Positions 1-64,000 of a stretch of 64,000 nucleotides of DNA are shown piece by piece. The notes beneath the pieces were generated by a model that did not search any database, had not been told where the DNA came from, and saw only the letters and a program-made list of their open reading frames with translations. Origin of the DNA: Bryobacteraceae bacterium (lineage in GTDB: Bacteria > Acidobacteriota > Terriglobia > Bryobacterales > Bryobacteraceae); the NCBI GenBank assembly GCA_023384675.1, contig JAHDVK010000001.1, positions 152,404 to 216,403 of the forward strand. Direction: 5' to 3'. The stretch's first letter is position 1. Each line of letters begins with the position of its first letter. The position numbers were made by a program, and so were the translations under genes.

Positions 1-102
1 ACCCGCACACTCTACCCGGGGCCCCAGCGCGGGGGGCGTCCCCCCCCCACCCCATCGGTCGCCCCCCGCCCCGCTCTTGTTATGTCGCCCAAATAAATAA
101 TC
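1..102. other. G/C-rich non-coding start of window
   Basis: No gene is seen. The stretch has G and C homopolymers; six G (31-36), a CGT loop and six C (40-45) form a short perfect hairpin inside a 9-C run. It could be the transcription end of a gene lying left of the window, but there is no U-tract. Confidence 0.3.
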
Positions 103-182
103 TTAGCGTAAGTGGCTAATATCTCTTGACAGATTGTCGCTACTTTGCTAAGCTTAAGCGTGTAAGATCTCTTGCTAGGAGG
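103..182 (+). promoter_or_regulatory. Putative promoter and leader of hsp20
   Basis: TTGACA at 126-131 is followed after 17 bases by TAAGCT (149-154), a weak -10. Just upstream lies a dyad TTAGC-N7-GCTAA (103-119), which shares its outer half-site with CIRCE elements but is much shorter. The ribosome site AGGAGG is at 177-182. The -35 and Shine-Dalgarno are seen directly; regulation by a heat-shock repressor is only a guess. Confidence 0.35.
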
Positions 183-192
183 AAACTAAACA

Positions 193-642
193 ATGTCTCT
201 GATGATTCGTCGCTCCCTTCCCGGTTTCGAGGACTTCCCCACCTCCATTCGGGTCTTCGAAGATGTCATGAACCGTATGTTCAACGAACCCGCCGGCATC
301 CGCCCGTGGACGCCTCCTGTGGATATCGTTGAAAACGAGAACGAACTCGTCCTCACTGCCGACGTTCCTGGCGTCAAAATGGACGCTATTGACATCAAGC
401 TCGAGGACGGCACGCTTACTATCAGCGGCAACCGCGAATTCGTGTCCGAAAAGAAGGAAGGCGGTTACCACCGCATGGAGCGCGCCTACGGCAAGTTCCA
501 GCGCGCTTTCTCTCTGCCTGAGTCCGTGGACGCGGAGAAAGTAGCCGCTGCCTACGACAATGGCGTCCTGCGCGTCACCCTGCCCAAGAAGGAGATCGCA
601 AAACCGCGCTCCATCAAGGTGTCGGTGGGCTCGAACAACTAA
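193..642 (+). CDS. Small heat-shock protein, Hsp20/alpha-crystallin family
   Basis: A 149-aa cytoplasmic holdase chaperone that would bind unfolding proteins without ATP. The alpha-crystallin core runs from about residue 38 (PPVDIVENENE) to 140, with the usual ADVPGV turn and the G-V-L-R-V-T-L-P pattern near the end; length is normal for the family. The start is fixed by AGGAGG ten bases upstream. The gene stands alone with its own promoter-like elements and is followed by a strong hairpin, so it is probably monocistronic and stress induced (inferred). Confidence 0.95.
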   Translation: MSLMIRRSLPGFEDFPTSIRVFEDVMNRMFNEPAGIRPWTPPVDIVENENELVLTADVPGVKMDAIDIKLEDGTLTISGNREFVSEKKEGGYHRMERAYGKFQRAFSLPESVDAEKVAAAYDNGVLRVTLPKKEIAKPRSIKVSVGSNN

Positions 643-655
643 TCGCCCATTCCCA

Positions 656-685
656 GGCGGGCCGGCACGAAAGTTCCGGCCCGCC
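656..685 (+). terminator. Hairpin after hsp20
   Basis: A perfect 10-bp stem (GGCGGGCCGG / CCGGCCCGCC) with a 10-base loop starts 13 bases after the hsp20 stop. No T-run follows, so it may act with Rho or as an mRNA-stabilising end. It lies between hsp20 and the downstream dipeptidase gene and argues against a start of that gene inside hsp20. Confidence 0.5.
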
Positions 686-703
686 CGCGCTACCATACCT
701 CTT

Positions 704-1411
704 GTGCTCTCCCTCGCGCTGTATTTTCTGGCAGCCGCCCCGGCCCTCGCGCAGGGCGATGGCATCTATCGCATCACCCCCCTCCGCCCGGTCGCCGAAC
801 TCCGCGCCCTCGCCCTTCAGGCCATGCCCCCCGCCGAAACTGGCAATTTCCGCCCCAGTGACCTGGTGGACCTCGCCGCCCTCGACCCCACTATCCGCCT
901 CGACATCAAGTACGCCACCGCGCACAATTTCCTCTCCACGCCCGTCTATACCGAGGCCCGCGCGCTGCTCCAGCGTCCCGCCGCCGAAGCCGCCGTCCGC
1001 GCCCACCGCCGCCTGCGCGAGCATGGCTTTGGCCTCGTCGTCCACGACGCTTACCGCCCCTGGTTCGTCACCTGGGTCTTTTGGGAAGCCACTCCGAAGG
1101 ATAAGCGGGACTACGTCGCCGACCCTGCCAAAGGTTCGCGCCACAACCGCGGCTGCGCCGTTGATGTCACCCTCTATGATCTTGATACCGGTCTCACCGT
1201 CGAGATGCCCTCGCTCTACGACGAAATGACCGAACGCGCATGGCCCAACTACACCGGCGGCGCCCCCGAAGCCCGCCGCCTCCGCGATCTTCTCCGCGCC
1301 GCCATGGAGGCCGAGGGTTTCACTGTGTACGAACACGAATGGTGGCACTTCGACCATCGCGACTGGCGCCACTACCGGATCGTAAACGTGCCGGTCGAGA
1401 AGTTCCGCTAA
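704..1411 (+). CDS. VanX/DdpX-like D-alanyl-D-alanine dipeptidase (M15D)
   Basis: Zinc dipeptidase of the peptidase M15D family that splits D-Ala-D-Ala, probably for peptidoglycan turnover. The zinc signature S-R-H-N-R-G-C-A-V-D and the C-terminal E-W-W-H-F-D motif carry the expected His/Asp/His ligands and catalytic Glu. With a GTG start at 704 the protein (235 aa) opens with a hydrophobic segment ending A-P-A-L-A-Q, a clear signal peptide, so it acts in the periplasm. The frame is open further upstream into hsp20, but that extension has no homology-like content and crosses the hairpin. No van genes lie nearby, so a resistance role is not supported. Its stop overlaps the convergent ligase gene by 4 bases. 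Confidence 0.88.
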   Translation: MLSLALYFLAAAPALAQGDGIYRITPLRPVAELRALALQAMPPAETGNFRPSDLVDLAALDPTIRLDIKYATAHNFLSTPVYTEARALLQRPAAEAAVRAHRRLREHGFGLVVHDAYRPWFVTWVFWEATPKDKRDYVADPAKGSRHNRGCAVDVTLYDLDTGLTVEMPSLYDEMTERAWPNYTGGAPEARRLRDLLRAAMEAEGFTVYEHEWWHFDHRDWRHYRIVNVPVEKFR

Positions 1412-2727
1412 GCCCGCACAGGCTCCTCCGGTCCAAGCGACTGAAACATCTTGTTCTTGCCCCGTTCCGGCAGGGGCGGAATCGCTCTCCGAAGCGCCTG
1501 AACCCGCACGCCCGCCGGAGCTTTCGCTCCCACCGCATCCTCTACCTGAGCCACTGCGTCTTCAGGGGCTCCCCGCAGGGTGTCAAACCAGATCTCCACC
1601 CGGTCGCGCGCGGTCTGCACCACCCGGTATTCCCGCATCCAGCCCACGAACGCAAGCAGCGGATTGATGAGCTGGAGAGGGTGGATCTTTCGCCCGCCCG
1701 AAAAATGGAAAAGCTCGGCCACCCGCCCTTGGATCTCGCGCAGCGTCCGGACCGGGCGGCCGCACGGGCAGCGGTCGGGACCCATCGTCGCCCAGTCGTC
1801 GATGGCATACCGGATGAAGGGCATCGAATACACATCCAGGTTGGTCGCCACCACCTCTCCGTGTTCGCCGTCCCGCGCCGGGCGTCCGTCCTTCAGCACT
1901 TCGACAATCAACCCCTCTTCGTTCAAGTGGTGCAAGCCCGTATGCGCGCACTGAGTGGACACCAGGTTGAACTCGGATACGCCATAGGTGACGTACACGG
2001 GACAGCCGAACGCATCGCAAAAGCGCTGGTACATGTCGGGCGTCACCGTCTGCACACCGGCGGAAACGAACTTCAGCCGGAGATCCCCTAACGCGCCGGG
2101 GGGAGACTCCAGACAGAGCCGGAACATGGCGTCGGCGTGGCCGCCCAGCGCGTTGGGCCGGAGTTCGCGGAGCTTGCGAAGCACGCCCTCCGGTCCCAGC
2201 GCGATATGGTTCAGGCCGACGCGCCGGAAGAGGCCCCACTTCATCCACGGCGGGTGCTCGTAGCTCTTCCGGCCGCCTTCATACGACATCATTCCAGACT
2301 TCAAGGAGACCCGCAGATCCCCCGGACGAAGTCCCGCCAGAAAGCGTTCACGCAGCCGGTAAGCTCCAAGGCGCCGGTCCTCGAACACCGTGCGCTCGAC
2401 CCTGAACGGAATTCCCGTGGAGCCGCTCGTCAAGTGCTGGAGAAGATCCCGAGTCCGGTAGTTGGCGGCCAGATGCTCCCCGGCCGCCAACTCGCGGAAA
2501 TGCATCTTGCCGATCACGGGAAGGCGGCTGAAGTCGTCCCAGCCGCGGATGGGCACCGGGTCGCATCCATGCTGGCGCCACCACCGGGCGTAAGCTTCAT
2601 GGTGGCGCCAGGTGTGCGCCACCATGGCGCGCAGCTTCTTCAATTGCAGGCGGCGCGGGTCCGGGGTGAAATCCCGGAGTGACAAAACACGCGCGATCGC
2701 GAGAAGGTGGACCGCATCCTGCCGCAT
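1408..2727 (-). CDS. PaaK/CapK-like adenylate-forming enzyme
   Basis: A 439-aa member of the phenylacetate-CoA ligase/CapK family, which activates a carboxylate as an acyl-adenylate. The phosphate-binding loop L-T-S-G-S-T-G-I-P is near residue 110 and the T-Y-G-V-S-E motif near 250; cysteine pairs in the C-P-C-G region around 320 are common in this family. Substrate cannot be read from sequence: phenylacetate is unlikely because no paa genes are near, and CapK relatives often sit in polysaccharide or secondary-metabolite loci. It follows the oxidoreductase gene by 7 bases without its own Shine-Dalgarno, so it is probably cotranscribed and coupled. Confidence 0.85.
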   Translation of the reverse strand: MRQDAVHLLAIARVLSLRDFTPDPRRLQLKKLRAMVAHTWRHHEAYARWWRQHGCDPVPIRGWDDFSRLPVIGKMHFRELAAGEHLAANYRTRDLLQHLTSGSTGIPFRVERTVFEDRRLGAYRLRERFLAGLRPGDLRVSLKSGMMSYEGGRKSYEHPPWMKWGLFRRVGLNHIALGPEGVLRKLRELRPNALGGHADAMFRLCLESPPGALGDLRLKFVSAGVQTVTPDMYQRFCDAFGCPVYVTYGVSEFNLVSTQCAHTGLHHLNEEGLIVEVLKDGRPARDGEHGEVVATNLDVYSMPFIRYAIDDWATMGPDRCPCGRPVRTLREIQGRVAELFHFSGGRKIHPLQLINPLLAFVGWMREYRVVQTARDRVEIWFDTLRGAPEDAVAQVEDAVGAKAPAGVRVQALRRAIPPLPERGKNKMFQSLGPEEPVRA

Positions 2728-2734
2728 CGCTGTC

Positions 2735-3916
2735 TTACTCTAGGACAACATCCACCGTCTGCCCGCTCCCGGCGATCGAAGCCCGCGCGGCCTCGATCAC
2801 GGCTTCGTTGAAGCTCGAATTCGCCGGCGTCGCCATGATGCCCGCGTCGTCCCAGTGCTTCAGCAGCGCACGGCGGTCCGCCAGGTTCCGGTCGCCCGAC
2901 TCCAGTTCCAGCGCCCGCTCGAGAATGTAGGCCACGCTGCGGTAGCCGTAGCCCACGGGCACCAGCCCAGGACCGCCGTGATCGACATAGGTGAAATAGT
3001 CCGGGCTGGGCTCGGAGTATTGCGTCTGCCCGCCGCCGGACACCGGCTCCACGATCGCGTACGAAATCCCGCGATAGCGGTCGTTATGTTCCAGCCAGGA
3101 GCCCGCTTCGTTCGACGCTCCGTACATGGTCAGGCCTTGCGTGTTCGAGCCGGGAGCGGCGTCGGGGAAGCCGAGCGCGTTCTGGACGTTCAGCGCCGCG
3201 CCGTTCTCCCAAATCACGCGGGCGTCGGTCCACAGGTAACCCACGTTGCCGTTCGGGAACTTGTCCTTCAGGCCATAGAGAGAGACGCTCGCCGGCTTCA
3301 GGCCCGTGATGAAGTGGACCAGGTCCACGTAATGGCAACCGATATAGGTGAAGGCATCCGTGGCGTCGGTGGTGAACCAGTTCTGGAAGTTCGAGTGCCG
3401 GTAGTACCACTTCTCGAACAGCGACGCCGTGCCCAGCTTGAACTCGCCCAGCAGGCCCGCGCGGTAGCGCTGCCGCGCGAGGTGCGACCGGTCGTCGAAG
3501 CGTTTGTGGTACTCGGTGGCGACCAGAAGCCCGCGCCCGCGGGCCTCCTCTTCAATCTCCCGGGCCTGCTTCACCGTGAGCACGAGCGGCTTCACGCACA
3601 TCACGTTCTGATCGTGCCGCAGCGCGCACATCACCGCGTCGTAGTGCAGTTGATCCGGCAGCCCCACCATCACCATCTGGCGCGGCGGCAGCGCCGCGAT
3701 CAGTTCCGGATAGGGCGTCACCGTGGGCGAGAACCGCGGGACATCGGGGAACGCCCGCACGATTTTCGGGTGCGACGCCAGCGCGTCCAGAATGTCCATC
3801 GACAGCGAACACACCTCGATGGAATCCACGCGGCCGAGCCGCTGCAACTGATACAACGACGGCAATAGCTGATCCTGCGCGATCATCCCGCCGCCAAGCA
3901 AAAGAACCTTCATCAC
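2735..3916 (-). CDS. Gfo/Idh/MocA family oxidoreductase
   Basis: NAD(P)-dependent sugar or inositol-type dehydrogenase, 393 aa, cytoplasmic. The Rossmann opening V-L-L-L-G-G-G-M-I-A is at residues 4-13; the family E-K-P motif appears as C-V-K-P-L near 110, keeping the catalytic Lys, and G-C-H-Y-V-D-L-V-H near 195 supplies the catalytic His. Shine-Dalgarno AGGAAAGGAG precedes the ATG. Two perfect hairpins lie in the leader. It is upstream of the CapK-like ligase and downstream of a class III aminotransferase, a grouping that suggests modification of a sugar or amino sugar. Confidence 0.9.
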   Translation of the reverse strand: MMKVLLLGGGMIAQDQLLPSLYQLQRLGRVDSIEVCSLSMDILDALASHPKIVRAFPDVPRFSPTVTPYPELIAALPPRQMVMVGLPDQLHYDAVMCALRHDQNVMCVKPLVLTVKQAREIEEEARGRGLLVATEYHKRFDDRSHLARQRYRAGLLGEFKLGTASLFEKWYYRHSNFQNWFTTDATDAFTYIGCHYVDLVHFITGLKPASVSLYGLKDKFPNGNVGYLWTDARVIWENGAALNVQNALGFPDAAPGSNTQGLTMYGASNEAGSWLEHNDRYRGISYAIVEPVSGGGQTQYSEPSPDYFTYVDHGGPGLVPVGYGYRSVAYILERALELESGDRNLADRRALLKHWDDAGIMATPANSSFNEAVIEAARASIAGSGQTVDVVLE

Positions 3917-3955
3917 TCTCCTTTCCTCCCACGGGCCAAAAGAAACCGGCGACCA

Positions 3956-3975
3956 CCTCCACCGGCAGGTGGAGG
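3956..3975 (-). promoter_or_regulatory. Leader hairpin of the Gfo/Idh gene
   Basis: CCTCCACC-GGCA-GGTGGAGG is a perfect 8-bp stem with a 4-base loop, 40 bases before the start codon. On the minus strand it would be in the mRNA leader. It has no T-run; a control role is possible but unproven. Confidence 0.35.
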
Positions 3976-4022
3976 CTCATATCGCGTTGAAACAAAGTCG
4001 GTTGTCAATCATCTCGCGCCAG

Positions 4023-4042
4023 CCGCCGGTGTCAACCGGCGG
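4023..4042 (-). terminator. Hairpin after the class III aminotransferase
   Basis: A perfect 8-bp stem with a GTCA loop lies five bases beyond the aminotransferase stop on the minus strand. No U-tract follows. It may end or attenuate transcription between the aminotransferase and the oxidoreductase. Confidence 0.4.
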
Positions 4043-4047
4043 GATCA

Positions 4048-5436
4048 CTACACCGCCGCCGCGCGTTTTGCCGCCACTTCGGCGAAAGTCTCCGTCAGCA
4101 CCGTGCAGCCTTCGCGAAGCGCCTCCTCCGTAATTGTCAGCGGAGGGCAGATCTTCACTGTCGAACCCATGTAGCCGACCGGCGCGAACATCAGCAGGCC
4201 TTTCTCGACACAATTCCAAACCACTTCGTGCGCGAACGCGCCATTGGGCTTCTCCGGCGCGCCCGGCTCGACACAGATGACGCCGGCAACCAGGCCCTTG
4301 CCGCGCACGGCGCCGATATGATCGGGGAATTTCGCCCGGAGCGCTTCGAGTTGCTCATGCAGGATCGCGCCCATGCGCGCGGCGTTGCCCGCCAGATCCT
4401 CGTTCAGGATCACGTCGAGATTTGCCAGCGCCGCCGCGCAGCAGATCGGGTTGCCCGTATGCGTGGAGGACGCCGAGCCCGGCACAGGCAGGTCCATCAC
4501 GTCCGGCCGCCCGACGATGGCGGAAATCGGCAGCGACGAGGAGATGCCCTTGCCCCAAGTGGTCAGGTCCGGGACTACACCATAGTGCTCGAAGCCCCAC
4601 ATCTTTCCGCAGCGTCCGAAGGCAGCCTGCACTTCGTCGAACACGAGCAGGACGTTGTTCTTGTCGCACCAGGCCCGCAGCTGCTGGACATAGTCCACCG
4701 GGGCAAACGCGGCCGTGCCGCCCTGATAGGTTTCCAGCATCACCGCGCAGACTTGCGATGGGGCCACGCCCTGCTCGGCCAGCGTCTTCTCGAAGAGTTC
4801 GAACGACGTGTCCCTGGTCCAGAAGCCGTCCGGGAAAGGAACCTGGACGAAGCCCGGGTCGAGGTTGCCGATCCAGTCCTTCAACGCCGGAATGCCGCCT
4901 GCCTGCTGCGAACCCAGCGTACGGCCGTGGAACGCCTTTTCATAGGACACGACGACGTGCTTCGACGGCCCGCCCACCTCGCGGCCGTGCATGCGCGCGG
5001 CCTTGATGGCGAACTCCACCGTCTCGCTGCCGGTGGTCAGCAGGAAGATCTTTTTCAGCGGCTCGGGCATCAGTTCCACAAATCGTTCGCACAGCCGCGC
5101 CCGGATCTCGGAAGGGAAACAGTAGTTGGTCAGCAGTCCGTGTTCGGCCTGCGCGGCGATGGCGCCGGCGATTTCCTTGCGCCCGTGGCCCGCATTGGTG
5201 ATCAGCACGCCGGAGGACCAGTCCAGCCACATGTTGCCGTAGGGATCGTACACCTGAAAGCCTTCGGCTCGGTCCCAGATCACCGGCGGCTGGCCGCCCA
5301 TCGCGCGGAGTTCGTAGCGGTCCAGTTTCTCCAGTACCGGCAGCGACTCCGGCACGGGAAACTGCGTCACAATGCGACGGTACTTCGTTTCAACACGAGC
5401 AACATCGCGCGGTACGGGAAGAGACGATTGAGACAT
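4048..5436 (-). CDS. Class III PLP-dependent aminotransferase
   Basis: A 462-aa fold-type I aminotransferase resembling 4-aminobutyrate/ornithine aminotransferases. Visible family marks are W-S-S-G-V and N-A-G-H-G near 80-90, T-T-G-S-E-T-V-E near 130, L-V-F-D-E-V-Q near 245 (the Asp that contacts the pyridine nitrogen), and T-T-W-G-K-G-I near 280 with the Schiff-base Lys. The ATG at 5436 is preceded by GGAGGG, and residues before it in the same open frame are non-coding in character. The amino donor and acceptor are not determined. It heads the minus-strand trio with the oxidoreductase and the CapK-like ligase. Confidence 0.92.
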   Translation of the reverse strand: MSQSSLPVPRDVARVETKYRRIVTQFPVPESLPVLEKLDRYELRAMGGQPPVIWDRAEGFQVYDPYGNMWLDWSSGVLITNAGHGRKEIAGAIAAQAEHGLLTNYCFPSEIRARLCERFVELMPEPLKKIFLLTTGSETVEFAIKAARMHGREVGGPSKHVVVSYEKAFHGRTLGSQQAGGIPALKDWIGNLDPGFVQVPFPDGFWTRDTSFELFEKTLAEQGVAPSQVCAVMLETYQGGTAAFAPVDYVQQLRAWCDKNNVLLVFDEVQAAFGRCGKMWGFEHYGVVPDLTTWGKGISSSLPISAIVGRPDVMDLPVPGSASSTHTGNPICCAAALANLDVILNEDLAGNAARMGAILHEQLEALRAKFPDHIGAVRGKGLVAGVICVEPGAPEKPNGAFAHEVVWNCVEKGLLMFAPVGYMGSTVKICPPLTITEEALREGCTVLTETFAEVAAKRAAAV

Positions 5437-5502
5437 CACCCTCCATTCTCTTGAATATGGCCCGAAAGAGCAAAACCGCGCTCCCGCCGTTATGCTGAAG
5501 AG

Positions 5503-6510
5503 ATGACCCGAACCCAGCGCCAGGTGATTCTCCGGTCGCGTCCCGTGGGGCTGCCGCGCATCTCCGATTTCGAGATCGTAGAAGCGCCCGCGCCCGTTCC
5601 CGGGGAAGGGGAACTGCTGGTGCGGACGCATTACACTTCGGTGGACCCGTACCTGCGCGGACTGATGCGCGAGGGGCCTTCGTATCTCGGCTCCGTGGCT
5701 CCGGGCGATGTCGTGCCGGCGGGCAGCGTGGGGGAAATCATCGCCTCGAACCATCCTGATTTCCACCCCGGCGAGTTCGTCGCGGGCTATTGGGGCTGGC
5801 GCGAGTATGGCGTGACCGGCACACAGCAACTGATGCGCGTGGATCCCGCCGCCGCGCCTATCTCCACCGCGCTCGGCGTGCTGGGCATGCCCGGAATGAC
5901 GGCCTATTTCGGACTGCTGGACATCGGCGCGCCTAAGCCCGGCGAGACCGTTTTCGTTTCGGGCGCGGCCGGCGCGGTGGGCTCGCTCGCCGGCCAGATC
6001 GCGAAAATCCAGGGCTGCCGCGTTGTGGGATCGGCCGGGTCGGACGCCAAAGTCCAACATTTGATGGACGATCTCGGCTTCGACGCCGCCTTCAATTACA
6101 AAACCACGCGGGATCCGCTGGCTACGCTTCGCGAGCAGTGCCCCGGCGGCATCGATGTGTATTTCGACAACACCGGCGGTCCGGTGAGCGATGCGGCCCT
6201 GCTGCTGATCAACAATTTCGCGCGAATCGTGCTGTGCGGGCAGATCGCGCAATACAATGCCAAGGAAGCGCCCCAGGGCCCCAGATTGTTGTTCCAACTG
6301 ATCGTGAAACAGGCGAAAATGCAGGGTTTTCTCGTCTTTCAGTACCTGGATCGCTACCCGGAAGGCATCGCCCAAATGGCCGCCTGGATTCGCGAAGGGC
6401 GGCTCAGGTACCGCGAGGACATCCTGGAAGGCATTGAAAACACGCCCCACGCCTTCATCGGCCTCTTCAAGGGCGAAAATACGGGGAAGATGCTCGTCAA
6501 ATACCTATGA
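5503..6510 (+). CDS. NADP-dependent MDR-family oxidoreductase (curA/LTB4DH type)
   Basis: A zinc-free medium-chain reductase of 335 aa that reduces activated double bonds of enones or aldehydes using NADPH. The family signature V-D-P-Y-L-R-G is at about 46-52, and the nucleotide loop V-S-G-A-A-G-A-V-G-S near 150 is typical of prostaglandin/leukotriene reductases; no structural or catalytic zinc cysteines are present. Divergent from the aminotransferase with 66 bases between them. The downstream lolA start overlaps its stop in ATGA, so the two are translationally coupled although functionally unrelated. Confidence 0.9.
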   Translation: MTRTQRQVILRSRPVGLPRISDFEIVEAPAPVPGEGELLVRTHYTSVDPYLRGLMREGPSYLGSVAPGDVVPAGSVGEIIASNHPDFHPGEFVAGYWGWREYGVTGTQQLMRVDPAAAPISTALGVLGMPGMTAYFGLLDIGAPKPGETVFVSGAAGAVGSLAGQIAKIQGCRVVGSAGSDAKVQHLMDDLGFDAAFNYKTTRDPLATLREQCPGGIDVYFDNTGGPVSDAALLLINNFARIVLCGQIAQYNAKEAPQGPRLLFQLIVKQAKMQGFLVFQYLDRYPEGIAQMAAWIREGRLRYREDILEGIENTPHAFIGLFKGENTGKMLVKYL

Positions 6511-7139
6511 GGAGGTGGACCATCGCCGTGGCGCTCATTGTCCTGGCCGCGCCGGCGGCGGCCCAGGAACTGGCGCCGATCCTGAAACGCGTGGAGCAGC
6601 GCTACAACAGCGCGCGGACGATCGTCATCGAGTTCGAACAGCGGCAGTTCGCGCAGGGCCGCCGTATCGTGGAGAGGGGGCAGCTGGCGCTCCGCAAGCC
6701 CGGGCGTATGCGCTGGACTTATGCGCAGCCCGAGGGGAAGCTGTTCGTCTCCGACGGGAGCTGGGTGTACTTCTATTCGCCGGTATCGGGCACGGCCGAA
6801 AAGGCGCGGCTCAAGGAGACGGACGACTTCCGCGCGCCGCTGGCGTTCCTGTTGGGAAGGCTGGATTTTCAAAGGGATTTTGGGCGTTTTGAGTGGCGTC
6901 CGGAGGACCGCCCGCCGGTGATCCGCGCGTTCCCCAAGAGCGACCGGGCCCCGTTCACGCACGTCGAATTCGCGGTGTCGCCGCAGGGCGCGATCGAGCG
7001 GCTGACGGTGGCGGGGGTGGACGGTGCGGTGACCGAATTCCGTTTCTCGGGCGAGCGGATCAACGTACCGGTGGAGGAGGCGCTATTCCGGTTCGCCGCC
7101 CCGCCGGGCGTGGCGGTGATGGAGGTCGAGGAGCCCTGA
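6507..7139 (+). CDS. lolA: Outer-membrane lipoprotein carrier protein LolA
   Basis: Periplasmic chaperone that ferries lipoproteins from LolCDE to the outer membrane. The 210-aa product starts with a signal peptide ending A-P-A-A-A-Q and shows the LolA pattern: F-E-Q-R-Q-F near 45, R-K-P-G-R-M-R-W near 65, and a strand-rich body with S-D-G-S-W-V-Y-F-Y. Length is normal. Its presence, with bamD and msbA in the window, indicates a Gram-negative envelope. It overlaps the preceding oxidoreductase by 4 bases. Confidence 0.9.
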   Translation: MRRWTIAVALIVLAAPAAAQELAPILKRVEQRYNSARTIVIEFEQRQFAQGRRIVERGQLALRKPGRMRWTYAQPEGKLFVSDGSWVYFYSPVSGTAEKARLKETDDFRAPLAFLLGRLDFQRDFGRFEWRPEDRPPVIRAFPKSDRAPFTHVEFAVSPQGAIERLTVAGVDGAVTEFRFSGERINVPVEEALFRFAAPPGVAVMEVEEP

Positions 7140-7194
7140 AACAAAGTCTTCCACGCGCGGGGGCCGCTGCGCGTCTAGTTATTTAAGGCGACGA

Positions 7195-8400
7195 ATGCCC
7201 GAGTATGCCCTGAAATACGCGAACGCGCGCGGCGAAGTCCGTCAGCAGGTGATGGAAGCCGCAAGCGAGCACGAACTGCGAGAAAAGCTCACGCAGCAGG
7301 GGTTCCTCGTGTATTCGATCCGCCCGCGCGAGGGGCTGGGGGCGCTGCGCGGCGGCAAGCGGCGCAAAAAGCTGGACATGGAGAAGTTCCTGATCTTCAA
7401 CCAGCAGTTCAATACCCTGTTCCGCGCCGGGCTGCCGATTCTGAAGGCGCTGGATCTGCTGGCCGAGCGGCTGACGGACAGGAAACTCAGCCCGGTGATC
7501 ACGGAGGTGCGCGACGAGGTGAAGCAGGGCACGCTGCTGTCGGAGGCGTTCCGGCGGCAGGGGGTGTTTCCCGCGATTTACGTCACTTCGGTGATGGCGG
7601 GCGAGAAGAGCGGCGCGCTGGGCGAGGTGCTCGACCGGTACGTGAACTATCAGCGGCTGGCGCTGGCAGTGCGCAAAAAGATCCTTCTTTCGCTGCTTTA
7701 TCCGTCGATTTTGATCGTTTTGGTGGCACTTCTGGTGGTTTTTTTGGTCACTTTCGTGGTGCCGCGGTTCGCTACGCTCTACGAAACCACGAATGCCGAA
7801 CTGCCGGTGCTGACGCGCTGGCTGATCGCGTTCGGGACCAGCGCGCAGGAGTCGATCGTGGTGGCAGTGGCGCTGTTCATCGGCGGGATCGTGGGTGGGC
7901 GGATGTATCTGCGTACCGAGCGGGGACAGCTCCTTGCGGACCGCGTGAAGATGAAACTCCCGGTGGTGAGCGAGATCTGGATGAAGTACCAGGTGGCGCA
8001 GATTTCGCGGCTGTTGTCCACGCTGCTGACGGGCGGCATTCCGCTGGTGCAGGGGCTGGAGACGGCGGCGCAATCGATTGGCAGTCCGCTGCTGCGGCAG
8101 GCGCTGGAAAAGTCGCGGCAGATGGTGCGGGAAGGGCAGTCGCTGTCCTCGGCATTCGCCTCGACGGGCGTGGCGCCGCCGCTGGCGGTGGACATGATGG
8201 AGGTGGGCGAATCGACGGGCGCGCTGCCGGCGATGCTGTCGAGCGTGGCGGAGTTTTACGAGGACGATGTGAACACGAGGATGCAGGCGGCGCTGTCGCT
8301 GATCGAACCCGCGATTATGATCTTCATGGGCGGGTTTGTGGCGTTCGTGCTGCTGGCGCTGTACCTGCCGATTTTCTCCCTGGCGGACACGTTCAATTGA
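7195..8400 (+). CDS. pilC: Type IV pilus/type II secretion inner-membrane platform protein PilC/GspF
   Basis: A 401-aa polytopic platform protein that couples the assembly ATPase to pilin insertion. Two T2SSF domains are visible: one around residues 65-190 (F-N-Q-Q-F-N-T-L-F-R-A-G) and one around 265-395 (I-S-R-L-L-S-T-L-L-T-G-G-I-P), each followed by long hydrophobic segments, the last ending near the C-terminus. An N-terminal 55-residue domain is typical. First gene of a six- to seven-gene plus-strand operon; AAGG before the ATG is a weak ribosome site. Confidence 0.93.
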   Translation: MPEYALKYANARGEVRQQVMEAASEHELREKLTQQGFLVYSIRPREGLGALRGGKRRKKLDMEKFLIFNQQFNTLFRAGLPILKALDLLAERLTDRKLSPVITEVRDEVKQGTLLSEAFRRQGVFPAIYVTSVMAGEKSGALGEVLDRYVNYQRLALAVRKKILLSLLYPSILIVLVALLVVFLVTFVVPRFATLYETTNAELPVLTRWLIAFGTSAQESIVVAVALFIGGIVGGRMYLRTERGQLLADRVKMKLPVVSEIWMKYQVAQISRLLSTLLTGGIPLVQGLETAAQSIGSPLLRQALEKSRQMVREGQSLSSAFASTGVAPPLAVDMMEVGESTGALPAMLSSVAEFYEDDVNTRMQAALSLIEPAIMIFMGGFVAFVLLALYLPIFSLADTFN

Positions 8401-8414
8401 GGAAGGTTTGAGCC

Positions 8415-10037
<1,623 letters not shown>

Positions 10038-10040
10038 CGA

Positions 10041-10949
10041 GTGTCGATTCTGAGCAAATTGAAGGCGTTGGTGACGGATCCGCCGCCGGAGTATGTCTTC
10101 GAGATCTCCGAGGCGGGCATCGCGTGGGTGCGGACGGCGGAGCCGGCGGCGATCCACTGGCGGGCATTGCCCGAGGGAACGCTCGAGGTGACGCCGCTGA
10201 AGGACAACGTGTTGTCGCCGGGGCAGTTCGCCGAAGCGGTGGCGGGGCTGGCCGCGCGCAACGGACAGCGGGGGCTGCGGCGGGCGGCGCTGATTCTGCC
10301 CGACTTCGCGGCGCGCCTCGCCGTGCTGGATTTCGACACGTTTCCGAGCGACTACGAGGAGCAACTGGCGCTGGCGCGCTTCCGGGTGAAACGCGCGGTG
10401 CCGTTCGATATCGATTCGGCGGTGGTGGCGTGCCACGCGCAGCCGCGCGCCGGTGCAAAGAAGACCGATGTGACGGTGGCGGTGGTGAAGAACGAGGTGG
10501 CGGCGCATTACGAGGCTCCATTCCGCGCGGCGGGCTACCACTGCGGGTTCGTGACCGTGTCCGCGCTGCAGGCGCTGCCGCTGGCGCCGGAGCAGAACCT
10601 GCCCGCGGACGCTCCGGTGATTCAGGCGAAGCTGAGCGGCCGCGTGCTGGCGGTGTCGCTGTTGGACGGAGCATCGCCGCGGATGTTCCGCTGCGTGGAG
10701 TTACCGGTTCTGAATGAGCGCGAGGTGTTCGACATCCTGATTCCGACGCTGGCCTTCGCCGAAGACGAATTGGGCGCGCGGCCCGGCGCGCTGCTGCTGT
10801 GCGGCTTCCCGCGCGCGGAAGAAGGCGGGCTCGAAGAGTGGCGTCGCGAATTGAAGTTGCCGGTGTATCCGGTGCGGTCGCGTCTGGGCGCGGTGACCGC
10901 GCACAACGCGGGCCTGCTCGGGTACCTGGAATCCCTGGAGGAACGGTGA
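10041..10949 (+). CDS. pilM: PilM-like actin-fold assembly protein
   Basis: A 302-aa soluble protein with the layout of PilM/GspL cytoplasmic domains: an actin-like fold with paired strand regions (A-A-L-I-L-P-D-F-A near 85, and L-L-L-C-G-F-P near 250). PilM binds the N-terminal tail of PilN on the cytoplasmic face and links it to PilB. The start is GTG three bases after the pilB stop; the GTG start of the next gene overlaps its TGA. The ATP-binding residues are poorly conserved, so it may not bind nucleotide tightly. The call rests on position in the operon as much as on sequence. Confidence 0.78.
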   Translation: MSILSKLKALVTDPPPEYVFEISEAGIAWVRTAEPAAIHWRALPEGTLEVTPLKDNVLSPGQFAEAVAGLAARNGQRGLRRAALILPDFAARLAVLDFDTFPSDYEEQLALARFRVKRAVPFDIDSAVVACHAQPRAGAKKTDVTVAVVKNEVAAHYEAPFRAAGYHCGFVTVSALQALPLAPEQNLPADAPVIQAKLSGRVLAVSLLDGASPRMFRCVELPVLNEREVFDILIPTLAFAEDELGARPGALLLCGFPRAEEGGLEEWRRELKLPVYPVRSRLGAVTAHNAGLLGYLESLEER

Positions 10950-11521
10950 AGACGGCGCGCATACCTTTGAATCTGGCGAGCGAGCCCTTCCGGCGGGACC
11001 GGCCCCTGCTGGCGGGCTCGGCCGTGGCGGCGGTGCTGCTGGTAGCGCTGCTGGCGATGCAGGTGATGACGATTCTGCGCGAGCGCGAAGCCGCGGCGGA
11101 GGCGCGCGCGACGATGGCCGGGCTGAACCGCGAAATCGCGGAGGTGAACCGAAAAATCGCCGCTCTGGAAGGGGAACTGCGCAAGCCGGCCAACGCCGCG
11201 GTGATCGAGCGCAGCGCCTTTCTGAACGTGCTGCTGAAGCGCAAGGGCGTGTCGTGGACGCGGCTGTTTTCGGACCTGGAGGCGGTGTTCCCGCATGATG
11301 TGAGGCTGGTGACGATCCGGCCGGCGGTGACCGTGGCCGGACCGGTGCAACTGGAGATGGTGGTGGGCGCGCAGGCGCCCTCGCCCGTCATCGAGCTATT
11401 GCGGAAGCTCGAGGGATCAAAGCTGTTCAGCGGGACGGAGGTGTTGAGTTCGGCGCCGCCGACGCAGAACGATCCGCTCTACCGCTACCGATTGAGTGTG
11501 GACTATGCGCAACAGCTTTAA
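10946..11521 (+). CDS. pilN: PilN-like inner-membrane alignment protein
   Basis: A 191-aa bitopic protein: a short cytoplasmic tail with the PilN hallmark I-P-L-N-L-A-S-E-P-F, one membrane helix (about 20-42), a coiled-coil stretch (45-80) and a periplasmic ferredoxin-like domain. The I-N-L-type tail is the PilM docking motif in characterised systems. GTG at 10946 overlaps the pilM stop. It should pair with the PilO-like product encoded next. Confidence 0.82.
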   Translation: MKTARIPLNLASEPFRRDRPLLAGSAVAAVLLVALLAMQVMTILREREAAAEARATMAGLNREIAEVNRKIAALEGELRKPANAAVIERSAFLNVLLKRKGVSWTRLFSDLEAVFPHDVRLVTIRPAVTVAGPVQLEMVVGAQAPSPVIELLRKLEGSKLFSGTEVLSSAPPTQNDPLYRYRLSVDYAQQL

Positions 11522-12113
11522 GAACTGGAGATGGGACTGGCGGCGGGTGGCGCGCGACCCGAAAGCCGCGGTGCGCGCCGTGTTGGGCGTACTGCTGCTG
11601 GCGAACCTGGCGGCGGCGTGGTTTGTGTTCCAGACGCCGGGCGGATCGCTGGTGGAACTGGAGAGCAGCGTGCTGTCGGCACAGAAGACGCTGACGGCGC
11701 GGCAGGCGGCGCTTGAGAAGACCGAGCGCGCAGTGGAACTGGCGGGCAAGGCGAGCGCGAGCGGCGGCGAGTTCCTCGAGACGTATTTCCTCGCCCGGCA
11801 GTCGGCGTATTCGACGCTGCTTCTGGAACTCGAAGACGCGGCTTCGAAGGCGGGCATCCGCGCGCGCGACCGCAGCTACAACTACGAGCCGGTGGAAGGC
11901 AGCGAAGACCTCGGCATGCTGACGATCAATGCCAACTACGAGGGTACGTACGCCGACCTGATCCAGTTCGTGAACGCGGTGGACCGCTCGAAGCGGCTGT
12001 TGATCATCGACCAGCTGGCGGCACAACCGCAGCCGCAGGCGGGCGCGCTGGTCGTGAATCTGAGGATGAACGCGTTCTTCCGGGAAGAGGAGGGGGAGGA
12101 GAGTCCGGAATGA
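11505..12113 (+). CDS. pilO: PilO-like inner-membrane alignment protein
   Basis: A 202-aa bitopic protein with a membrane helix at about 24-42, a coiled coil (50-90), and a periplasmic domain ending in strands that include M-L-T-I-N-A-N-Y-E-G-T-Y, the fold expected for PilO/GspM. The gene overlaps pilN by 17 bases from ATG 11505 (a GTG nine bases upstream is an alternative). Its stop overlaps the next start in ATGA. Role: heterodimer with PilN forming the periplasmic collar of the assembly complex. Confidence 0.78.
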   Translation: MRNSFKNWRWDWRRVARDPKAAVRAVLGVLLLANLAAAWFVFQTPGGSLVELESSVLSAQKTLTARQAALEKTERAVELAGKASASGGEFLETYFLARQSAYSTLLLELEDAASKAGIRARDRSYNYEPVEGSEDLGMLTINANYEGTYADLIQFVNAVDRSKRLLIIDQLAAQPQPQAGALVVNLRMNAFFREEEGEESPE

Positions 12114-12838
12114 AGCTGGAACTGGGCGCGGAACCGAAAAAGATGGCGATTCTGCTGTCGCTGGTGGCGGTGGGCGCCTACGTGGTTTACGACAACATCT
12201 GGAACGCGCCGGCGCCGGGCGGCGAGGCGGCGCGTCCGGCGAAGACGTCGCCGCTGCTGCCGCAGGTGGACGAGCCTCTCGCAGCCGCGCGGAGGGGCGG
12301 GAGCGGGGCGGCGCCGGCTCCGAGGAAGGCGGCGCAGCGGGGCCGCGCGGGCGAGTTCCGGCCGACGCTGAAGATGGACGCCGATCCCGCGAAGATGGAC
12401 CCGACGCTGCGGCTGGACCTGCTCGAGAAAGTGACGGCGGTGACGATGTCGCGCGTGGAACGGAGCCTGTTTGAGTTCGCCGCCGCGCCGCCGCCGAAAC
12501 CCGATGCTTCGAAGCCAAAGCTGCCGGAACCGAAGATCGAAGTGGCAAAGCGGTTCATCGGCCCGCTGGAAGCGCCGCCGCCTCCGCCGCCTCCGCCGAA
12601 ACCGAAGCCGCCCGCGATTAATCTGAAGTTCTATGGGAGCTCTCTGCCGGCGGGGACGGTTGGAGTGAAGCGCGTCTTCGTGATGGAAGGCGACGAGATC
12701 TTCACGCCGGCCGAGGGCGACGTGCTGAAGCGGCGGTATAAGATCGTGCGAATCACGCCAGTGTCGGTGGTGGTGGAGGATCTGGACTACAAGAACCAGC
12801 AGACTCTGCCGATTGAACAGATGCCGAAGACATCATGA
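12110..12838 (+). CDS. PilP/GspC-like periplasmic linker protein
   Basis: A 242-aa protein with an N-terminal membrane helix (about 10-28), a long Ala/Pro-rich spacer including a seven-proline stretch near 160, and a C-terminal beta domain (about 175-235: F-Y-G-S-S-L ... V-F-V-M-E-G-D-E-I-F) that looks like the HR domain of PilP/GspC, which contacts the secretin. It is anchored like GspC rather than lipidated like PilP: no lipobox Cys is seen. Overlaps both neighbours by 4 bases. No secretin gene lies in the window, so its partner is encoded elsewhere. Confidence 0.72.
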   Translation: MKLELGAEPKKMAILLSLVAVGAYVVYDNIWNAPAPGGEAARPAKTSPLLPQVDEPLAAARRGGSGAAPAPRKAAQRGRAGEFRPTLKMDADPAKMDPTLRLDLLEKVTAVTMSRVERSLFEFAAAPPPKPDASKPKLPEPKIEVAKRFIGPLEAPPPPPPPPKPKPPAINLKFYGSSLPAGTVGVKRVFVMEGDEIFTPAEGDVLKRRYKIVRITPVSVVVEDLDYKNQQTLPIEQMPKTS

Positions 12839-14388
12839 TGGGGAACGGCTACAGAGCGGTGAGCATGCGGCGCGCGGGCGAGCGCGGCTTCATGCTGCTG
12901 CTGGTGTTCGCGATGGCGGCGGGGATCGCGATCATGCTGTACCTGGAGATGCCGCGCATCGCATTCCAGCACCAGCGGAACAAGGAAGCGATGCTGGTGG
13001 ACCGGGGCGAGCAGTACAAGCGCGCGCTCGAGTTGTACGTCAAGAAATACAACAAATTCCCGCAGACGATTGACGAACTGGAAAAGCCCGACAACGTGCG
13101 GCTGCTCAGGCGGCGGTACAAGGATCCGATGACGGGCAAGGACGAATGGCGGCTGATTCACATCGACAACTCGGGGCAATATGTCGATTCGCTCATCCAC
13201 AAGAAGGAAGAGGAGCAGAAAGAGCGCCACCTGCTCGAAGCCGACGTGCAGGGCATCGGGGCGACGGCGGTGAGCGCCAGCGAGGAGCAGGGCGGGCCGA
13301 CGCCGTTCCTGCAGCGCACGGCGAGCGATCGCATTCTGCCGGGGACCGCGGGCGGCGAGCAGATGGCCCCGGCGGGGATGCCCCAAGGATCGCCGGAAGA
13401 GACAAGCCGGTCGGGCCCGGCGCCGCCGGACGCGGGGACTCCGGGACTGCCCGGCATGCCCGGCATGCCCGGGATGACCGGCCCCGACGGCCAGGCCCCG
13501 GGGAGCCCGCAGGCCGGTTCGCCGTTCGCGCCGGGGGGGATGCTGCGGCCAGGAGGCCAGCAAGCGCAGGGCCAGCAGGGCGTTCCCGGACAGATGATCC
13601 CCGTCCAGCCAGGGATGATGGGCCAGCCCGGCGCAGCAGGCCAGAGCGGACAACCAGCGGGCGGTTCCAGCGGCGGATTTGGATTTAGCAGCGGGGGATT
13701 CGGGATGGGTTCAGGCGGGGGCGCGCAAGCGGGCGCGCCCCCGGCCACTCCTTTCACTCCTCCGGCGCCGGGCGGAGGCACGCCGAATCCCCAGGGTCCG
13801 GTTCCAGGACGAGCGGGGGCCACGCCGGCGCCGGGAATGCCTGGCCAGCCTGGCCAGCCCGGCCTGCCCGGTCAGCCCGGACAAGGTGGTCCGCTCGCCC
13901 AGCCGCCCGGAAATGAAGCGTTGCGGATGATTCAGAACCAGCTCTCGCGGCCCTCGCCGCAGCAGGGCACGCGGATGCAGACCGGCATCGGCGGACAGGC
14001 CGCGCCGGGACAGGGTCAGCAGCAAGGCCAGGTGGCCGGGGGCGTGGCGGGCGTGGCGAGTGTGTTGGACATGGAAGGGATCCGCGTCTATAACGACCGG
14101 ACCAACTATAAGGAGTGGGAATTCCTGGCGGACTTGCAGAAGGCGCGCGGCGGGACGCAGGGGCAGCCCGGGCAACCTGGACAACCTGGACAACCGGGAC
14201 AACCTGGACAACCCGGACAGCCTGGCGGCATGATGGGTCCGGGCGGGGGCGGTATGAGGCCCGGCCAACCTGGCGGCGCGGGTCCGGGGATGATGGGGCC
14301 GGGCGGCCGTCCTCCGGGACCATCTCCGTCGCCATCGCCGGGCGGAGGATTCGGATTTGGTGGCGGCGGCGGGCGGCCCCCGCGTTAA
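12835..14388 (+). CDS. Pseudopilin-like protein with collagen-like Gly-X-Y tail
   Basis: 517 aa. Residues 11-40 carry a prepilin-like leader (R-A-G-E-R-G-F-M-L-L-L) followed by a hydrophobic helix; cleavage after Gly would leave Phe+1, but Glu+5 is absent, as in GspK-type minor pseudopilins. Residues 50-115 (Y-K-R-A-L-E-L-Y-V-K-K-Y ... P-Q-T-I-D-E-L) resemble a small GspG-like globular domain. From about 190 to the end the protein is Gly/Pro/Gln rich with repeated G-X-Y triplets: M-P-G runs near 205, P-G-Q-P-G runs near 335-350, and seven perfect 9-base units near 444-464. It closes the pil operon, overlapping the previous gene by 4 bases. The tail's triple-helix ability is inferred. Confidence 0.7.
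   Translation: MMGNGYRAVSMRRAGERGFMLLLVFAMAAGIAIMLYLEMPRIAFQHQRNKEAMLVDRGEQYKRALELYVKKYNKFPQTIDELEKPDNVRLLRRRYKDPMTGKDEWRLIHIDNSGQYVDSLIHKKEEEQKERHLLEADVQGIGATAVSASEEQGGPTPFLQRTASDRILPGTAGGEQMAPAGMPQGSPEETSRSGPAPPDAGTPGLPGMPGMPGMTGPDGQAPGSPQAGSPFAPGGMLRPGGQQAQGQQGVPGQMIPVQPGMMGQPGAAGQSGQPAGGSSGGFGFSSGGFGMGSGGGAQAGAPPATPFTPPAPGGGTPNPQGPVPGRAGATPAPGMPGQPGQPGLPGQPGQGGPLAQPPGNEALRMIQNQLSRPSPQQGTRMQTGIGGQAAPGQGQQQGQVAGGVAGVASVLDMEGIRVYNDRTNYKEWEFLADLQKARGGTQGQPGQPGQPGQPGQPGQPGQPGGMMGPGGGGMRPGQPGGAGPGMMGPGGRPPGPSPSPSPGGGFGFGGGGGRPPR
14164..14226 (+). repeat. Seven 9-base tandem units coding Gln-Pro-Gly
   Basis: Consensus CAACCTGGA repeated seven times in frame with a few third-base changes. It encodes the most regular part of the collagen-like tail. 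Such in-frame repeats can change copy number by slippage, altering tail length. Confidence 0.9.
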
Positions 14389-14397
14389 GGGTGATTC

Positions 14398-16332
14398 TTA
14401 ACTGGAGCGGTAGCGATCGGTCAGCCGCTGAATATTCTCGTCGTAGATCTTCACCTTCTTGCGGCGGATCAGATCGTTCAGGACGCCCTCGCTAAAAAGA
14501 TCCCGGCGTTCGCGCGCGCGGCGCTGCTTGAGGGCTTCGGTGAGTTCAGCGCGGCGGGCAGCGAGCTGGGTGAGATCGGCGGGGACCTTTTCAAGGAGCT
14601 TCGCGAACACCACACCGACCGACAGGCGGATCGGCCCCGCAACCTGGCCAGGTTCCTTCTGGAAGACTTCGTCAATCTGCAAGGCGGTGCCGATGCCTTC
14701 GATCTCCTCGCCGCGAGAGACCGGCGCAGTGGTCTTTAGCTCGAAGTTCATGGCGCGGGCAACGGCGGCGAGGTCACCGTTCGCGAGGCGAACGCGCTCC
14801 TCGGCCTCCTTGATGCGGTCTTCAAAGATTGTCTGGGCGCGCTCGTTGACGATCTGCGACTCAAGCTGGCCCCGAACCTCCTCAAGCGTCGCCGGACGCG
14901 GAGGAATGATCTCGGTGATCTGGGCGACGACCAGGCGATCCTGGCCGGCGGGCACGACGGGGGTCACCCCGCCCTGGGGCAGGTTCGCGATCGCTTCGGC
15001 AAAATTCGGGTCGGCGCCGACGCCGGGCACCGGATCGGAGGGGCGGATCGGAGCGACCGTGACCGGATGAACACCATTTGCGCGCGCAAGAGTCTCCGCC
15101 TCCGCGGCTGAACGGGTGAGCGCGGCGCGGATCTGGTCGGCGACGGACTGCATGCGATCGAAAACCTGGGCGCGGAGGACATCGGTGCGCAGATCCTCCC
15201 GGACTTCCTCGAAGGGCCGCAGGCGCGCTTCCTCGCGGGCTTCGACGCGAATAATGTGATAGCCGAACATCGTATTGACGGGGTCGCTGACCTGGCCGGG
15301 CTTCAAGCTGAAGGCGGCTGCTTCGAACTCAGGCACGGTCTGGCCGCGCACCACCCAGTCGATGTCGCCGCCTTTTGAGGCGGAGCCGAAGTCCTGCGAG
15401 TGCTCCTGGGCGAGTTTGGCGAAGTCGGCGCCGCCGCGAATCTGCTTCAGCAGATCCTCGGCCTTCTTCTTGGCTGCGGCCTTGTCGGCTTCGGATTTGT
15501 CGCGAGTATCGATGAGGATGTGGCGGACGCGGACGCGCTCCGACGTGCGGAAGCGGTCGAGCTGCTCGTTGTAGGCCTTGCGGAGCTGCTCGTCGGACAC
15601 GGTCAGCGTGGAGGAAATGGCCATCTCACTGATGGGATAAACCACGAGGGCGCGCTTCTCGGGAACCTGGAAGGAGGCTTTGTTCTCCTCATAGCGCTGT
15701 TGCAGTTCAGCGGCGCTGATCTTGACCTGCGAGCGGAAGCGGTCAGCATTGACCAGCACATAGGAGATCCTGGCCTTGTCATTCTGGCGGATAAACTCGG
15801 CCTCGACATCCTGGGGCGTGACGACGACGCCTTCGAGCGCGAGCATCTCCAGGCGCGAGGAGGCGGCCTGCTTGCGGACGTTCCGCTCGAACTCGGGGAT
15901 CGACATATTCTGCTGGGCGAGGAAAGCCCGGTAGGTTTCCGTGCCGACGAATTTGCCGCCCTCGTAGAGCTGCGGGATCAGGCCCGCGATGGTCTCGGCC
16001 AGCTCCGCGTCGCTCAGCCGGAAGCCCAGTTCCGTGGCCTGATAGGCGACGGCGCGCTCGGCGATCATCTGCTGCACGAACATGGGCACGTACACGGATT
16101 CAAGCCCGGGGGGAATGCGGTTCTCCCGAAGTTCACGCGCCATCACCATCTGAACTTCGTTCACGGTAAGAACTTCGTCGCCGATCTCGGCGATAATCTG
16201 CCGGTCGGCTCCGCCCGAGGGATCGCCGTAGTTGGGAACCAGAGTGACGACCATCGAGATCGCCACGAGGCTCAGCAGGGCGCCGAGCAGGTAGCGCACG
16301 GTCTTCTGACGGCTGCGAAACAAGTCAAACAT
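14398..16332 (-). CDS. PpiD/SurA-type membrane-anchored peptidyl-prolyl isomerase
   Basis: A 644-aa periplasmic folding factor. One membrane helix lies at about 14-34 after a short basic N-terminus, then an SurA-N-like helical region with E-I-G-D-E-V-L-T-V-N near 48, a parvulin domain at about 260-350 (V-R-H-I-L-I-D ... G-G-D-I-D-W-V ... G-Y-H-I-I-R-V-E), and a long C-terminal helical arm. This is the PpiD layout. It probably assists outer-membrane or secreted proteins. The stop is 9 bases from the convergent pil operon end. A perfect TATAAT lies just upstream at the end of lysC. Confidence 0.9.
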   Translation of the reverse strand: MFDLFRSRQKTVRYLLGALLSLVAISMVVTLVPNYGDPSGGADRQIIAEIGDEVLTVNEVQMVMARELRENRIPPGLESVYVPMFVQQMIAERAVAYQATELGFRLSDAELAETIAGLIPQLYEGGKFVGTETYRAFLAQQNMSIPEFERNVRKQAASSRLEMLALEGVVVTPQDVEAEFIRQNDKARISYVLVNADRFRSQVKISAAELQQRYEENKASFQVPEKRALVVYPISEMAISSTLTVSDEQLRKAYNEQLDRFRTSERVRVRHILIDTRDKSEADKAAAKKKAEDLLKQIRGGADFAKLAQEHSQDFGSASKGGDIDWVVRGQTVPEFEAAAFSLKPGQVSDPVNTMFGYHIIRVEAREEARLRPFEEVREDLRTDVLRAQVFDRMQSVADQIRAALTRSAAEAETLARANGVHPVTVAPIRPSDPVPGVGADPNFAEAIANLPQGGVTPVVPAGQDRLVVAQITEIIPPRPATLEEVRGQLESQIVNERAQTIFEDRIKEAEERVRLANGDLAAVARAMNFELKTTAPVSRGEEIEGIGTALQIDEVFQKEPGQVAGPIRLSVGVVFAKLLEKVPADLTQLAARRAELTEALKQRRARERRDLFSEGVLNDLIRRKKVKIYDENIQRLTDRYRSS

Positions 16333-16383
16333 GGAAGATTCAGACTCCTACTGCGATCGGTGGGCGCGGGTGCGCAATTTATT

Positions 16384-16389
16384 ATTATA
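16384..16389 (-). promoter_or_regulatory. Possible -10 element for the PpiD gene
   Basis: The minus strand reads TATAAT exactly over the lysC stop codon, in one of the few AT-rich spots here. No good -35 is seen 17 bases upstream, so this may be a weak or activator-dependent promoter, or chance. Confidence 0.3.
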
Positions 16390-17803
16390 CCGCCGGGACC
16401 GGCCCGAGGCCGCATTCCCGATGGACGGCGCGGACGGCCTTTTCGATGCCGTCCTTGCGGACGGCGATGGCGATGGTCAGCTCGCTGGAGCCCTGGGCGA
16501 TGGCGATGATATTCACCATTTCCCTGGAAATCGCCGTGAATATGCGTCCGGCGAGGCCCGCCTGACCTTTCATGCCTTCCCCGACGATGGCCAGGAGGCC
16601 GACGTCGAGATCGATGTCGATGGGATGGAGATAGCCATGCGCGAGTTCGAGCGAAAAGGCCTGCTCCAGCCGTTCGATCACGGCCGGCAACTCGGACTGC
16701 CGGATCAGGAAGCAGAAATTCTGGCGGTAGCTGGAACTGGAAAGCGCCAGCACTTCGGCGTTGGTGGCGGCGAGCGCCTCGATGGCGCGCGCCATCACTC
16801 TGGTGCCCGAGAGCAGGGCGCTGGCGGGTTCGAGCGAAACCAGCGCGACGTTGTTCATCGACGTGACGGCCCGCGCGCCCGGCGGGGCGCCGGCGTTGGG
16901 CACGATGCGCGTACCCGCAACCTCGGGGCGGAAGCTGTTCTTGCTCCACACCGGGACTTCCTTCTCCATGAGCGGCGCCAGCGTGCGCGGGTGCAGCACC
17001 TTCGCGCCGTTGTAGGCGAGTTCGGCGGCTTCGCGGTAGGTGATCTCTTCGAGCACCACGGCCTCGGGAACGATCCGCGGGTCGGCGGACATGATGCCGT
17101 CAACGTCGGTCCAGATCCAAAGCTCCTCCGCGTCCAGGACCGAGGCGAGAATTGACGCCGAGAAGTCCGACCCTCCGCGGCCCAGTGTGGTGGGGCGGCC
17201 GTCGAGCGTGGCGCCGTTGAAGCCGGTGACGATGGGCATGCGGCCCGCTTCCAATTCGGGTTTGAGCAGGTTTTCCGCTTTTTCCCGCGTGGGATCCAGC
17301 AAGGGCGCGGCATTGCCGAATACGGCGTCGGTGACGATCACGTCGCGCGCGTTCACCGCGAAAGCGTCCACGTTGCGCGACCGCAGATAGGCGGCGATCA
17401 GCGTCGAGGACAGCCGCTCACCCACGGCGATGGCCTCGTCCACCGACCGCGGCGGACGCTCGCCCAGCATCAGCACCCCGCGGGCGATGCGCGCGAACTC
17501 GTTCAGGATGCCGCTCAGCAGCAGTTGCGTTTCCTCGCCCAGCGGGCCTTCGAGCAGTTCGTGGCAGGTATCGCGATGCCGGGTTTCGAGCGCCTGGAGG
17601 TTCGCTTCCACGCCCGCCGCGTCGCCGCCCTCGGCGTGGCGCAGCGTGTCGAGCAGCAGGTCGGTTACTTTCGACATGGCCGAGACCACCACACATGTCG
17701 GACGCCGGTTGTACTGCTCCTCGCACAACAGGGCGGCGCCCCGGATCCGCTCGGCCGACCCCATTGAGGTGCCACCGAATTTCATCACCACTAGCTGATT
17801 CAA
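16385..17803 (-). CDS. lysC: Aspartate kinase (aspartokinase III-like)
   Basis: Phosphorylates aspartate, the first step to lysine, threonine, methionine and diaminopimelate. The 472-aa protein has the kinase motif M-K-F-G-G-T-S at 7-13, the nucleotide/aspartate site G-R-G-G-S-D-F-S-A near 215, and two C-terminal ACT domains (about 310-470) for feedback control by lysine or threonine. The chosen TTG start forms a TTGA overlap with the cmk stop and has GGAAAGGAAG nine bases upstream; an internal ATG at residue 7 would give a very short N-terminus. Coupled to cmk. Confidence 0.93.
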   Translation of the reverse strand: MNQLVVMKFGGTSMGSAERIRGAALLCEEQYNRRPTCVVVSAMSKVTDLLLDTLRHAEGGDAAGVEANLQALETRHRDTCHELLEGPLGEETQLLLSGILNEFARIARGVLMLGERPPRSVDEAIAVGERLSSTLIAAYLRSRNVDAFAVNARDVIVTDAVFGNAAPLLDPTREKAENLLKPELEAGRMPIVTGFNGATLDGRPTTLGRGGSDFSASILASVLDAEELWIWTDVDGIMSADPRIVPEAVVLEEITYREAAELAYNGAKVLHPRTLAPLMEKEVPVWSKNSFRPEVAGTRIVPNAGAPPGARAVTSMNNVALVSLEPASALLSGTRVMARAIEALAATNAEVLALSSSSYRQNFCFLIRQSELPAVIERLEQAFSLELAHGYLHPIDIDLDVGLLAIVGEGMKGQAGLAGRIFTAISREMVNIIAIAQGSSELTIAIAVRKDGIEKAVRAVHRECGLGPVPAV

Positions 17804-18483
17804 CGCTGAACTTCCTTTCCGTTACTGGTACGCTCCCGGACGATGCGCAGCAGCTCCTCTTCGACGTCTTGGGCCGAAAGGCCCGTGGAATCGAAGTAGA
17901 TCGCGTCCGGGGCCTGCATGAGCGGCGAATCGGCGCGCGTCCGGTCGCGCTCGTCGCGCAGGCGGATGTCGCGCTCGACGGCGTCGAGCGCGGGGAACTC
18001 GCCGCGGGCTTCCAGGTCGCGCAAACGGCGTTCGGCCCGCACGCGCGGCTCCGCGTCGAGATAGATCTTCACCTCGGCCTGCGGGAAGACGACCGTGCCG
18101 ATGTCGCGGCCTTCCATCACCACCGAGGCCGCCTCGCCGATCCGCTGCTGCTGCCGGACCATCGCGCGGCGCACGGCGGGCAGAGCCGAGACGCGCGACG
18201 CGGCGTCGGCGATTTCGGGCGCGCGGATCGCCACGGAGACATCCTCGCCATTGAGCGTGATCCGGTTCTCCCCGAGTTCGATCTCGGCGTGAAGGGCGAG
18301 TTGTTCGAGCCGCACACCGTCTTCAAAGCCGATGCCCTCCCGCAGCGCCCACAGAGCCACCGCGCGATACATCGCTCCGGTATCGATGTAGAGGTAGCCG
18401 AGGCGGGCGGCCAGGCGGCGGGCAAGCGTGCTCTTCCCCGCGCCGGCGGGGCCGTCGATGGCCACAACTACATGTTTGCTCAA
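17800..18483 (-). CDS. cmk: Cytidylate kinase
   Basis: Transfers phosphate from ATP to CMP/dCMP. The protein of 227 aa has the P-loop G-P-A-G-A-G-K-S-T near residue 12, D-T-G-A-M-Y-R-A near 36, and the long CMP-binding insert typical of bacterial Cmk with G-R-D-I-G-T-V-V-F-P near 120. TTG at 18483 gives an N-terminus (MSKHVVVAIDG) matching the family; the open frame beyond is not coding-like. No strong Shine-Dalgarno is seen. Translationally coupled to lysC downstream. Confidence 0.93.
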   Translation of the reverse strand: MSKHVVVAIDGPAGAGKSTLARRLAARLGYLYIDTGAMYRAVALWALREGIGFEDGVRLEQLALHAEIELGENRITLNGEDVSVAIRAPEIADAASRVSALPAVRRAMVRQQQRIGEAASVVMEGRDIGTVVFPQAEVKIYLDAEPRVRAERRLRDLEARGEFPALDAVERDIRLRDERDRTRADSPLMQAPDAIYFDSTGLSAQDVEEELLRIVRERTSNGKEVQR

Positions 18484-18519
18484 GGCTGTTTTACAGTGTA
18501 GCGCGCTAGAATAGTGGGT

Positions 18520-18888
18520 ATGCTGGGTAAAACTATCATTCTGATTCTGGGCGCGAGCCTGCTCGTGTGGGCCGCCAATCCCAAGGTCGCCGACGCAAAC
18601 GCCAAGGTGAAGGCGGGCAAGTTCGAGGAAGCCATCGCGGTGCTCGATCCGCTGCACAAAGCCGCTCCCAAGGATGCCGAGGTGAGCGCCGCCCTGGTGA
18701 ACGCGCACCTTAAATACGGCGACTACTTCATGTACAACGAGCAGCTTCCGCCGCGGCAGAAGTACCGGCCCGCGTTGAAGCAGTACCGCGCGGTGCTCAA
18801 GTACGAACCGGGCCACAAGGACGCCAGCAACAAGATCAAAGTGATTGAGACCATCTACAAGCAGATGGGCCTGCCGGTTCCGGAGTAG
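18520..18888 (+). CDS. Small exported TPR-like protein
   Basis: 122 aa with an N-terminal signal peptide or anchor (hydrophobic residues 5-18, ending V-W-A-A) and two helical repeats with TPR spacing: A-K-V-K-A-G-K-F-E-E-A-I near 32 and P-A-L-K-Q-Y-R-A-V-L-K-Y-E-P-G-H near 85. Probably a periplasmic scaffold, partner unknown. ATG 18520 is preferred over GTG 18514; neither has a clear ribosome site. Divergent from cmk, 36 bases apart. Confidence 0.7.
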   Translation: MLGKTIILILGASLLVWAANPKVADANAKVKAGKFEEAIAVLDPLHKAAPKDAEVSAALVNAHLKYGDYFMYNEQLPPRQKYRPALKQYRAVLKYEPGHKDASNKIKVIETIYKQMGLPVPE

Positions 18889-19007
18889 GTTTCGAGTTCA
18901 GGCGGCTTCCGAATCCCAGGTCCGATCCGGACATATCCGAAGCAGGAACACGCAGCATCGCGGCAAGCTTCGCGTGCCTGGCATGGCTTGGGACGGAGCC
19001 AAGGGCT
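18889..19007. other. Convergent intergenic region
   Basis: 119 bases between the end of the TPR-like gene and the end of the MarR gene. It contains a small dyad GTCCG-ATC-CGGAC (18920-18932) and CTTGG-N7-CCAAG further on; either could help end transcription. No coding signal is seen. Confidence 0.4.
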
Positions 19008-19568
19008 CTACGCGGCCGGAAGCGGCTCTTCGTGCTCACGGCACAGCCTGTCAACCTGCTCCGGATCCAGGCTCACCTGGATGAGCGCACAGTATGGGCT
19101 CCCGTTGACGCGCTCGTGGTGTCTGCAGGTGCGGCATTGCCCGAAAGCCCGGTAGCCCCCGCGGGCAAGCAACCGCCCCAGCAGTCCGTCCAGTTCCTCG
19201 CCAAGCCGCACCGTGTCGCCTGCAGCCTCGCGCCAGAGACGGGGAGGGCTCAAGCTGGCTAGCGCATCGCGTGCGCGGTCTGTCAGGCGCAAATGAACTA
19301 CGCGGCCGTCGCTCTCGTCGCGGGACCGCTTCAGGTAGCCGTGCCGCTCCAGCCAGAGCAGCCGCTGCGACATGTTGCCTTTGGTCAATCCCAGGTACTC
19401 CCCCACTGATTGCGGGGTGTCGCTGTACCGGTTGGCGAGGGCCAGATAAGTGAGCGCCTGAAGATGCACGGGTTCCAGGCCCGTGGCGCCCGATTCCCGG
19501 CGCTGCTCGGCGCGCAGGAGCGACGCAACCCGTTCCAGAAGTTCATACGCCCGGTCCGTCATTGACAT
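19008..19568 (-). CDS. MarR-family regulator with C-terminal cysteine cluster
   Basis: A 186-aa winged-helix regulator. The MarR fold spans about 5-140, with the recognition region L-G-L-T-K-G-N-M-S-Q-R near 59-69 and the wing D-E-S-D-G-R-V-V near 85. After it, residues 145-176 hold four Cys (C145, C148, C160, C176) and two His (149-150 region, C-R-H-H), resembling a zinc or redox site and not part of the core MarR fold. It is divergent from a thioredoxin-like gene with two dyad sites in the 70-base gap, so it most likely represses both genes and itself (inference). Confidence 0.85.
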   Translation of the reverse strand: MSMTDRAYELLERVASLLRAEQRRESGATGLEPVHLQALTYLALANRYSDTPQSVGEYLGLTKGNMSQRLLWLERHGYLKRSRDESDGRVVHLRLTDRARDALASLSPPRLWREAAGDTVRLGEELDGLLGRLLARGGYRAFGQCRTCRHHERVNGSPYCALIQVSLDPEQVDRLCREHEEPLPAA

Positions 19569-19572
19569 TCAA

Positions 19573-19615
19573 TAGTATCGCACGTAAACTATCATGTAGT
19601 ATCGTAGCGATACTA
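19573..19615. promoter_or_regulatory. Two dyad operators in the MarR/mini-thioredoxin gap
   Basis: Site B (19597-19615) is TAGTATCG-TAG-CGATACTA, a perfect 8-3-8 palindrome. Site A (19573-19591) starts with the same TAGTATCG, a 3-base spacer and GTAAACTA, matching the second arm at 5 of 8 positions. Centres are 24 bases apart, two to two and a half helix turns. Size and position fit MarR-dimer operators. Confidence 0.65.
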
Positions 19616-19638
19616 AATATCCTTAGGAGACGATTCTC

Positions 19639-19881
19639 ATGGCAAAAGAAAAGGCTGTGTTCTATCACGCCGGCTGCCCGGTGTGCGTGGCGGCGGAACA
19701 GCAGGTGGCGCGGGCGCTCGATCCGGCGCGGTATGAAGTGGAAGTCGTCCATCTCGGCGAGGCCCGCGAGCGCATTCCCGAGGCGGAAAACGCGGGCGTT
19801 GCATCGGTGCCGGCGCTCGTGCTGGCCGGACAAGCTTTCCACGTGAATTTCGGAGCGTCGATGGCCGACGTGAAGGGCTAA
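19639..19881 (+). CDS. Mini-thioredoxin/glutaredoxin-fold protein
   Basis: 80 aa with a single compact thioredoxin-like domain: redox motif C-P-V-C at 13-16 and the cis-Pro segment S-V-P-A-L-V-L near 57. Strong Shine-Dalgarno AGGAG at 19624-19628. No signal peptide, so cytoplasmic. Likely a thiol oxidoreductase, perhaps serving or being sensed with the Cys-rich MarR regulator encoded divergently. The short length is unusual compared with about 105-aa thioredoxins and closer to glutaredoxin-like or NrdH-like proteins. Confidence 0.8.
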   Translation: MAKEKAVFYHAGCPVCVAAEQQVARALDPARYEVEVVHLGEARERIPEAENAGVASVPALVLAGQAFHVNFGASMADVKG

Positions 19882-19944
19882 GTCGAGTGGCCGGCCTCCG
19901 TCACGCTCCCGCGGCGTTACCATGGAGAGTTCAGGAGGCCGGTC

Positions 19945-20730
19945 ATCGTCAAAGTCTGCGTGCTCGCGAGTTCCAGCGCGGGAAACTGTATCTACATCGC
20001 CACCCCGGAGGCCCGCATCCTGATCGACGCGGGCATCAGCCGGAAGCAGACGCTCGAGCGTCTTGCTGCCGCCGGCGAAGACCCGGAGCGTATCGACGCC
20101 ATCTTCATCACACATGAGCACTCCGACCACATCGCCGGCCTGCCCGCATTGGTGAAGGGCTTTGCCGCTCGCGGCCGGCACGTGCCGGTCTATCTGACTC
20201 AGCGCACGGCCCCGATGCTCGACTGGAACGGCTACGCTCCGGACCTGCGTTGTTTTCAAGCAGGGGCACTGGTGGAGTTTTCCGGGCTGCACATCCAATC
20301 GTTCACCATCCCACATGACGCCACTGACCCGGTGGGCTATACGATCACCGCCGGCGCAGCGAAACTGGCGATCGCTACAGATCTCGGTTACATTCCCGAT
20401 TCAGTCAAATGGCACCTGCGCGGCAGCCGGCTCATCCTGCTTGAATCCAACCACGACCCATCGATGCTCCAGGTGGGACCGGTGCCTTGGGCCGTAAAGC
20501 AACGAATTCTCTCCCGCCAGGGACATCTCTCAAACGCCGCAGCCTGCGAATACATCTCCTCCGAGTTGCCGGCCGAAGTAGAAACATTGATACTCGGGCA
20601 TCTGAGTGAGAACCACAACGTCCCCTATCTTGCAGAGCATGACGCCCGCGAAGCCCTTCAGCGTCGCGGCCTCGCCCCCCAACTGGTAGTGGCCGAGCCA
20701 CGGAAGCCTAGTGTACTTTTTCATTTGTAG
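19945..20730 (+). CDS. MBL-fold metallo-hydrolase (YycJ/WalJ-like)
   Basis: Cytoplasmic metallo-beta-lactamase-fold hydrolase of about 261 aa, related to YycJ-type 5'-exonucleases. The metal motif T-H-E-H-S-D-H is near residue 55, a conserved Asp in A-I-A-T-D-L-G near 150, and L-S-E-N-H-N near 220. Start is unusual: AGGAGG at 19933-19938 points to an ATC codon at 19945, giving VKVCVLASSSAGN, which matches how the family begins. The first standard start is GTG 19960, which would delete most of the first strand and lies too far from the ribosome site. Standard annotation would begin at 19960. Confidence 0.85.
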   Translation: MVKVCVLASSSAGNCIYIATPEARILIDAGISRKQTLERLAAAGEDPERIDAIFITHEHSDHIAGLPALVKGFAARGRHVPVYLTQRTAPMLDWNGYAPDLRCFQAGALVEFSGLHIQSFTIPHDATDPVGYTITAGAAKLAIATDLGYIPDSVKWHLRGSRLILLESNHDPSMLQVGPVPWAVKQRILSRQGHLSNAAACEYISSELPAEVETLILGHLSENHNVPYLAEHDAREALQRRGLAPQLVVAEPRKPSVLFHL

Positions 20731-20738
20731 GAACTACT

Positions 20739-22064
20739 ATGATAGCCAGATATACACGCCCCGAAATGGGACAGATATGGACCGACGAGAACAAGTACCG
20801 GCAGTGGTTGAACGTTGAACTGGCCGCGGCTGAGGCCCTGAGCGAGAGGGGCGAAGTGCCCACTGAGGCCGCCTCGGCACTCCGCAATCACGCCGACTTC
20901 GACGTTAATCGTATTTTGGAAATCGAAAAGGAAGTCCGGCACGATGTAATCGCGTTTACGACGGCGGTGGCCGAGGTGATGAAAGCGAAGGGAGCAGGTG
21001 AGGCTTCTCGATGGCTCCATTTTGGATTAACATCTAATGATGTAGTAGATACGGCGCAAGCCCTGCAACTGAAAGAATCAGCGGATCTTCTGCGTGAAGG
21101 CCTACTCTCGCTACTGGAGGTCTTAGAGCGGCGGGCGAACGAGTTCAAGCACACAGTGGCTATTGGACGGACCCATGGCGTCCACGCCGAACCGGTCACC
21201 TTCGGTCTGAGGATCGCGCTGTGGTGGGACGAAGGCCAGCGTGCACTGCGCCGCCTGGACGCTGCGGCGGAAGACCTTCGATACGGAAAACTGTCGGGTG
21301 CTGTCGGCACCTTGGCTCACCTCCAAGCGGAGGACGAGGAGCGCATCTGCGAAAAACTCGGTCTTCGAGCCGCGCCGATTGCCAGCCAGGTCGTGGCGCG
21401 GGACCGTCACGCGGCATTCGTCTGCGCCCTCGCGCTCATCGCTGCGCTGTGCGAAAAGATCGCGCTCGAAATACGTCATCTGCAGAGAACAGAAGTGCGC
21501 GAGGCCGAGGAGCCGTTTGCAGAGGGTCAGCAGAAGGGCAGTTCCGCTATGCCGCATAAACGGAACCCGGTTGTGAGTGAGCAGATCTGCGGTCTTGCCC
21601 GTGTCGTGCGCTCGAACGCGCAGGCGGCCTTTGAGAACATTGCCCTTTGGCATGAAAGGGATATCTCGCATTCGTCTGTGGAGCGGGTCATCATGCCCGA
21701 CTCATGCATCCTGACAGACTATCTTTTAGTCAAGACTCACTGGCTTGTGGCAGGGATGAGAGTTTACACGCAGCGAATGAAGCGGAACCTCGAGTCGACC
21801 AAGGGTCTAGTATTCTCAGGGCAGGTCCTGCTCGATCTGGCCGCCGCCGGTATGCTGCGCGAAGATGCCTACCGCATCGTACAGACCGAAGCGATGCGCG
21901 CCTGGCACGATGAAAGCGATTTCCGGGCGGCGATTACATCGCATCCGGAAGTCTGTAAGCGACTCACTCCAGAGCAGATAGACGAGGCGTTCTCGGTGGA
22001 ACGACAATTGAGAAGCGTCGACGCCATCTTCGGAAGAGTATTTGGCCAATCCAGGATCCGGTAG
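20739..22064 (+). CDS. purB: Adenylosuccinate lyase
   Basis: Purine biosynthesis enzyme cleaving adenylosuccinate and SAICAR with release of fumarate. 441 aa; the fumarase-superfamily signature S-S-A-M-P-H-K-R-N-P is near 267, the T-S-N-D-V-V-D motif near 90 and the catalytic His region G-R-T-H-G-V-H near 147. Size is typical of the shorter (Bacillus-type) PurB. It follows the MBL gene by 8 bases. Early codons include ATA, AGA and ACA, rare elsewhere in the window, so base use is somewhat unlike the neighbours. Confidence 0.96.
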   Translation: MIARYTRPEMGQIWTDENKYRQWLNVELAAAEALSERGEVPTEAASALRNHADFDVNRILEIEKEVRHDVIAFTTAVAEVMKAKGAGEASRWLHFGLTSNDVVDTAQALQLKESADLLREGLLSLLEVLERRANEFKHTVAIGRTHGVHAEPVTFGLRIALWWDEGQRALRRLDAAAEDLRYGKLSGAVGTLAHLQAEDEERICEKLGLRAAPIASQVVARDRHAAFVCALALIAALCEKIALEIRHLQRTEVREAEEPFAEGQQKGSSAMPHKRNPVVSEQICGLARVVRSNAQAAFENIALWHERDISHSSVERVIMPDSCILTDYLLVKTHWLVAGMRVYTQRMKRNLESTKGLVFSGQVLLDLAAAGMLREDAYRIVQTEAMRAWHDESDFRAAITSHPEVCKRLTPEQIDEAFSVERQLRSVDAIFGRVFGQSRIR

Positions 22065-22255
22065 AAAGTTGACCGGTCAAGGAACCTCGCCGCTCCGGCG
22101 CGTGTCTAAGAGAGTGCCAGGACTTCCGGTTATGAAGTTGTCTCTTGCCATTACGTTTGGCCGGAAAGACCCAGATCGGTGACCTTAAAATCCAGGGATC
22201 AAATCCGCCGGGTTTGGGATACACTGTAGGCGTCCTGGCATCGAGACACTAGGAC
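22065..22255. promoter_or_regulatory. Intergenic region with perfect TTGACCGGTCAA palindrome
   Basis: Five bases after purB is a perfect 12-bp palindrome (22069-22080). The rest of the 191 bases shows no coding signal; GGATACACTGT near 22214 could be a promoter element for the pseudo-receiver gene. Function of the palindrome is unknown: operator or weak hairpin. Confidence 0.3.
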
Positions 22256-22723
22256 ATGCAGGTGATTTCCTTGAGCATCGCCACAAAGAGCAAGACGCGC
22301 CGTTCCGCGCCCCGGGCATTCCCCCGGATGGCGCGCGTCCTGCTGGCCGACGATAACCCGACTTCACGGCTAACGCTGCAAACTGTTCTTGAAGCAGGGG
22401 GTTATCGGGTGGACTCCGCGGCTTCCGCAGCCGAAGCGGTCGGGCTCTTAGACCAGCAGGAATATGCGCTCGTGCTGACGGGGCTGGCCATGGAATCGCC
22501 CGAAGCTGGCCTGAAAGTGCTGGAGCATGCCCGGATGAAGGAATACCGCCCCGCGACAGCATTAGTGCATTCATGGCGGCAGGACCAGGGATCGGAGACG
22601 CCCGCGGGGCCGAAGCTGCTGATCGAGCCGGAGAATCTCCCGGAACTGCTGAGCAAGGTGGCGCAACTGATCGGCAGCCGGGCGCTGCACCGTTTCAACC
22701 GTCGCCCATTGGTGCGCCGTTAG
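22256..22723 (+). CDS. Degenerate response-regulator receiver protein
   Basis: A receiver-like domain with the acidic pair L-L-A-D-D-N-P-T-S intact, but the strand that should end in the phosphorylated Asp reads L-V-L-T-G-L-A-M, so Gly replaces Asp (residue 76 from ATG 22256). The later Lys is only weakly placed (P-K-L-L-I-E-P). It cannot be phosphorylated in the standard way and may be a constitutive protein-interaction module. ATG 22328, which starts right at the domain, is an alternative start; no ribosome site decides. Convergent with the hydrolase gene, overlapping by 4 bases. Confidence 0.75.
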   Translation: MQVISLSIATKSKTRRSAPRAFPRMARVLLADDNPTSRLTLQTVLEAGGYRVDSAASAAEAVGLLDQQEYALVLTGLAMESPEAGLKVLEHARMKEYRPATALVHSWRQDQGSETPAGPKLLIEPENLPELLSKVAQLIGSRALHRFNRRPLVRR

Positions 22724-23352
22724 CGCGCCAAATCGGCGATTTTTAGCTCAAAAACGTCCAAAGAACCCGCAAAAAAGTGGTCTTTTGCGTCGATCCAGTG
22801 GAGTTGTTTGGGCTCCCACAGGCGGTCATAAAGTGCTTGCAGCTCCGCCTGCGGACCGAACTCGTCCTCGGTGCTGTGGATGAAGAGGCGCGGCACGCTG
22901 AGCCGGGTCAGCAAGTCGTGCTGCTTGTACACGGTGGGATAGCCGGCGATGAGAAGCCGGCGGGGCGCGGGACCGGCAAGCTGGAAGGCGAGCCGGATGC
23001 AAACGCGCGAACCAAAGCTGAAGCCCGCGAGAGAGAAGGGTAGATCGGGGTACCGCTCGCGCAGCACGGCAAGCGCGGCACGTGCGTCTTCGGTTTCGCC
23101 GCGCCCTTTGTCGTGCTCCCCTTCGCTGCGATTCACGCCACGGAAGTTGAAGCGCAGAACGACGGCGCCAGCGCGCCGCAAGCCACGGGCCATGCGGTGG
23201 ACGACCTTATTGTGCATAGTGCCGCCGTGAAGCGGGTGGGGGTGGCAGACGAGCGCGGCCTGGGCAGGCGCACCCTTTTCAGGCTCCTCGAGCAGGGCTT
23301 CGAGGCGCCCGGCGGGGCCGGGGATCATCAGCGATTCGATGCGCCGCGACAT
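22720..23352 (-). CDS. Alpha/beta hydrolase
   Basis: A 210-aa serine hydrolase of the dienelactone-hydrolase-like group. The oxyanion region C-H-P-H-P-L-H-G-G-T is near 37-46, the nucleophile elbow G-F-S-F-G-S near 107, and the final His lies in D-A-K-D-H-F-F near 190. No signal peptide. Substrate unknown. The start codon shares its first base with the yajQ stop, so it is the last gene of the rpe-to-hydrolase minus-strand operon. Confidence 0.88.
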   Translation of the reverse strand: MSRRIESLMIPGPAGRLEALLEEPEKGAPAQAALVCHPHPLHGGTMHNKVVHRMARGLRRAGAVVLRFNFRGVNRSEGEHDKGRGETEDARAALAVLRERYPDLPFSLAGFSFGSRVCIRLAFQLAGPAPRRLLIAGYPTVYKQHDLLTRLSVPRLFIHSTEDEFGPQAELQALYDRLWEPKQLHWIDAKDHFFAGSLDVFELKIADLAR

Positions 23353-23852
23353 CAGTTGGTGCGGTAATTGGTGAATTGCATGTCGATCCCGAAGTCGCTG
23401 GACCTGAGGAAGGCGATGACATCCTGCAGCGTATCGCGATCCTTGCCGGAGACGCGGACGAAGTCGCCCTGGATGGAGGCCTGAACCTTTTTCTTGGTCT
23501 CCTTGATCGCCTTGACGATTTCACGCGCCTTTTCCGTGGGAATGCCGTTCTGCAGCGTGACTTCCTGGCGCACGGATGAGCCGGCGGCGGGCGTGATGGT
23601 TCCGTAGGTAAGCGCCTTGAGGGGCACTTTACGTTTCACCAGTTTCGATTCCAGGATCTCGGTGACGGCCTTGAGCTTGAACTCGTCGGCGGATGCGAGC
23701 GTGAGCTTATGCTCCTTTTCGTTCAACTCGATCTCGCTTTTGGACCCCTTCAGGTCGTAGCGGTTCTGGATCTCCTTGAGCGCCTGTTGGACGGCGTTGA
23801 GCACTTCGGGGATCTCTACGAGGCTGACGATATCGAATGTGTTGTCGGGCAT
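23352..23852 (-). CDS. YajQ-family cyclic-di-GMP-binding protein
   Basis: 166-aa cytoplasmic protein of the YajQ/UPF0234 family: opens D-N-T-F-D-I-V-S, then Q-N-R-Y-D-L-K-G near 32 and the C-terminal Q-F-T-N-Y-R. Relatives bind c-di-GMP or nucleotides and some act with transcription factors. Full length, with an ATG 16 bases downstream of the receiver gene stop. Sits between receiver and hydrolase genes, hinting at a signalling link. Confidence 0.92.
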
Positions 23853-23868
23853 GGCAAAGGGTGATGGG

Positions 23869-24435
23869 TCAATGGCCGAGGGCGATGAGCACCTTCTCGG
23901 TGATTTCCTGAATCAGCGACGGCATGGAGCGATCGAGCGCGAGCGTGACGGCTGCGCGAACGCGTTCGGGGTCGATTTCCGGGGAGTGCAGAGGTTTCGG
24001 CGGAGGAAGCGGCACGGTGGGCACGGCAGCCTCCTCCGCTTCCGAAAACAGGCCCCGGGCAAAGCGGGCCTTGTCGATGAGCGGCCGGATGGTTTCGAGG
24101 ACGGCTGAGGCCTCGAAGGGTTTCTTGACGACAGCGTCGGCGCCGGCGGCGCGAGCCTCGTTTTCGTCCACCGGTTCAAGCAGTCCGGCAATCAGAATCA
24201 CGCCGGCATGCTTGAGGCCGGCATGGCTGCGAATGTGGCGGCACAGGTCGTAGCCGGAGCGGCCGGGCAAAAATACATCCACCAGCACCAGATCGGGCTG
24301 CAAGTCCTCGAGACAATTCACGGCGTCGTCGCCATGGACAACGGTAATGACCTCATAGCCCTCCTCGCGGAGGATGCGCTCGCCCATGCGCTGCGCGTGC
24401 GGGCTATCGTCGGCGAGCAAGACGCGGGTGCTCAT
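23869..24435 (-). CDS. Response regulator with intact receiver and short C-terminal domain
   Basis: 188 aa. Receiver at 3-120: acidic pair L-L-A-D-D-S, phosphoacceptor in [10 protein letters not shown] near 54, Lys in V-V-K-K-P-F near 104. After a Pro-rich linker the C-terminal 45 residues form one or two helices (V-T-L-A-L-D-R ... I-T-E-K-V-L) similar to small helical tails seen in Myxococcus/Acidobacteria receivers. No DNA-binding domain. No histidine kinase is nearby, so its input is unknown. Confidence 0.85.
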
Positions 24436-24444
24436 GTGGCGGAT

Positions 24445-25650
24445 TTACTGCTTCCGGGCGCTACCGCGGCCTTTGGTATTTGAGGCGGGCGGCTTCGGCT
24501 GTTCACTCGCGGGGGCGCCTTCGGCGGCGGGCGTCTGGCCCGGTTCGCCATCTGGTTTCGGGGCGGCAATGCGGGCATCGGGGAGCGAGTCCAACTGGTC
24601 GCTCGCGCCGCTGACGGTGGTGGCGGTGACGTCGGTGACGCCGCCCTCGGCACCCACGGCGGGAACGCTCACAGGCGTGGTGGGTCGCAGGCGGGTCATG
24701 GTGGGTTCGCCGGATTTCGCGGCCATGCTGACGTCCGGCCCGCGCTTCACGAAGCCAAAGGTCCGGCCCATCATACCCTTTGGCGTGGCGTTCTCGAGCT
24801 CGTATTTCTGACGGGCGTAGGCGACGGGATCGGCTTCGGGTATATCAGCTTCGAGGCTGTTCAGTTTCTTCCTGGCGTCATCAACCAGGCCACTCAGCGG
24901 GTAATCGCGAACGATGCGCTGGTAGGCCTCGATGGACCGCGCACGGAAGGCCGGGCCGAGGCGGCCGTAGCTGTCGCCGAGTTTCCAGAGGGTTTCATCG
25001 GCTTTGCTGAAGAGGGGGTAGTGGTCGGCGATGGCCTGCAGGCGGTTTGCGGCGGGCACAAAGGAACCCTTCTGGTGATAAAAAGCGCCGACCCGGTATT
25101 CACTTTCGCTGATCGCTTCCTGGATTTCGCGGAGCTTTTGCGCGGCGATGGGCGAGAAGCGCGAATTGGGGAACTGGGTGAGCAATTGGCGGCATTCGTC
25201 CTCCGCGCGAAGCATATGGCTGGCATCGCGGTCCGGCTTTTCCATCTGGCGGAAGTGGATCTCGCAGATCTTCATCTGCGCTTCGGCGGATTCTTCGAGC
25301 GTGGGGTAGAAGAGGATGAAGTCCTTGTACTCGGCCTCGGCCTGGGCCCAGCCGTGCGAACCGCCCTCACGCATCCATGAATCGGCGATGGCGAGTTTGG
25401 ACTTGGCGAGGAACTCCGAGGTGTCGTAGGTGTTCATCAGGGTGTTGAGCGTGAGCCGCGCGATTTCGTAGCGGCCCTTCTCGATGTCCCGAACGGCCTT
25501 GTCGAACAGGACCTTGTCGGGCTGTTCGGTGTCGGCCGTGATGGGGTTTTCGTACTTGCGGCCGCGGCACCCGGCGCCGGCGACCAGCGCAATCAGCACC
25601 AGCACGCTCAACGCGGCGCGGAGGGGAAATCGTTTTGTTTGCCGTTGCAT
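24445..25650 (-). CDS. bamD: BamD-like outer-membrane assembly lipoprotein
   Basis: Component of the BAM complex that inserts beta-barrels. 401 aa from ATG 25650 (TTG six bases upstream is possible). Lipobox L-V-A-G-A-G-C places the lipidated Cys at residue 28. Residues 45-280 form TPR-like repeats matching BamD/YfiO (A-E-A-E-Y-K-D-F-I-L-F-Y-P, L-L-T-Q-F-P-N-S-R-F-S). The extra C-terminal part (about 290-401) is Thr/Pro/Ala-rich and low complexity, longer than the usual 245-aa BamD. Between rpe and the receiver gene. Confidence 0.88.
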   Translation of the reverse strand: MQRQTKRFPLRAALSVLVLIALVAGAGCRGRKYENPITADTEQPDKVLFDKAVRDIEKGRYEIARLTLNTLMNTYDTSEFLAKSKLAIADSWMREGGSHGWAQAEAEYKDFILFYPTLEESAEAQMKICEIHFRQMEKPDRDASHMLRAEDECRQLLTQFPNSRFSPIAAQKLREIQEAISESEYRVGAFYHQKGSFVPAANRLQAIADHYPLFSKADETLWKLGDSYGRLGPAFRARSIEAYQRIVRDYPLSGLVDDARKKLNSLEADIPEADPVAYARQKYELENATPKGMMGRTFGFVKRGPDVSMAAKSGEPTMTRLRPTTPVSVPAVGAEGGVTDVTATTVSGASDQLDSLPDARIAAPKPDGEPGQTPAAEGAPASEQPKPPASNTKGRGSARKQ

Positions 25651-25712
25651 CGTCAATCGCTTATCCTTTGCCGTTCGGACTCATGCCAGCCCCGCGAACT
25701 CCGCCAAGGGCT

Positions 25713-26387
25713 TCAGGCGCGCCCGGCGACGGCTTGCTGGGCCGCCTCACGCAGGCTGGCGACGGCCGCGCCGGCATCCGGCGCGCCAAACACGCTGGAG
25801 CCGGCCACGATCCAATCGACGCCCGCCTCCGCCACTACTCCTACATTATCCAATGTTACGCCGCCGTCCATCTCGATGGCGAACCGCAGGCCCTCGCGCT
25901 CGCGCCACTCGCGCAGCGCACGCACCTTGTCGAGGACGTAAGGAATCAGTTTCTGACCGCCGAATCCGGGGTTCACGCTCATCAGCAGGACGAAATCCAC
26001 GAAGGGTAGAACGTGGGCGAGCGTGGAAAGCGGGGTGGCAGGGTTCAGAACCGCGCCGGCGCGCGCGCCCTCGCTCTGAATCATGCGCAGGGTGCGGTCC
26101 AGGTGCGGGCAGGCTTCCTGGTGGACGGAGACGCAATCCGCGCCCGCTTCGATGAACAGGGGCGCATAGCGGTCGGCGTCTTCGATCATAAGGTGGACAT
26201 CCAAGGCGAGCCTGGTGGCTTTGCGTACGCATTCCACCACCGGGATGCCGATGGAAAAGTTCGGCGCGAAGTGCCCGTCCATCACGTCGAGGTGGAGCAT
26301 GGAAAGACCGCCGCGTTCCGCCTCGGTGATGTGGCCCCCGAGGCGCGCAAAGTCGGCGGCCAGGATGGATGGCAGAATCTCGATCAT
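25713..26387 (-). CDS. rpe: Ribulose-phosphate 3-epimerase
   Basis: Interconverts ribulose-5-P and xylulose-5-P in the pentose phosphate route. 224-aa TIM barrel: I-L-P-S-I-L-A-A-D-F at the start, H-L-D-V-M-D-G-H-F near 33 with metal His/Asp, V-D-F-V-L-L-M-S-V-N-P-G-F-G near 135, and M-D-G-G-V near 174 with the second catalytic Asp. Heads the minus-strand operon with bamD. Confidence 0.96.
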   Translation of the reverse strand: MIEILPSILAADFARLGGHITEAERGGLSMLHLDVMDGHFAPNFSIGIPVVECVRKATRLALDVHLMIEDADRYAPLFIEAGADCVSVHQEACPHLDRTLRMIQSEGARAGAVLNPATPLSTLAHVLPFVDFVLLMSVNPGFGGQKLIPYVLDKVRALREWREREGLRFAIEMDGGVTLDNVGVVAEAGVDWIVAGSSVFGAPDAGAAVASLREAAQQAVAGRA

Positions 26388-26420
26388 GGCGCGCGGATGC
26401 CCTCAGGGTACCATGGCGGC

Positions 26421-26497
26421 CGCAGTATTTCGGTCTCCAGGGATGGAAAAGGACCGCGGGCACCACGAAGCGCCCGGCGGGCGGAGCGAATACTGCG
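26421..26497. promoter_or_regulatory. Long-spaced dyad between rpe and hutU
   Basis: CGCAGTATT (26421-26429) and its inverse AATACTGCG (26489-26497) flank 59 bases inside the 147-base divergent gap. They could be two half-operators acting on both promoters. The match is exact over 9 bases; function is unproven. Confidence 0.3.
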
Positions 26498-26534
26498 CGT
26501 GACCGCAAGGACGCGCGGGCGTAAGATGTAGGCG

Positions 26535-28187
26535 ATGAACGGTTCGATGCGCGCGCCTCGCGGGATGACGCTTCGCTGCAGGGGGTGGCAGCAGGAAGCA
26601 GCCCTGCGGATGCTGATGAACAACCTGGATCCGGAGGTGGCCGAGCGGCCGGAGGAACTAGTGGTTTACGGGGGCTCGGGCCGCGCCGCCCGGGACTGGC
26701 CGAGCTTTCACGTGCTGGTGAAGGAATTGGAGCGGCTGACTGACGATGAGACGCTGCTGGTGCAATCGGGCCGGGCGGCGGGCGTCTTTCGCACTCATGA
26801 ACTGGCGCCGCGCGTGCTGATTGCGAACTCGAACCTGGTAGGGCGGTGGGCCAACTGGGAGCATTTTCAGGAACTGGAACGTGCGGGACTGATGATGTAT
26901 GGCCAGATGACCGCGGGCAGTTGGATCTATATCGGCACCCAAGGCATCCTGCAGGGAACCTACGAGACATTCGCGGCCGCCGCGCGGCGGCACTTCGGCG
27001 GTTCGCTGGCGGGCCGTTTTCTTCTGACTGGCGGATTGGGTGGAATGGGCGGCGCGCAGCCGCTGGCGGCCACGATGAACGGGGCGGCGGCTCTTTGTGT
27101 GGAGGTGGACCCGGCGCGCATCCGGAGGCGGCTCGAAACGCGCTATTGCGACCGCGCAACGAAGTCGCTGGACGAAGCATTGGGATGGATCGCCGAAGCC
27201 TGCCGGCGCCGCGAGGGGCTGTCGGCCGGGCTGGAGGGCAACTGCGCCGAGGTGCTGCCGGAACTGGTCCGGCGCGGCGTGACGCCAGACCTGGTGACGG
27301 ACCAGACTTCGGCGCACGACCCGCTGAACGGGTACATCCCGGCCGGTCTGACAATCGAGCAAGCGGCTGAATTGAGGCGGACAGACGCGAAGCACTATCT
27401 GGAACGGTCGCTCGATTCCATCGCCCGGCACGTGGAGGCGATTCTGGCGATGCAGCAACGCGGAGCGGTGGCGTTCGACTACGGCAACAATATCCGGCGC
27501 ATGGCCGCGGATCGCGGCGTGACGGGTGCGTTCGACATTCCCGGCTTTGTGCCTGAGTACATCCGCCCACTGTTCTGCGAAGGCCGCGGGCCGTTCCGCT
27601 GGGTGGCGCTCTCGGGGGATCCGGCCGATATCGCGGTGACGGACGATCTGGCGCTTGAGATGTTCGCTGAGAACGAGAGCCTGGCAAGGTGGATCCGTCT
27701 GGCCCGCGAACATGTGCATTTTCAAGGGCTGCCCGCCCGGGTCTGCTGGCTCGGCTATGGCGAACGCGCCCGGTTCGCGCTGGCGCTCAACGAGCGGGTG
27801 AGGGACGGGCGGCTGCGAGCGCCCGTCGTCATCGGCCGGGACCATCTGGACTGCGGGTCGGTTGCGAGCCCCTACCGCGAAACCGAGGCGATGCGCGACG
27901 GCAGCGATGCGGTGGCGGACTGGCCCCTACTGAATGCGCTTCTCAACACCGCGGCGGGCGCTTCATGGGTTTCGATTCACCAGGGAGGCGGGGTGGGCAT
28001 GGGCTATTCGATTCATGCCGGGCAAGTAACGGTCGTGGATGGGACGCCGCGCGCCGCCTCGGCGGCGGAGCGGGTGATGACTTGCGACCCCGGCATCGGC
28101 GTGCTGCGCCATGCAGGCGCCGGTTATGAAGACGCCCGCGAGTTCGCCCGCCGGGCAGGGCTTCGCCTGCCTGGAGAGCCGGGCTGA
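26535..28187 (+). CDS. hutU: Urocanate hydratase
   Basis: Converts urocanate to imidazolone-propionate using a tightly bound NAD+. 550 aa, full length. Family blocks include Y-G-G-S-G-R-A-A near 45, [12 protein letters not shown] near 130, the NAD loop G-L-G-G-M-G-G-A-Q near 167, [10 protein letters not shown] near 258, and C-W-L-G-Y-G-E-R with the catalytic Cys near 403. The start is the first ATG of the frame and fits homologues. First gene of a hut operon. Confidence 0.97.
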
Positions 28188-28188
28188 G

Positions 28189-29460
28189 ATGAAGCGCAAA
28201 CTATTACTGCGCGGCATCCGCCAACTGGTAACCGTCCGTGGCCCGGCCGTGCCACGGCGAGGGCGGCAGTTGGGGGAGCCTGGGATTATCACCGACGGGG
28301 CCGTCCTGATCGAACAAGGCCGTATCGCGCAAATCGGACCTTCGGCGCGCATCGAGAATCTGGCCGAGGCGCGCGGAGCGGAGGAACTCGCGTGCCCGGG
28401 GCAGGTAGTGATTCCGGGCTTCGTGGATTCGCACACGCACCTTGTGCATGGGCCGCCCCGGCTGGATGAGTACGAAATGCGAATCCGCGGCGCCAGCTAC
28501 GAGGAGATCGCAGCGGCCGGCGGGGGCATTTTAACGTCCATGCGCGCCATCCGCGCCGCTCCTGCTTCGCGCCTGCGGTATCAGGCGGCGCGCGCGTTAC
28601 GCCAGGCGGCAAGCTTTGGGATCACCACGGTGGAGGCCAAGTCCGGCTATGGGCTGGATGAAGCGGCGGAGTTGAAGGTTCTGAGGATCTTGAAGACTTT
28701 GCATGGGGAGCCGGTGAGCGTGGTTCCAACGTTTCTTGGTCCCCATGCTGTGCCGCCGGAGTTCGCAGGGCGGCCCGATGAGTTCATCGATTTTCTGATT
28801 GGGCGTCCATTGCCGCGGATCACGCAGCGGCGCCTTGCGCGCTTTGCCGACGCATATTGCGACCGGAACGCGTTTACGGTGGATCAGACGCGGCGTTTCC
28901 TGGCGGCGGCGAAGGAGCGAGGGCTCGGTTTGCGGCTGCATGCGTCACAGTTCTCCAACCTCGGCGCGGTGGCTCTGGCCGCGGAACTCGGTGCGCTCAG
29001 CGTGGACCATCTGGAAGCCATCGAGCAAGCGGATATCGACATCGTGGCCCGCAGTTCGTTGATCGCCACGCTGTTGCCCGGTTCGGTATTTCATCTTGGC
29101 CTCTCGAGGTATGCGCCAGCGCGCGCGCTGATCGACGCGGGGGCGGCCGTGGCGCTGGCGACCGATTTCAATCCCGGGTCCAGCCCGTCGATTTCCATGC
29201 CCTTCGTGCTTTCCCTCGCCTGCACGCAGATGCGGATGACGCCCGCCGAGGCCCTCGCCGCAGCCACCATCAACGGCGCCCACGCGCTGGGCCTTGCCGC
29301 CGAGACGGGTTCGCTGGAACATGGCAAGTGGGCGGATCTGGTGGCGCTTGAGGCCTCGGACTATCGCGAACTGCCCTATTATTTCGGCATGAACCCGGTG
29401 TCGATGACCATGCGGCGCGGAGAGATTGTGTATATGAAGGAGTCCTCCACATGTCCTTAG
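28189..29460 (+). CDS. hutI: Imidazolonepropionase
   Basis: Amidohydrolase that opens imidazolone-propionate to formiminoglutamate. 423 aa from ATG 28189, which follows the hutU stop directly. Metal motif V-D-S-H-T-H near 80, E-A-K-S-G-Y-G near 152, H-A-S-Q-F near 250 and the metal Asp in A-T-D-F-N-P-G-S near 325. The frame is open 78 bases further into hutU, but the ATG at 28189 gives the normal N-terminus. Overlaps ftcD by 10 bases. Confidence 0.96.
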   Translation: MKRKLLLRGIRQLVTVRGPAVPRRGRQLGEPGIITDGAVLIEQGRIAQIGPSARIENLAEARGAEELACPGQVVIPGFVDSHTHLVHGPPRLDEYEMRIRGASYEEIAAAGGGILTSMRAIRAAPASRLRYQAARALRQAASFGITTVEAKSGYGLDEAAELKVLRILKTLHGEPVSVVPTFLGPHAVPPEFAGRPDEFIDFLIGRPLPRITQRRLARFADAYCDRNAFTVDQTRRFLAAAKERGLGLRLHASQFSNLGAVALAAELGALSVDHLEAIEQADIDIVARSSLIATLLPGSVFHLGLSRYAPARALIDAGAAVALATDFNPGSSPSISMPFVLSLACTQMRMTPAEALAAATINGAHALGLAAETGSLEHGKWADLVALEASDYRELPYYFGMNPVSMTMRRGEIVYMKESSTCP

Positions 29461-30869
29461 TCGAATGTGTTCCCAATTTTTCGGAAGGCCGCGATGCGGC
29501 GGTGATCGACGCCATCGCGGCGGCCATCTGCGCGCTGCCCGGTGTAGCGCTGCTGGACCGGGAGATGGATGCCGATCATCACCGGTCGGTGCTGACGTTC
29601 GTGGCGCCTCCGGAATCGGTGGTGGAGGCGGCGGTCGCCGGGGTAGCTAAGGCCGCGGAACTGATCGACCTGACGAAGCATCAGGGGGGGCATCCGCGTA
29701 TCGGCGCCTGCGATGTGCTGCCATTCGTGCCGCTGGAGGGAGTGACGCTGGAGGAGTGCGTGCGCCTGGCGGAAAGGGCTGCCGCGGAGGTGTGGAAGCG
29801 GCTCAAAATCCCGGTATATTTGTACGAAAGCGCCGCGCGGAGGCCGGAACGCGCCAATCTCGAGAACATCCGGCGAGGGCAGTTCGAGGGGCTGCGCGAA
29901 GCCATCCGGACGGACCCGAACCGCGCGCCCGACGCCGGGGAGCCCGAACTGCATCCCACCGCAGGAGCGCTCGTCACCGGCGCGCGGCCCTTCCTGATCG
30001 CTTACAACATCAACCTGGGCACAGCGGATCTTGCGGTGGCGCAGCGGATCGCCAAGGCGGTGCGCCATTCTTCGGGCGGCTTCCGGTATGTCAAGGCGAT
30101 GGGCGTGATGCTGGAATCGCGGAAGCTCGCTCAAGTTTCGATGAACCTGACGAACTTCGAGAAGACGCCCATGCACCGGGTGTTCGAGACAGTGGTCAAT
30201 GAAGCGGCGCGGGACGGCGTTTCGGTCGTGGGCAGCGAGATTGTCGGCCTGGTTCCCAAGGCGGCGCTGGAGATGGCGGCAGATCATTTTCTGCGCATGG
30301 AGAACTTCAAGCCGTCGATGGTTTTAGAAAACCGGCTGGCGGAAGCCATCGCGGGGCGCGCCGGGCTGCCGGCTTTCCTGGACGCGCTGGCAGCGCCTTC
30401 CGCAACGCCGGGCGGCGGAAGCGCGTCGGCGGCGGCGGCGGCGATGGCCGCGGCGTTGGGCGTGATGGTGGCGCGGCTCGCGAAGCTCGAGTTCGGGCCG
30501 TTCGATGAGGACCGGGCGTACTTCACCGAAGCGGTGGACCGGGACGCGGCGGCATATCAGGCCGTCGTGACGGCGTTCCGCAGGCCGAAGGACGACCCCG
30601 AGCGCGGCGGGGCAATTCAGGCCGCGTTTCAGACGGCATCCGAAGTGCCGCTGGAGGTATTCGAGCGCGCGGCGGCTTTGGACCGGCGGCTGAAGGAACT
30701 GATGGAGGCCGCGGCGGCCAAGTTCGCCTCGGACGTGGAGACGGCGCGGGCGCTGGCCGACGCGGCAATGGCGGGCTCGCGGGCCAACGTCCTGATCAAT
30801 CTCGAGAGCCTGAAAGACGAGGGTGTCCGGCAGACGCTGGCGGAGCGGTTGCGAGCGGCCGGGGGGTAA
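29451..30869 (+). CDS. ftcD: Bifunctional glutamate formiminotransferase/formiminotetrahydrofolate cyclodeaminase
   Basis: Moves the formimino group of formiminoglutamate to tetrahydrofolate and then releases ammonia. 472 aa: formiminotransferase N- and C-subdomains at about 1-295 (V-P-N-F-S-E-G at 7-13; H-P-R-I-G-A-C-D near 81) and the FTCD cyclodeaminase helical domain from about 305 (P-S-A-T-P-G-G-G-S-A-S-A near 317). The fused form known from animals occurs in some bacteria; here both parts look complete. It completes histidine breakdown with hutU and hutI. Confidence 0.95.
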   Translation: MSLVECVPNFSEGRDAAVIDAIAAAICALPGVALLDREMDADHHRSVLTFVAPPESVVEAAVAGVAKAAELIDLTKHQGGHPRIGACDVLPFVPLEGVTLEECVRLAERAAAEVWKRLKIPVYLYESAARRPERANLENIRRGQFEGLREAIRTDPNRAPDAGEPELHPTAGALVTGARPFLIAYNINLGTADLAVAQRIAKAVRHSSGGFRYVKAMGVMLESRKLAQVSMNLTNFEKTPMHRVFETVVNEAARDGVSVVGSEIVGLVPKAALEMAADHFLRMENFKPSMVLENRLAEAIAGRAGLPAFLDALAAPSATPGGGSASAAAAAMAAALGVMVARLAKLEFGPFDEDRAYFTEAVDRDAAAYQAVVTAFRRPKDDPERGGAIQAAFQTASEVPLEVFERAAALDRRLKELMEAAAAKFASDVETARALADAAMAGSRANVLINLESLKDEGVRQTLAERLRAAGG

Positions 30870-30952
30870 CACGCGGTTGCGCCGCGGCCCCGGATGCGCA
30901 TAGGTATAAAGGAATCACCCGGCCCAGAGGCCGGAGTCCGGGAGGTTCTCCG

Positions 30953-32173
30953 ATGCCTGCATCCACCGTCACGCCCCGCTGGTCGCGCCGGGCGGCGCTC
31001 GCCGCGCTGGCTGCGCCGCTGGCCGCGCAGCAATTGAAAGAGGCGCCTGTATCAGCGAAAGAACCGCTGAAGATTACCCGGCTCGAAACGTTTCTCGTGA
31101 AGCCGCGTTGGCTGTTCCTGAAGGTGCATACGAACGCGGGCATCACGGGACTGGGCGAGCCGTTGCTCGAAGGCCGCGCGCTGACCTGCGCCACCGCGGT
31201 GAAGGAGATCGAGCCCTACCTGGTGGGCAAGGATCCGCGCGCCGTGGCCCACCACTGGCAGGCGATCTACCGGCATGCGTTCTATCGCGGCGGTCCGATT
31301 TTGACGTCCGCCTTGAGCGGCATCGACATGGCGCTGTGGGACATCAAAGGCAAAGCGCTGGGCGTGCCTGTGTATGAGCTGTTCGGCGGCCCCACGCGCA
31401 ATCGCGTTCGGGTCTATGCGCATGCCCGCGATCCGAAGCGCATCAAGGAAGCGCTGGCGGAGGGCTTCACGGCGTTCAAGACGGGGCCCGCGCGGCGGCG
31501 CGGGTTTCCGCGGCACATTGAGACGCCAGCGGAAGTGCGCTATGCGGCGGAAAGATTCGGGGAGATGCGTGCGTTGGTCGGAGATGACGTCGATATCGGC
31601 GTGGATTTTCATGGCGCGATCAGCCCCGCGCACGCGAAGATGCTGATCAAAGCCCTGGAGCCGTACCATCCCATGTTCATCGAGGAGCCTTGCCAGGCGC
31701 AGAATCACGATGTGATGGCTGAAATCGCGCGGTCGACCCATCTGCCCATTGCCACCGGCGAGCGCGTGTTCACGAAATGGGGTTTCCGCGAGGTGCTTGA
31801 GAAGCAGGCAGCCACGATTCTGCAGCCTGACCTGTGCCACGCGGGCGGGTTGACCGAATGCCGGCTGATTGCGGGCATGGCGGAAGCCTACTATGCCGCG
31901 ATCGCGCCGCACAATCCGCTGGGACCGATTTCGCTGGCGGCGGGCGTGCAACTGGCGGCGTCGATCCCGAATTTTCTGATTCAGGAGCAGGTTTCGCTGG
32001 GCGAGGGGTATCTCAAGGAGCCATTCCGCGTGCGCGAGGGCTATCTGGATCTGCCCAAGGGGCCGGGGCTCGGCATCGAATTGGACGAAAACGCGATGGC
32101 GGACAAGATCGGCCACGACTGGCGCAACCGCGAGAGCTACGACGATGATGACGGCAGTGTGGTGGATTGGTAA
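30953..32173 (+). CDS. Galactonate dehydratase-like mandelate racemase/enolase-superfamily enzyme
   Basis: 406 aa. The barrel carries metal ligands in V-D-F-H-G (Asp plus catalytic His), I-E-E-P and T-G-E-R, and a second His in I-A-P-H-N-P-L-G-P, the arrangement of D-galactonate dehydratase (DgoD). A Tat-like or Sec N-terminus (S-R-R-A-A-L-A-A-L-A-A-P) precedes the domain, unexpected for a cytoplasmic sugar-acid dehydratase; a later start at about residue 43 cannot be excluded. It follows ftcD by 83 bases. A KDPG/KDPGal-type aldolase is encoded at 60.6 kb. Confidence 0.82.
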   Translation: MPASTVTPRWSRRAALAALAAPLAAQQLKEAPVSAKEPLKITRLETFLVKPRWLFLKVHTNAGITGLGEPLLEGRALTCATAVKEIEPYLVGKDPRAVAHHWQAIYRHAFYRGGPILTSALSGIDMALWDIKGKALGVPVYELFGGPTRNRVRVYAHARDPKRIKEALAEGFTAFKTGPARRRGFPRHIETPAEVRYAAERFGEMRALVGDDVDIGVDFHGAISPAHAKMLIKALEPYHPMFIEEPCQAQNHDVMAEIARSTHLPIATGERVFTKWGFREVLEKQAATILQPDLCHAGGLTECRLIAGMAEAYYAAIAPHNPLGPISLAAGVQLAASIPNFLIQEQVSLGEGYLKEPFRVREGYLDLPKGPGLGIELDENAMADKIGHDWRNRESYDDDDGSVVDW

Positions 32174-32200
32174 GCGGCCCCCAATGATAGAATTAAAGGT

Positions 32201-33298
32201 TTGACCACCGTCAACCACCCTCGGGTGGAACGGCGGCGCCGCATGGCCGAAGCTCTCACCGGAGCGCGCCTCGATGCTCTCGCCGCCGCCCACCTGCCCA
32301 ACGTGCGCTACCTCACCGGTTTCACCGGCAGCAATGCTGTCCTGTTGATGAGCGGGAAGCGAGCGCTTCTCTACACGGACCCGCGCTACACTCTGCAGGC
32401 GCGCGCCGAATGCGATGTGCCCGTTCGGATCGTGGCGCAGGGGCCGCTCTGGACTGAGGCCGCGCGCGAGATGCGGCGCAGAGGCTGGCGCAGTGTGGGG
32501 CTGGAGGCGCAGCACCTGAGCCACGCGGCGTGGCTGGCCGTGGCGCAGGCCCTCGACCGCGGCGTCCGGCTCAAGGACGGCTCGGGACTCATCGAGAACC
32601 TGCGGATGGTGAAGAGCCCCGAGGAGATAGCGGCCATCCGCCGCGCCGTGGACCTGGCCGCCAAGGCCTTCACGAAGGCGCTGCGCAAAGCCAAGGCCGG
32701 AGTGACGGAACTGGCCCTGGCTGCCGAGATCGACCACCAGATGCGGCTGCTCGGCGCTTCCGCCCCGGCATTTGAAACCATCGTGGCCTCGGGAGAGCGC
32801 TCGGCACTGCCCCACGCCCGTCCTTCGCCGCGGACGATCGCCGCCAATCAGATACTATTGGTGGACATGGGTGCGAGCCTCGACGGCTATCACAGCGATA
32901 TGACCCGCGTGGGGTACACGGGCAGGCCCTCGCCGCGCGCGCGGCGGATGTACGACGCGGTGATCGAGGCGCAACTGGCGGCGCTGGCGGCGGTCAAGCC
33001 GGGCGTTAAAGTGAGCCAGGTGGACGCGGCGGCACGCTCAACTCTGCGAAGGCACGGGCTTGATAAGCTATTTACCCATTCAATCGGCCACGGACTGGGG
33101 CTGGAAGTCCACGAGAGCCCACGTCTCGGCAGGCTGGCCGCCGGCACGCTGGAACCCGGGATGGTGATCACCATCGAGCCCGGCGTCTATGAAAACGGTT
33201 TTGGCGGGGTGCGCATCGAAGACACTGTGCTGGTGAACAGTGCCGGCGCGGAGGTCCTCACCCCTACAAGTAAGGAATTTCTGGAAATCCCATCATGA
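32201..33298 (+). CDS. M24-family Xaa-Pro aminopeptidase
   Basis: 365-aa dimetal peptidase. Creatinase-like N-domain about 1-120 (Y-L-T-G-F-T-G-S-N near 39), pita-bread catalytic domain after it with the five metal ligands in V-D-M-G ... H-S-D-M-T, G-H-G-L-G, T-I-E-P-G and I-E-D-T. TTG at 32201 is used; an ATG at 32243 would trim 14 residues. No clear ribosome site. It precedes accB with an ATGA overlap, a familiar order in which efp often lies between; efp is absent here. Confidence 0.9.
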   Translation: MTTVNHPRVERRRRMAEALTGARLDALAAAHLPNVRYLTGFTGSNAVLLMSGKRALLYTDPRYTLQARAECDVPVRIVAQGPLWTEAAREMRRRGWRSVGLEAQHLSHAAWLAVAQALDRGVRLKDGSGLIENLRMVKSPEEIAAIRRAVDLAAKAFTKALRKAKAGVTELALAAEIDHQMRLLGASAPAFETIVASGERSALPHARPSPRTIAANQILLVDMGASLDGYHSDMTRVGYTGRPSPRARRMYDAVIEAQLAALAAVKPGVKVSQVDAAARSTLRRHGLDKLFTHSIGHGLGLEVHESPRLGRLAAGTLEPGMVITIEPGVYENGFGGVRIEDTVLVNSAGAEVLTPTSKEFLEIPS

Positions 33299-33774
33299 CT
33301 ATTGAAGAGATCCGTGAACTGATCCAGACCGTCGTCACCACGGGGGTCGCCGAACTGGAAGTGCAACGCGGAGAAAACCGAGTTTGGATCAAGCGCACCG
33401 GTGGTGTGTCTCAGGAGATTGTCGTTGGAGCGCATTCTGAGATGGCAGCGCCAACGCCTCCTCCCGCGGTCTCCATGCCGGCGGCGCAACCTGCCGCGCC
33501 GCCACCCGGCGCACCCGATCTTACCGATCCATCGCTAACTCCGGTCAAGTCGCCGATTGTCGGTACATACTATGAATCTTCCGCTCCTGGCGCGGAGCCT
33601 TTTGTCAAGATCGGCGATGCGATCCGGCCCGGGAAGGTGCTCTGTATCATCGAGTCGATGAAGCTGATGAACGAAATCGAAGCTGAAGTCTCCGGCACGA
33701 TCGTGCAGCGGCTCGTCGAGAATGGCCAACCGGTGGAGTTCGGCGAGACGCTCTACCTGGTGAAACCCAACTAG
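33295..33774 (+). CDS. accB: Biotin carboxyl carrier protein of acetyl-CoA carboxylase
   Basis: Carries biotin between carboxylase and carboxyltransferase in fatty-acid synthesis. 159 aa: N-terminal helix, Pro/Ala linker (residues 50-75), and biotinyl domain with E-S-M-K-L-M-N-E near 120; the Lys is the biotin site and Leu replaces the common Met after it. Overlaps the peptidase stop by 4 bases and lies 15 bases before accC. Confidence 0.96.
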   Translation: MTIEEIRELIQTVVTTGVAELEVQRGENRVWIKRTGGVSQEIVVGAHSEMAAPTPPPAVSMPAAQPAAPPPGAPDLTDPSLTPVKSPIVGTYYESSAPGAEPFVKIGDAIRPGKVLCIIESMKLMNEIEAEVSGTIVQRLVENGQPVEFGETLYLVKPN

Positions 33775-33789
33775 GCGGCAGGCTCCCGC

Positions 33790-35157
<1,368 letters not shown>

Positions 35158-35176
35158 CGGCGCGCTGGGCATTCCC

Positions 35177-36739
35177 TCAGATCCCGATCGTGCTCCAGGC
35201 GCTTATCCAATTCTCTTCCAGCCGGCTGCCGTGCATGGCCGCGGCCCGCCGGCCGGCCTCTTCGAAGGAAATCGCATTGCCCAGCACGGGCTCCGCATAG
35301 TTGGGGCCATCGAAACTCATGTCTTCCCGCGACACCAACGGGATCGCGCCGCTGTCCAGGTATAGGACGGCGTGACGCCCGCCCTCCGGGATGGAAAGCC
35401 GGTCCGATACCGTGCGAAAAACGATTCCCCTTGGCCCTGCGAATTCCAGGTGCCGGATGGCTGAGAACAGGCTGGCTCCGCCTTCGGGCATCCTGATCTG
35501 ATCGTGCCTCGAACCAACGATCACGCCGGAATGGACCACCGATTCAGTGTCCAGGATCGTGGAATCGATGATCACCGAATTGCGGATATCGGCGCCGGCC
35601 GGAATGGTGCTGTCCAACAGGATATTGCCGTTCGAGTCGCGCTCGCCGGGACTGCCGAAGAAGGCGCGCAGGGCTGCGCCCGCCGGGGTGTCCTGCGTAA
35701 GAGTATCGAGCGTCTTCCGGAGCGTGCTGTGCAGGCCGAGATCGACCCACAGAGCGTCGCCGAAGTCGATAAAGCCTGCGCGGAGCGGCCGTCCCACCTC
35801 GCGCTGAAATCGGCTGCAGAGCCCGCTCACGGTTTCTCTCAGGCCGGGGCAGCGCTTCTCGGCGGTGTGCAAAGCGGCTTGCGCCGCGGCTTCAGCGTCA
35901 TTGCCACCCAGCAGCAGGAACATCGTCATCGGGTCCCAGTCCGCCAGCCGGCTCCCATCGAGCACGCCGGAAAAGCTCTCCGTCGCGAGGTTCAGGAAAT
36001 GGTAGCTGGCTGCGACACTGCCGAGGTTGACGGCCGTCGCGTAGCGGCGACCCTCGTAGCCGCGCAGTTCTTCCCGCAAGGTCTCCAGACTCTGCCGCGG
36101 GATCAGCCGCTCGATGAGCCCGGTTTCGTTGTCGATAACGAACCACTCTTTCTCGCGGGCCAGCGTTTCGTTGGGTTCCGTCTTCCAGACGAACCGGATC
36201 AGGTCCACGCCGCTGAAATCGTTCCGGCCGGTGCTCCACACCATACCGGGGATGATGGCTTCGTCGCCCCATTTCACAAGGCTTCCGTGAAATCCGCCGG
36301 AGCGGAGTTGCTCCAGCCACGAATTCGAATAGAGCGCCGCCAGATCGCCGGTGCGCAAGTACCTTCCGGAGCGGGCGCCTCGCAGCGGAGAGGGAAACGC
36401 GGCCTTGCGATTGCCGAGCGCTTGCGTAAACGGACTGAACCGCTTGCCCTGGCCGAAGACCATACTCATCAGCGAAACGCCGCGAGAGGGGCGCTGCCCT
36501 GCCGGCAATTGGTTCCATGCGTTGAGCGTTCCGAGAAAATTGCCGAGCGGCTGCGTCTCGGTAAGCGAAATGATCGCGATGCCGCCGTCCTCGCGCAACG
36601 TGTCCGTCTTGACCGCTTCGGCCTCCCGCGCCCAGAACGCGCTGTCAAGCGGGCTGCCGGAGACGATCACGGCGAGATCGGTCTGGCCCGCGCCTTGAAT
36701 GAGTGCGCGGTTGTGGTGGATTGAGTCGATCCAGTTCAT
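35177..36739 (-). CDS. Sugar-nucleotidyltransferase-like protein with beta-helix C-terminus
   Basis: 520 aa, not a family I can name. Residues 94-116 (V-F-G-Q-G-K-R-F-S-P-F-T ... N-R-K-A-A-F-P) resemble the G-X-G-X-R ... K signature of sugar-1-phosphate nucleotidyltransferases, and the N-terminal alternation of strands fits a GT-A-like fold. The C-terminal part (about 395-440: N-S-V-I-I-D-S-T-I-L ... V-V-H-S-G-V-I-V-G-S) has the hexad rhythm of a left-handed beta-helix, as in GlgC or GlmU. The motif is off-consensus (no G-G at its start). ATG 36739 chosen; the frame upstream runs into tRNA-Leu and is not coding. Confidence 0.6.
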   Translation of the reverse strand: MNWIDSIHHNRALIQGAGQTDLAVIVSGSPLDSAFWAREAEAVKTDTLREDGGIAIISLTETQPLGNFLGTLNAWNQLPAGQRPSRGVSLMSMVFGQGKRFSPFTQALGNRKAAFPSPLRGARSGRYLRTGDLAALYSNSWLEQLRSGGFHGSLVKWGDEAIIPGMVWSTGRNDFSGVDLIRFVWKTEPNETLAREKEWFVIDNETGLIERLIPRQSLETLREELRGYEGRRYATAVNLGSVAASYHFLNLATESFSGVLDGSRLADWDPMTMFLLLGGNDAEAAAQAALHTAEKRCPGLRETVSGLCSRFQREVGRPLRAGFIDFGDALWVDLGLHSTLRKTLDTLTQDTPAGAALRAFFGSPGERDSNGNILLDSTIPAGADIRNSVIIDSTILDTESVVHSGVIVGSRHDQIRMPEGGASLFSAIRHLEFAGPRGIVFRTVSDRLSIPEGGRHAVLYLDSGAIPLVSREDMSFDGPNYAEPVLGNAISFEEAGRRAAAMHGSRLEENWISAWSTIGI

Positions 36740-36772
36740 TTGATGACTGCGCGGCGGGCGCGCCGGTCCACG

Positions 36773-36860
36773 TGGTGCCCGGGGTGGGACTCGAACCCAC
36801 ACGGTGATTACTCACCAGCGGATTTTAAGTCCGCTGCGTCTGCCATTTCGCCACCCGGGC
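36773..36860 (-). tRNA. tRNA-Leu (anticodon UAA)
   Basis: Read on the minus strand: acceptor GCCCGGG pairs with CCCGGGC, D-arm, anticodon stem GCGGA/TCCGC with loop CTTAAAA giving anticodon TAA, a long class II variable arm (TGGTGAGTAATCACC), T-arm GTGGG-TTCGAGT-CCCAC, discriminator A and an encoded CCA. All arms pair, so the gene looks functional. It reads UUA, a very rare codon in this GC-rich sequence. Confidence 0.97.
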
Positions 36861-36981
36861 GGCCCACCTACATAGTGGCTGGGGGCAGGGGGGACGCGCA
36901 AGAGGCGAATGTCCGGCAGGCGCGCTCGTGTCCGTTCCATAATGGAGAACAGGGGAGCTTGAAATCGAGGCGCCATCCAAG

Positions 36982-38790
36982 ATGAATCGAAGTGTAGCTG
37001 CCGCGTGTGTTCTGTGCGCGGCCAGTGCGTGTCTGCCCGCCCAGACCGGCGGGGTCGCGATGGAACGGCCCGCCGCGGGCCCGGTCGAGATCCTGCGCTC
37101 ATCGGAAGTGCGCGCGGGTATGCAGGGAGTGGCCTGGACTGTTTTCGAGGGGACTGACCCCGAACCTATCCCCGTGGATATCATCGGCCTCTGGAAGAAC
37201 GCCTGGGGGCCGCGCCAGGATGTCATTCTGGCGAAACTGGGCGGCAAAGCGGCCCGCACAAACGTCGCGGGCGGCATGAGCGGCAGCCCCGTGTACGTCG
37301 ACGGCAAGCTGATTGGCGCGATCGCACTGCGCATCAGTGTGTTTTCTCCCGATGCGATTTGCGGCATCACGCCGATCGAGCACATGATCGAGATCAATGA
37401 ACTCGACGCCTCGCAGCCCTCGGCCCAGAAGACGCCTCAGTCCTTGGGCGAACGCGCGGAACTGAGGCCGCCGCCGGGCTTGCTCGAGCAGGCGGGCGCG
37501 TTGATCCCCATCGAAACGCCGCTCGCATTTTCCGGCTTTCATGAGAGCACTTTGCGCGAGTTCCGGCCCATTTTCGACCAGATGGGCATTCGCGCGGTGC
37601 AGGGCGGCGCGGCCGGCAGCCTGCGGTCGTCCACACCCGCTCCCGGCTGGCAGAATTCGCTGCGGCCCGGAGACGCCATCGCGGGCGTGCTGCTCTCGGG
37701 CGACTTGAACATTACCGGCCTCGGCACCGTGACCTATAACGACGGCAAGCGGGTGCTCGGCTTCGGCCACAGCTTCTTCAACCTCGGTCCCGTGAATATG
37801 CCGATGAGCAAGGGCGAAGTGCTGATGGTGCTCAGCTCGCAATTCCAGCCGAACAAGTTCGCCAACGCCACCGAGGTAGTGGGCGCGCTGCGCCAGGACC
37901 GCCATTCCGGCATCATGGGCCTGCTCGGCGAAACCGCGGAGACGATTCCCGTCACGGTCGAAGTGCGGACGCCCGGCCAATCGAAGCAGTTTAACTTCAA
38001 TGCCTTCCAGCACCCGCGCTGGACGCCTTTCCTGATGCTGCTTTCGGTGTTCAACACCCTCCAGGACATCAACGAATCGGCGGCCGACGAGGCCACGTTC
38101 ACGCTCAATGGCGAAGTCGAAATCGAAGGCATGGAACCGCTCAAAGTGCGCAATCGCATCGCGTCCGGCGCGGGCCCCATGCCGCCGCCGATGCAGATGG
38201 CCGCCTGGTGGGCCGACCGCTTCAACCGCCTGTTCCAGAACCCCGCGCTGCCGCCGCAAGTAAAGCGCGTCAGGGCCGTGATCGAAATGGTCCCCGAGCG
38301 CCGCACCGCCGCCATCGAAAGCGCGTGGCTCGACACGAACGAGGTGCTCCCGGGCGGCGAACTTACGGGCAAGATCTACCTGCGCCCCTGGCGCGTTGGC
38401 CGCGTGGTGCGCGACTTCCGCATCCAGATCCCCGCGGGCATGCCGCGCGGCGAGCACCGGCTGCTGGTGAGCGACGGCGCCACGCTGAACCGCCCGCAGA
38501 TGATGGCTGTGATGACAAACCGTTTCCTCGACCTGCGCCAGGTGATCTCGGTGATGAATCAGGAACGCGGCAATGACCAGGTGTACGTCTCCGTGGTGGA
38601 ATCGCGCCCGACGGTTTATGCCGACGATCAGGAGCTACCCGGCGTCCCGCCTTCGGTGCTGAACGTGATGCAGACCGGCCGCAGCGGCAGGCCCATCACG
38701 TCGATCATGGAGACCGCCCGTCCGCAGATCGTTCTGGCCGCGGACGAGATCGTCACCGGCAGCACCGTGATCCGCTTCCGCGTCAAGTGA
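36982..38790 (+). CDS. SpoIVB/S55-type peptidase-domain exported protein
   Basis: 602 aa with a signal peptide (residues 1-20, C-L-P-A-Q end). The S55 domain signature G-G-M-S-G-S-P-V-Y-V lies at 97-106 with the candidate nucleophile Ser102; G-F-G-H-S-F near 255 may provide the His. The rest is strand-rich, with no second known domain. In Bacillus, S55 SpoIVB is a sporulation signalling protease; here, with no sporulation genes, it is more likely an envelope protease. The beta-propeller gene follows 28 bases later, probably cotranscribed. Confidence 0.82.
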   Translation: MNRSVAAACVLCAASACLPAQTGGVAMERPAAGPVEILRSSEVRAGMQGVAWTVFEGTDPEPIPVDIIGLWKNAWGPRQDVILAKLGGKAARTNVAGGMSGSPVYVDGKLIGAIALRISVFSPDAICGITPIEHMIEINELDASQPSAQKTPQSLGERAELRPPPGLLEQAGALIPIETPLAFSGFHESTLREFRPIFDQMGIRAVQGGAAGSLRSSTPAPGWQNSLRPGDAIAGVLLSGDLNITGLGTVTYNDGKRVLGFGHSFFNLGPVNMPMSKGEVLMVLSSQFQPNKFANATEVVGALRQDRHSGIMGLLGETAETIPVTVEVRTPGQSKQFNFNAFQHPRWTPFLMLLSVFNTLQDINESAADEATFTLNGEVEIEGMEPLKVRNRIASGAGPMPPPMQMAAWWADRFNRLFQNPALPPQVKRVRAVIEMVPERRTAAIESAWLDTNEVLPGGELTGKIYLRPWRVGRVVRDFRIQIPAGMPRGEHRLLVSDGATLNRPQMMAVMTNRFLDLRQVISVMNQERGNDQVYVSVVESRPTVYADDQELPGVPPSVLNVMQTGRSGRPITSIMETARPQIVLAADEIVTGSTVIRFRVK

Positions 38791-38818
38791 GTTTACTTTG
38801 CGAAAGACACAAACCGGT

Positions 38819-41053
38819 ATGAGCCAATCGATTCGCCGCGCAGGCCGCGGCGCGGCGTTCGCCCTGGCGGCGGCGTGCGCGCTTTGGGCCGTGGAAACGA
38901 AACTCTGGACGCAAAGCGAAGCCTCGGAATTCGAGAAGGGCACGCTCGAGGGGATCGCGCTCTCGAGCGCCGGGCGGTTGACGCTCGCGCCCGTGTTCCG
39001 TGAGCTTCACGACCCCGCGCTGCCGCAGCTCTGGTCCGCCGCCGCCGATTCGAAGGGCACGCTCTATGCCGGCGGCGCTGAGGGGCAAGTGCTGATTCTC
39101 GCCCCCGGTGGTCAGGCGAAAGTGCTCGCCACGCTGGATGGCGGATCCGTCCACGCGCTGGCACTGAATGCGAAGGATGAGCTCTTCGCCGCGGTGATGC
39201 CCGGCGCAAAGATCTACCGCATTGCCGCCGGCGGCACGGCAACGCTGTTTGCCGAACCCAAAGCGCACTATTTGTGGGCCATGGTCTTTGACCGGACGGG
39301 CGATCTCTACGCGGCCGTGGGCGATCCGGGCCAGATCCTGCGAATCAATCCCCAGGGACAGGTGTCGGTGCTCTTCGAAGCCGAGGAGGCGCATGTCCGC
39401 TCACTCGCCCTGCTGCCCGATGGCAATCTGGTGGCCGGGACCGAACCCGGCGGCGTGGTGCTGCGCGTCACGCCGAAAGGCGAGGGGTTCGTATTGCACC
39501 AGACGGGCAAGCGTGAGGTCACCGCCGTCACGGCCGCACCCGACGGGACGATCTATGCCGCCGCCGCAGGCGCGCGCGGCCCGGCTGCACCCCCGATTCC
39601 CACGCCGGCGGCGCCTGTCCCGCAGCCTGCACAACCCGGACAGCAACAGCCCCAGGGCCAGCCCTCACCGCAGCCGCAACCGGTCCCGATTGCCGGACAG
39701 CCGGTCTCGCTCTCCGCGCCCCCCACCGTGAGCCGCATGGCCGCGGGCATGCCGGGCGGCAGCGAGATCTGGAAGATCGGGCCCGATGGGGAACCGGTGC
39801 AAATCTGGTCGCATCCGCGCGCGCTGGTCTACACGTTGGCGCTGGACTCCGCGCAAAGACCCGTGGCGGGTACCGGCAACGAAGGCCAGATCTATCGGAT
39901 CGACAGCGCCACGGAAGACACCCGTCTGGTCACCGCGGAGCCGATGCAAGTTACTGCGCTGGTCGGAGGCCCCCGCGGCGCCCTGTATGCCGCTACCGCG
40001 AATCCCGCGAAGCTCTTTCAACTCGGCCCGGAACTGGAAAAGGAAGGCACGATCGAAAGCGAACTGCTTGACGCCGGTTCGTTCACCTACTGGGGCCGCC
40101 TGCGCTGGGAAGGCGATCCGCGCGGCGGCGTGATTCGCGTTGAATCCCGCAGCGGCAACCTCGACCGCGCACAGAAGAATTGGAGCCCCTGGTCGGAGAT
40201 CGATGCCGCCAAGGGCGGACGGATCCAGGCTCCGCCCGCGCGTTTTCTCGGCTGGCGCGCCACGTTGCGGGCTGCCGCCAGTGGCGGTTCGCCCGAATTG
40301 CGGCTTGTCGAGGCCGCGTATCAGGCCAAAAACGTTGCGCCCGTGATTGAGCGCATCGAGGTCGCCCCGGCCAATTACCGCTTTCCCGCACCATCTTCGG
40401 CCGCCTCCGGCGCCAGTACGCTTTCGCTCGGTCCCATCGGCCAGCCGCGCCGAGCCGCGCCGCCGAAGCCGAATGTCGAACCCGCCGGGCCGGTCACATT
40501 GACCTACGAGAAAGGTGCGGTGAGCGCCCGCTGGAAGGCCTCCGACGCCAACGGCGACACCCTGCGCTACAAAGTGGAATTGCGCGGCGGCGGCGAGCGC
40601 GAATGGAAGCTACTGCGCGACGACTTGCGCGAGAACCGCCTCACCTTCGATGGCGCCCGTTTTCCCGATGGCCGCTACCGCCTGCGCGTCACCGCCAGCG
40701 ACCAGGTGGACAATTACCCCGGAGCGGCGCTCTCCGCCACGGCCGAATCCGAGGAGTTCTTGATCGACAACACCGCGCCGCGCATCTCCGGTCTCACCGC
40801 GCGCACGGAAAACAAGCGAGTCGTGTTGCGTTTCAAAGCCACCGACAACCTCAGCCCGCTGATGTCCGCCGAGTATTCGGTGAACGGCGGCGAATGGCAA
40901 TACGCGCAGCCCACCACGCGCATCACCGATTCGCTCGAACACGACTATGAAGCCACATTTGAAGCGAACGCCGGCGCGGAAACCGTCATCGCCGTGCGCG
41001 TGAGCGACGAGAACGACAACACCACCGTCGAGCGCACCATTCTGCAGCCCTGA
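38819..41053 (+). CDS. Exported beta-propeller protein with C-terminal Ig-like region
   Basis: 744 aa from ATG 38819 (TTG 38798 also in frame). Signal peptide ends A-L-W-A. Residues 40-240 and 305-420 contain repeated G-X-L-Y-A/V-A and G-Q-I-L/Y-R-I blades of NHL/SMP-30-like propellers, interrupted by a Pro/Gln-rich insert (about 255-300). Residues 440-520 resemble a discoidin-like beta sandwich, and the end (560-740) has Ig/fibronectin-like patterns (D-N-T-A-P-R-I-S-G-L). No catalytic motif is evident; likely a periplasmic or surface binding protein. Paired with the S55-type gene. Confidence 0.7.
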   Translation: MSQSIRRAGRGAAFALAAACALWAVETKLWTQSEASEFEKGTLEGIALSSAGRLTLAPVFRELHDPALPQLWSAAADSKGTLYAGGAEGQVLILAPGGQAKVLATLDGGSVHALALNAKDELFAAVMPGAKIYRIAAGGTATLFAEPKAHYLWAMVFDRTGDLYAAVGDPGQILRINPQGQVSVLFEAEEAHVRSLALLPDGNLVAGTEPGGVVLRVTPKGEGFVLHQTGKREVTAVTAAPDGTIYAAAAGARGPAAPPIPTPAAPVPQPAQPGQQQPQGQPSPQPQPVPIAGQPVSLSAPPTVSRMAAGMPGGSEIWKIGPDGEPVQIWSHPRALVYTLALDSAQRPVAGTGNEGQIYRIDSATEDTRLVTAEPMQVTALVGGPRGALYAATANPAKLFQLGPELEKEGTIESELLDAGSFTYWGRLRWEGDPRGGVIRVESRSGNLDRAQKNWSPWSEIDAAKGGRIQAPPARFLGWRATLRAAASGGSPELRLVEAAYQAKNVAPVIERIEVAPANYRFPAPSSAASGASTLSLGPIGQPRRAAPPKPNVEPAGPVTLTYEKGAVSARWKASDANGDTLRYKVELRGGGEREWKLLRDDLRENRLTFDGARFPDGRYRLRVTASDQVDNYPGAALSATAESEEFLIDNTAPRISGLTARTENKRVVLRFKATDNLSPLMSAEYSVNGGEWQYAQPTTRITDSLEHDYEATFEANAGAETVIAVRVSDENDNTTVERTILQP

Positions 41054-41115
41054 CGCCGGCCTGAAGCCGCATTCCGCCTTCGGCTACACTGCAATTTGAC
41101 CGGAGGAGATCCGTC

Positions 41116-41967
41116 ATGAAGATCCGAAAAGCGGTGATTACCGCCGCCGCGAAGTCCCAGCGCCGGCTCCCCTTGCAGAACCTGATCGACCGCGACGGAC
41201 AGGAGCGCAGCGTGCTCGCGATCCTGATCGAGGAGGCGGTGAAGGCCCAGATCGAGGAGATCGGCGTCGTGGTCTGGCCGGGCGACGAAGCCGCCTACGA
41301 ACAGGTGATCCCCGAACACGCCGCCCGCGTCCGTTTCATCCCCCAACCGGCGCCGCGCGGCTACGGCCACGCCGTCTGGTGCGCGCGGGAGTTTACTGCC
41401 GGGGACCCCTTCCTGCACCTGGTCAGCGACCATCTCTACGTCGGCGCGGCCGCGGGCGCTTGCGCCAGCCGCGTCGTGGAAGTGGCCGAAGCCGAGCGCT
41501 GCGCCGTCTCCGCCGTCCAGGCGACCCACGAAAGCCTGCTTACCGTCTACGGCGTGGTGGGCGCGCAGCGCGCCGGCGCCGCCGGCGACCGCTACCGGAT
41601 CGAAACCGTCGTCGAAAAACCCACCCCCACCGAGGCCGAACAGCGCCTGGTGGTGCCCGGCATGCGCGCTGGCTATTACCTCTGCTTCTTCGGCATTCAC
41701 GTCCTGACTCCCGCCATCATGGACATCCTCGATGAGACGGTGGCCACGAGCACGACCCGCGTCACGCTTTCGCAGGCGCTCGCCCAAGTCGCAGCCAAGG
41801 AGCGCTGCCTGGCTCTCGAGATGAACGCCCGCCGTTATGATGTCGGCGCGCGCTACGGTCTGCTCACCGCCCAGCTCGCGCTTGCCCTCAGCGGCCGCGA
41901 TCGCGACGAGGTGCTTACCATGCTCGTCCGCCTCCTCGCTGTGCAGGAGCACGTCGACCGTGTCTGA
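41116..41967 (+). CDS. GalU-like UTP-glucose-1-phosphate uridylyltransferase homologue
   Basis: 283 aa. Overall layout matches GalU (V-S-D-H near 97, V-E-K-P near 167, the [18 protein letters not shown] tail near 240-257). The N-terminal nucleotide loop, normally G-L-G-T-R with P-K-E-M after it, instead reads [12 protein letters not shown], lacking the glycines and the Lys. The basic Arg and the metal Asp remain. It may use a different substrate or work only with its partner, whose GTG start overlaps its stop by 8 bases. Shine-Dalgarno GGAGGAG is 9 bases upstream. Confidence 0.78.
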
Positions 41968-44900
41968 ACTCGCGCGAATCATTACGGCGGCGGATCCCGC
42001 CGCGCGCGACCGCGCGCTCGATTCCTACTGCCGTTCCGCGAGCACGGCCGCCCTGCTGGACGAATGCGCCGCCTTGGAGGAACTGCGCCACGCCAGCCCC
42101 AACCTCTACGAGCGCGTTCGCGCCCTGTTCTTCCTCGCCGCCATCCACCGCTTTCACCTGCCGGACCGGCCCGAGGCTGCGGGCAATGCCCTGCTGCCTT
42201 TCACTGGCTACCAGCACCTGCTCGGCCGCCGCTACGAGGAGGCCATCCGCGCATTCCTCGCCGTGCAGCGCCGCGAAGGCCCCAGCGCGCCGGTAAGTTC
42301 CGCCCTCGCCGCCGCCTACCGCGGCCTCGCTTTCCAGACGCTTGCCGACCAGGTCCGCCGCAGCGTACGCGCCGTGCGCGGCAATCAGTGGATGTTCCGC
42401 ACCGGCCATCCGGGGGACTACGCGCTGCGCCTGCGGCCCGAACTGCTGAGCCGCGGCGATACGGCGCTCTTCCCGGTGCTGCGCGAAACCACGCCCGTCC
42501 GCATGGACCTCTCCCACAGCGGCTGGAGCGACATCTTCTTCCTCGGCATGGATTACCCCGAGGGCGCGCGTGTCCTGAACATCTCCATCGACCTTTCCCT
42601 CCACGGTCAGGCTGAACCCGCGCCGCCCGTCGAAGCGTGGCTGCGTGTGATCGACCAGCCGGTCCTGCGTCTGGCCAGCGTAGACCTTCGCGCCGAAGCG
42701 GAAATCACCTCGCTCGCCGAGGTCTTCGACTTCGCCCGCGACTACCTGGGATTGCTGAAATCGGCCGTGATCGCTTCGGGCCTCATCCCGCCCGGCCTTG
42801 AGGGTTCCGGACAGTCGCTTGCCGATCTGCTCGCGCGGCTCACAGGGTCGCCGGGCCTGGGCATCGAGATTGTCAGCAAGGTGAACGACATCCCCAAGGG
42901 ATCGCGGCTGGCGGTCAGCACCAACCTGCTGGCCTGTCTGATCAGCGCCTGTATGCGCGCCACCAGCCAGATTCCGGCCCTCACCGGCCCTCTGGAGGAA
43001 GCCGCCCGCCGCCTGGTGGCCGCCCGCGCCATCCTCGGGGAATGGCTCGGCGGCAGCGGCGGCGGCTGGCAGGATTCGGGCGGCGTCTGGCCCGGCATCA
43101 AACTGATCGAAGGCGAGCCCGCCGCCGAAGGCGACGTCGAGTTCGGCGTCAGCCGCGGCCGCCTTCTGCCGCGCCACCGGCTGTTCGGTCCGGACGTAGT
43201 GAAGCCCGAGACGCGTGAACTCCTGCAGAACAGTCTCGTGCTCGTGCATGGCGGCATGGCCCAGGATGTCGGCCCCATCCTCGAAATGGTCACCGAACGG
43301 TACCTGCTGCGCTCCGCTCAGGAGTGGCTTGGCCGCCAGGAGGCCATCTCGCTGCTCGATCAAATCGTCGCCCAGCTCCGGCAGGGCGATGTCCGCGCGC
43401 TCGGCTCGCTCACCCAGCGCAACTACGACGGCCCCATCCAGACCATCATTCCCTGGGCGGGCAACCACTACACCGCTGCGCTCATCGAGCAGGTCCGCGC
43501 CGAATTCGGCTCCGCCTTCTGGGGCTTCTGGATGCTCGGCGGCATGGCTGGCGGCGGCATGGGCTTCCTGTTTGACCCGAAGGTGCAGCCGCGCGCCAAA
43601 CAGCGCCTCGCCGAAATCATGAGCGCCACGCGCCGCCGTCTCGAAGGTGGCGTGCCCTTCGCCATGGAACCCGTGGTTTACGACTTCCGCATCAACGAAC
43701 ACGGCTCCACCGCGGAACTCCGCGAAGGCGCGCGCGCGCTCATGCCGCCGTCCTATTACACCCTGCGCGTGCCCGCGCTCCTCCGCCAGGAGCAGCGCTC
43801 CCTCACCCGCTCCCAGCGCGCCGAACTCGAACGCTTCGGCGACGCCTGCCGCCACGAGCCCGCCCTTCGCGGCATGACCGCCGATCTGATCGACCACCTC
43901 CTGCCCCAATCCCAGGACGACCCCGGCAGCGCGCCGCGCAGGCTCCGCGCCCTGCTCGACGACCTCGGCTTCGACGCCGCCCACCACGAGAAGATCCGCG
44001 CCGAACTTCGCGCCGGCCGCATCGGGCTCTCTCAGAACCGCCTGCCTGTTTCCAGCCGCATCGAGGACGTCGGCCCCGATGAAATCCACGACGCCCGCCA
44101 GCCGCTCCCCGATCGTCTTCGCCGCCTTGGCGAACAGGCCCTGGCCGACGGCGCGCTCGCCATTGTGTCCCTCGCCGGCGGCGCGGGCAGCCGCTGGACT
44201 CACGGCGCCGGCGTCGTCAAGGCCCTCAACCCCTTCGCGCGCCTCGCCGGCCGCCACCGCACCTTCGTCGAAGTCCACCTCGCCAAAAGCCGCCGTGCCG
44301 CCCGCCTCTTCGGGTCAGCCCCGCCCCACATCTTCACCACCAGCTACCTGACCCACGCGCCCATGGCTGCGCATCTCGAACGCGAAGCCAACTATGGCTA
44401 CGAAGGCCCGCTGCACCTGTCGCCCGGCCGCAGCGTCGGGCTGCGCTTGATCCCGATGGCGCGCGACCTCCGCTTCGCCTGGGAGGAGATGCCCCAGCAG
44501 CAGTTGGACGTGCAGAAGCAAAAGGTGATCGAGAGCGCCCGTGCCAGCCTAATTCAGTGGGCCCTCGGCGCGGGCGAGGGCAGCGATTACACCGACAATC
44601 TCCCACTGCAGTGCCTCCATCCCGTCGGCCATTGGTACGAATTCCCCAACCTGCTCCGCAACGGCGTGCTTCGCGATCTGCTCGCGGAACGCCCCGGGGT
44701 GCGCCACCTTCTCCTGCATAACATCGACACCCTCGGCGCCGAAATCGATCCGGCTCTGTTCGGCCTTCATCTCGAGAGCGAAGCCGCGCTCACCGTGGAA
44801 GTGATCGGCCGCTGGCTCGATGACCGCGGTGGCGGCCTCGCGCGCATCGACGGCCGCATCCGCCTCATCGAGGGTCTCGCCCTGCCTTCCGAAGAGATCG

Positions 44901-45286
44901 AGTTCGACCTGAGCTGGTACAACACCGGCACCATGTGGATCGGCATCGACCGCACACTCGCCTTGTTCGGCCTCACCCGCGCCGATCTCGGCGATGAAGC
45001 CAAAGTCGCCGCGGGCGTGCGCGCCCTGGCCGCCCGGATGCCCACCTACATCACGTTGAAGGACGTAAAGAAGCGCTGGGGCCGCGGCCAGGAGGACATC
45101 TTCCCCGTCACCCAGTTCGAGAAGCTCTGGGGCGACATGAGCGCACTGGCCGAAGCCCCGTGCGCCTATGCCGCCGTCCCGCGCCGACGCGGCCAGCAGT
45201 TGAAGGAAGTAGCACAGCTCGATTCCTGGTGGCGCGACGGCTCGGCCGCCTGGCTCGAATCCGTCTGTGAATTCTTTCAGCCTTGA
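41960..45286 (+). CDS. GHMP sugar-kinase/UDPGP-type pyrophosphorylase fusion
   Basis: 1108 aa. Residues 1-170 are helical and unassigned. A GHMP kinase follows: substrate loop D-L-S-H-S-G-W-S-D (183-191), ATP loop [11 protein letters not shown] (311-321), G-G-W-Q-D (368-372) as in fucokinase/heptose kinases, and motif 3 G-M-A-G-G-G-M-G (528-535). A second half resembles UDP-sugar pyrophosphorylases: L-A-G-G-A-G-S-R-W (738-746), H-N-I-D-T-L-G (920-926) and N-T-G-T-M-W (988-993). A single protein could thus phosphorylate a sugar at C1 and make the NDP-sugar. The order kinase-then-pyrophosphorylase is the reverse of Bacteroides and plant FKP proteins. GTG start set by overlap with the GalU-like gene. 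Substrate unknown. Confidence 0.8.
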
Positions 45287-45507
45287 GGCTGCCCGGGCGA
45301 ATCTGGCGCCTCACTCGCTCGAGACTGAGCGATAAGCGAGGACTGACCGATACACTCTCGTGTCCCAAGTGACCATGACCATCGCGGAAATGGCCGCAGA
45401 TCGGAGGAATTGTGCGGACTGAAAACTCAATGGAGTGACACCTTGCAGAAAAGCTGAAATCACCCGTAAACATAGGGCTGGGAGACAATTCCTATGTTAA
45501 ACTCGCG
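45287..45507. promoter_or_regulatory. Leader region of the radical SAM gene
   Basis: 221 bases without a long gene. AACATAGG (45469-45476) and CCTATGTT (45491-45498) form an 8-bp inverted pair enclosing a GGGAG. An ATG at 45494 opens a six-codon frame (MLNSRW) whose TGA (45512-45514) overlaps the GTG 45511 of the radical SAM gene, a possible coupling peptide. Near 45315-45340 CTCGCT/AGCGAG repeats could form the end hairpin of the preceding gene. All roles are inferred. Confidence 0.3.
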
Positions 45508-46668
45508 GTGGTGAGGGACCACGAACGAAAGCGAGGGCTGCTGCGCAGTCCCAAACTGTTGTTCGATGTGCTGGCCCGGGGCCGCTACGAGTTTGTCTAC
45601 GACCGCATGCCGGTGACGATGACGAGCATGGGCGCGGCCAAGCGGTGGAACCTGCTGCTCGCCGGAACCCACCTTCTGCACCGGCAACTGCGGCCGCTCA
45701 ACATGCCGCTGCACATTCAGTTTGAGTTCACCAGCTACTGTAATCTGCGCTGCCCGGTGTGCCCGACCGGGACCAAGGACCTCGAACGAGCCTCGATGCC
45801 CATGCCGGTGGAGTTGTTCGAGCAGGCATGGGAGGAAACCGCCCCCTATTTGCTCACCGCGTCGCTGTGGGGCTGGGGCGAGCCGCTGATGCATCCGAAG
45901 CTCGGCGACATGCTGAAAATCGCGCAGCGGCACAACGTGGCCACGCTTCTTTCCACCAACGGCATGCCGCTCAGGCACGAGGCCGTTCGCGATGCGCTGA
46001 TCGAGCACCCGCCCACCACGCTCATCGTGGCCATCGACGGGCTGACCGATGAAACGAACTCGAAGTATCGCGTCGGCGCAAAGCTCGAACCGATCCTCGA
46101 GGGAATGCACAAGCTGGCGGAGTTGAAGCGAAGGCGGAAGGCGCGCTTTCCCGTGCTGCAATTGCGCTATATCGTGATGCGCCACAACGAGCATGAAGTG
46201 GACCAGATCGAAGATTTCGCGCGGCGGCATGAGTTCGAGTTGCTGACGTTGCGCTCCATCTCCCTGTTCGACAGCACGAACGCGGAGACCGTCCAAAGCG
46301 GATTCGTGCCCGTGAATGAACTGCTGCAACCCTACCAATACAAGGAAGGGAAACGCCTGAAGAGGCCGGGCTTCATTTGCACGATGCCCTTCTGGTTTCC
46401 GTCTGTGCAGGCCGACGGCGGCGTGGTGTCGTGCGAGCAGGATCACAGCGGCAAGCAATTGTTCGGCAAACTGGACGGCCGCACCGGCTTCCGGGAGATC
46501 TGGTTCAGCGAACAGGCTGCGCGGGTGAGAAAACTCGTCCGGGACGAACACGAAAAGCTGAGTTTCTGTCTGAACTGCCCGTATGCGGACCGCCCGACTT
46601 CCGATTGCAGCCTCGAGTCGAAGGCGCTGGTTCCGGACCCGGCCTATACGCGTCTCGTGGTGAGCTGA
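45508..46668 (+). CDS. Radical SAM protein with SPASM-like C-terminus
   Basis: 386 aa. Radical SAM cluster motif C-N-L-R-C-P-V-C (CX3CX2C) is near 80, followed by G-W-G-E-P-L near 127 and the S-T-N-G-M loop near 150. C-terminal cysteines (C near 290, 311, and the C-L-N-C-P-Y-A ... D-C-S cluster near 352-370) suggest auxiliary Fe-S clusters as in SPASM/twitch enzymes. The substrate is unknown; genes downstream are a Gfo/Idh dehydrogenase and a GT2, so a glycan or peptide modification is plausible. GTG 45508 or 45511 starts. Confidence 0.85.
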   Translation: MVRDHERKRGLLRSPKLLFDVLARGRYEFVYDRMPVTMTSMGAAKRWNLLLAGTHLLHRQLRPLNMPLHIQFEFTSYCNLRCPVCPTGTKDLERASMPMPVELFEQAWEETAPYLLTASLWGWGEPLMHPKLGDMLKIAQRHNVATLLSTNGMPLRHEAVRDALIEHPPTTLIVAIDGLTDETNSKYRVGAKLEPILEGMHKLAELKRRRKARFPVLQLRYIVMRHNEHEVDQIEDFARRHEFELLTLRSISLFDSTNAETVQSGFVPVNELLQPYQYKEGKRLKRPGFICTMPFWFPSVQADGGVVSCEQDHSGKQLFGKLDGRTGFREIWFSEQAARVRKLVRDEHEKLSFCLNCPYADRPTSDCSLESKALVPDPAYTRLVVS

Positions 46669-46708
46669 TTCCCATGCATAGCGGAAGAAAGCGCAGGACC
46701 TGAGGATC

Positions 46709-47794
46709 ATGTCCGATGCGATCCGGCTAGGCGTGATCGGCTGCGGCAGGGTGTCCTGGGAACGGCACCACCCGGCGCTGCGCCGGACGCCGGGGATCCG
46801 CACCGATGCGGTCTGCGATCTCGTTGAGGAGCGCGCGCGGCGCATCGGGGCCCTGTTCGGCGCGCGGGCCGTCTTCACGGATTACCGGCGCATGCTGGAA
46901 GAATGCCCGCTCGACGCCGTGGCCGTGCTCACCGACACCGCAGCGCACGCCGAGACGGGCGTGGCGGCCCTCGAGGCGGGCAAGCATTTGTTCCTGGAAA
47001 AGCCGGTGGCGCTCACGCGCGACGAGGCCCTCCGCCTCATCAAGGCGCGCGGCGAATCCGGCCCCGTGGCGCAGGTCTGCTTCAATCTGCGCTGGCACCG
47101 GCTTATCCGCCAGGCGCGGGAACTGCTCCGGCAAGGCATCGTGGGCCGCGTGAAGGCCATCCACAGCGTGTATACCCACGACCGGACCGGCGAGACGGCT
47201 CCGGACTGGCACCGGAAGCTCGCGCTCGGCGGCGGCGTGCTGCTGAACGAAGGCGTCCATCATTACGATCTCTGGCGCTACCTGTTGGACCTGCCGGTCA
47301 ACGAGGTGCACGTCCGCAGCCGCCCCTCGGCGGTGTATGAAGACGAAACCGGCACAATCTCGGCGGAGTTGGAGGGCGGAGTGCTCGCCACTGGCGTCTT
47401 CAGCTTTCTCAGCGGTCCGAATAGCGAAGTGGAGGTCTTCGGCGACAAAGGCCGACTGCTGATTTCGCTCTACCGCTTCGACGGGCTCCAGTTCTACTCC
47501 TGGCGCACATACCCCGGCGCGACCGCGGACCGCCTGAAACGCGGCGCGCGCGCGCTGCGCCTGCTGCCGGGGTTGTTGTCGGACGCACGAGCTGGCGGCG
47601 GTTTTCAGGCCAGTTTCGCGGGCTGCTGGCGGGGTTTTATCGAGGCCGTTCGGACGGGCGCCCCGGTGGGCTGCACGCTCGAGGATGGCCTGGCAGCCCT
47701 CGAAGTGGCGCTCGCTTCCACGGCTTCGGCGCGCACCGGCGCCGCGGAACGGGTAGAGCGCGGCGCATCCGGCGCGTTGGGCGGCCATGTCTGA
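46709..47794 (+). CDS. Gfo/Idh/MocA family oxidoreductase
   Basis: 361 aa NAD(P)-dependent dehydrogenase. Rossmann motif G-V-I-G-C-G-R-V near 8, the E-K-P motif in F-L-E-K-P-V-A near 96, and N-E-G-V-H-H-Y-D near 180 with the catalytic His. Differs from the 2.7-kb paralogue in having the canonical E-K-P. The stop overlaps the GT2 start by 8 bases, so the two probably work in the same sugar pathway. Confidence 0.9.
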   Translation: MSDAIRLGVIGCGRVSWERHHPALRRTPGIRTDAVCDLVEERARRIGALFGARAVFTDYRRMLEECPLDAVAVLTDTAAHAETGVAALEAGKHLFLEKPVALTRDEALRLIKARGESGPVAQVCFNLRWHRLIRQARELLRQGIVGRVKAIHSVYTHDRTGETAPDWHRKLALGGGVLLNEGVHHYDLWRYLLDLPVNEVHVRSRPSAVYEDETGTISAELEGGVLATGVFSFLSGPNSEVEVFGDKGRLLISLYRFDGLQFYSWRTYPGATADRLKRGARALRLLPGLLSDARAGGGFQASFAGCWRGFIEAVRTGAPVGCTLEDGLAALEVALASTASARTGAAERVERGASGALGGHV

Positions 47795-48680
47795 ACGCGG
47801 CGGGCCCGAGTTCACCGTCGTGATCCCGTCAAGGGACCGGCCAGCACAGCTCGAACGCTGCCTGGAGGCGCTCACGGGCCTGGAGACCCCGCGCGAGCGC
47901 TTCGAAGTGGTGGTGGTGGACGATGGCAGCCGGGCGTCTTATGGAGAGATCGTCGCGCGGCGACAAGGACAGATCAACGTCCGGCTCCTCCGCCGCGAGG
48001 GCGGCGGACCGGGCCTTGCGCGGAACACCGGCGCCGCCGAGGCTCGCGGCCGCTTCCTTGCCTTGACCGACGACGACTGCGCGCCCGCGCCGGATTGGCT
48101 CGAACGCCTGGGCGAGACCCTCCGCCGGCAACCCGAGGCGCTCGCCGGCGGCCGCACCGTGAATGTCCTCCCGCAGAACGTGTATTCCGAAGCCAGCCAG
48201 GAACTGCTCTCCTACCTCTACGCCTACTACCACGGCCGGCAACACGGCATGCGCTTCTTCGCGAGCTGCAACTTTGCGCTCAGTGCGCGGCTGTTCCAGG
48301 AATCCGGCGGCTTCCATGCTCGATTCCGCCTGGCCGGAGGAGAGGACCGCGATTTCTGCGAACGCTGGACGGCCGCCGGCCGGCCTTCCCTGTACGTCGA
48401 GGACGCGGTTGTCTATCACGCCCACGCCTTGACGCTCGCGCGATTCCTCCGCCAGCACTATACCTACGGTCGCGGCGCCTGGCATTTCCACCAGGCGAGG
48501 GCGGAACGCGGCCGGGGCGGCGTGAAGATTGAGCCGCTGTCGTTTCTTACGGGGATGCTGGCCCATCCGTTCCGTGCGCGGGTGCTGCGGCCCCTGACGG
48601 TGTCGGCGCTCATGGGCGGCAGTGTCGCGATGAACGCGCTGGGTTATTTTCGTGAGCGTTTTGGGGCGCACCCGAAGTGA
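47787..48680 (+). CDS. Family 2 glycosyltransferase
   Basis: 297 aa GT-A enzyme. V-V-I-P-S-R-D-R-P near 10, V-V-V-D-D-G-S near 41 and the metal motif T-D-D-D-C near 93 (D-X-D-like), then E-D-R-D-F-C-E-R-W near 188 for the catalytic base region. The C-terminus has a weakly hydrophobic stretch (L-T-V-S-A-L-M-G-G-S) but no clear membrane helix. Likely builds a surface polysaccharide or glycoprotein glycan; acceptor unknown. Confidence 0.9.
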   Translation: MSERGGPEFTVVIPSRDRPAQLERCLEALTGLETPRERFEVVVVDDGSRASYGEIVARRQGQINVRLLRREGGGPGLARNTGAAEARGRFLALTDDDCAPAPDWLERLGETLRRQPEALAGGRTVNVLPQNVYSEASQELLSYLYAYYHGRQHGMRFFASCNFALSARLFQESGGFHARFRLAGGEDRDFCERWTAAGRPSLYVEDAVVYHAHALTLARFLRQHYTYGRGAWHFHQARAERGRGGVKIEPLSFLTGMLAHPFRARVLRPLTVSALMGGSVAMNALGYFRERFGAHPK

Positions 48681-48714
48681 CCGGGACTCAAGCCTCGCCT
48701 TCCAAGGCTCGGGT

Positions 48715-50142
48715 TCAAAGGCGGCGGCCGTGGTAGGGGTAGTCGTCGAACTCCACAGGACCGCCGGTCTCACGGGGGTCGCCGAGTTGGCCGAGTTCGC
48801 GCCGTAATTGCGCGAGGAGGCGCTGTTCGGCCGCGCGGTGGGGGGCTTGGCCGGCGAGGTTGCGCATTTGGAGCGGATCGTCCTTCAGCGCGTAAAGTTC
48901 CACAGCGGGACGCTTCGCGCAGGCCAGATCGAAGAGCGGCTTGACAGCGGATTCGGTGCGGTGATCGAGGAGATAGGTCTTGGTGGGGCCGCCGTCGATA
49001 TCGGCGTAGCGTTCGGGGTCGCTGGCGGGCCAGCGGTCCGGCTCGTAGTTGCGAATCAGCAGATGATCGTGGGTGCGGAGGGCGCGCATGGGGTAGCCAA
49101 CCGAGCCCGCTGAGGCGTTCGTGTGGCGTTCGCGGCCCACGAGGACGCGGCCGCGCTGACGGTCAACACGGCCGGAAGCCGTGCCGGTGAGCAGCGGCAG
49201 CAGACTTCGGCCTGTGGCGGCGCCCGGGGGCTTGAGTCCGCAGGCTTCGAGGAAGGTGGGAGCGAAATCGGTGTGGCTGACGAAATCCTCGATCTTGCGG
49301 CCGCCTTTCACCCGGGCGCGCCATTGGACATAGCACGGCATGCGAACGCCATAGTCATACAGGTTGCCCTTGGCGCGCGGAAAGGGCATGCCGTTGTCGG
49401 AGGTGATGACGACGATGGTGTTGTCGAGGCGGCCGGCCTTTTGCATCAAGTCGAGCGCTTCGCCCAGTTCGCGGTCCCAACGCTCGATTTCGAAAAGATA
49501 GTCGGCGATGTCGGAGCGCACCTCGGGGGAATCGGGCAGGAAGGCGGGCACGCGGATGTCGCGCAGGTTTATGCCGCGCGCGGCGCCCGAGCCCGGATCA
49601 TAGGGCCGGTGGGGGTCGGAGGTGCCGAACCAGAAACAGAAGGGCTTGCCGCCGGGCAGACGCTGCATGAATTCGCCGAAGGACTTGTAACCCGGCCCGG
49701 CGGGGTTGCGCGTGAAGCCGCCCGCTTCGAAGTTGCCGGGTCCCCAGCCCTTGCGCAGGAGGCCGACTTCATAGCCGGCGGATTCCAGCAAATCGGGATA
49801 GACGGGGAATTCGTCCTTGCGGAGCGTGCTCCACAGATTGGCCGATTCCTTGAGGCGCCAGAACTGCTGACCGGTGAGGATCGCGGCGCGCGAAGGAGTG
49901 CAGGAGGGCGAGGAGCAGTAGGAATTGTTGAAGGTGACGCCCTCGCGGGCGACGCGGTCCGTCACCGGGGTTCGCACCACGGGATCGCCCGCGGCGGCGG
50001 TATGCACCCATGACTGGTCGTCGGAGATGGCGAAGAAGACATTGGGACGCTGGTCGCGGGATTGGGCAAAGACAGCAGGCAAGGTGAGCGCGGCCGTTGA
50101 ACTCTGGAGCAGCGCGCGGCGGGAGAGAGGACGGCGGTTCAT
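48715..50142 (-). CDS. Exported sulfatase (CTPSR type)
   Basis: 475 aa. N-terminal R-R-P-L-S-R-R-A-L-L with a hydrophobic stretch suggests Tat or Sec export. The formylglycine motif C-T-P-S-R is at 81-85, metal Asp pair I-S-D-D-Q near 40 and T-S-D-N-G near 240 complete the alkaline-phosphatase-type site. It would desulfate a sulfated glycan or arylsulfate in the periplasm or outside. An anaerobic or FGE-type maturase is required and is not identified here; the radical SAM protein at 45.5 kb is not obviously one. Confidence 0.92.
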   Translation of the reverse strand: MNRRPLSRRALLQSSTAALTLPAVFAQSRDQRPNVFFAISDDQSWVHTAAAGDPVVRTPVTDRVAREGVTFNNSYCSSPSCTPSRAAILTGQQFWRLKESANLWSTLRKDEFPVYPDLLESAGYEVGLLRKGWGPGNFEAGGFTRNPAGPGYKSFGEFMQRLPGGKPFCFWFGTSDPHRPYDPGSGAARGINLRDIRVPAFLPDSPEVRSDIADYLFEIERWDRELGEALDLMQKAGRLDNTIVVITSDNGMPFPRAKGNLYDYGVRMPCYVQWRARVKGGRKIEDFVSHTDFAPTFLEACGLKPPGAATGRSLLPLLTGTASGRVDRQRGRVLVGRERHTNASAGSVGYPMRALRTHDHLLIRNYEPDRWPASDPERYADIDGGPTKTYLLDHRTESAVKPLFDLACAKRPAVELYALKDDPLQMRNLAGQAPHRAAEQRLLAQLRRELGQLGDPRETGGPVEFDDYPYHGRRL

Positions 50143-50244
50143 GATACAGGGAGGCTATCGGGACGGAGAGGGGCTGTCAACCGGGACAGGAACACTGCTT
50201 GTCAGGCGAACCCGGGGTTGGCTATCCTTGCTGAACCCCTCCTC

Positions 50245-50586
50245 ATGAGCATGCATACCCGTCAAGAGCGCGCGCCCGACTGGGAGCGCATGGCCGCGAG
50301 CGGCGCGTTTCAGGAACTGCTGCGCGCCAAGCGCCGGTTCATCGTGCCGGCCACGGTATTCTTCCTGGTTTACTATTTCGCGCTGCCGGTTCTGACCGGT
50401 TATTGGCCGGAATTGATGGCGCGCAAGATTCTCGGCGAATTCAGCGCCGCCTATGTGTTTGCGCTCTCGCAGTTTCCGATGGCCTGGATACTGGCCGGGT
50501 TGTATCTGCGGGCGGCGGGCCGGTTCGACCGGGCGGCCGGGGCCGTGGTGGCGGCGGAAGAAGCCAGGGAGAACAACGCGGAATGA
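50245..50586 (+). CDS. DUF485 (YjcH-type) membrane protein
   Basis: 113 aa with two membrane helices (about 32-54 and 70-92) and charged ends. In E. coli the same family (YjcH) lies directly before the acetate permease actP, as here: its stop overlaps the symporter start in ATGA. It is presumably an accessory subunit of the transporter. ATG 50245 chosen; the frame is open to TTG 50218. Confidence 0.85.
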
Positions 50587-52139
50587 CTGCGATTTTGATG
50601 ACGCTGGCCTTCGTGGCGGTGACGCTGGGGGTGACGGTGTGGGCCTCGCGGCGCTCGTCGGCCGCGGATTCCTTTTTCGCCGCCGGACGCAATATCACCG
50701 CGTGGCAGAACGGACTGGCGGTTTCGGGCGACTACATGTCGGCGGCGAGTTTTCTGGGCATCACCGGGCTGATTGCCTTCCACGGCTATGACGGGTTCAT
50801 GTATTCGGTGGGTTTTCTGGTGGCTTACCTGACAGTGCTGCTGGTGGTGGCCGAGCCGTTGCGCAATTCGGGCAAGTACACGATCGCCGACGTTCTGGCG
50901 TTCCGGTTGAGCGCACGGCCCGTGCGGGCGATGGCGGCGCTGAGCACGTTGACGATTGGCGGCTTATACATGATCGCGCAGATGGTGGGCGCGGGCGCGA
51001 TGGTGAGCCTGTTGATGGCCGAAACGGGCATCGACTTCCGGTCGTCGGTGGCCTCGGTGGGGATGCTGATGATTGTGTATGTGGTGTTTGGCGGGATGCT
51101 GGCGACGACATGGGTGCAGATCATCAAGGCGGTGCTGCTGATGCTGGGGGTGGTGCTGCTGTCGGGGCTGGTGATGGCGCAGTATGGCTTCAGCTTCGAT
51201 CAGTTCTTCGGCGCGGCCACCGCGGTGACGCACAGCGCGGGCGGCGAAACGGTCACGCGCGACCTATTGCAGCCGGGTCACTACTACAAGCCGCCATACG
51301 GGGCGCTGAATTTGATTTCGCTGAGCCTGGCGTTGATCCTCGGCACGGCGGGCCTGCCGCATATCCTGGTGAGGTTCTACACAGTGCCGGATGCGCGAAC
51401 CGCGCGCGTGAGCGTGGTGTGGGCGATGGCGATTATCGGCGCGTTCTATGTGCTGACGACTTTCCTGGGGCTGGGCGCGGCGATGCTGGTGGGCCGCGAC
51501 CAGATTGCCGCAAACGGCGGCATCAATATGAGCGCGCCGCTGCTGGCGTTGGCCGTTGGCGGAGACTTGTTCCTGGCTTTTATCGCGGCGGTGACGTTCG
51601 CGACAATTTTGGCCGTGGTGGCGGGACTGACGATCAGCGCGTCGACATCGGTGGCGCACGATTTCTATGCGAACGTGATTCGCGCGGGGAAGCCGACGTC
51701 GCCGGTGATGGAAGTGGCGGTGGCGCGGCTGACGGCGGTCGTGCTGGGCGCGGGTGCGGTGGGGGCGGCGATTCTGCTGGGTCCGGAGGCGAACGTGGCG
51801 TTCCTGGTGGGACTGGCGTTCGCGGTGGCGGCATCGGCCAATCTGCCGGCGATTGTTCTTTCGCTTTTTTGGCGGCGATTCAATACCGCGGGGGCGGTGG
51901 CGGGCATCGCGGCGGGGCTGGTAAGTTCGGTGGCGCTGATCGCCGTGAGCCCGAGTTTCATGGGCGCAAAAGCTCTGTTCCCGCTCGAAAACCCGGGGCT
52001 GGTGAGTATTCCCGTGGGATTCATAGCGGCGGTGGCGGCGGCGCTGCTCAGCAAGGACCGTTCGTCGGAATTGCGCTACGCGGAACTGCAGGTGCGCGCG
52101 CACACGGGCTTGGGCGCGGAGAGGGCAAGCGCGCATTGA
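50583..52139 (+). CDS. actP: Cation/acetate symporter (sodium:solute symporter family)
   Basis: 518 aa, about 13 membrane helices. SSS-family marks: A-A-G-R-N-I near 34, [11 protein letters not shown] near 49-58, and G-L-P-H-I-L-V-R-F near 256. Takes up acetate, glycolate or similar short carboxylates with sodium or protons. ATG at 50583 is set by the overlap with the DUF485 gene. The pair is the conserved yjcH-actP unit; substrate is by homology. Confidence 0.9.
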
Positions 52140-52183
52140 TCGGCGACCGGGGCCGCAAGGCGGCGTGCTACACTAAAGGTGGT

Positions 52184-52281
52184 TTGACGGTTCAATAGGT
52201 TTCGGTTAGATCCGCTTGCGTTTCCCGCTTGTTAACTCTTTCCGCTTAGTGTCCCGCTTTCAGATCAGAAAAGAGTTCAAC
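52184..52281 (+). promoter_or_regulatory. Structured leader of the RRM gene with four CCGCTT motifs
   Basis: A promoter-like pair TTGACG (52184) and TTAGAT (52206) is followed by CCGCTT at 52212, 52225, 52242 and 52254. AACTCTTT (52234-52241) is complementary to AAAGAGTT (52270-52277); with a one-base bulge the pairing extends by GTT/AAC to base 52281, directly before ATG 52282. The 3' arm includes the purine-rich ribosome site, so the stem would hide it. The pairing is seen; its regulatory use is inferred. Confidence 0.45.
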
Positions 52282-52614
52282 ATGAAAAACATTTTTGTCG
52301 GCAACCTCGGCTTTGGGGTCACCGAAACCTCCCTGCGTTCTCTGTTCGAGCAGCACGGCGCCGTGGACCGGGTCAGCATCGTGACGGACCGGGATACCGG
52401 ACGTTCACGTGGCTTCGGCTTCGTCGAGATGGGCAACGATAGTGAAGGCAACAACGCGATCGAAGCGCTGAACGGCGCGGATCTCGATGGCCGCACGATG
52501 AACGTGAACGAAGCGCGCCCCCGCGAGGAGCGTTCCTCCGGCGGCGGCAACCGCGGCGGCGGCGGCGGCTACGGCAACCGCGGCGGCGGCGGCGGACGCC
52601 AGTCCCGCTGGTAG
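52282..52614 (+). CDS. Glycine-rich RRM RNA-binding protein
   Basis: 110 aa: one RRM (about 1-80) with RNP2 I-F-V-G-N-L and RNP1 R-G-F-G-F-V-E-M, then an R-G-G-rich tail (85-110). Similar single-RRM proteins in cyanobacteria and other bacteria are often cold-induced RNA chaperones. ATG 52282 follows AGAAAAGAG; upstream in-frame residues fall in the leader and are not part of the RRM. Strong terminator follows. Confidence 0.93.
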   Translation: MKNIFVGNLGFGVTETSLRSLFEQHGAVDRVSIVTDRDTGRSRGFGFVEMGNDSEGNNAIEALNGADLDGRTMNVNEARPREERSSGGGNRGGGGGYGNRGGGGGRQSRW

Positions 52615-52639
52615 TTCAAGCCACGAATTGCAGAATCAG

Positions 52640-52680
52640 GCCCCGATCCGGCAATCACCGGATCGGGGCTTTTCTCGTTT
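52640..52680 (+). terminator. Rho-independent terminator after the RRM gene
   Basis: A perfect 12-bp stem GCCCCGATCCGG / CCGGATCGGGGC with loop CAATCA is followed by TTTTCTCGTTT. Begins 26 bases after the stop codon. The clearest intrinsic terminator in the window. Confidence 0.92.
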
Positions 52681-52723
52681 GCGCCGGTCCGCGGCCAATG
52701 ATATCGTCGGCATCGGAGCCCGC

Positions 52724-54253
52724 ATGAAAACACTGGTTGTGATGTGCCTCTTCGTGCTGCCGCTGGCGGCGCAGACCGTAAAACCGATCCCGGTCGAAAC
52801 CTTGCGCGACAAGATCGCCGGCGGATGGGCCGGACAGATGATTGGCGTTTCCTACGGTGCGCCGACGGAGTTTCGCTACAAGGGGCGGATCATTCCGGAC
52901 GAGGAACTGCCGCGGTGGAAGCCCGGGATGGTGGCCAATTCGATCGATCAGGACGACCTCTACGTGGACATGACCTTCGCGCAGGTGCTGGACGACAAGG
53001 GCCTGGACGCCACCACCGAGGACTTCGGCGCGATGTTCCGCGAGGCGAAATATCGCCTGTGGCACGCCAATCTGGCGGCGCGGCGTGCGCTGAAGCGCGG
53101 CGTGCCCGCAACGCTCAGCGGCACGCCCAAATACAACATCCACGCCAACGACATCGACTTCCAGATCGAAGCCGATTTCATCGGGCTGATGGCGCCGGGC
53201 CTGCCGCTGGCGGCGACCGATATCGCCTGGCGCGCGGGACGGGTGATGAACTACGGCGACGGCATCTACGGCGGGATCTTCGTGTCGTGCATGTATAGTT
53301 CTGCGTTTTTCGAAAAGAACCCGCGCAAGATCGTGGAAGACGGCCTGGCCTGCCTGCCGCGCAAGAGTCCGTATGCGCAGGTGATCGCCGATGTGCTGCT
53401 CTGGCACCGGCAGCATCCTGAAGACTGGAAAAGGAACTGGCAGTTGATCGAAGACAAATGGAACCGGAGCGATCCCTGCCCCGAGGGCGCTCTGCTTGAT
53501 TTCAATATCGACGCCAAGATCAACGGCGCCTACATCGCGCTGGGCCTGCTGTACGGCAACGGCGACTTCGGCAGGACGGTGATCATCTCGACGCAGGCGG
53601 GCCAGGATTCCGACTGTAACCCCTCGAACGCGGCGGGGATCCTGGGCGTGGCGCACGGCTATAGCGCAATCCCGGAAGATTGGAAGGCGGGCATTCCGGC
53701 GGTGGCGGACAAGACGTTCAGCTACACGAATTTCACCTTCAAAACGATCACCGAAAGCACGCTGAAGCGCGCGATTGCGCTGGCGGAGAAGACGGGCGGA
53801 CGGCGAGAAGCCGAGGTGGTCCACATCCGGACCCAGGCGCCGCGTGCGACGAAGCTCGAGGTGTGGGACGACTACGGTTCGCCGGTGGAGCGCATCGCGG
53901 CCACCGACGCCCGCTTCCGCCGCACTGGGACATGGGAAGTGGGACGGAACGAAGCGCTGCTTTCCAGCGAGAAGGGCGCATCGGCGGAGGTCGAATTCGA
54001 GGGCACAGGATTCATCTTGGTGGGGCAGTTCCTGCCCGACGGCGGGCTGGCCGACATCGCGCTGGACGGCAAGATTGTGGCGACGGTGGATGTTTATCCC
54101 GACGAGGACAGCATGAAGAACCGCGAATCGCTCTACCACGCATTCAATCTGAAGCCTGGCAAGCACACGGTGCGCCTGACGGTGCGGGGCGAGCCCTACA
54201 GAGAATCCAGGGGCGCAAAGATCAGCTTGCAGGGACTGGTGGTTTTTCGGTAG
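52724..54253 (+). CDS. Secreted ADP-ribosylglycohydrolase-family protein
   Basis: 509 aa. Signal peptide (residues 1-17, P-L-A-A-Q). The ARH/DraG-like helical domain (about 25-370) has G-W-A-G-Q-M-I-G near 36, metal-binding S-I-D-Q-D-D near 80 and G-Q-D-S-D-C-N-P near 308. The C-terminal 130 residues are strand-rich (T-G-T-W-E-V-G, G-T-G-F-I-L-V-G) and look like a carbohydrate-binding jelly roll. Export and the added module suggest hydrolysis of an outside glycan-like or ADP-ribosyl substrate, not nitrogenase control; the true substrate is unknown. Confidence 0.82.
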   Translation: MKTLVVMCLFVLPLAAQTVKPIPVETLRDKIAGGWAGQMIGVSYGAPTEFRYKGRIIPDEELPRWKPGMVANSIDQDDLYVDMTFAQVLDDKGLDATTEDFGAMFREAKYRLWHANLAARRALKRGVPATLSGTPKYNIHANDIDFQIEADFIGLMAPGLPLAATDIAWRAGRVMNYGDGIYGGIFVSCMYSSAFFEKNPRKIVEDGLACLPRKSPYAQVIADVLLWHRQHPEDWKRNWQLIEDKWNRSDPCPEGALLDFNIDAKINGAYIALGLLYGNGDFGRTVIISTQAGQDSDCNPSNAAGILGVAHGYSAIPEDWKAGIPAVADKTFSYTNFTFKTITESTLKRAIALAEKTGGRREAEVVHIRTQAPRATKLEVWDDYGSPVERIAATDARFRRTGTWEVGRNEALLSSEKGASAEVEFEGTGFILVGQFLPDGGLADIALDGKIVATVDVYPDEDSMKNRESLYHAFNLKPGKHTVRLTVRGEPYRESRGAKISLQGLVVFR

Positions 54254-54270
54254 TGTCTGATCCCGCCCGT

Positions 54271-55704
54271 TCACCACTTCCAGGTGGATTCGATGTAGCC
54301 GAAGGTGGTGTTCGTGCCGTCGGGGTAGATATTGCGGATAATGGCGCGGCCGTCTGTAAGGCCAACGTATCCGTGCAAGCCCCAGTGTGCATTCACGGTG
54401 TAGTCGATCGAGACATCATATAGATTGGCCAGGCGGCGGGCCCCGCCCGAGGGGCGGCCGACATACCCGAAGGTCCAAGGCTGGAAGGCGCCGCCACCCT
54501 GATACCAAAGGTCGTTGCGCGAGGCCAGGCGAAGAATGTGGGTTTCGCCGCGGATGTTCCATCGCTGGTGGGGCCGGATCATCAGTGTTGCGTAAGCATC
54601 CTCTGAGTTCATCATGTTGAAGAACGGCGTCATCGCGAAGGGACGCGGCGTAGGCAGCATCTGGAAAAAGGTGCGGTGCGTGTTGTCGTTGGGATTGTCA
54701 TCGCCGCTCGATCGCGTGTAGCCAAGGCGAAGCCAGGGCTTCAGGGCGGGCATGCCATTGGGCTGGAAGCCGAACTCGAAGTCGGAAGACCAGGCGCGGT
54801 GGGCGAGCGCGCCCCACTCCCCGGTCTGCCCGACACCCCAAAGCATCACATCCCACTTTCCGGCAGCCGTGGGCGCGGTGTGGATGTAGTGCCCACCAAA
54901 AGTGAAGATGCGCAGGTCCGTGGGGTCGGCCCGGCGGGCGGCCAAAGGACGGGAATCGGTCTTCAAGACGCCACGCCAGTCGTGATAGTAAATGCCCAAC
55001 AGGCGAAGCTCACCGGCGTTGTCTCCCGAGCCGGTCTGCCGTGTATAGGAACCATGCCCAAAAGCGATGTTCATGCGGCCCCAGCCGTCCACCTGGAAGG
55101 CGCCCCGTGTGGGCATGGCCCCGACAAGGGCGACGTGATTGCGGCCCGAATTAAATCGGTAATCCGTGCCATCAAAGCTGCGGCCAGTGTGGGTCCAGGG
55201 GAAAATGCCGATCAGGCGGTGGCCGATGCGGAGCCTCTTAATGGTGGCTAGTGTGGGATTGGGCGGGGTGACCTCGGTGGCATCGTTGAACTCCAGGCGG
55301 CCGAGCTTGAGGGACTGGCGCTCGTCGCCGCCGAGAGACTTCCAGCGGACCCAGAGCTGCTTGGGAAAGACCATACCGGCGTTGTTCCGGCGGTCATTCG
55401 CGCCCGAGTAGATGCCGCCGAGGCCGAGTTGGAGTTGCGGCGCGGGCGCGATGGCATTGGAAGGCAGGCCGAGCAGAAAGGGAGCGGCGAGTTCAGCTTG
55501 CCAGTCCCAGGACTTGTGGTCGCGGGCGAAGCTCAGTTTGGCGATGTTGCCGAGGAAGAGGTACTGGTTGTTTCCTTCGCCCGCGAACCAGCTCCAGGCC
55601 TCCGCCCGGGCGCGGTAAGAGCCGGTGATCATCAGGGGGCCGGGATCCTGGGCCGGCGCGATGGCCACGGTTAAAAGCAGGACAGCCGGAAGTTGAAAGC
55701 GCAT
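54271..55704 (-). CDS. Outer-membrane beta-barrel, alginate-export-like porin
   Basis: 477 aa with signal peptide (residues 1-18, I-A-P-A-Q). The body alternates amphipathic strands rich in Trp/Tyr/Gly (F-L-G-N-I-A-K-L-S-F, L-R-L-G-Y-T-R-S-S-G-D-D) and ends S-T-W-K-W, an aromatic terminus expected for BAM insertion. Closest pattern is the alginate_exp/OprB-like barrel. It is divergent from nrfHA with a Crp/Fnr-like site between them, so it may pass nitrite or another anion. Substrate not seen from sequence. Confidence 0.75.
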   Translation of the reverse strand: MRFQLPAVLLLTVAIAPAQDPGPLMITGSYRARAEAWSWFAGEGNNQYLFLGNIAKLSFARDHKSWDWQAELAAPFLLGLPSNAIAPAPQLQLGLGGIYSGANDRRNNAGMVFPKQLWVRWKSLGGDERQSLKLGRLEFNDATEVTPPNPTLATIKRLRIGHRLIGIFPWTHTGRSFDGTDYRFNSGRNHVALVGAMPTRGAFQVDGWGRMNIAFGHGSYTRQTGSGDNAGELRLLGIYYHDWRGVLKTDSRPLAARRADPTDLRIFTFGGHYIHTAPTAAGKWDVMLWGVGQTGEWGALAHRAWSSDFEFGFQPNGMPALKPWLRLGYTRSSGDDNPNDNTHRTFFQMLPTPRPFAMTPFFNMMNSEDAYATLMIRPHQRWNIRGETHILRLASRNDLWYQGGGAFQPWTFGYVGRPSGGARRLANLYDVSIDYTVNAHWGLHGYVGLTDGRAIIRNIYPDGTNTTFGYIESTWKW

Positions 55705-55749
55705 AGATGAGTCCTATTCCAGACCATAAGAGCTGAATGATTGATTCGC

Positions 55750-55765
55750 AGTGACATCAGTCACA
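55750..55765. promoter_or_regulatory. CRP/FNR-family-like operator
   Basis: AGTGA-CATCAG-TCACA is a near-perfect palindrome that matches the CRP-type consensus TGTGA-N6-TCACA at 9 of 10 fixed bases. It lies in the 96-base gap between the porin and nrfH starts. Assuming a Crp/Fnr-type factor binds, it could switch both units by respiration state or nitrogen oxides. Confidence 0.5.
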
Positions 55766-55800
55766 TGACCACCAGCCCCGGTTATCGTATAGTGCCAGTA

Positions 55801-56256
55801 ATGAAGGACAAAGGCAGGTTTGTGCCGTGGTTTGTTGGCATTCCGCTCGGCCTGTTGATCGGAGTTGGCCTGTTTACCTTCGGCTATGCGCGGGGCCATT
55901 CCTACATGACCGACGACCCGGCGGCGTGTGCGAACTGTCACGTGATGAATGAGCAGCATGAGGGCTGGATCAAATCGTCGCATCGTGCGGTCGCTGTTTG
56001 CAACGACTGCCACACGCCCCACGGCCTGATCCCGAAGTATTTCACGAAGGCTCTGAACGGATTCAACCACTCACTGGCCTTTACGACCGGCGGATTCCCG
56101 GATCGCATCCAGATCACCGGACGCAACGCGCGCATCGCCGAAGGAGCATGCCTGAAATGCCATGAGAATATCACCGATGGAATCGCCAGCGTCCGCCATC
56201 ACCAGGATAAGGTGGATTGCGTCACCTGCCATCGAAACGTGGGGCACGCCCACTAG
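55801..56256 (+). CDS. nrfH: NrfH-type tetraheme quinol dehydrogenase subunit
   Basis: 151 aa, NapC/NirT family. One N-terminal membrane helix (about 9-30) and four C-X-X-C-H heme sites at Cys43, 67, 117 and 140. Passes electrons from menaquinol to NrfA. Earlier in-frame starts (55741, 55765) would overlap the operator site, so ATG 55801 is preferred. 14 bases before nrfA with AGGAGA between. Confidence 0.93.
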   Translation: MKDKGRFVPWFVGIPLGLLIGVGLFTFGYARGHSYMTDDPAACANCHVMNEQHEGWIKSSHRAVAVCNDCHTPHGLIPKYFTKALNGFNHSLAFTTGGFPDRIQITGRNARIAEGACLKCHENITDGIASVRHHQDKVDCVTCHRNVGHAH

Positions 56257-56270
56257 GAGAAATTGAACTT

Positions 56271-57620
56271 ATGAGACGGATCGCTCTAACGGTCGGCATC
56301 ACGGCGGTTTTGACTATTGGTATCGCTGCGCTGCTGATTAACATTGTGGAACGTAAGCAGGAAGGACGGAACGCGTTCTTCCGGGTGGTGGAACTGAACG
56401 ACGACACGGATGATCCCGCCGTGTGGGGAAAGAATTTCCCCCTGCAGTACGACAGTTATAAGCGGACAGTAGATATGGAGCGGACTCGTTACGGCGGTTC
56501 CGAAGCGATCCGCCAACCCCCCAGCGATCGCGATCCCCGCGATGTCGTCTCTCAATCAAAGATCGACGAGGATCCGCGTCTGAGGAAAATGTGGCTCGGT
56601 TATCCCTTCTCCGTGGATTTCCGCGAGGAGCGTGGCCATGCCTACATGCTGATCGACCAGCGCGAAACGGAACGCGTGAAGCAATTCAAACAGCCGGGCG
56701 CTTGCCTGAACTGCCATTCCTCGACATACACATACATGAAGAAGCTGGGCGAAGGTGATATTTTCGCGGGTTTCACCAAAATGAACTCAATTCCCTACGC
56801 CGACGCGAGCCAGAATGTAAAACATCCGGTTTCCTGTATCGATTGTCACGACTCCCAATCGATGCAGCTGCGCATCACGCGCCCCGCCTTCATCGAGGGA
56901 ATCCGCAATCTGAAAGGCGACCAGAATTACGACCCCAACACAATGGCTTCGGCGCAGGAAATGCGCTCCTTTGTGTGTGCACAGTGCCACGTGGAGTACT
57001 ACTTCAAGGGCGACGAGAAGCGGCTCACATTCCCTTGGCACAAAGGGCTCAAGGTCGAAAACATGCTGGCCTACTACGACGAAGTCGGCTTTAAAGACTT
57101 TACGCATGCCGAGACGGGGGCTCCGGTGCTCAAGGCTCAGCACCCCGAATTCGAAATGTACAGCCAGGGCGTGCATGCGCGGTCGGGCGTGTCGTGCGCC
57201 GATTGCCACATGCCCTACAAACGCGAAGGCGGCATGAAGATTTCCGATCACCACGTGCGGAGCCCGCTGCTGAACATCAACCGCGCCTGCCAGGGCTGCC
57301 ACCGGTTCCCGGAAGAGGAGATCAAGGCCCGCGTCGAGGAGATTCAGGGAAGATTCATCGAATCACGTAGTCTGGCGATGGATGCGTTGATGGAACTGAT
57401 TGACGACATCAAGCGGGCGAAGCAGGCGGGGGCCAGCGAGAGCCAACTGAAGGAAGCTTGGGCCATGCAGCGCAGGGCGCAGTTCTTCATCGACTTTGTG
57501 GAAGCCGAGAACTCGGCAGGCTTCCATGCGCCAGGTGAAACTTTGCGTGTGTTGACTCAGGCCTTGGATGCTTGCCGGAAGGGGCAGCTGTCGCTGAAGG
57601 CGAGCCGCGCGGCAGACTAA
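56271..57620 (+). CDS. nrfA: Ammonia-forming cytochrome c nitrite reductase
   Basis: Periplasmic pentaheme enzyme reducing nitrite to ammonium with six electrons. 449 aa with N-terminal signal/anchor (about 3-24). Heme motifs: C145-L-N-C-H, C189-I-D-C-H, C236-A-Q-C-H, C309-A-D-C-H and C340-Q-G-C-H. The first, active-site heme has C-X-X-C-H in place of the common C-X-X-C-K, as in the Campylobacter-type NrfA. Q-C-H-V-E-Y-Y-F and P-W-H-K-G supply the active-site Tyr/His and calcium region. Forms the NrfHA complex. Confidence 0.93.
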   Translation: MRRIALTVGITAVLTIGIAALLINIVERKQEGRNAFFRVVELNDDTDDPAVWGKNFPLQYDSYKRTVDMERTRYGGSEAIRQPPSDRDPRDVVSQSKIDEDPRLRKMWLGYPFSVDFREERGHAYMLIDQRETERVKQFKQPGACLNCHSSTYTYMKKLGEGDIFAGFTKMNSIPYADASQNVKHPVSCIDCHDSQSMQLRITRPAFIEGIRNLKGDQNYDPNTMASAQEMRSFVCAQCHVEYYFKGDEKRLTFPWHKGLKVENMLAYYDEVGFKDFTHAETGAPVLKAQHPEFEMYSQGVHARSGVSCADCHMPYKREGGMKISDHHVRSPLLNINRACQGCHRFPEEEIKARVEEIQGRFIESRSLAMDALMELIDDIKRAKQAGASESQLKEAWAMQRRAQFFIDFVEAENSAGFHAPGETLRVLTQALDACRKGQLSLKASRAAD

Positions 57621-57621
57621 T

Positions 57622-57990
57622 TTGGAACCTGGAAACACCAGGCTGAAGCGTCGTGTCCTGCGCGACGGACTGCGCACGGACGAGGCTCGCGCCGAGGCGA
57701 TCCGGCGGGCGGTGCGGTCCATTCCGCGCGGGCGGGTATCTACCTACGGCGAAGTGGCTGCCGCTGCAGGCTACCCGCTACACCACCGGCTGGTGGCGCG
57801 AATTCTGGGCAAAGCCGGCGACGCTCTGCCGTGGCAGCGCGTGGTCGGCGCGGGCGGACAAATCAAGCTGCGCGCGGAGGCGGCGTTCGAGCAGCGGCTG
57901 AGGCTGGAGATGGAGGGCGTCTCATTTCGCGGCGCGCGTGTGGACATGACACGGCACCGGCACGGGTTTGAGTTGTGGCAGGAAGGGTAA
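57622..57990 (+). CDS. Alkyltransferase-like protein (ATL)
   Basis: 122 aa of the MGMT C-terminal domain family. The methyl-acceptor motif P-C-H-R-V is P-W-Q-R-V at 70-74, so Trp71 replaces the reactive Cys; such ATLs bind O6-alkylguanine and hand the lesion to nucleotide excision repair. R-G-R-V-S-T-Y-G-E-V near 36-45 is the helix-turn region. TTG start two bases after the nrfA stop suggests cotranscription with nitrite reductase. Confidence 0.88.
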   Translation: MEPGNTRLKRRVLRDGLRTDEARAEAIRRAVRSIPRGRVSTYGEVAAAAGYPLHHRLVARILGKAGDALPWQRVVGAGGQIKLRAEAAFEQRLRLEMEGVSFRGARVDMTRHRHGFELWQEG

Positions 57991-58011
57991 AATGGGGGTC
58001 GGCAATCGATT

Positions 58012-58566
58012 GTGCGTTACTTCCTCACCCCTTACATTCCTCCGTTCCGCCGGGTGCTGCTGGTGGAGAGCGGCTCGCGGTATCTCCTGGAAGATCTGAT
58101 TCCAGGAGTTTATTCCAACCACCCAAAGTGCGAAACGGTTGACCTGGTGACCTGCTTTCCCGGGCTGCCGGGGACCTATGACGAAGCGCGCGGCCGCGTG
58201 TTCCGCGTCTGGGAATACCCGGGACGTCCCCGCCGCAAGGAATTATATTCGCAATTGAAGGCCGCTAATTACGATATTTGCGGGATTATTTGTTCTGGCG
58301 AGCCAATTATGACTAAATGGAAATGGGCTCTGGCCGCCCAGTTGCCTGCGAAGGTGTTTATCCTGAACGAAAACGGCGACTATTTTTGGTTCGACCGGAC
58401 GAATTGGCGGACCATCCGCCATTTCGCTTTGTTCCGGATGGGATTGGCCGGAATGGCCGGGGCGCGGACCCTGGCGGGTTTGGCAGCGTTTCCGTTTACG
58501 TTATCGTACTTACTGACATATGCCGCGTGGGTTCATTTGCGGAGAAAGGTCCGGCAATTGGGATGA
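58012..58566 (+). CDS. Conserved protein of unknown function
   Basis: 184 aa, GTG start. I do not recognise a named family. The first 130 residues alternate strands and helices (R-R-V-L-L-V-E-S-G-S-R, Y-D-I-C-G-I-I-C-S-G, A-K-V-F-I-L-N-E-N-G-D-Y-F) like a Rossmann-type or glycosyltransferase-like half-domain. Residues 140-175 form a hydrophobic helix, probably membrane-associated. Coupled to the following quinone oxidoreductase by an ATGA overlap. Confidence 0.6.
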   Translation: MRYFLTPYIPPFRRVLLVESGSRYLLEDLIPGVYSNHPKCETVDLVTCFPGLPGTYDEARGRVFRVWEYPGRPRRKELYSQLKAANYDICGIICSGEPIMTKWKWALAAQLPAKVFILNENGDYFWFDRTNWRTIRHFALFRMGLAGMAGARTLAGLAAFPFTLSYLLTYAAWVHLRRKVRQLG

Positions 58567-59528
58567 AAGCAGTATTTGTGACTGAATTCGGCGGAGTGGA
58601 GAAGCTCCGGCATGAGGATGTCCCCGTGCCCGAGCCGAAAGCCGGCGAGGCCCGTGTACAGGTTCATGCCGCGGGCGTCAATTTCATTGATGTGTATTTC
58701 CGGACCGGGCTGTATCCCGCGGAGCCGCCCGTCATCCTGGGCATGGAGGGCGCGGGCGTCGTCGAAGCGGTGGGTTCGGATGTCACCACGGTGAAGCCGG
58801 GCGACCGGGTTGCGTGGGCGATGGCGCGCGGAAGTTATGCCGAGCGGCAGTGCGTTCCCGCGCATTTGCTGGTGAAAACGCCCGACGCACTCGACCTGGA
58901 CCTGGCGGCGGCGTCGATGCTCCAGGGCATGACGGCGCACTACCTGACGCATTCCACCTACCCGCTACGCGCGGGCGAGACGGCGCTGGTGCACGCGGCG
59001 GCGGGCGGCACGGGCCAGTGGATCGTGGCGGCCGCGAAACTGCGGGGGGCGCGCGTCATCGGGGTCGTCTCCACGCCCGAGAAAGCGGATCTCGCGCGCG
59101 GCGTGGGTTGCGACGAAGTGATTCTGACGTCCGAGGAGATCGCGCCGGAAGTGAAGCGATTGACCGAGGGCCGGGGCGTGGATGTGGTCTATGACTCCGT
59201 CGGCAAAGCGACCTGGGAGGCCAGCCTGAATTCGCTCAAGCCGCGCGGCATGATGGTGACGTTCGGCAACGCCAGCGGACCTGTGGATCCGGTGGCGCCG
59301 CTGATGCTGAGTCAAAAAGGATCGATCTTTCTGACCCGGCCCACGCTCGCGCACTACACGGCCAAGCGCGAAGAATTGGAGTGGCGCGCGAGCGACGTGT
59401 TCAATTGGCTGCGCGACGGCGTGTTGAAGGTGCGGATCCACGAAGTGTACGCGTTGGGAGAAGCGGGGCGGGCGCACGCCGATCTGGAGGGACGGCGGAC
59501 TATGGGGAAACTGCTGCTGCGGCCATGA
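58563..59528 (+). CDS. Quinone oxidoreductase (MDR family, QOR type)
   Basis: 321 aa, zinc-free NADPH:quinone reductase. A-G-V-N-F-I-D-V-Y-F-R-T-G near 37-49 is the QOR signature, and H-A-A-A-G-G-T-G near 140 is the NADPH loop. ATG 58563 overlaps the preceding stop; the frame extends into the upstream gene without coding character. Distinct from the 5.5-kb enone reductase. Confidence 0.92.
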   Translation: MKAVFVTEFGGVEKLRHEDVPVPEPKAGEARVQVHAAGVNFIDVYFRTGLYPAEPPVILGMEGAGVVEAVGSDVTTVKPGDRVAWAMARGSYAERQCVPAHLLVKTPDALDLDLAAASMLQGMTAHYLTHSTYPLRAGETALVHAAAGGTGQWIVAAAKLRGARVIGVVSTPEKADLARGVGCDEVILTSEEIAPEVKRLTEGRGVDVVYDSVGKATWEASLNSLKPRGMMVTFGNASGPVDPVAPLMLSQKGSIFLTRPTLAHYTAKREELEWRASDVFNWLRDGVLKVRIHEVYALGEAGRAHADLEGRRTMGKLLLRP

Positions 59529-59537
59529 CGTCCAGTG

Positions 59538-59918
59538 TCATCCAGCGGTGATCACCATAGGGCCATAGGCAGCAAGAGATGCATCCGCGGTGAGTAAACG
59601 CAACTTCTCGACGCGGGCCTGCGCGATCAGGATGCGGTCGAATGGGTCGCGGTGGAGCCAGGGCAGGTCCGCGACCGCCCGCGCATGAGCTGCGGTGAGC
59701 GGCAGATCCTCGAAGCCCTGATTGGCGGCAATTCGCGAGAAGTTTGCCGGGATCTTTAGCTTGCCGATGCTTTGCTTGAGCCAGATTTCCCAGTAGGTGA
59801 CGGCGCTCACGAAAATCGTGTTTTCCGCCGCTTCGATTCTTGCTGCCGCGGAGCGGGGCAAGGCAGAGTCATTGTTCAGCCACCAGAGAAGGACGTGGGT
59901 ATCCAGCAGGACGTTCAT
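59538..59918 (-). CDS. PIN-domain toxin (VapC-like)
   Basis: 126-aa ribonuclease toxin. Acidic site residues lie in L-L-D-T-H-V-L-L-W (Asp6), E43-type position in the T-Y-W-E-I-W region, and D-P-F-D-R-I-L-I near 92. Translationally coupled to the antitoxin gene upstream on the minus strand through an ATGA overlap. Confidence 0.92.
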   Translation of the reverse strand: MNVLLDTHVLLWWLNNDSALPRSAAARIEAAENTIFVSAVTYWEIWLKQSIGKLKIPANFSRIAANQGFEDLPLTAAHARAVADLPWLHRDPFDRILIAQARVEKLRLLTADASLAAYGPMVITAG

Positions 59919-60160
59919 TCGCCGGGTTCCAGTGCGCCCATTGCAGCGGCGATATCGGCGGGCAACTCGTCGAAATCCGGAGCAATGTGGATCTTTCCCG
60001 CTAAGGCCCCGGGTCTGCGGGGTTTGGTGGAACCGGCGTACATGGTCAACTTCGCCACAGGCTTACCTGCGCGAGCGAGGATGACTTCGTTGCCCTTCTC
60101 GACTTCCTGCACCAGAGCGGAAAGCTCGGCTTTGGCCTGGGATATATTCCGCACAATCAT
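59915..60160 (-). CDS. Phd/YefM-type antitoxin
   Basis: 81 aa. N-terminal Phd/YefM DNA-binding domain: I-S-Q-A-K-A-E-L-S-A-L near 6-16 and R-A-G-K-P-V-A near 30-36. Basic linker, then a C-terminal acidic segment (A-P-D-F-D-E-L-P-A-D) that would wrap the PIN toxin. Phd-type antitoxin with PIN toxin is a common mixed pairing. Confidence 0.92.
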   Translation of the reverse strand: MIVRNISQAKAELSALVQEVEKGNEVILARAGKPVAKLTMYAGSTKPRRPGALAGKIHIAPDFDELPADIAAAMGALEPGE

Positions 60161-60205
60161 GATCTCAGATTAGCATGATCGGACCAGACCAGACCAGACC
60201 AGACC
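60158..60205. repeat. Direct repeats and GACCA microsatellite upstream of the TA pair
   Basis: CATGATC occurs at 60158-60164 and 60174-60180, 16 bases apart, over the antitoxin start, a possible autoregulation site. Next to it, GACCA is repeated four times plus a partial unit (60182-60205). The microsatellite lies in the gap between two minus-strand genes and encodes nothing. Confidence 0.55.
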
Positions 60206-60233
60206 TAGTGCAATCGTGCGCGGCCGCTCGTCC

Positions 60234-60536
60234 TCACGGCTGCCGCAATTCGAAGCGCAGTTCGGACTTGATCTCCTGTTTTAACTCCTGTTTGAGCTCC
60301 ATGCGGAGTTCTTGCTTGAGCTCCTGGCGTAGCTCTTGTTTGAGATCGGCGCGGATGTCCTGGCGCAGTTCGCGGCGGATTTCGCCCCGGAGTTGTTCGA
60401 GCAGTTCAGCGCGCAAAGTTTGCCTGAGGATTTCAATGCGCGTGGCGAGCGGATCGTCGGGTTTGGGTTGGGCTTTTTGCTGTTGGGCAACGGCGGGGGC
60501 GGCGGCAAAGCCCAGGAGGCAAAATCGGCGGTTCAT
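60234..60536 (-). CDS. Small exported protein with tandem ELKQ-type helix repeats
   Basis: 100 aa from ATG 60536, chosen because AAGGAG lies seven bases upstream. Signal peptide (residues 1-18, A-A-P-A-V-A-Q). Residues 35-98 are a continuous charged helix built from four-residue units of the form E-L-(K/R)-Q, about twelve in a row with few breaks and no Pro or Gly. Such spacing favours a stable single alpha-helix or coiled coil. No family recognised; probably periplasmic. Confidence 0.7.
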   Translation of the reverse strand: MNRRFCLLGFAAAPAVAQQQKAQPKPDDPLATRIEILRQTLRAELLEQLRGEIRRELRQDIRADLKQELRQELKQELRMELKQELKQEIKSELRFELRQP

Positions 60537-60579
60537 AGCTGGCTCCTTCCAATTCAATTGTCGGTGCTACGATCAAGAA

Positions 60580-61239
60580 ATGAAGAAAGAGAGCATCCTG
60601 TCCGCAATGAAGGAGATCGGGATCGTGCCGGTGGTGCGGACCCCGACGGCCGACAGCGCGTTGAAGTCGATCGAGGCGATTTACGAGGGCGGCATCCGCG
60701 CGGCGGAGGTCACGATGACCGTGCCCGGCGCGGTGAAAGTGCTCGAACAACTGGCGGATAAGTTCGGCGACAAGATGGTGCTCGGCGCGGGCACGGTGCT
60801 GGATCCGGAAACCTGCCGCATCTGCATGCTGGCCGGGGCGCAGTTTTTCGTGACCCCCGCGCTGAATCTGAAGACAATCGAGATGGCCCAGCGCTACTCG
60901 AAACCGATCTGTCCGGGCGCGCTCACGCCGACCGAAGTGCTGACGGCGTGGCAGGCGGGCGCGGACATCGTCAAGGTGTTTCCCTGCGACAACGTGGGCG
61001 GCGCGAAATACATCAAGGCGCTCAAGGGACCGTTCCCGCAGATCGAAATGATTCCTACGGGCGGCGTTTCGCTCACCACGGCGGCTGATTTCCTCAAGGC
61101 GGGCGCCTGCGCGGTGGCAGTGGGCGGCGAACTGGTGGACGCGAAGACCATCAAGGCGGGCACGTACGAAGTGTTCACCGAACGCGCCCGGCAGTTCCTG
61201 GATGTGGTGGCGAAGGCGCGCGCCGAGATGGCGGCGTAG
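60580..61239 (+). CDS. eda: KDPG/KHG-type 2-keto-3-deoxy-phosphogluconate aldolase
   Basis: 219-aa class I aldolase of the Entner-Doudoroff route. Visible marks: A-A-E-V-T-M-T near 43 (catalytic Glu), G-A-G-T-V-L near 70, V-T-P-A-L-N near 90, and D-I-V-K-V-F-P near 130 with the Schiff-base Lys. Could also act on KDPGal, which would fit the galactonate dehydratase-like gene at 31 kb. Divergent from the helix-repeat gene, 43 bases apart. Confidence 0.92.
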   Translation: MKKESILSAMKEIGIVPVVRTPTADSALKSIEAIYEGGIRAAEVTMTVPGAVKVLEQLADKFGDKMVLGAGTVLDPETCRICMLAGAQFFVTPALNLKTIEMAQRYSKPICPGALTPTEVLTAWQAGADIVKVFPCDNVGGAKYIKALKGPFPQIEMIPTGGVSLTTAADFLKAGACAVAVGGELVDAKTIKAGTYEVFTERARQFLDVVAKARAEMAA

Positions 61240-61269
61240 CCCGGAGCCTCTGGTACAATCGGGTTGCTC

Positions 61270-61440
61270 ATGTCGATCAGTCAGGATCTTCTCGACATTC
61301 TGGTTTGTCCGGTGGACAAGACGCCGCTGGCGCTGACCGAGGACGGAACCGGGTTGCGCTGCCCCGAATGCGGGCGCGTCTATCCGATCCGCGACGGCAT
61401 CCCGGTGCTGCTGGTGGACGAAGCGACCATCGTCAAGTAA
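61270..61440 (+). CDS. Trm112-like small zinc protein
   Basis: 56 aa (MSISQDLLDILVCPVDKTPL...): the Trm112/UPF0434 (YcaR) pattern with L-V-C-P near residue 12 and C-P-E-C-G near 32, closing R-D-G-I-P-V-L-L-V. It likely binds zinc and may activate a methyltransferase or accompany lipid A/glycosyltransferase genes, as YcaR does next to lpxK/kdsB/msbA. Located 30 bases after eda and 5 bases before the GT9 gene. Confidence 0.88.
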   Translation: MSISQDLLDILVCPVDKTPLALTEDGTGLRCPECGRVYPIRDGIPVLLVDEATIVK

Positions 61441-61445
61441 CCGCA

Positions 61446-62351
61446 ATGCCCTCGTTGCTGGAGAGGCTGCCGCGGGGAGCGCGCGTGTTGCTGGTGCGCT
61501 TGCGCTCGCTCGGGGATTGTGTTTTGACCACCCCAGCGATCCATTTGCTCAAACGGCACCGGCCGGATCTGGAGATCGGAGTCATGGTGGAATCGCGCTT
61601 TGCCGGTGTGTTCGACGACAACCCCGACCTGAGCGCCGTACTCCACCCATCGAAGCGCGCGGCATTGGCCTTCCGGCCGCACTTGACCTTGAATCTGCAC
61701 GGCGGGCCGACCAGCGCCGTTTTGACCATGGCCTCTCTGGCGCGGTGGCGCGCCGGCTTCGGCCACTATAAAACCGGCTGGGCGCATAACGTCAGAATCC
61801 CGCGCGCCCAGGAGATCATGGGAGAGGAGCGCAAGGTGCATACCGCCGAACATGTGGCCTCGGCCATGTTCTTTCTGGGCGTGCCGCCGGCACAGATCCC
61901 GCGCGCTCGCCTTTTCGCCCCGCCTCCCGAAACAAAGGAACCATGTCTTGTTCTGCACCCTTTCGCCTCCGCGCCGGACAAGACCTGGCCCGCCGAGCGG
62001 TTCGTCAACGCCGCGCGCGCCGTTGCCGCCGGGCGCGAAGTGGTTGTCCTGGCGGGGCCGGGCGATGAGGCGGGACCGTTACGCGGCTTTACAGTCCTGG
62101 CGGGCGCGCCGCTGCGCGAGGTCAAACGCGTGCTGCAAAGGGCGGCGCTGTTCATCGGCAATGACAGTGGCCCGGCGCACATGGCCGCCGCGTTCGGTGT
62201 GCCTTCGGTGGTGCTGTTCGGCTCATCAGACCCCATCGTGTGGGCCCCTTGGCAAACCCGCGCGCGGGTGATCGTGGCGCCTGAGGGCCTGGCCGCGGTT
62301 CCGGAAGAGCGTGTGATCAACGCTGCACAAGACCTGGAGGCGGAAGCGTGA
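61446..62351 (+). CDS. Family 9 glycosyltransferase (heptosyltransferase-like)
   Basis: 301 aa. V-L-L-V-R-L-R-S-L-G-D near 14-24 (GT9 N-terminal loop with the catalytic Asp), K-T-W-P-A-E-R-F near 180, and F-I-G-N-D-S-G-P-A-H-M-A-A near 238. Transfers an ADP-heptose-type sugar to LPS core or a similar lipid. Its stop overlaps the msbA start by 4 bases, linking it to lipid A export. Confidence 0.92.
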   Translation: MPSLLERLPRGARVLLVRLRSLGDCVLTTPAIHLLKRHRPDLEIGVMVESRFAGVFDDNPDLSAVLHPSKRAALAFRPHLTLNLHGGPTSAVLTMASLARWRAGFGHYKTGWAHNVRIPRAQEIMGEERKVHTAEHVASAMFFLGVPPAQIPRARLFAPPPETKEPCLVLHPFASAPDKTWPAERFVNAARAVAAGREVVVLAGPGDEAGPLRGFTVLAGAPLREVKRVLQRAALFIGNDSGPAHMAAAFGVPSVVLFGSSDPIVWAPWQTRARVIVAPEGLAAVPEERVINAAQDLEAEA

Positions 62352-64000
62352 AACCGCTCCTGCGGCTGTTCAGTTATACAAAGCGCTACACGCCCGCGCT
62401 GGTTTTTTCGGTTGTGTTGATGGGGATCGCGGGCGCAATGCATGGCATGCTCCCGCTGTTGGTGGGCACCATCTTCGACCGCGTGTTGCGGCCCGAATCC
62501 CCCGACGAGCGCGTGCGGCTGCCGATCCCTGAATGGACCGGCATTGAGCTTCACCTCGACCAACTCGTGCCGCTGCCGATTAACAACATCTGGACGCTGG
62601 TGGCCGTGTCGATCCTGCTCGTCTTCCTGACGAAGGGTGTTTCGGACTACTTCGGCAATCTGTTGATCAATTTCGTGGGCCTGTCGGCGGTCACCGACCT
62701 GCGCCAGCGCACTTTCGACAAGTTGATCCACGAGGAGCACGAGTTCTTTCAGCAGCACTCCACCGGGACGCTGATGTCCTCGACGATGAGCGACATTGAG
62801 AAGATCCAACTCGCCGTTTCGCAGATGCTGGCCGATTGGTTCCGGCAAAGCTTCGCGGCGCTGGCCTGCGTCTATATCCTGTTCCAGGCCGATTGGAAAC
62901 TGGCGCTGGCGTCCACCACGGTGCTGCCCTTCGTGCTGCTGCCCACCGCGCGCCTGGGCAAGCGCATCCGCCGCACCACGCGCACCGCGCAGGATCACGT
63001 CGCCGAGATGAACCAGATCCTGCAGGAGGCGTTTTCGGGCCACATCGTCGTGAAAGCGTTCCTGGCCGAAAAACTCGAGAGCCAGCGCTTCTGGCAGGCG
63101 GCGCGGCGCTTCAAGCGCGCGAACCTGCGCTACATTGCCTTGCAGGCCTTGCCTTCGCCGATTATCGAATTCCTGGGTGCGCTCACGATCGTCGGACTGC
63201 TGACCTACGCGCGCACGCAAATCAAAGCCGGCGAAATGACCAGCGGCGAGTTCACCACGTTCGTCATGGCGTTGCTGCTGCTCTACGAACCGGTGAAGCG
63301 GCTCACCGGGATTCACAACATCTTCCAGCAGGCGATCGGCGCATCGGAGCGCGTATTCGGCTACCTGGACCGCGAGCCGCGTGTGATGGAGCGCCCGGAC
63401 GCTGTGTCACTGCCCGGCTTCCGCGAGTCGCTCGAATTCGACAAAATCTCCTTCCGTTATCCGAACGCGCCGCAGGGCTTCGCCATTCGCGACCTGCGTT
63501 TGCGGATCGAGCGCGGCGAGGTCGTGGCGCTTGTGGGCCCGAGCGGCGCGGGCAAGTCCACGCTGGCGGCCCTGTTACCACGGTTCTATGACGTGGAGGA
63601 AGGCGCGGTGCGTGTCGACGGCCAAGATGTGCGGGACGTCACGCTGGCCAGCCTGCGGCGGTTGATCGCGATCGTGGCGCAGGACACCTTTCTGTTCAAC
63701 GACACCGTCGCGAACAACATCCGCTACGGGCGGCCTGAAGCCAGCCAGCCGGACATCGAAGCAGCGGCGCGCCATGCACTGGCCGAGGAGTTCATTCTGG
63801 CGCTGCCCGACGGATACGAAACGGTGATTGGCGAGCGCGGCACGAAACTGAGCGGCGGCCAGCGGCAGCGGATTGCGATCGCGCGCGCTCTGCTGTCGAA
63901 CGCGCCGATTCTGATCCTGGACGAGGCCACGTCGCAGCTCGACACCGAAAGCGAAGTGCTCGTGCAGCGCGCGCTGGCGAACCTGATGGAAGGCCGCACG
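62348..64000 (+). CDS. msbA: MsbA-like ABC lipid flippase, truncated by window end
   Basis: 551 codons are seen and the gene continues past the window. Six-helix membrane domain (about 15-330) then the nucleotide-binding domain: Walker A G-P-S-G-A-G-K-S-T near 398-406, signature L-S-G-G-Q-R-Q near 500, Walker B I-L-I-L-D-E-A near 520. GTG start is set by the overlap with GT9. Half-transporter that flips lipid A or LPS precursors across the inner membrane. Confidence 0.93.
   Translation, partial: MKPLLRLFSYTKRYTPALVFSVVLMGIAGAMHGMLPLLVGTIFDRVLRPESPDERVRLPIPEWTGIELHLDQLVPLPINNIWTLVAVSILLVFLTKGVSDYFGNLLINFVGLSAVTDLRQRTFDKLIHEEHEFFQQHSTGTLMSSTMSDIEKIQLAVSQMLADWFRQSFAALACVYILFQADWKLALASTTVLPFVLLPTARLGKRIRRTTRTAQDHVAEMNQILQEAFSGHIVVKAFLAEKLESQRFWQAARRFKRANLRYIALQALPSPIIEFLGALTIVGLLTYARTQIKAGEMTSGEFTTFVMALLLLYEPVKRLTGIHNIFQQAIGASERVFGYLDREPRVMERPDAVSLPGFRESLEFDKISFRYPNAPQGFAIRDLRLRIERGEVVALVGPSGAGKSTLAALLPRFYDVEEGAVRVDGQDVRDVTLASLRRLIAIVAQDTFLFNDTVANNIRYGRPEASQPDIEAAARHALAEEFILALPDGYETVIGERGTKLSGGQRQRIAIARALLSNAPILILDEATSQLDTESEVLVQRALANLMEGRT

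Follow-up and report, generated by a model that had tools for sequence, protein, structure and literature searches.

Does the RNA in front of a small RRM protein gene in a Bryobacteraceae genome control access to its ribosome site, and through which pairing? The question arose from a preliminary description of the 64,000-nucleotide stretch of DNA analyzed here (the window), in which an 11-pair stem was proposed to hide the ribosome site of this gene and to be able to open with heat or protein binding. The gene (Table 1) is preceded by a DUF485 and sodium:solute symporter pair and followed by an ADP-ribosylglycohydrolase gene, and its ATG lies directly 3' of the proposed stem. Transcription is predicted to begin at approximately 52180-52182, and no sigma-70 promoter with two hexamers was called for the gene. 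The source genome encodes three RRM genes, and 220 of 237 Bryobacteraceae genomes contain a match to the window gene at E 1e-25 or better.

Table 1. Coordinates of the RRM gene, its leader and the pairings considered in this work (window numbering).
Feature	Position	Strand	Remarks
Predicted extended -10 box of the RRM gene, TGCTACACT	52166..52174	+	-10 matches are common in family leaders
Whole leader, end-to-end match to covariance model R1 (class B relatives)	52177..52284	+	20.5 bits, E 0.05
P1, 5' strand, TGGTTTGA	52180..52187	+	Pairs with 52260-52267, probability 0.91 at 37 C
Inner extension of P1, 5' strand CGG	52188..52190	+	Pairs with 52254-52256 (CCG); from the MFE structure of the leader and the duplex
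Four CCGCTT copies (52212, 52225, 52242, 52254), each after T or TC	52212..52259	+	Resembles TCC(Y)GC of family leaders
Anti-SD stem, 5' strand, GTTAACTCTTT	52231..52241	+	Pairs with 52270-52281
P1, 3' strand, TCAGATCA	52260..52267	+	Adjoins the ribosome site on its 5' side; corresponds to the TCAAAT-type box in relatives
Anti-SD stem, 3' strand, AAAGAGTTCAAC	52270..52281	+	Bulged C52278; contains the ribosome site AAAGAG
RRM protein gene	52282..52614	+	110 aa, single RRM, glycine-rich tail; Pfam RRM_1 E 1.2e-20; from ORF
Terminator-like stem after the RRM gene, 14 pairs	52638..52671	+	One found; mean of shuffles 0.9

The proposed stem (hereafter the anti-SD stem) exists. Positions 52234-52241 pair with 52270-52277 (8 pairs) and 52231-52233 with 52279-52281 (3 pairs), with C52278 bulged. 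The core of 8 pairs contains two G-C pairs, and the 3' strand spans the purine-rich ribosome site and stops at the ATG, just as the preliminary description had it. Relative to chance, the stem is marginal. The best duplex between the leader body and the ribosome-site segment (-10.0 kcal/mol) was equalled by 216 of 5000 dinucleotide-shuffled bodies (4%), and in a swap matrix that combined the interior or ribosome site of the window leader with their counterparts from other leaders, 15% of pairings were equally good. Nor is the stem the predicted ground state at 37 C. Its mean pair probability in folds of 52178-52300 was 0.046 at 37 C, 0.136 at 20 C, and 0.381 at 10 C. When the fold ended at 52284, forcing the stem cost 2.3 kcal/mol at 37 C, 0.4 at 20 C, and nothing at 10 C; the corresponding costs for folds ending at 52300 were 2.6, 2.0, and 1.0 kcal/mol.

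The fold that displaces it is a rod closed by a long-range stem, P1, which is the MFE structure of the window leader. P1 consists of eight contiguous pairs (52180-52187/52260-52267) and leaves 52268-52284 unpaired when the fold ends at the ATG. Its probability was 0.910 at 37 C, 0.818 at 20 C, and 0.538 at 10 C (fold of 52178-52300). With 16 coding bases added, the ribosome site became approximately half paired at 37 C (0.34-0.77 per base) through local pairs with the gene start. A fold of 52165-52300, which includes promoter bases, returned another structure (z 0.29) and was set aside. As the helices of P1 and the anti-SD stem cross, the two are either mutually exclusive or combined in a pseudoknot, a structure outside the scoring of the programs used. 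The P1 fold was favored by 2.3-2.6 kcal/mol at 37 C. At 10 C the two folds lay within about 1 kcal/mol of each other, and the outcome depended on the 3' end that was folded; in the fold to 52284, the anti-SD stem was the minimum, 0.5 kcal/mol below the P1 fold. The anticipated opening with heat was therefore reproduced in direction, as the computed probability of the stem falls on warming, but mainly because P1 takes over. Melting on warming, as computed, would moreover be the wrong direction for a gene expected to be cold-induced.

We searched 237 family genomes with the DNA of the window leader and matched three, including the source genome; no ortholog was found among them. Both non-self matches were short stretches that lack 52231-52241, and the anti-SD stem seems peculiar to the source genome. 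Three flanking proteins had no match in any other fetched locus above 2 kb in length, so that no ortholog of this RRM copy is known. The best matches from the same genus (L006 and L007) have a different leader, L006 with five contiguous P1 pairs but a gapped duplex of -10.7. Nine contiguous P1 pairs can form in L001, which precedes another RRM gene of the source genome.

Leaders of RRM genes were compared across the family. After exclusion of exact duplicates, 210 were gathered, and 158 remained once near-identical and short ones had been removed; no start was found for L161 and L132. A length filter and the exclusion by hand of eleven locus numbers (other phyla or divergent genes) reduced these to 147, and a -10 match above a score threshold, set without the TTTGA box or pairing, to 130. 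Divergent subsets comprised 44 leaders with less than 75% identity and eight at 65% identity. By eye, the leaders sort into several sub-classes. Many carry TTTGA shortly 3' of the extended -10 box, 17-19 nt after the start of the -10 match, and CAAAT just 5' of the ribosome site. TTTGA occurred 88 times in the 130 leaders vs 21.5 in shuffles, and CAAAT 58 times vs 16.4. As read from the leaders, the two boxes vary together: GATTTGA with TCAAATC, GTATTTTGA with TCGAAATAC, AGTTC with GAACT, and CTTTTGA with TTGAAAG, TTAAAAG, or TCGAGAG.

This complementarity was quantified with a swap test, which computed, for the 5' box of each leader, the pairing with the pre-ribosome-site box of the same leader and with the boxes of other leaders. 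Among the 130 leaders, own pairings averaged -7.64 kcal/mol vs -6.06 for swapped ones (z -8.2; 0 of 5000 permutations). The effect held in the 44 divergent leaders (z -5.1; 0 of 5000), and the eight at 65% identity gave z -1.9 (132 of 5000). Two control regions gave z from -1.2 to +0.4 at both n=130 and n=44. At least six contiguous P1 pairs were possible in 92 of 130 own combinations vs 51% of swapped ones. A wide 5' region (-125..-60), which takes in promoter DNA, gave z -0.7 for P1 and was replaced by the region anchored on the -10 box.

The swap test also bears on a reading that explains the shared boxes as DNA elements or simple inheritance, with no RNA structure. The spacing of TTTGA from the -10 box is indeed roughly constant, the leaders are not unusually stable (mean MFE z 0.26), and relatedness can inflate shuffle tests. 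The far box nevertheless pairs more favorably with the 5' box of the same leader than with foreign ones, in the 44 divergent leaders as well, and we regard an account without RNA structure as highly improbable.

Covariation analysis of P1 gave a mixed picture. RNAalifold recovered P1 from hand-made groups in each of classes A, B, and C but not from alignment A1. Unfitted class C contained 8 cells with two-sided change vs 3.3 in shuffles (2 of 500), with a covariation score reached by 0 of 500 shuffles, and the unfitted class B and class A alignments contained no covariation beyond shuffles. In alignments fitted to the models, two-sided cells numbered 22 vs 9.2 for class A and 16 vs 6.7 for class C (each reached by 0 of 500 shuffles), again with covariation scores reached by 0 of 500. 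Counted as pairs with two-sided change, neither fitted alignment was clearly above shuffles (class A, 6 vs 5.6, 262 of 500; class C, 5 vs 3.1, 27 of 500). Some slid controls matched the cell counts (class A, 22 at slide -3; fitted class C, 15 at +3 vs 16; unfitted class C, 8 at +3 vs 8), while percent paired and covariation score lay far above every slide. Two reverse-strand hits (L106 and L266, 29.9 bits) were left in one of the fitted-alignment counts. The case for P1 rests mainly on the swap test.

Is the ribosome site also hidden in relatives? On average it was slightly more open than with shuffled bodies (0.49 vs 0.43 unpaired; t 2.5; 44 leaders), which fits P1 as the open state. For the anti-SD type of pairing, whose covariation in relatives the preliminary description had named as a check, the results were mixed. 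Most anti-SD swap tests were null (z -0.8 to +0.9), one reached z -2.3 (56 of 5000, n=44), and swapping the 5'-end region with the ribosome site gave z +3.1, that is, against such pairing. When anchored on the site, a 46-nt upstream region gave z -3.2 (6 of 2000, n=130) and -2.1 (41 of 2000, n=44), a signal picked from several windows; the remaining anchored windows ranged from z +0.2 to -2.4 and unanchored ones from -1.8 to +2.9. Near-site complementarity exceeded that of shuffles (t -3.1 at n=130, -2.7 at n=44; wider windows t -2.2 and -1.6), and that of the far region with the ribosome site was null. Strong single cases were L013 (-13.6 kcal/mol) and L058 (-12.2 kcal/mol), and the fold of L005 covers its ribosome site with a CUCU/AGAG pairing. 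In the window, the unusual site AAAGAG with its partner CUCUUU would fit a matched change. Judged from these comparisons, pairing that hides the site has modest support in the family.

These results allow us to weigh the idea that the anti-SD stem does the controlling itself, as a local switch that heat or protein would open. Its exact 8 + 3 pairs do cover the ribosome site, its computed probability moves with temperature in the proposed direction, it is the minimum-energy choice at 10 C if the fold stops at the ATG, and both the modest family signal and L005 are in keeping with it. Against this, 4% of shuffles pair equally well, the stem is a minor fold at 37 C, most swap tests are null, and neither non-self DNA match among the 237 genomes covers the anti-SD strand. 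We consider a role as a self-contained switch distinctly unlikely. Of the proposal, the pairing stands; its part as the control element is doubtful.

Between the two strands of P1, the window leader contains repeated short sites (Table 1). Any 6-mer occurred four times in 71 of 5000 shuffles of the interior, and the window leader is the sole such case among the 130 leaders. The TCC(Y)GC motif of family leaders was found 0.98 times per leader vs 0.30 in shuffles (z 8.2, n=44). The motif was likewise enriched 5' of infA/csp genes (0.37 vs 0.18 in shuffles; z 3.3, n=54), so part of the enrichment may be general or reflect anti-SD sequence. Repeated short sites would suit a protein with a single RRM. 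To our knowledge, hardly any targets of bacterial RRM proteins have been described.

Covariance models were built on structures written by hand. Model R1 found a single match in the 64 kb window up to E 10 (both strands, filters off), the whole leader itself, and this match was weak. The window leader scored 2.2 and 5.5 bits with R2 and R3, and wider model searches reported no match in the source genome. On these grounds, and with moderate confidence, it would seem to belong, as a divergent member, to a conserved leader of genes for RNA-binding proteins in soil Acidobacteriota that apparently has no name. We fetched 67 model loci (including model seeds) out of a longer list, together with 20 weaker ones picked by hand. 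An RRM gene starts directly after the leader in 66 of the 67, and the remaining locus stops at a contig edge. The weaker hits preceded RRM genes in 16 cases and infA in two; the other two (L293 and L306) had no intact RRM match. In both of these (G174:C298 and G165:C831, respectively), the RRM gene after the leader hit appears to be broken or strongly altered. A fixed 18-base class A pattern had 25 matches in the 237 genomes, 22 before RRM genes, two before infA (G226 and G227, the pair also found among the weaker hits), and one unrelated (L324, rejected); its reversed control had none. The models offer a way to find further members of the RRM leader.

The infA gene encodes translation initiation factor IF-1, a cold-shock factor, and its two class A leaders lie at 97-205 of L300 (G226:C70) and 96-204 of L303 (G227:C397), with the 5' strand of P1 reduced in the model alignment. 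Leaders of the same kind before infA in two genomes lend some credit to a cspA-type, cold-responsive leader, one that would change its fold on cold shock so that more RRM protein is translated. In our computations, however, cold favors the fold that hides the site, which is the wrong direction, and 60 other infA/csp loci (30 infA and 30 csp among those found) gave no convincing model match. They yielded one sub-threshold row (13.4 bits, E 4.8), and a wider regulon of infA/csp leaders was rejected. We consider a cold-responsive leader of this type very unlikely. In at least six family genomes, a cold-shock-domain gene adjoins infA (G063:C58, G169:C11, G101:C254, G027:C38, G068:C96, G165:C1208).

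Comparison with known systems sets the window leader apart. At the Rfam gathering threshold, the window contained no leader match, no match to a thermometer model (ROSE/FourU), and none of the cspA type. Its sole Rfam match is a tRNA gene at 36776-36860 on the minus strand. Eight leader loci searched up to E 1 likewise had no match, including to Chlorobi-RRM (RF01697). ROSE and FourU are RNA thermometer types. Like the anti-SD stem, they cover the ribosome site, close to the start codon, with a stem rich in A-U pairs, and the computed weakening on warming is also shared. They differ in that the anti-SD here is CUCUUU, not UUUU, that a competing long-range fold dominates the computed ensemble, and that no Rfam model matches. 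The cspA leader of E. coli is a thermoswitch. Like the window leader, it is about 100 nt or more in length, has two alternative folds, and precedes the gene of an RNA-binding protein; the computed temperature direction is opposite here, and the window has no Rfam match to it.

Two further systems involve RRM genes themselves. In Weinberg et al. 2010 (PMC2864571), the Chlorobi-RRM RNA motif (RF01697) is presented as a probable cis-regulatory structured RNA of Chlorobi. It shares with the window leader the RRM name and candidate cis-regulation, and belongs to another phylum. Cyanobacterial rbp genes are reported to have conserved boxes in the 5' UTR for cold response (Maruyama 1999 and Hamano 2004, as cited in PMC9333190). 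The RRM gene, the glycine-rich tail, and the presence of leader boxes are common to both; the phylum differs. In a literature search covering main texts, nothing on RRM leaders of Acidobacteriota came up. Regulated leaders before RRM genes are thus a known kind, of which the P1 leader of Bryobacteraceae looks like a new form. The broader claim of the preliminary description, that this RRM gene has a structured and probably regulatory leader, is supported; Rfam has no name for this leader.

We tentatively favor, at a little short of an even chance, a two-state cis-regulatory RRM leader in which P1 favors an open site, anti-SD pairing hides it, and the RRM protein and temperature set the balance. 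On this view, the RRM gene is headed by a cis-regulatory leader of roughly 100 nt whose kind the family conserves. Comparison shows for the family, and folding predicts for the window, that the start of the predicted transcript pairs with the box adjoining the 5' side of the ribosome site, closing the leader. In this state the ribosome site, immediately 3' of P1, is expected to be more open. In the other, the anti-SD segment (52231-52241 in the window) would pair with the ribosome site and hide it; the two states would exclude each other or meet as a pseudoknot. The RRM protein may tip the balance by binding motifs of the UCC(Y)GC type in its own leader, an autogenous control to which motif enrichment points, with temperature as a possible second input.

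P1 could alternatively be a 5'-end stabilizer that shields the mRNA from 5'-end-dependent decay while the ribosome site is not switched. The 5' strand of P1 does begin approximately at the predicted transcript start. A local hairpin would be a cheaper shield, however, and a stabilizer explains neither why the partner box lies where it does, just ahead of the ribosome site, nor the enrichment of motifs of the TCC(Y)GC type; we find this explanation unlikely. The two-state leader also admits a bolder form, possible though rather doubtful, as an undescribed class of cis-regulatory RNA widespread in Bryobacteraceae. Here the 5' end of the mRNA would act as an anti-anti-SD that captures the pre-site box and thereby holds the ribosome site open, the RRM protein at UCC(Y)GC repeats would flip its own mRNA to the SD-hidden state, and infA would have borrowed the leader in at least one genus. 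Such borrowing, if true, would suggest a small regulon built on the RRM leader. Bryobacteraceae often carry RRM genes, and the conserved leader offers a concrete candidate target of an RRM protein and a testable feedback circuit.

Beyond the family, we compared 18 loci from four other families of the class. A -10 match was present in four, P1 was clear in one, the leaders were mostly different, and the swap test for P1 was null in this set. Long P1-like pairing was seen in three loci: L081 (Acidobacteriaceae), L089 (Sulfotelmatobacter), and L393. Several RRM genes of the 18 loci (among L393-L422) have a leader with CCTGCC followed by TTGACTCCATCAAA-like boxes, perhaps forming a local TTGA/TCAA hairpin. 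One locus (L062, CALQCC020000030.1) is titled as a Bordetella parapertussis MAG; it agrees with a family contig (G026:C30) in length, place, and leader, and the title looks wrong.
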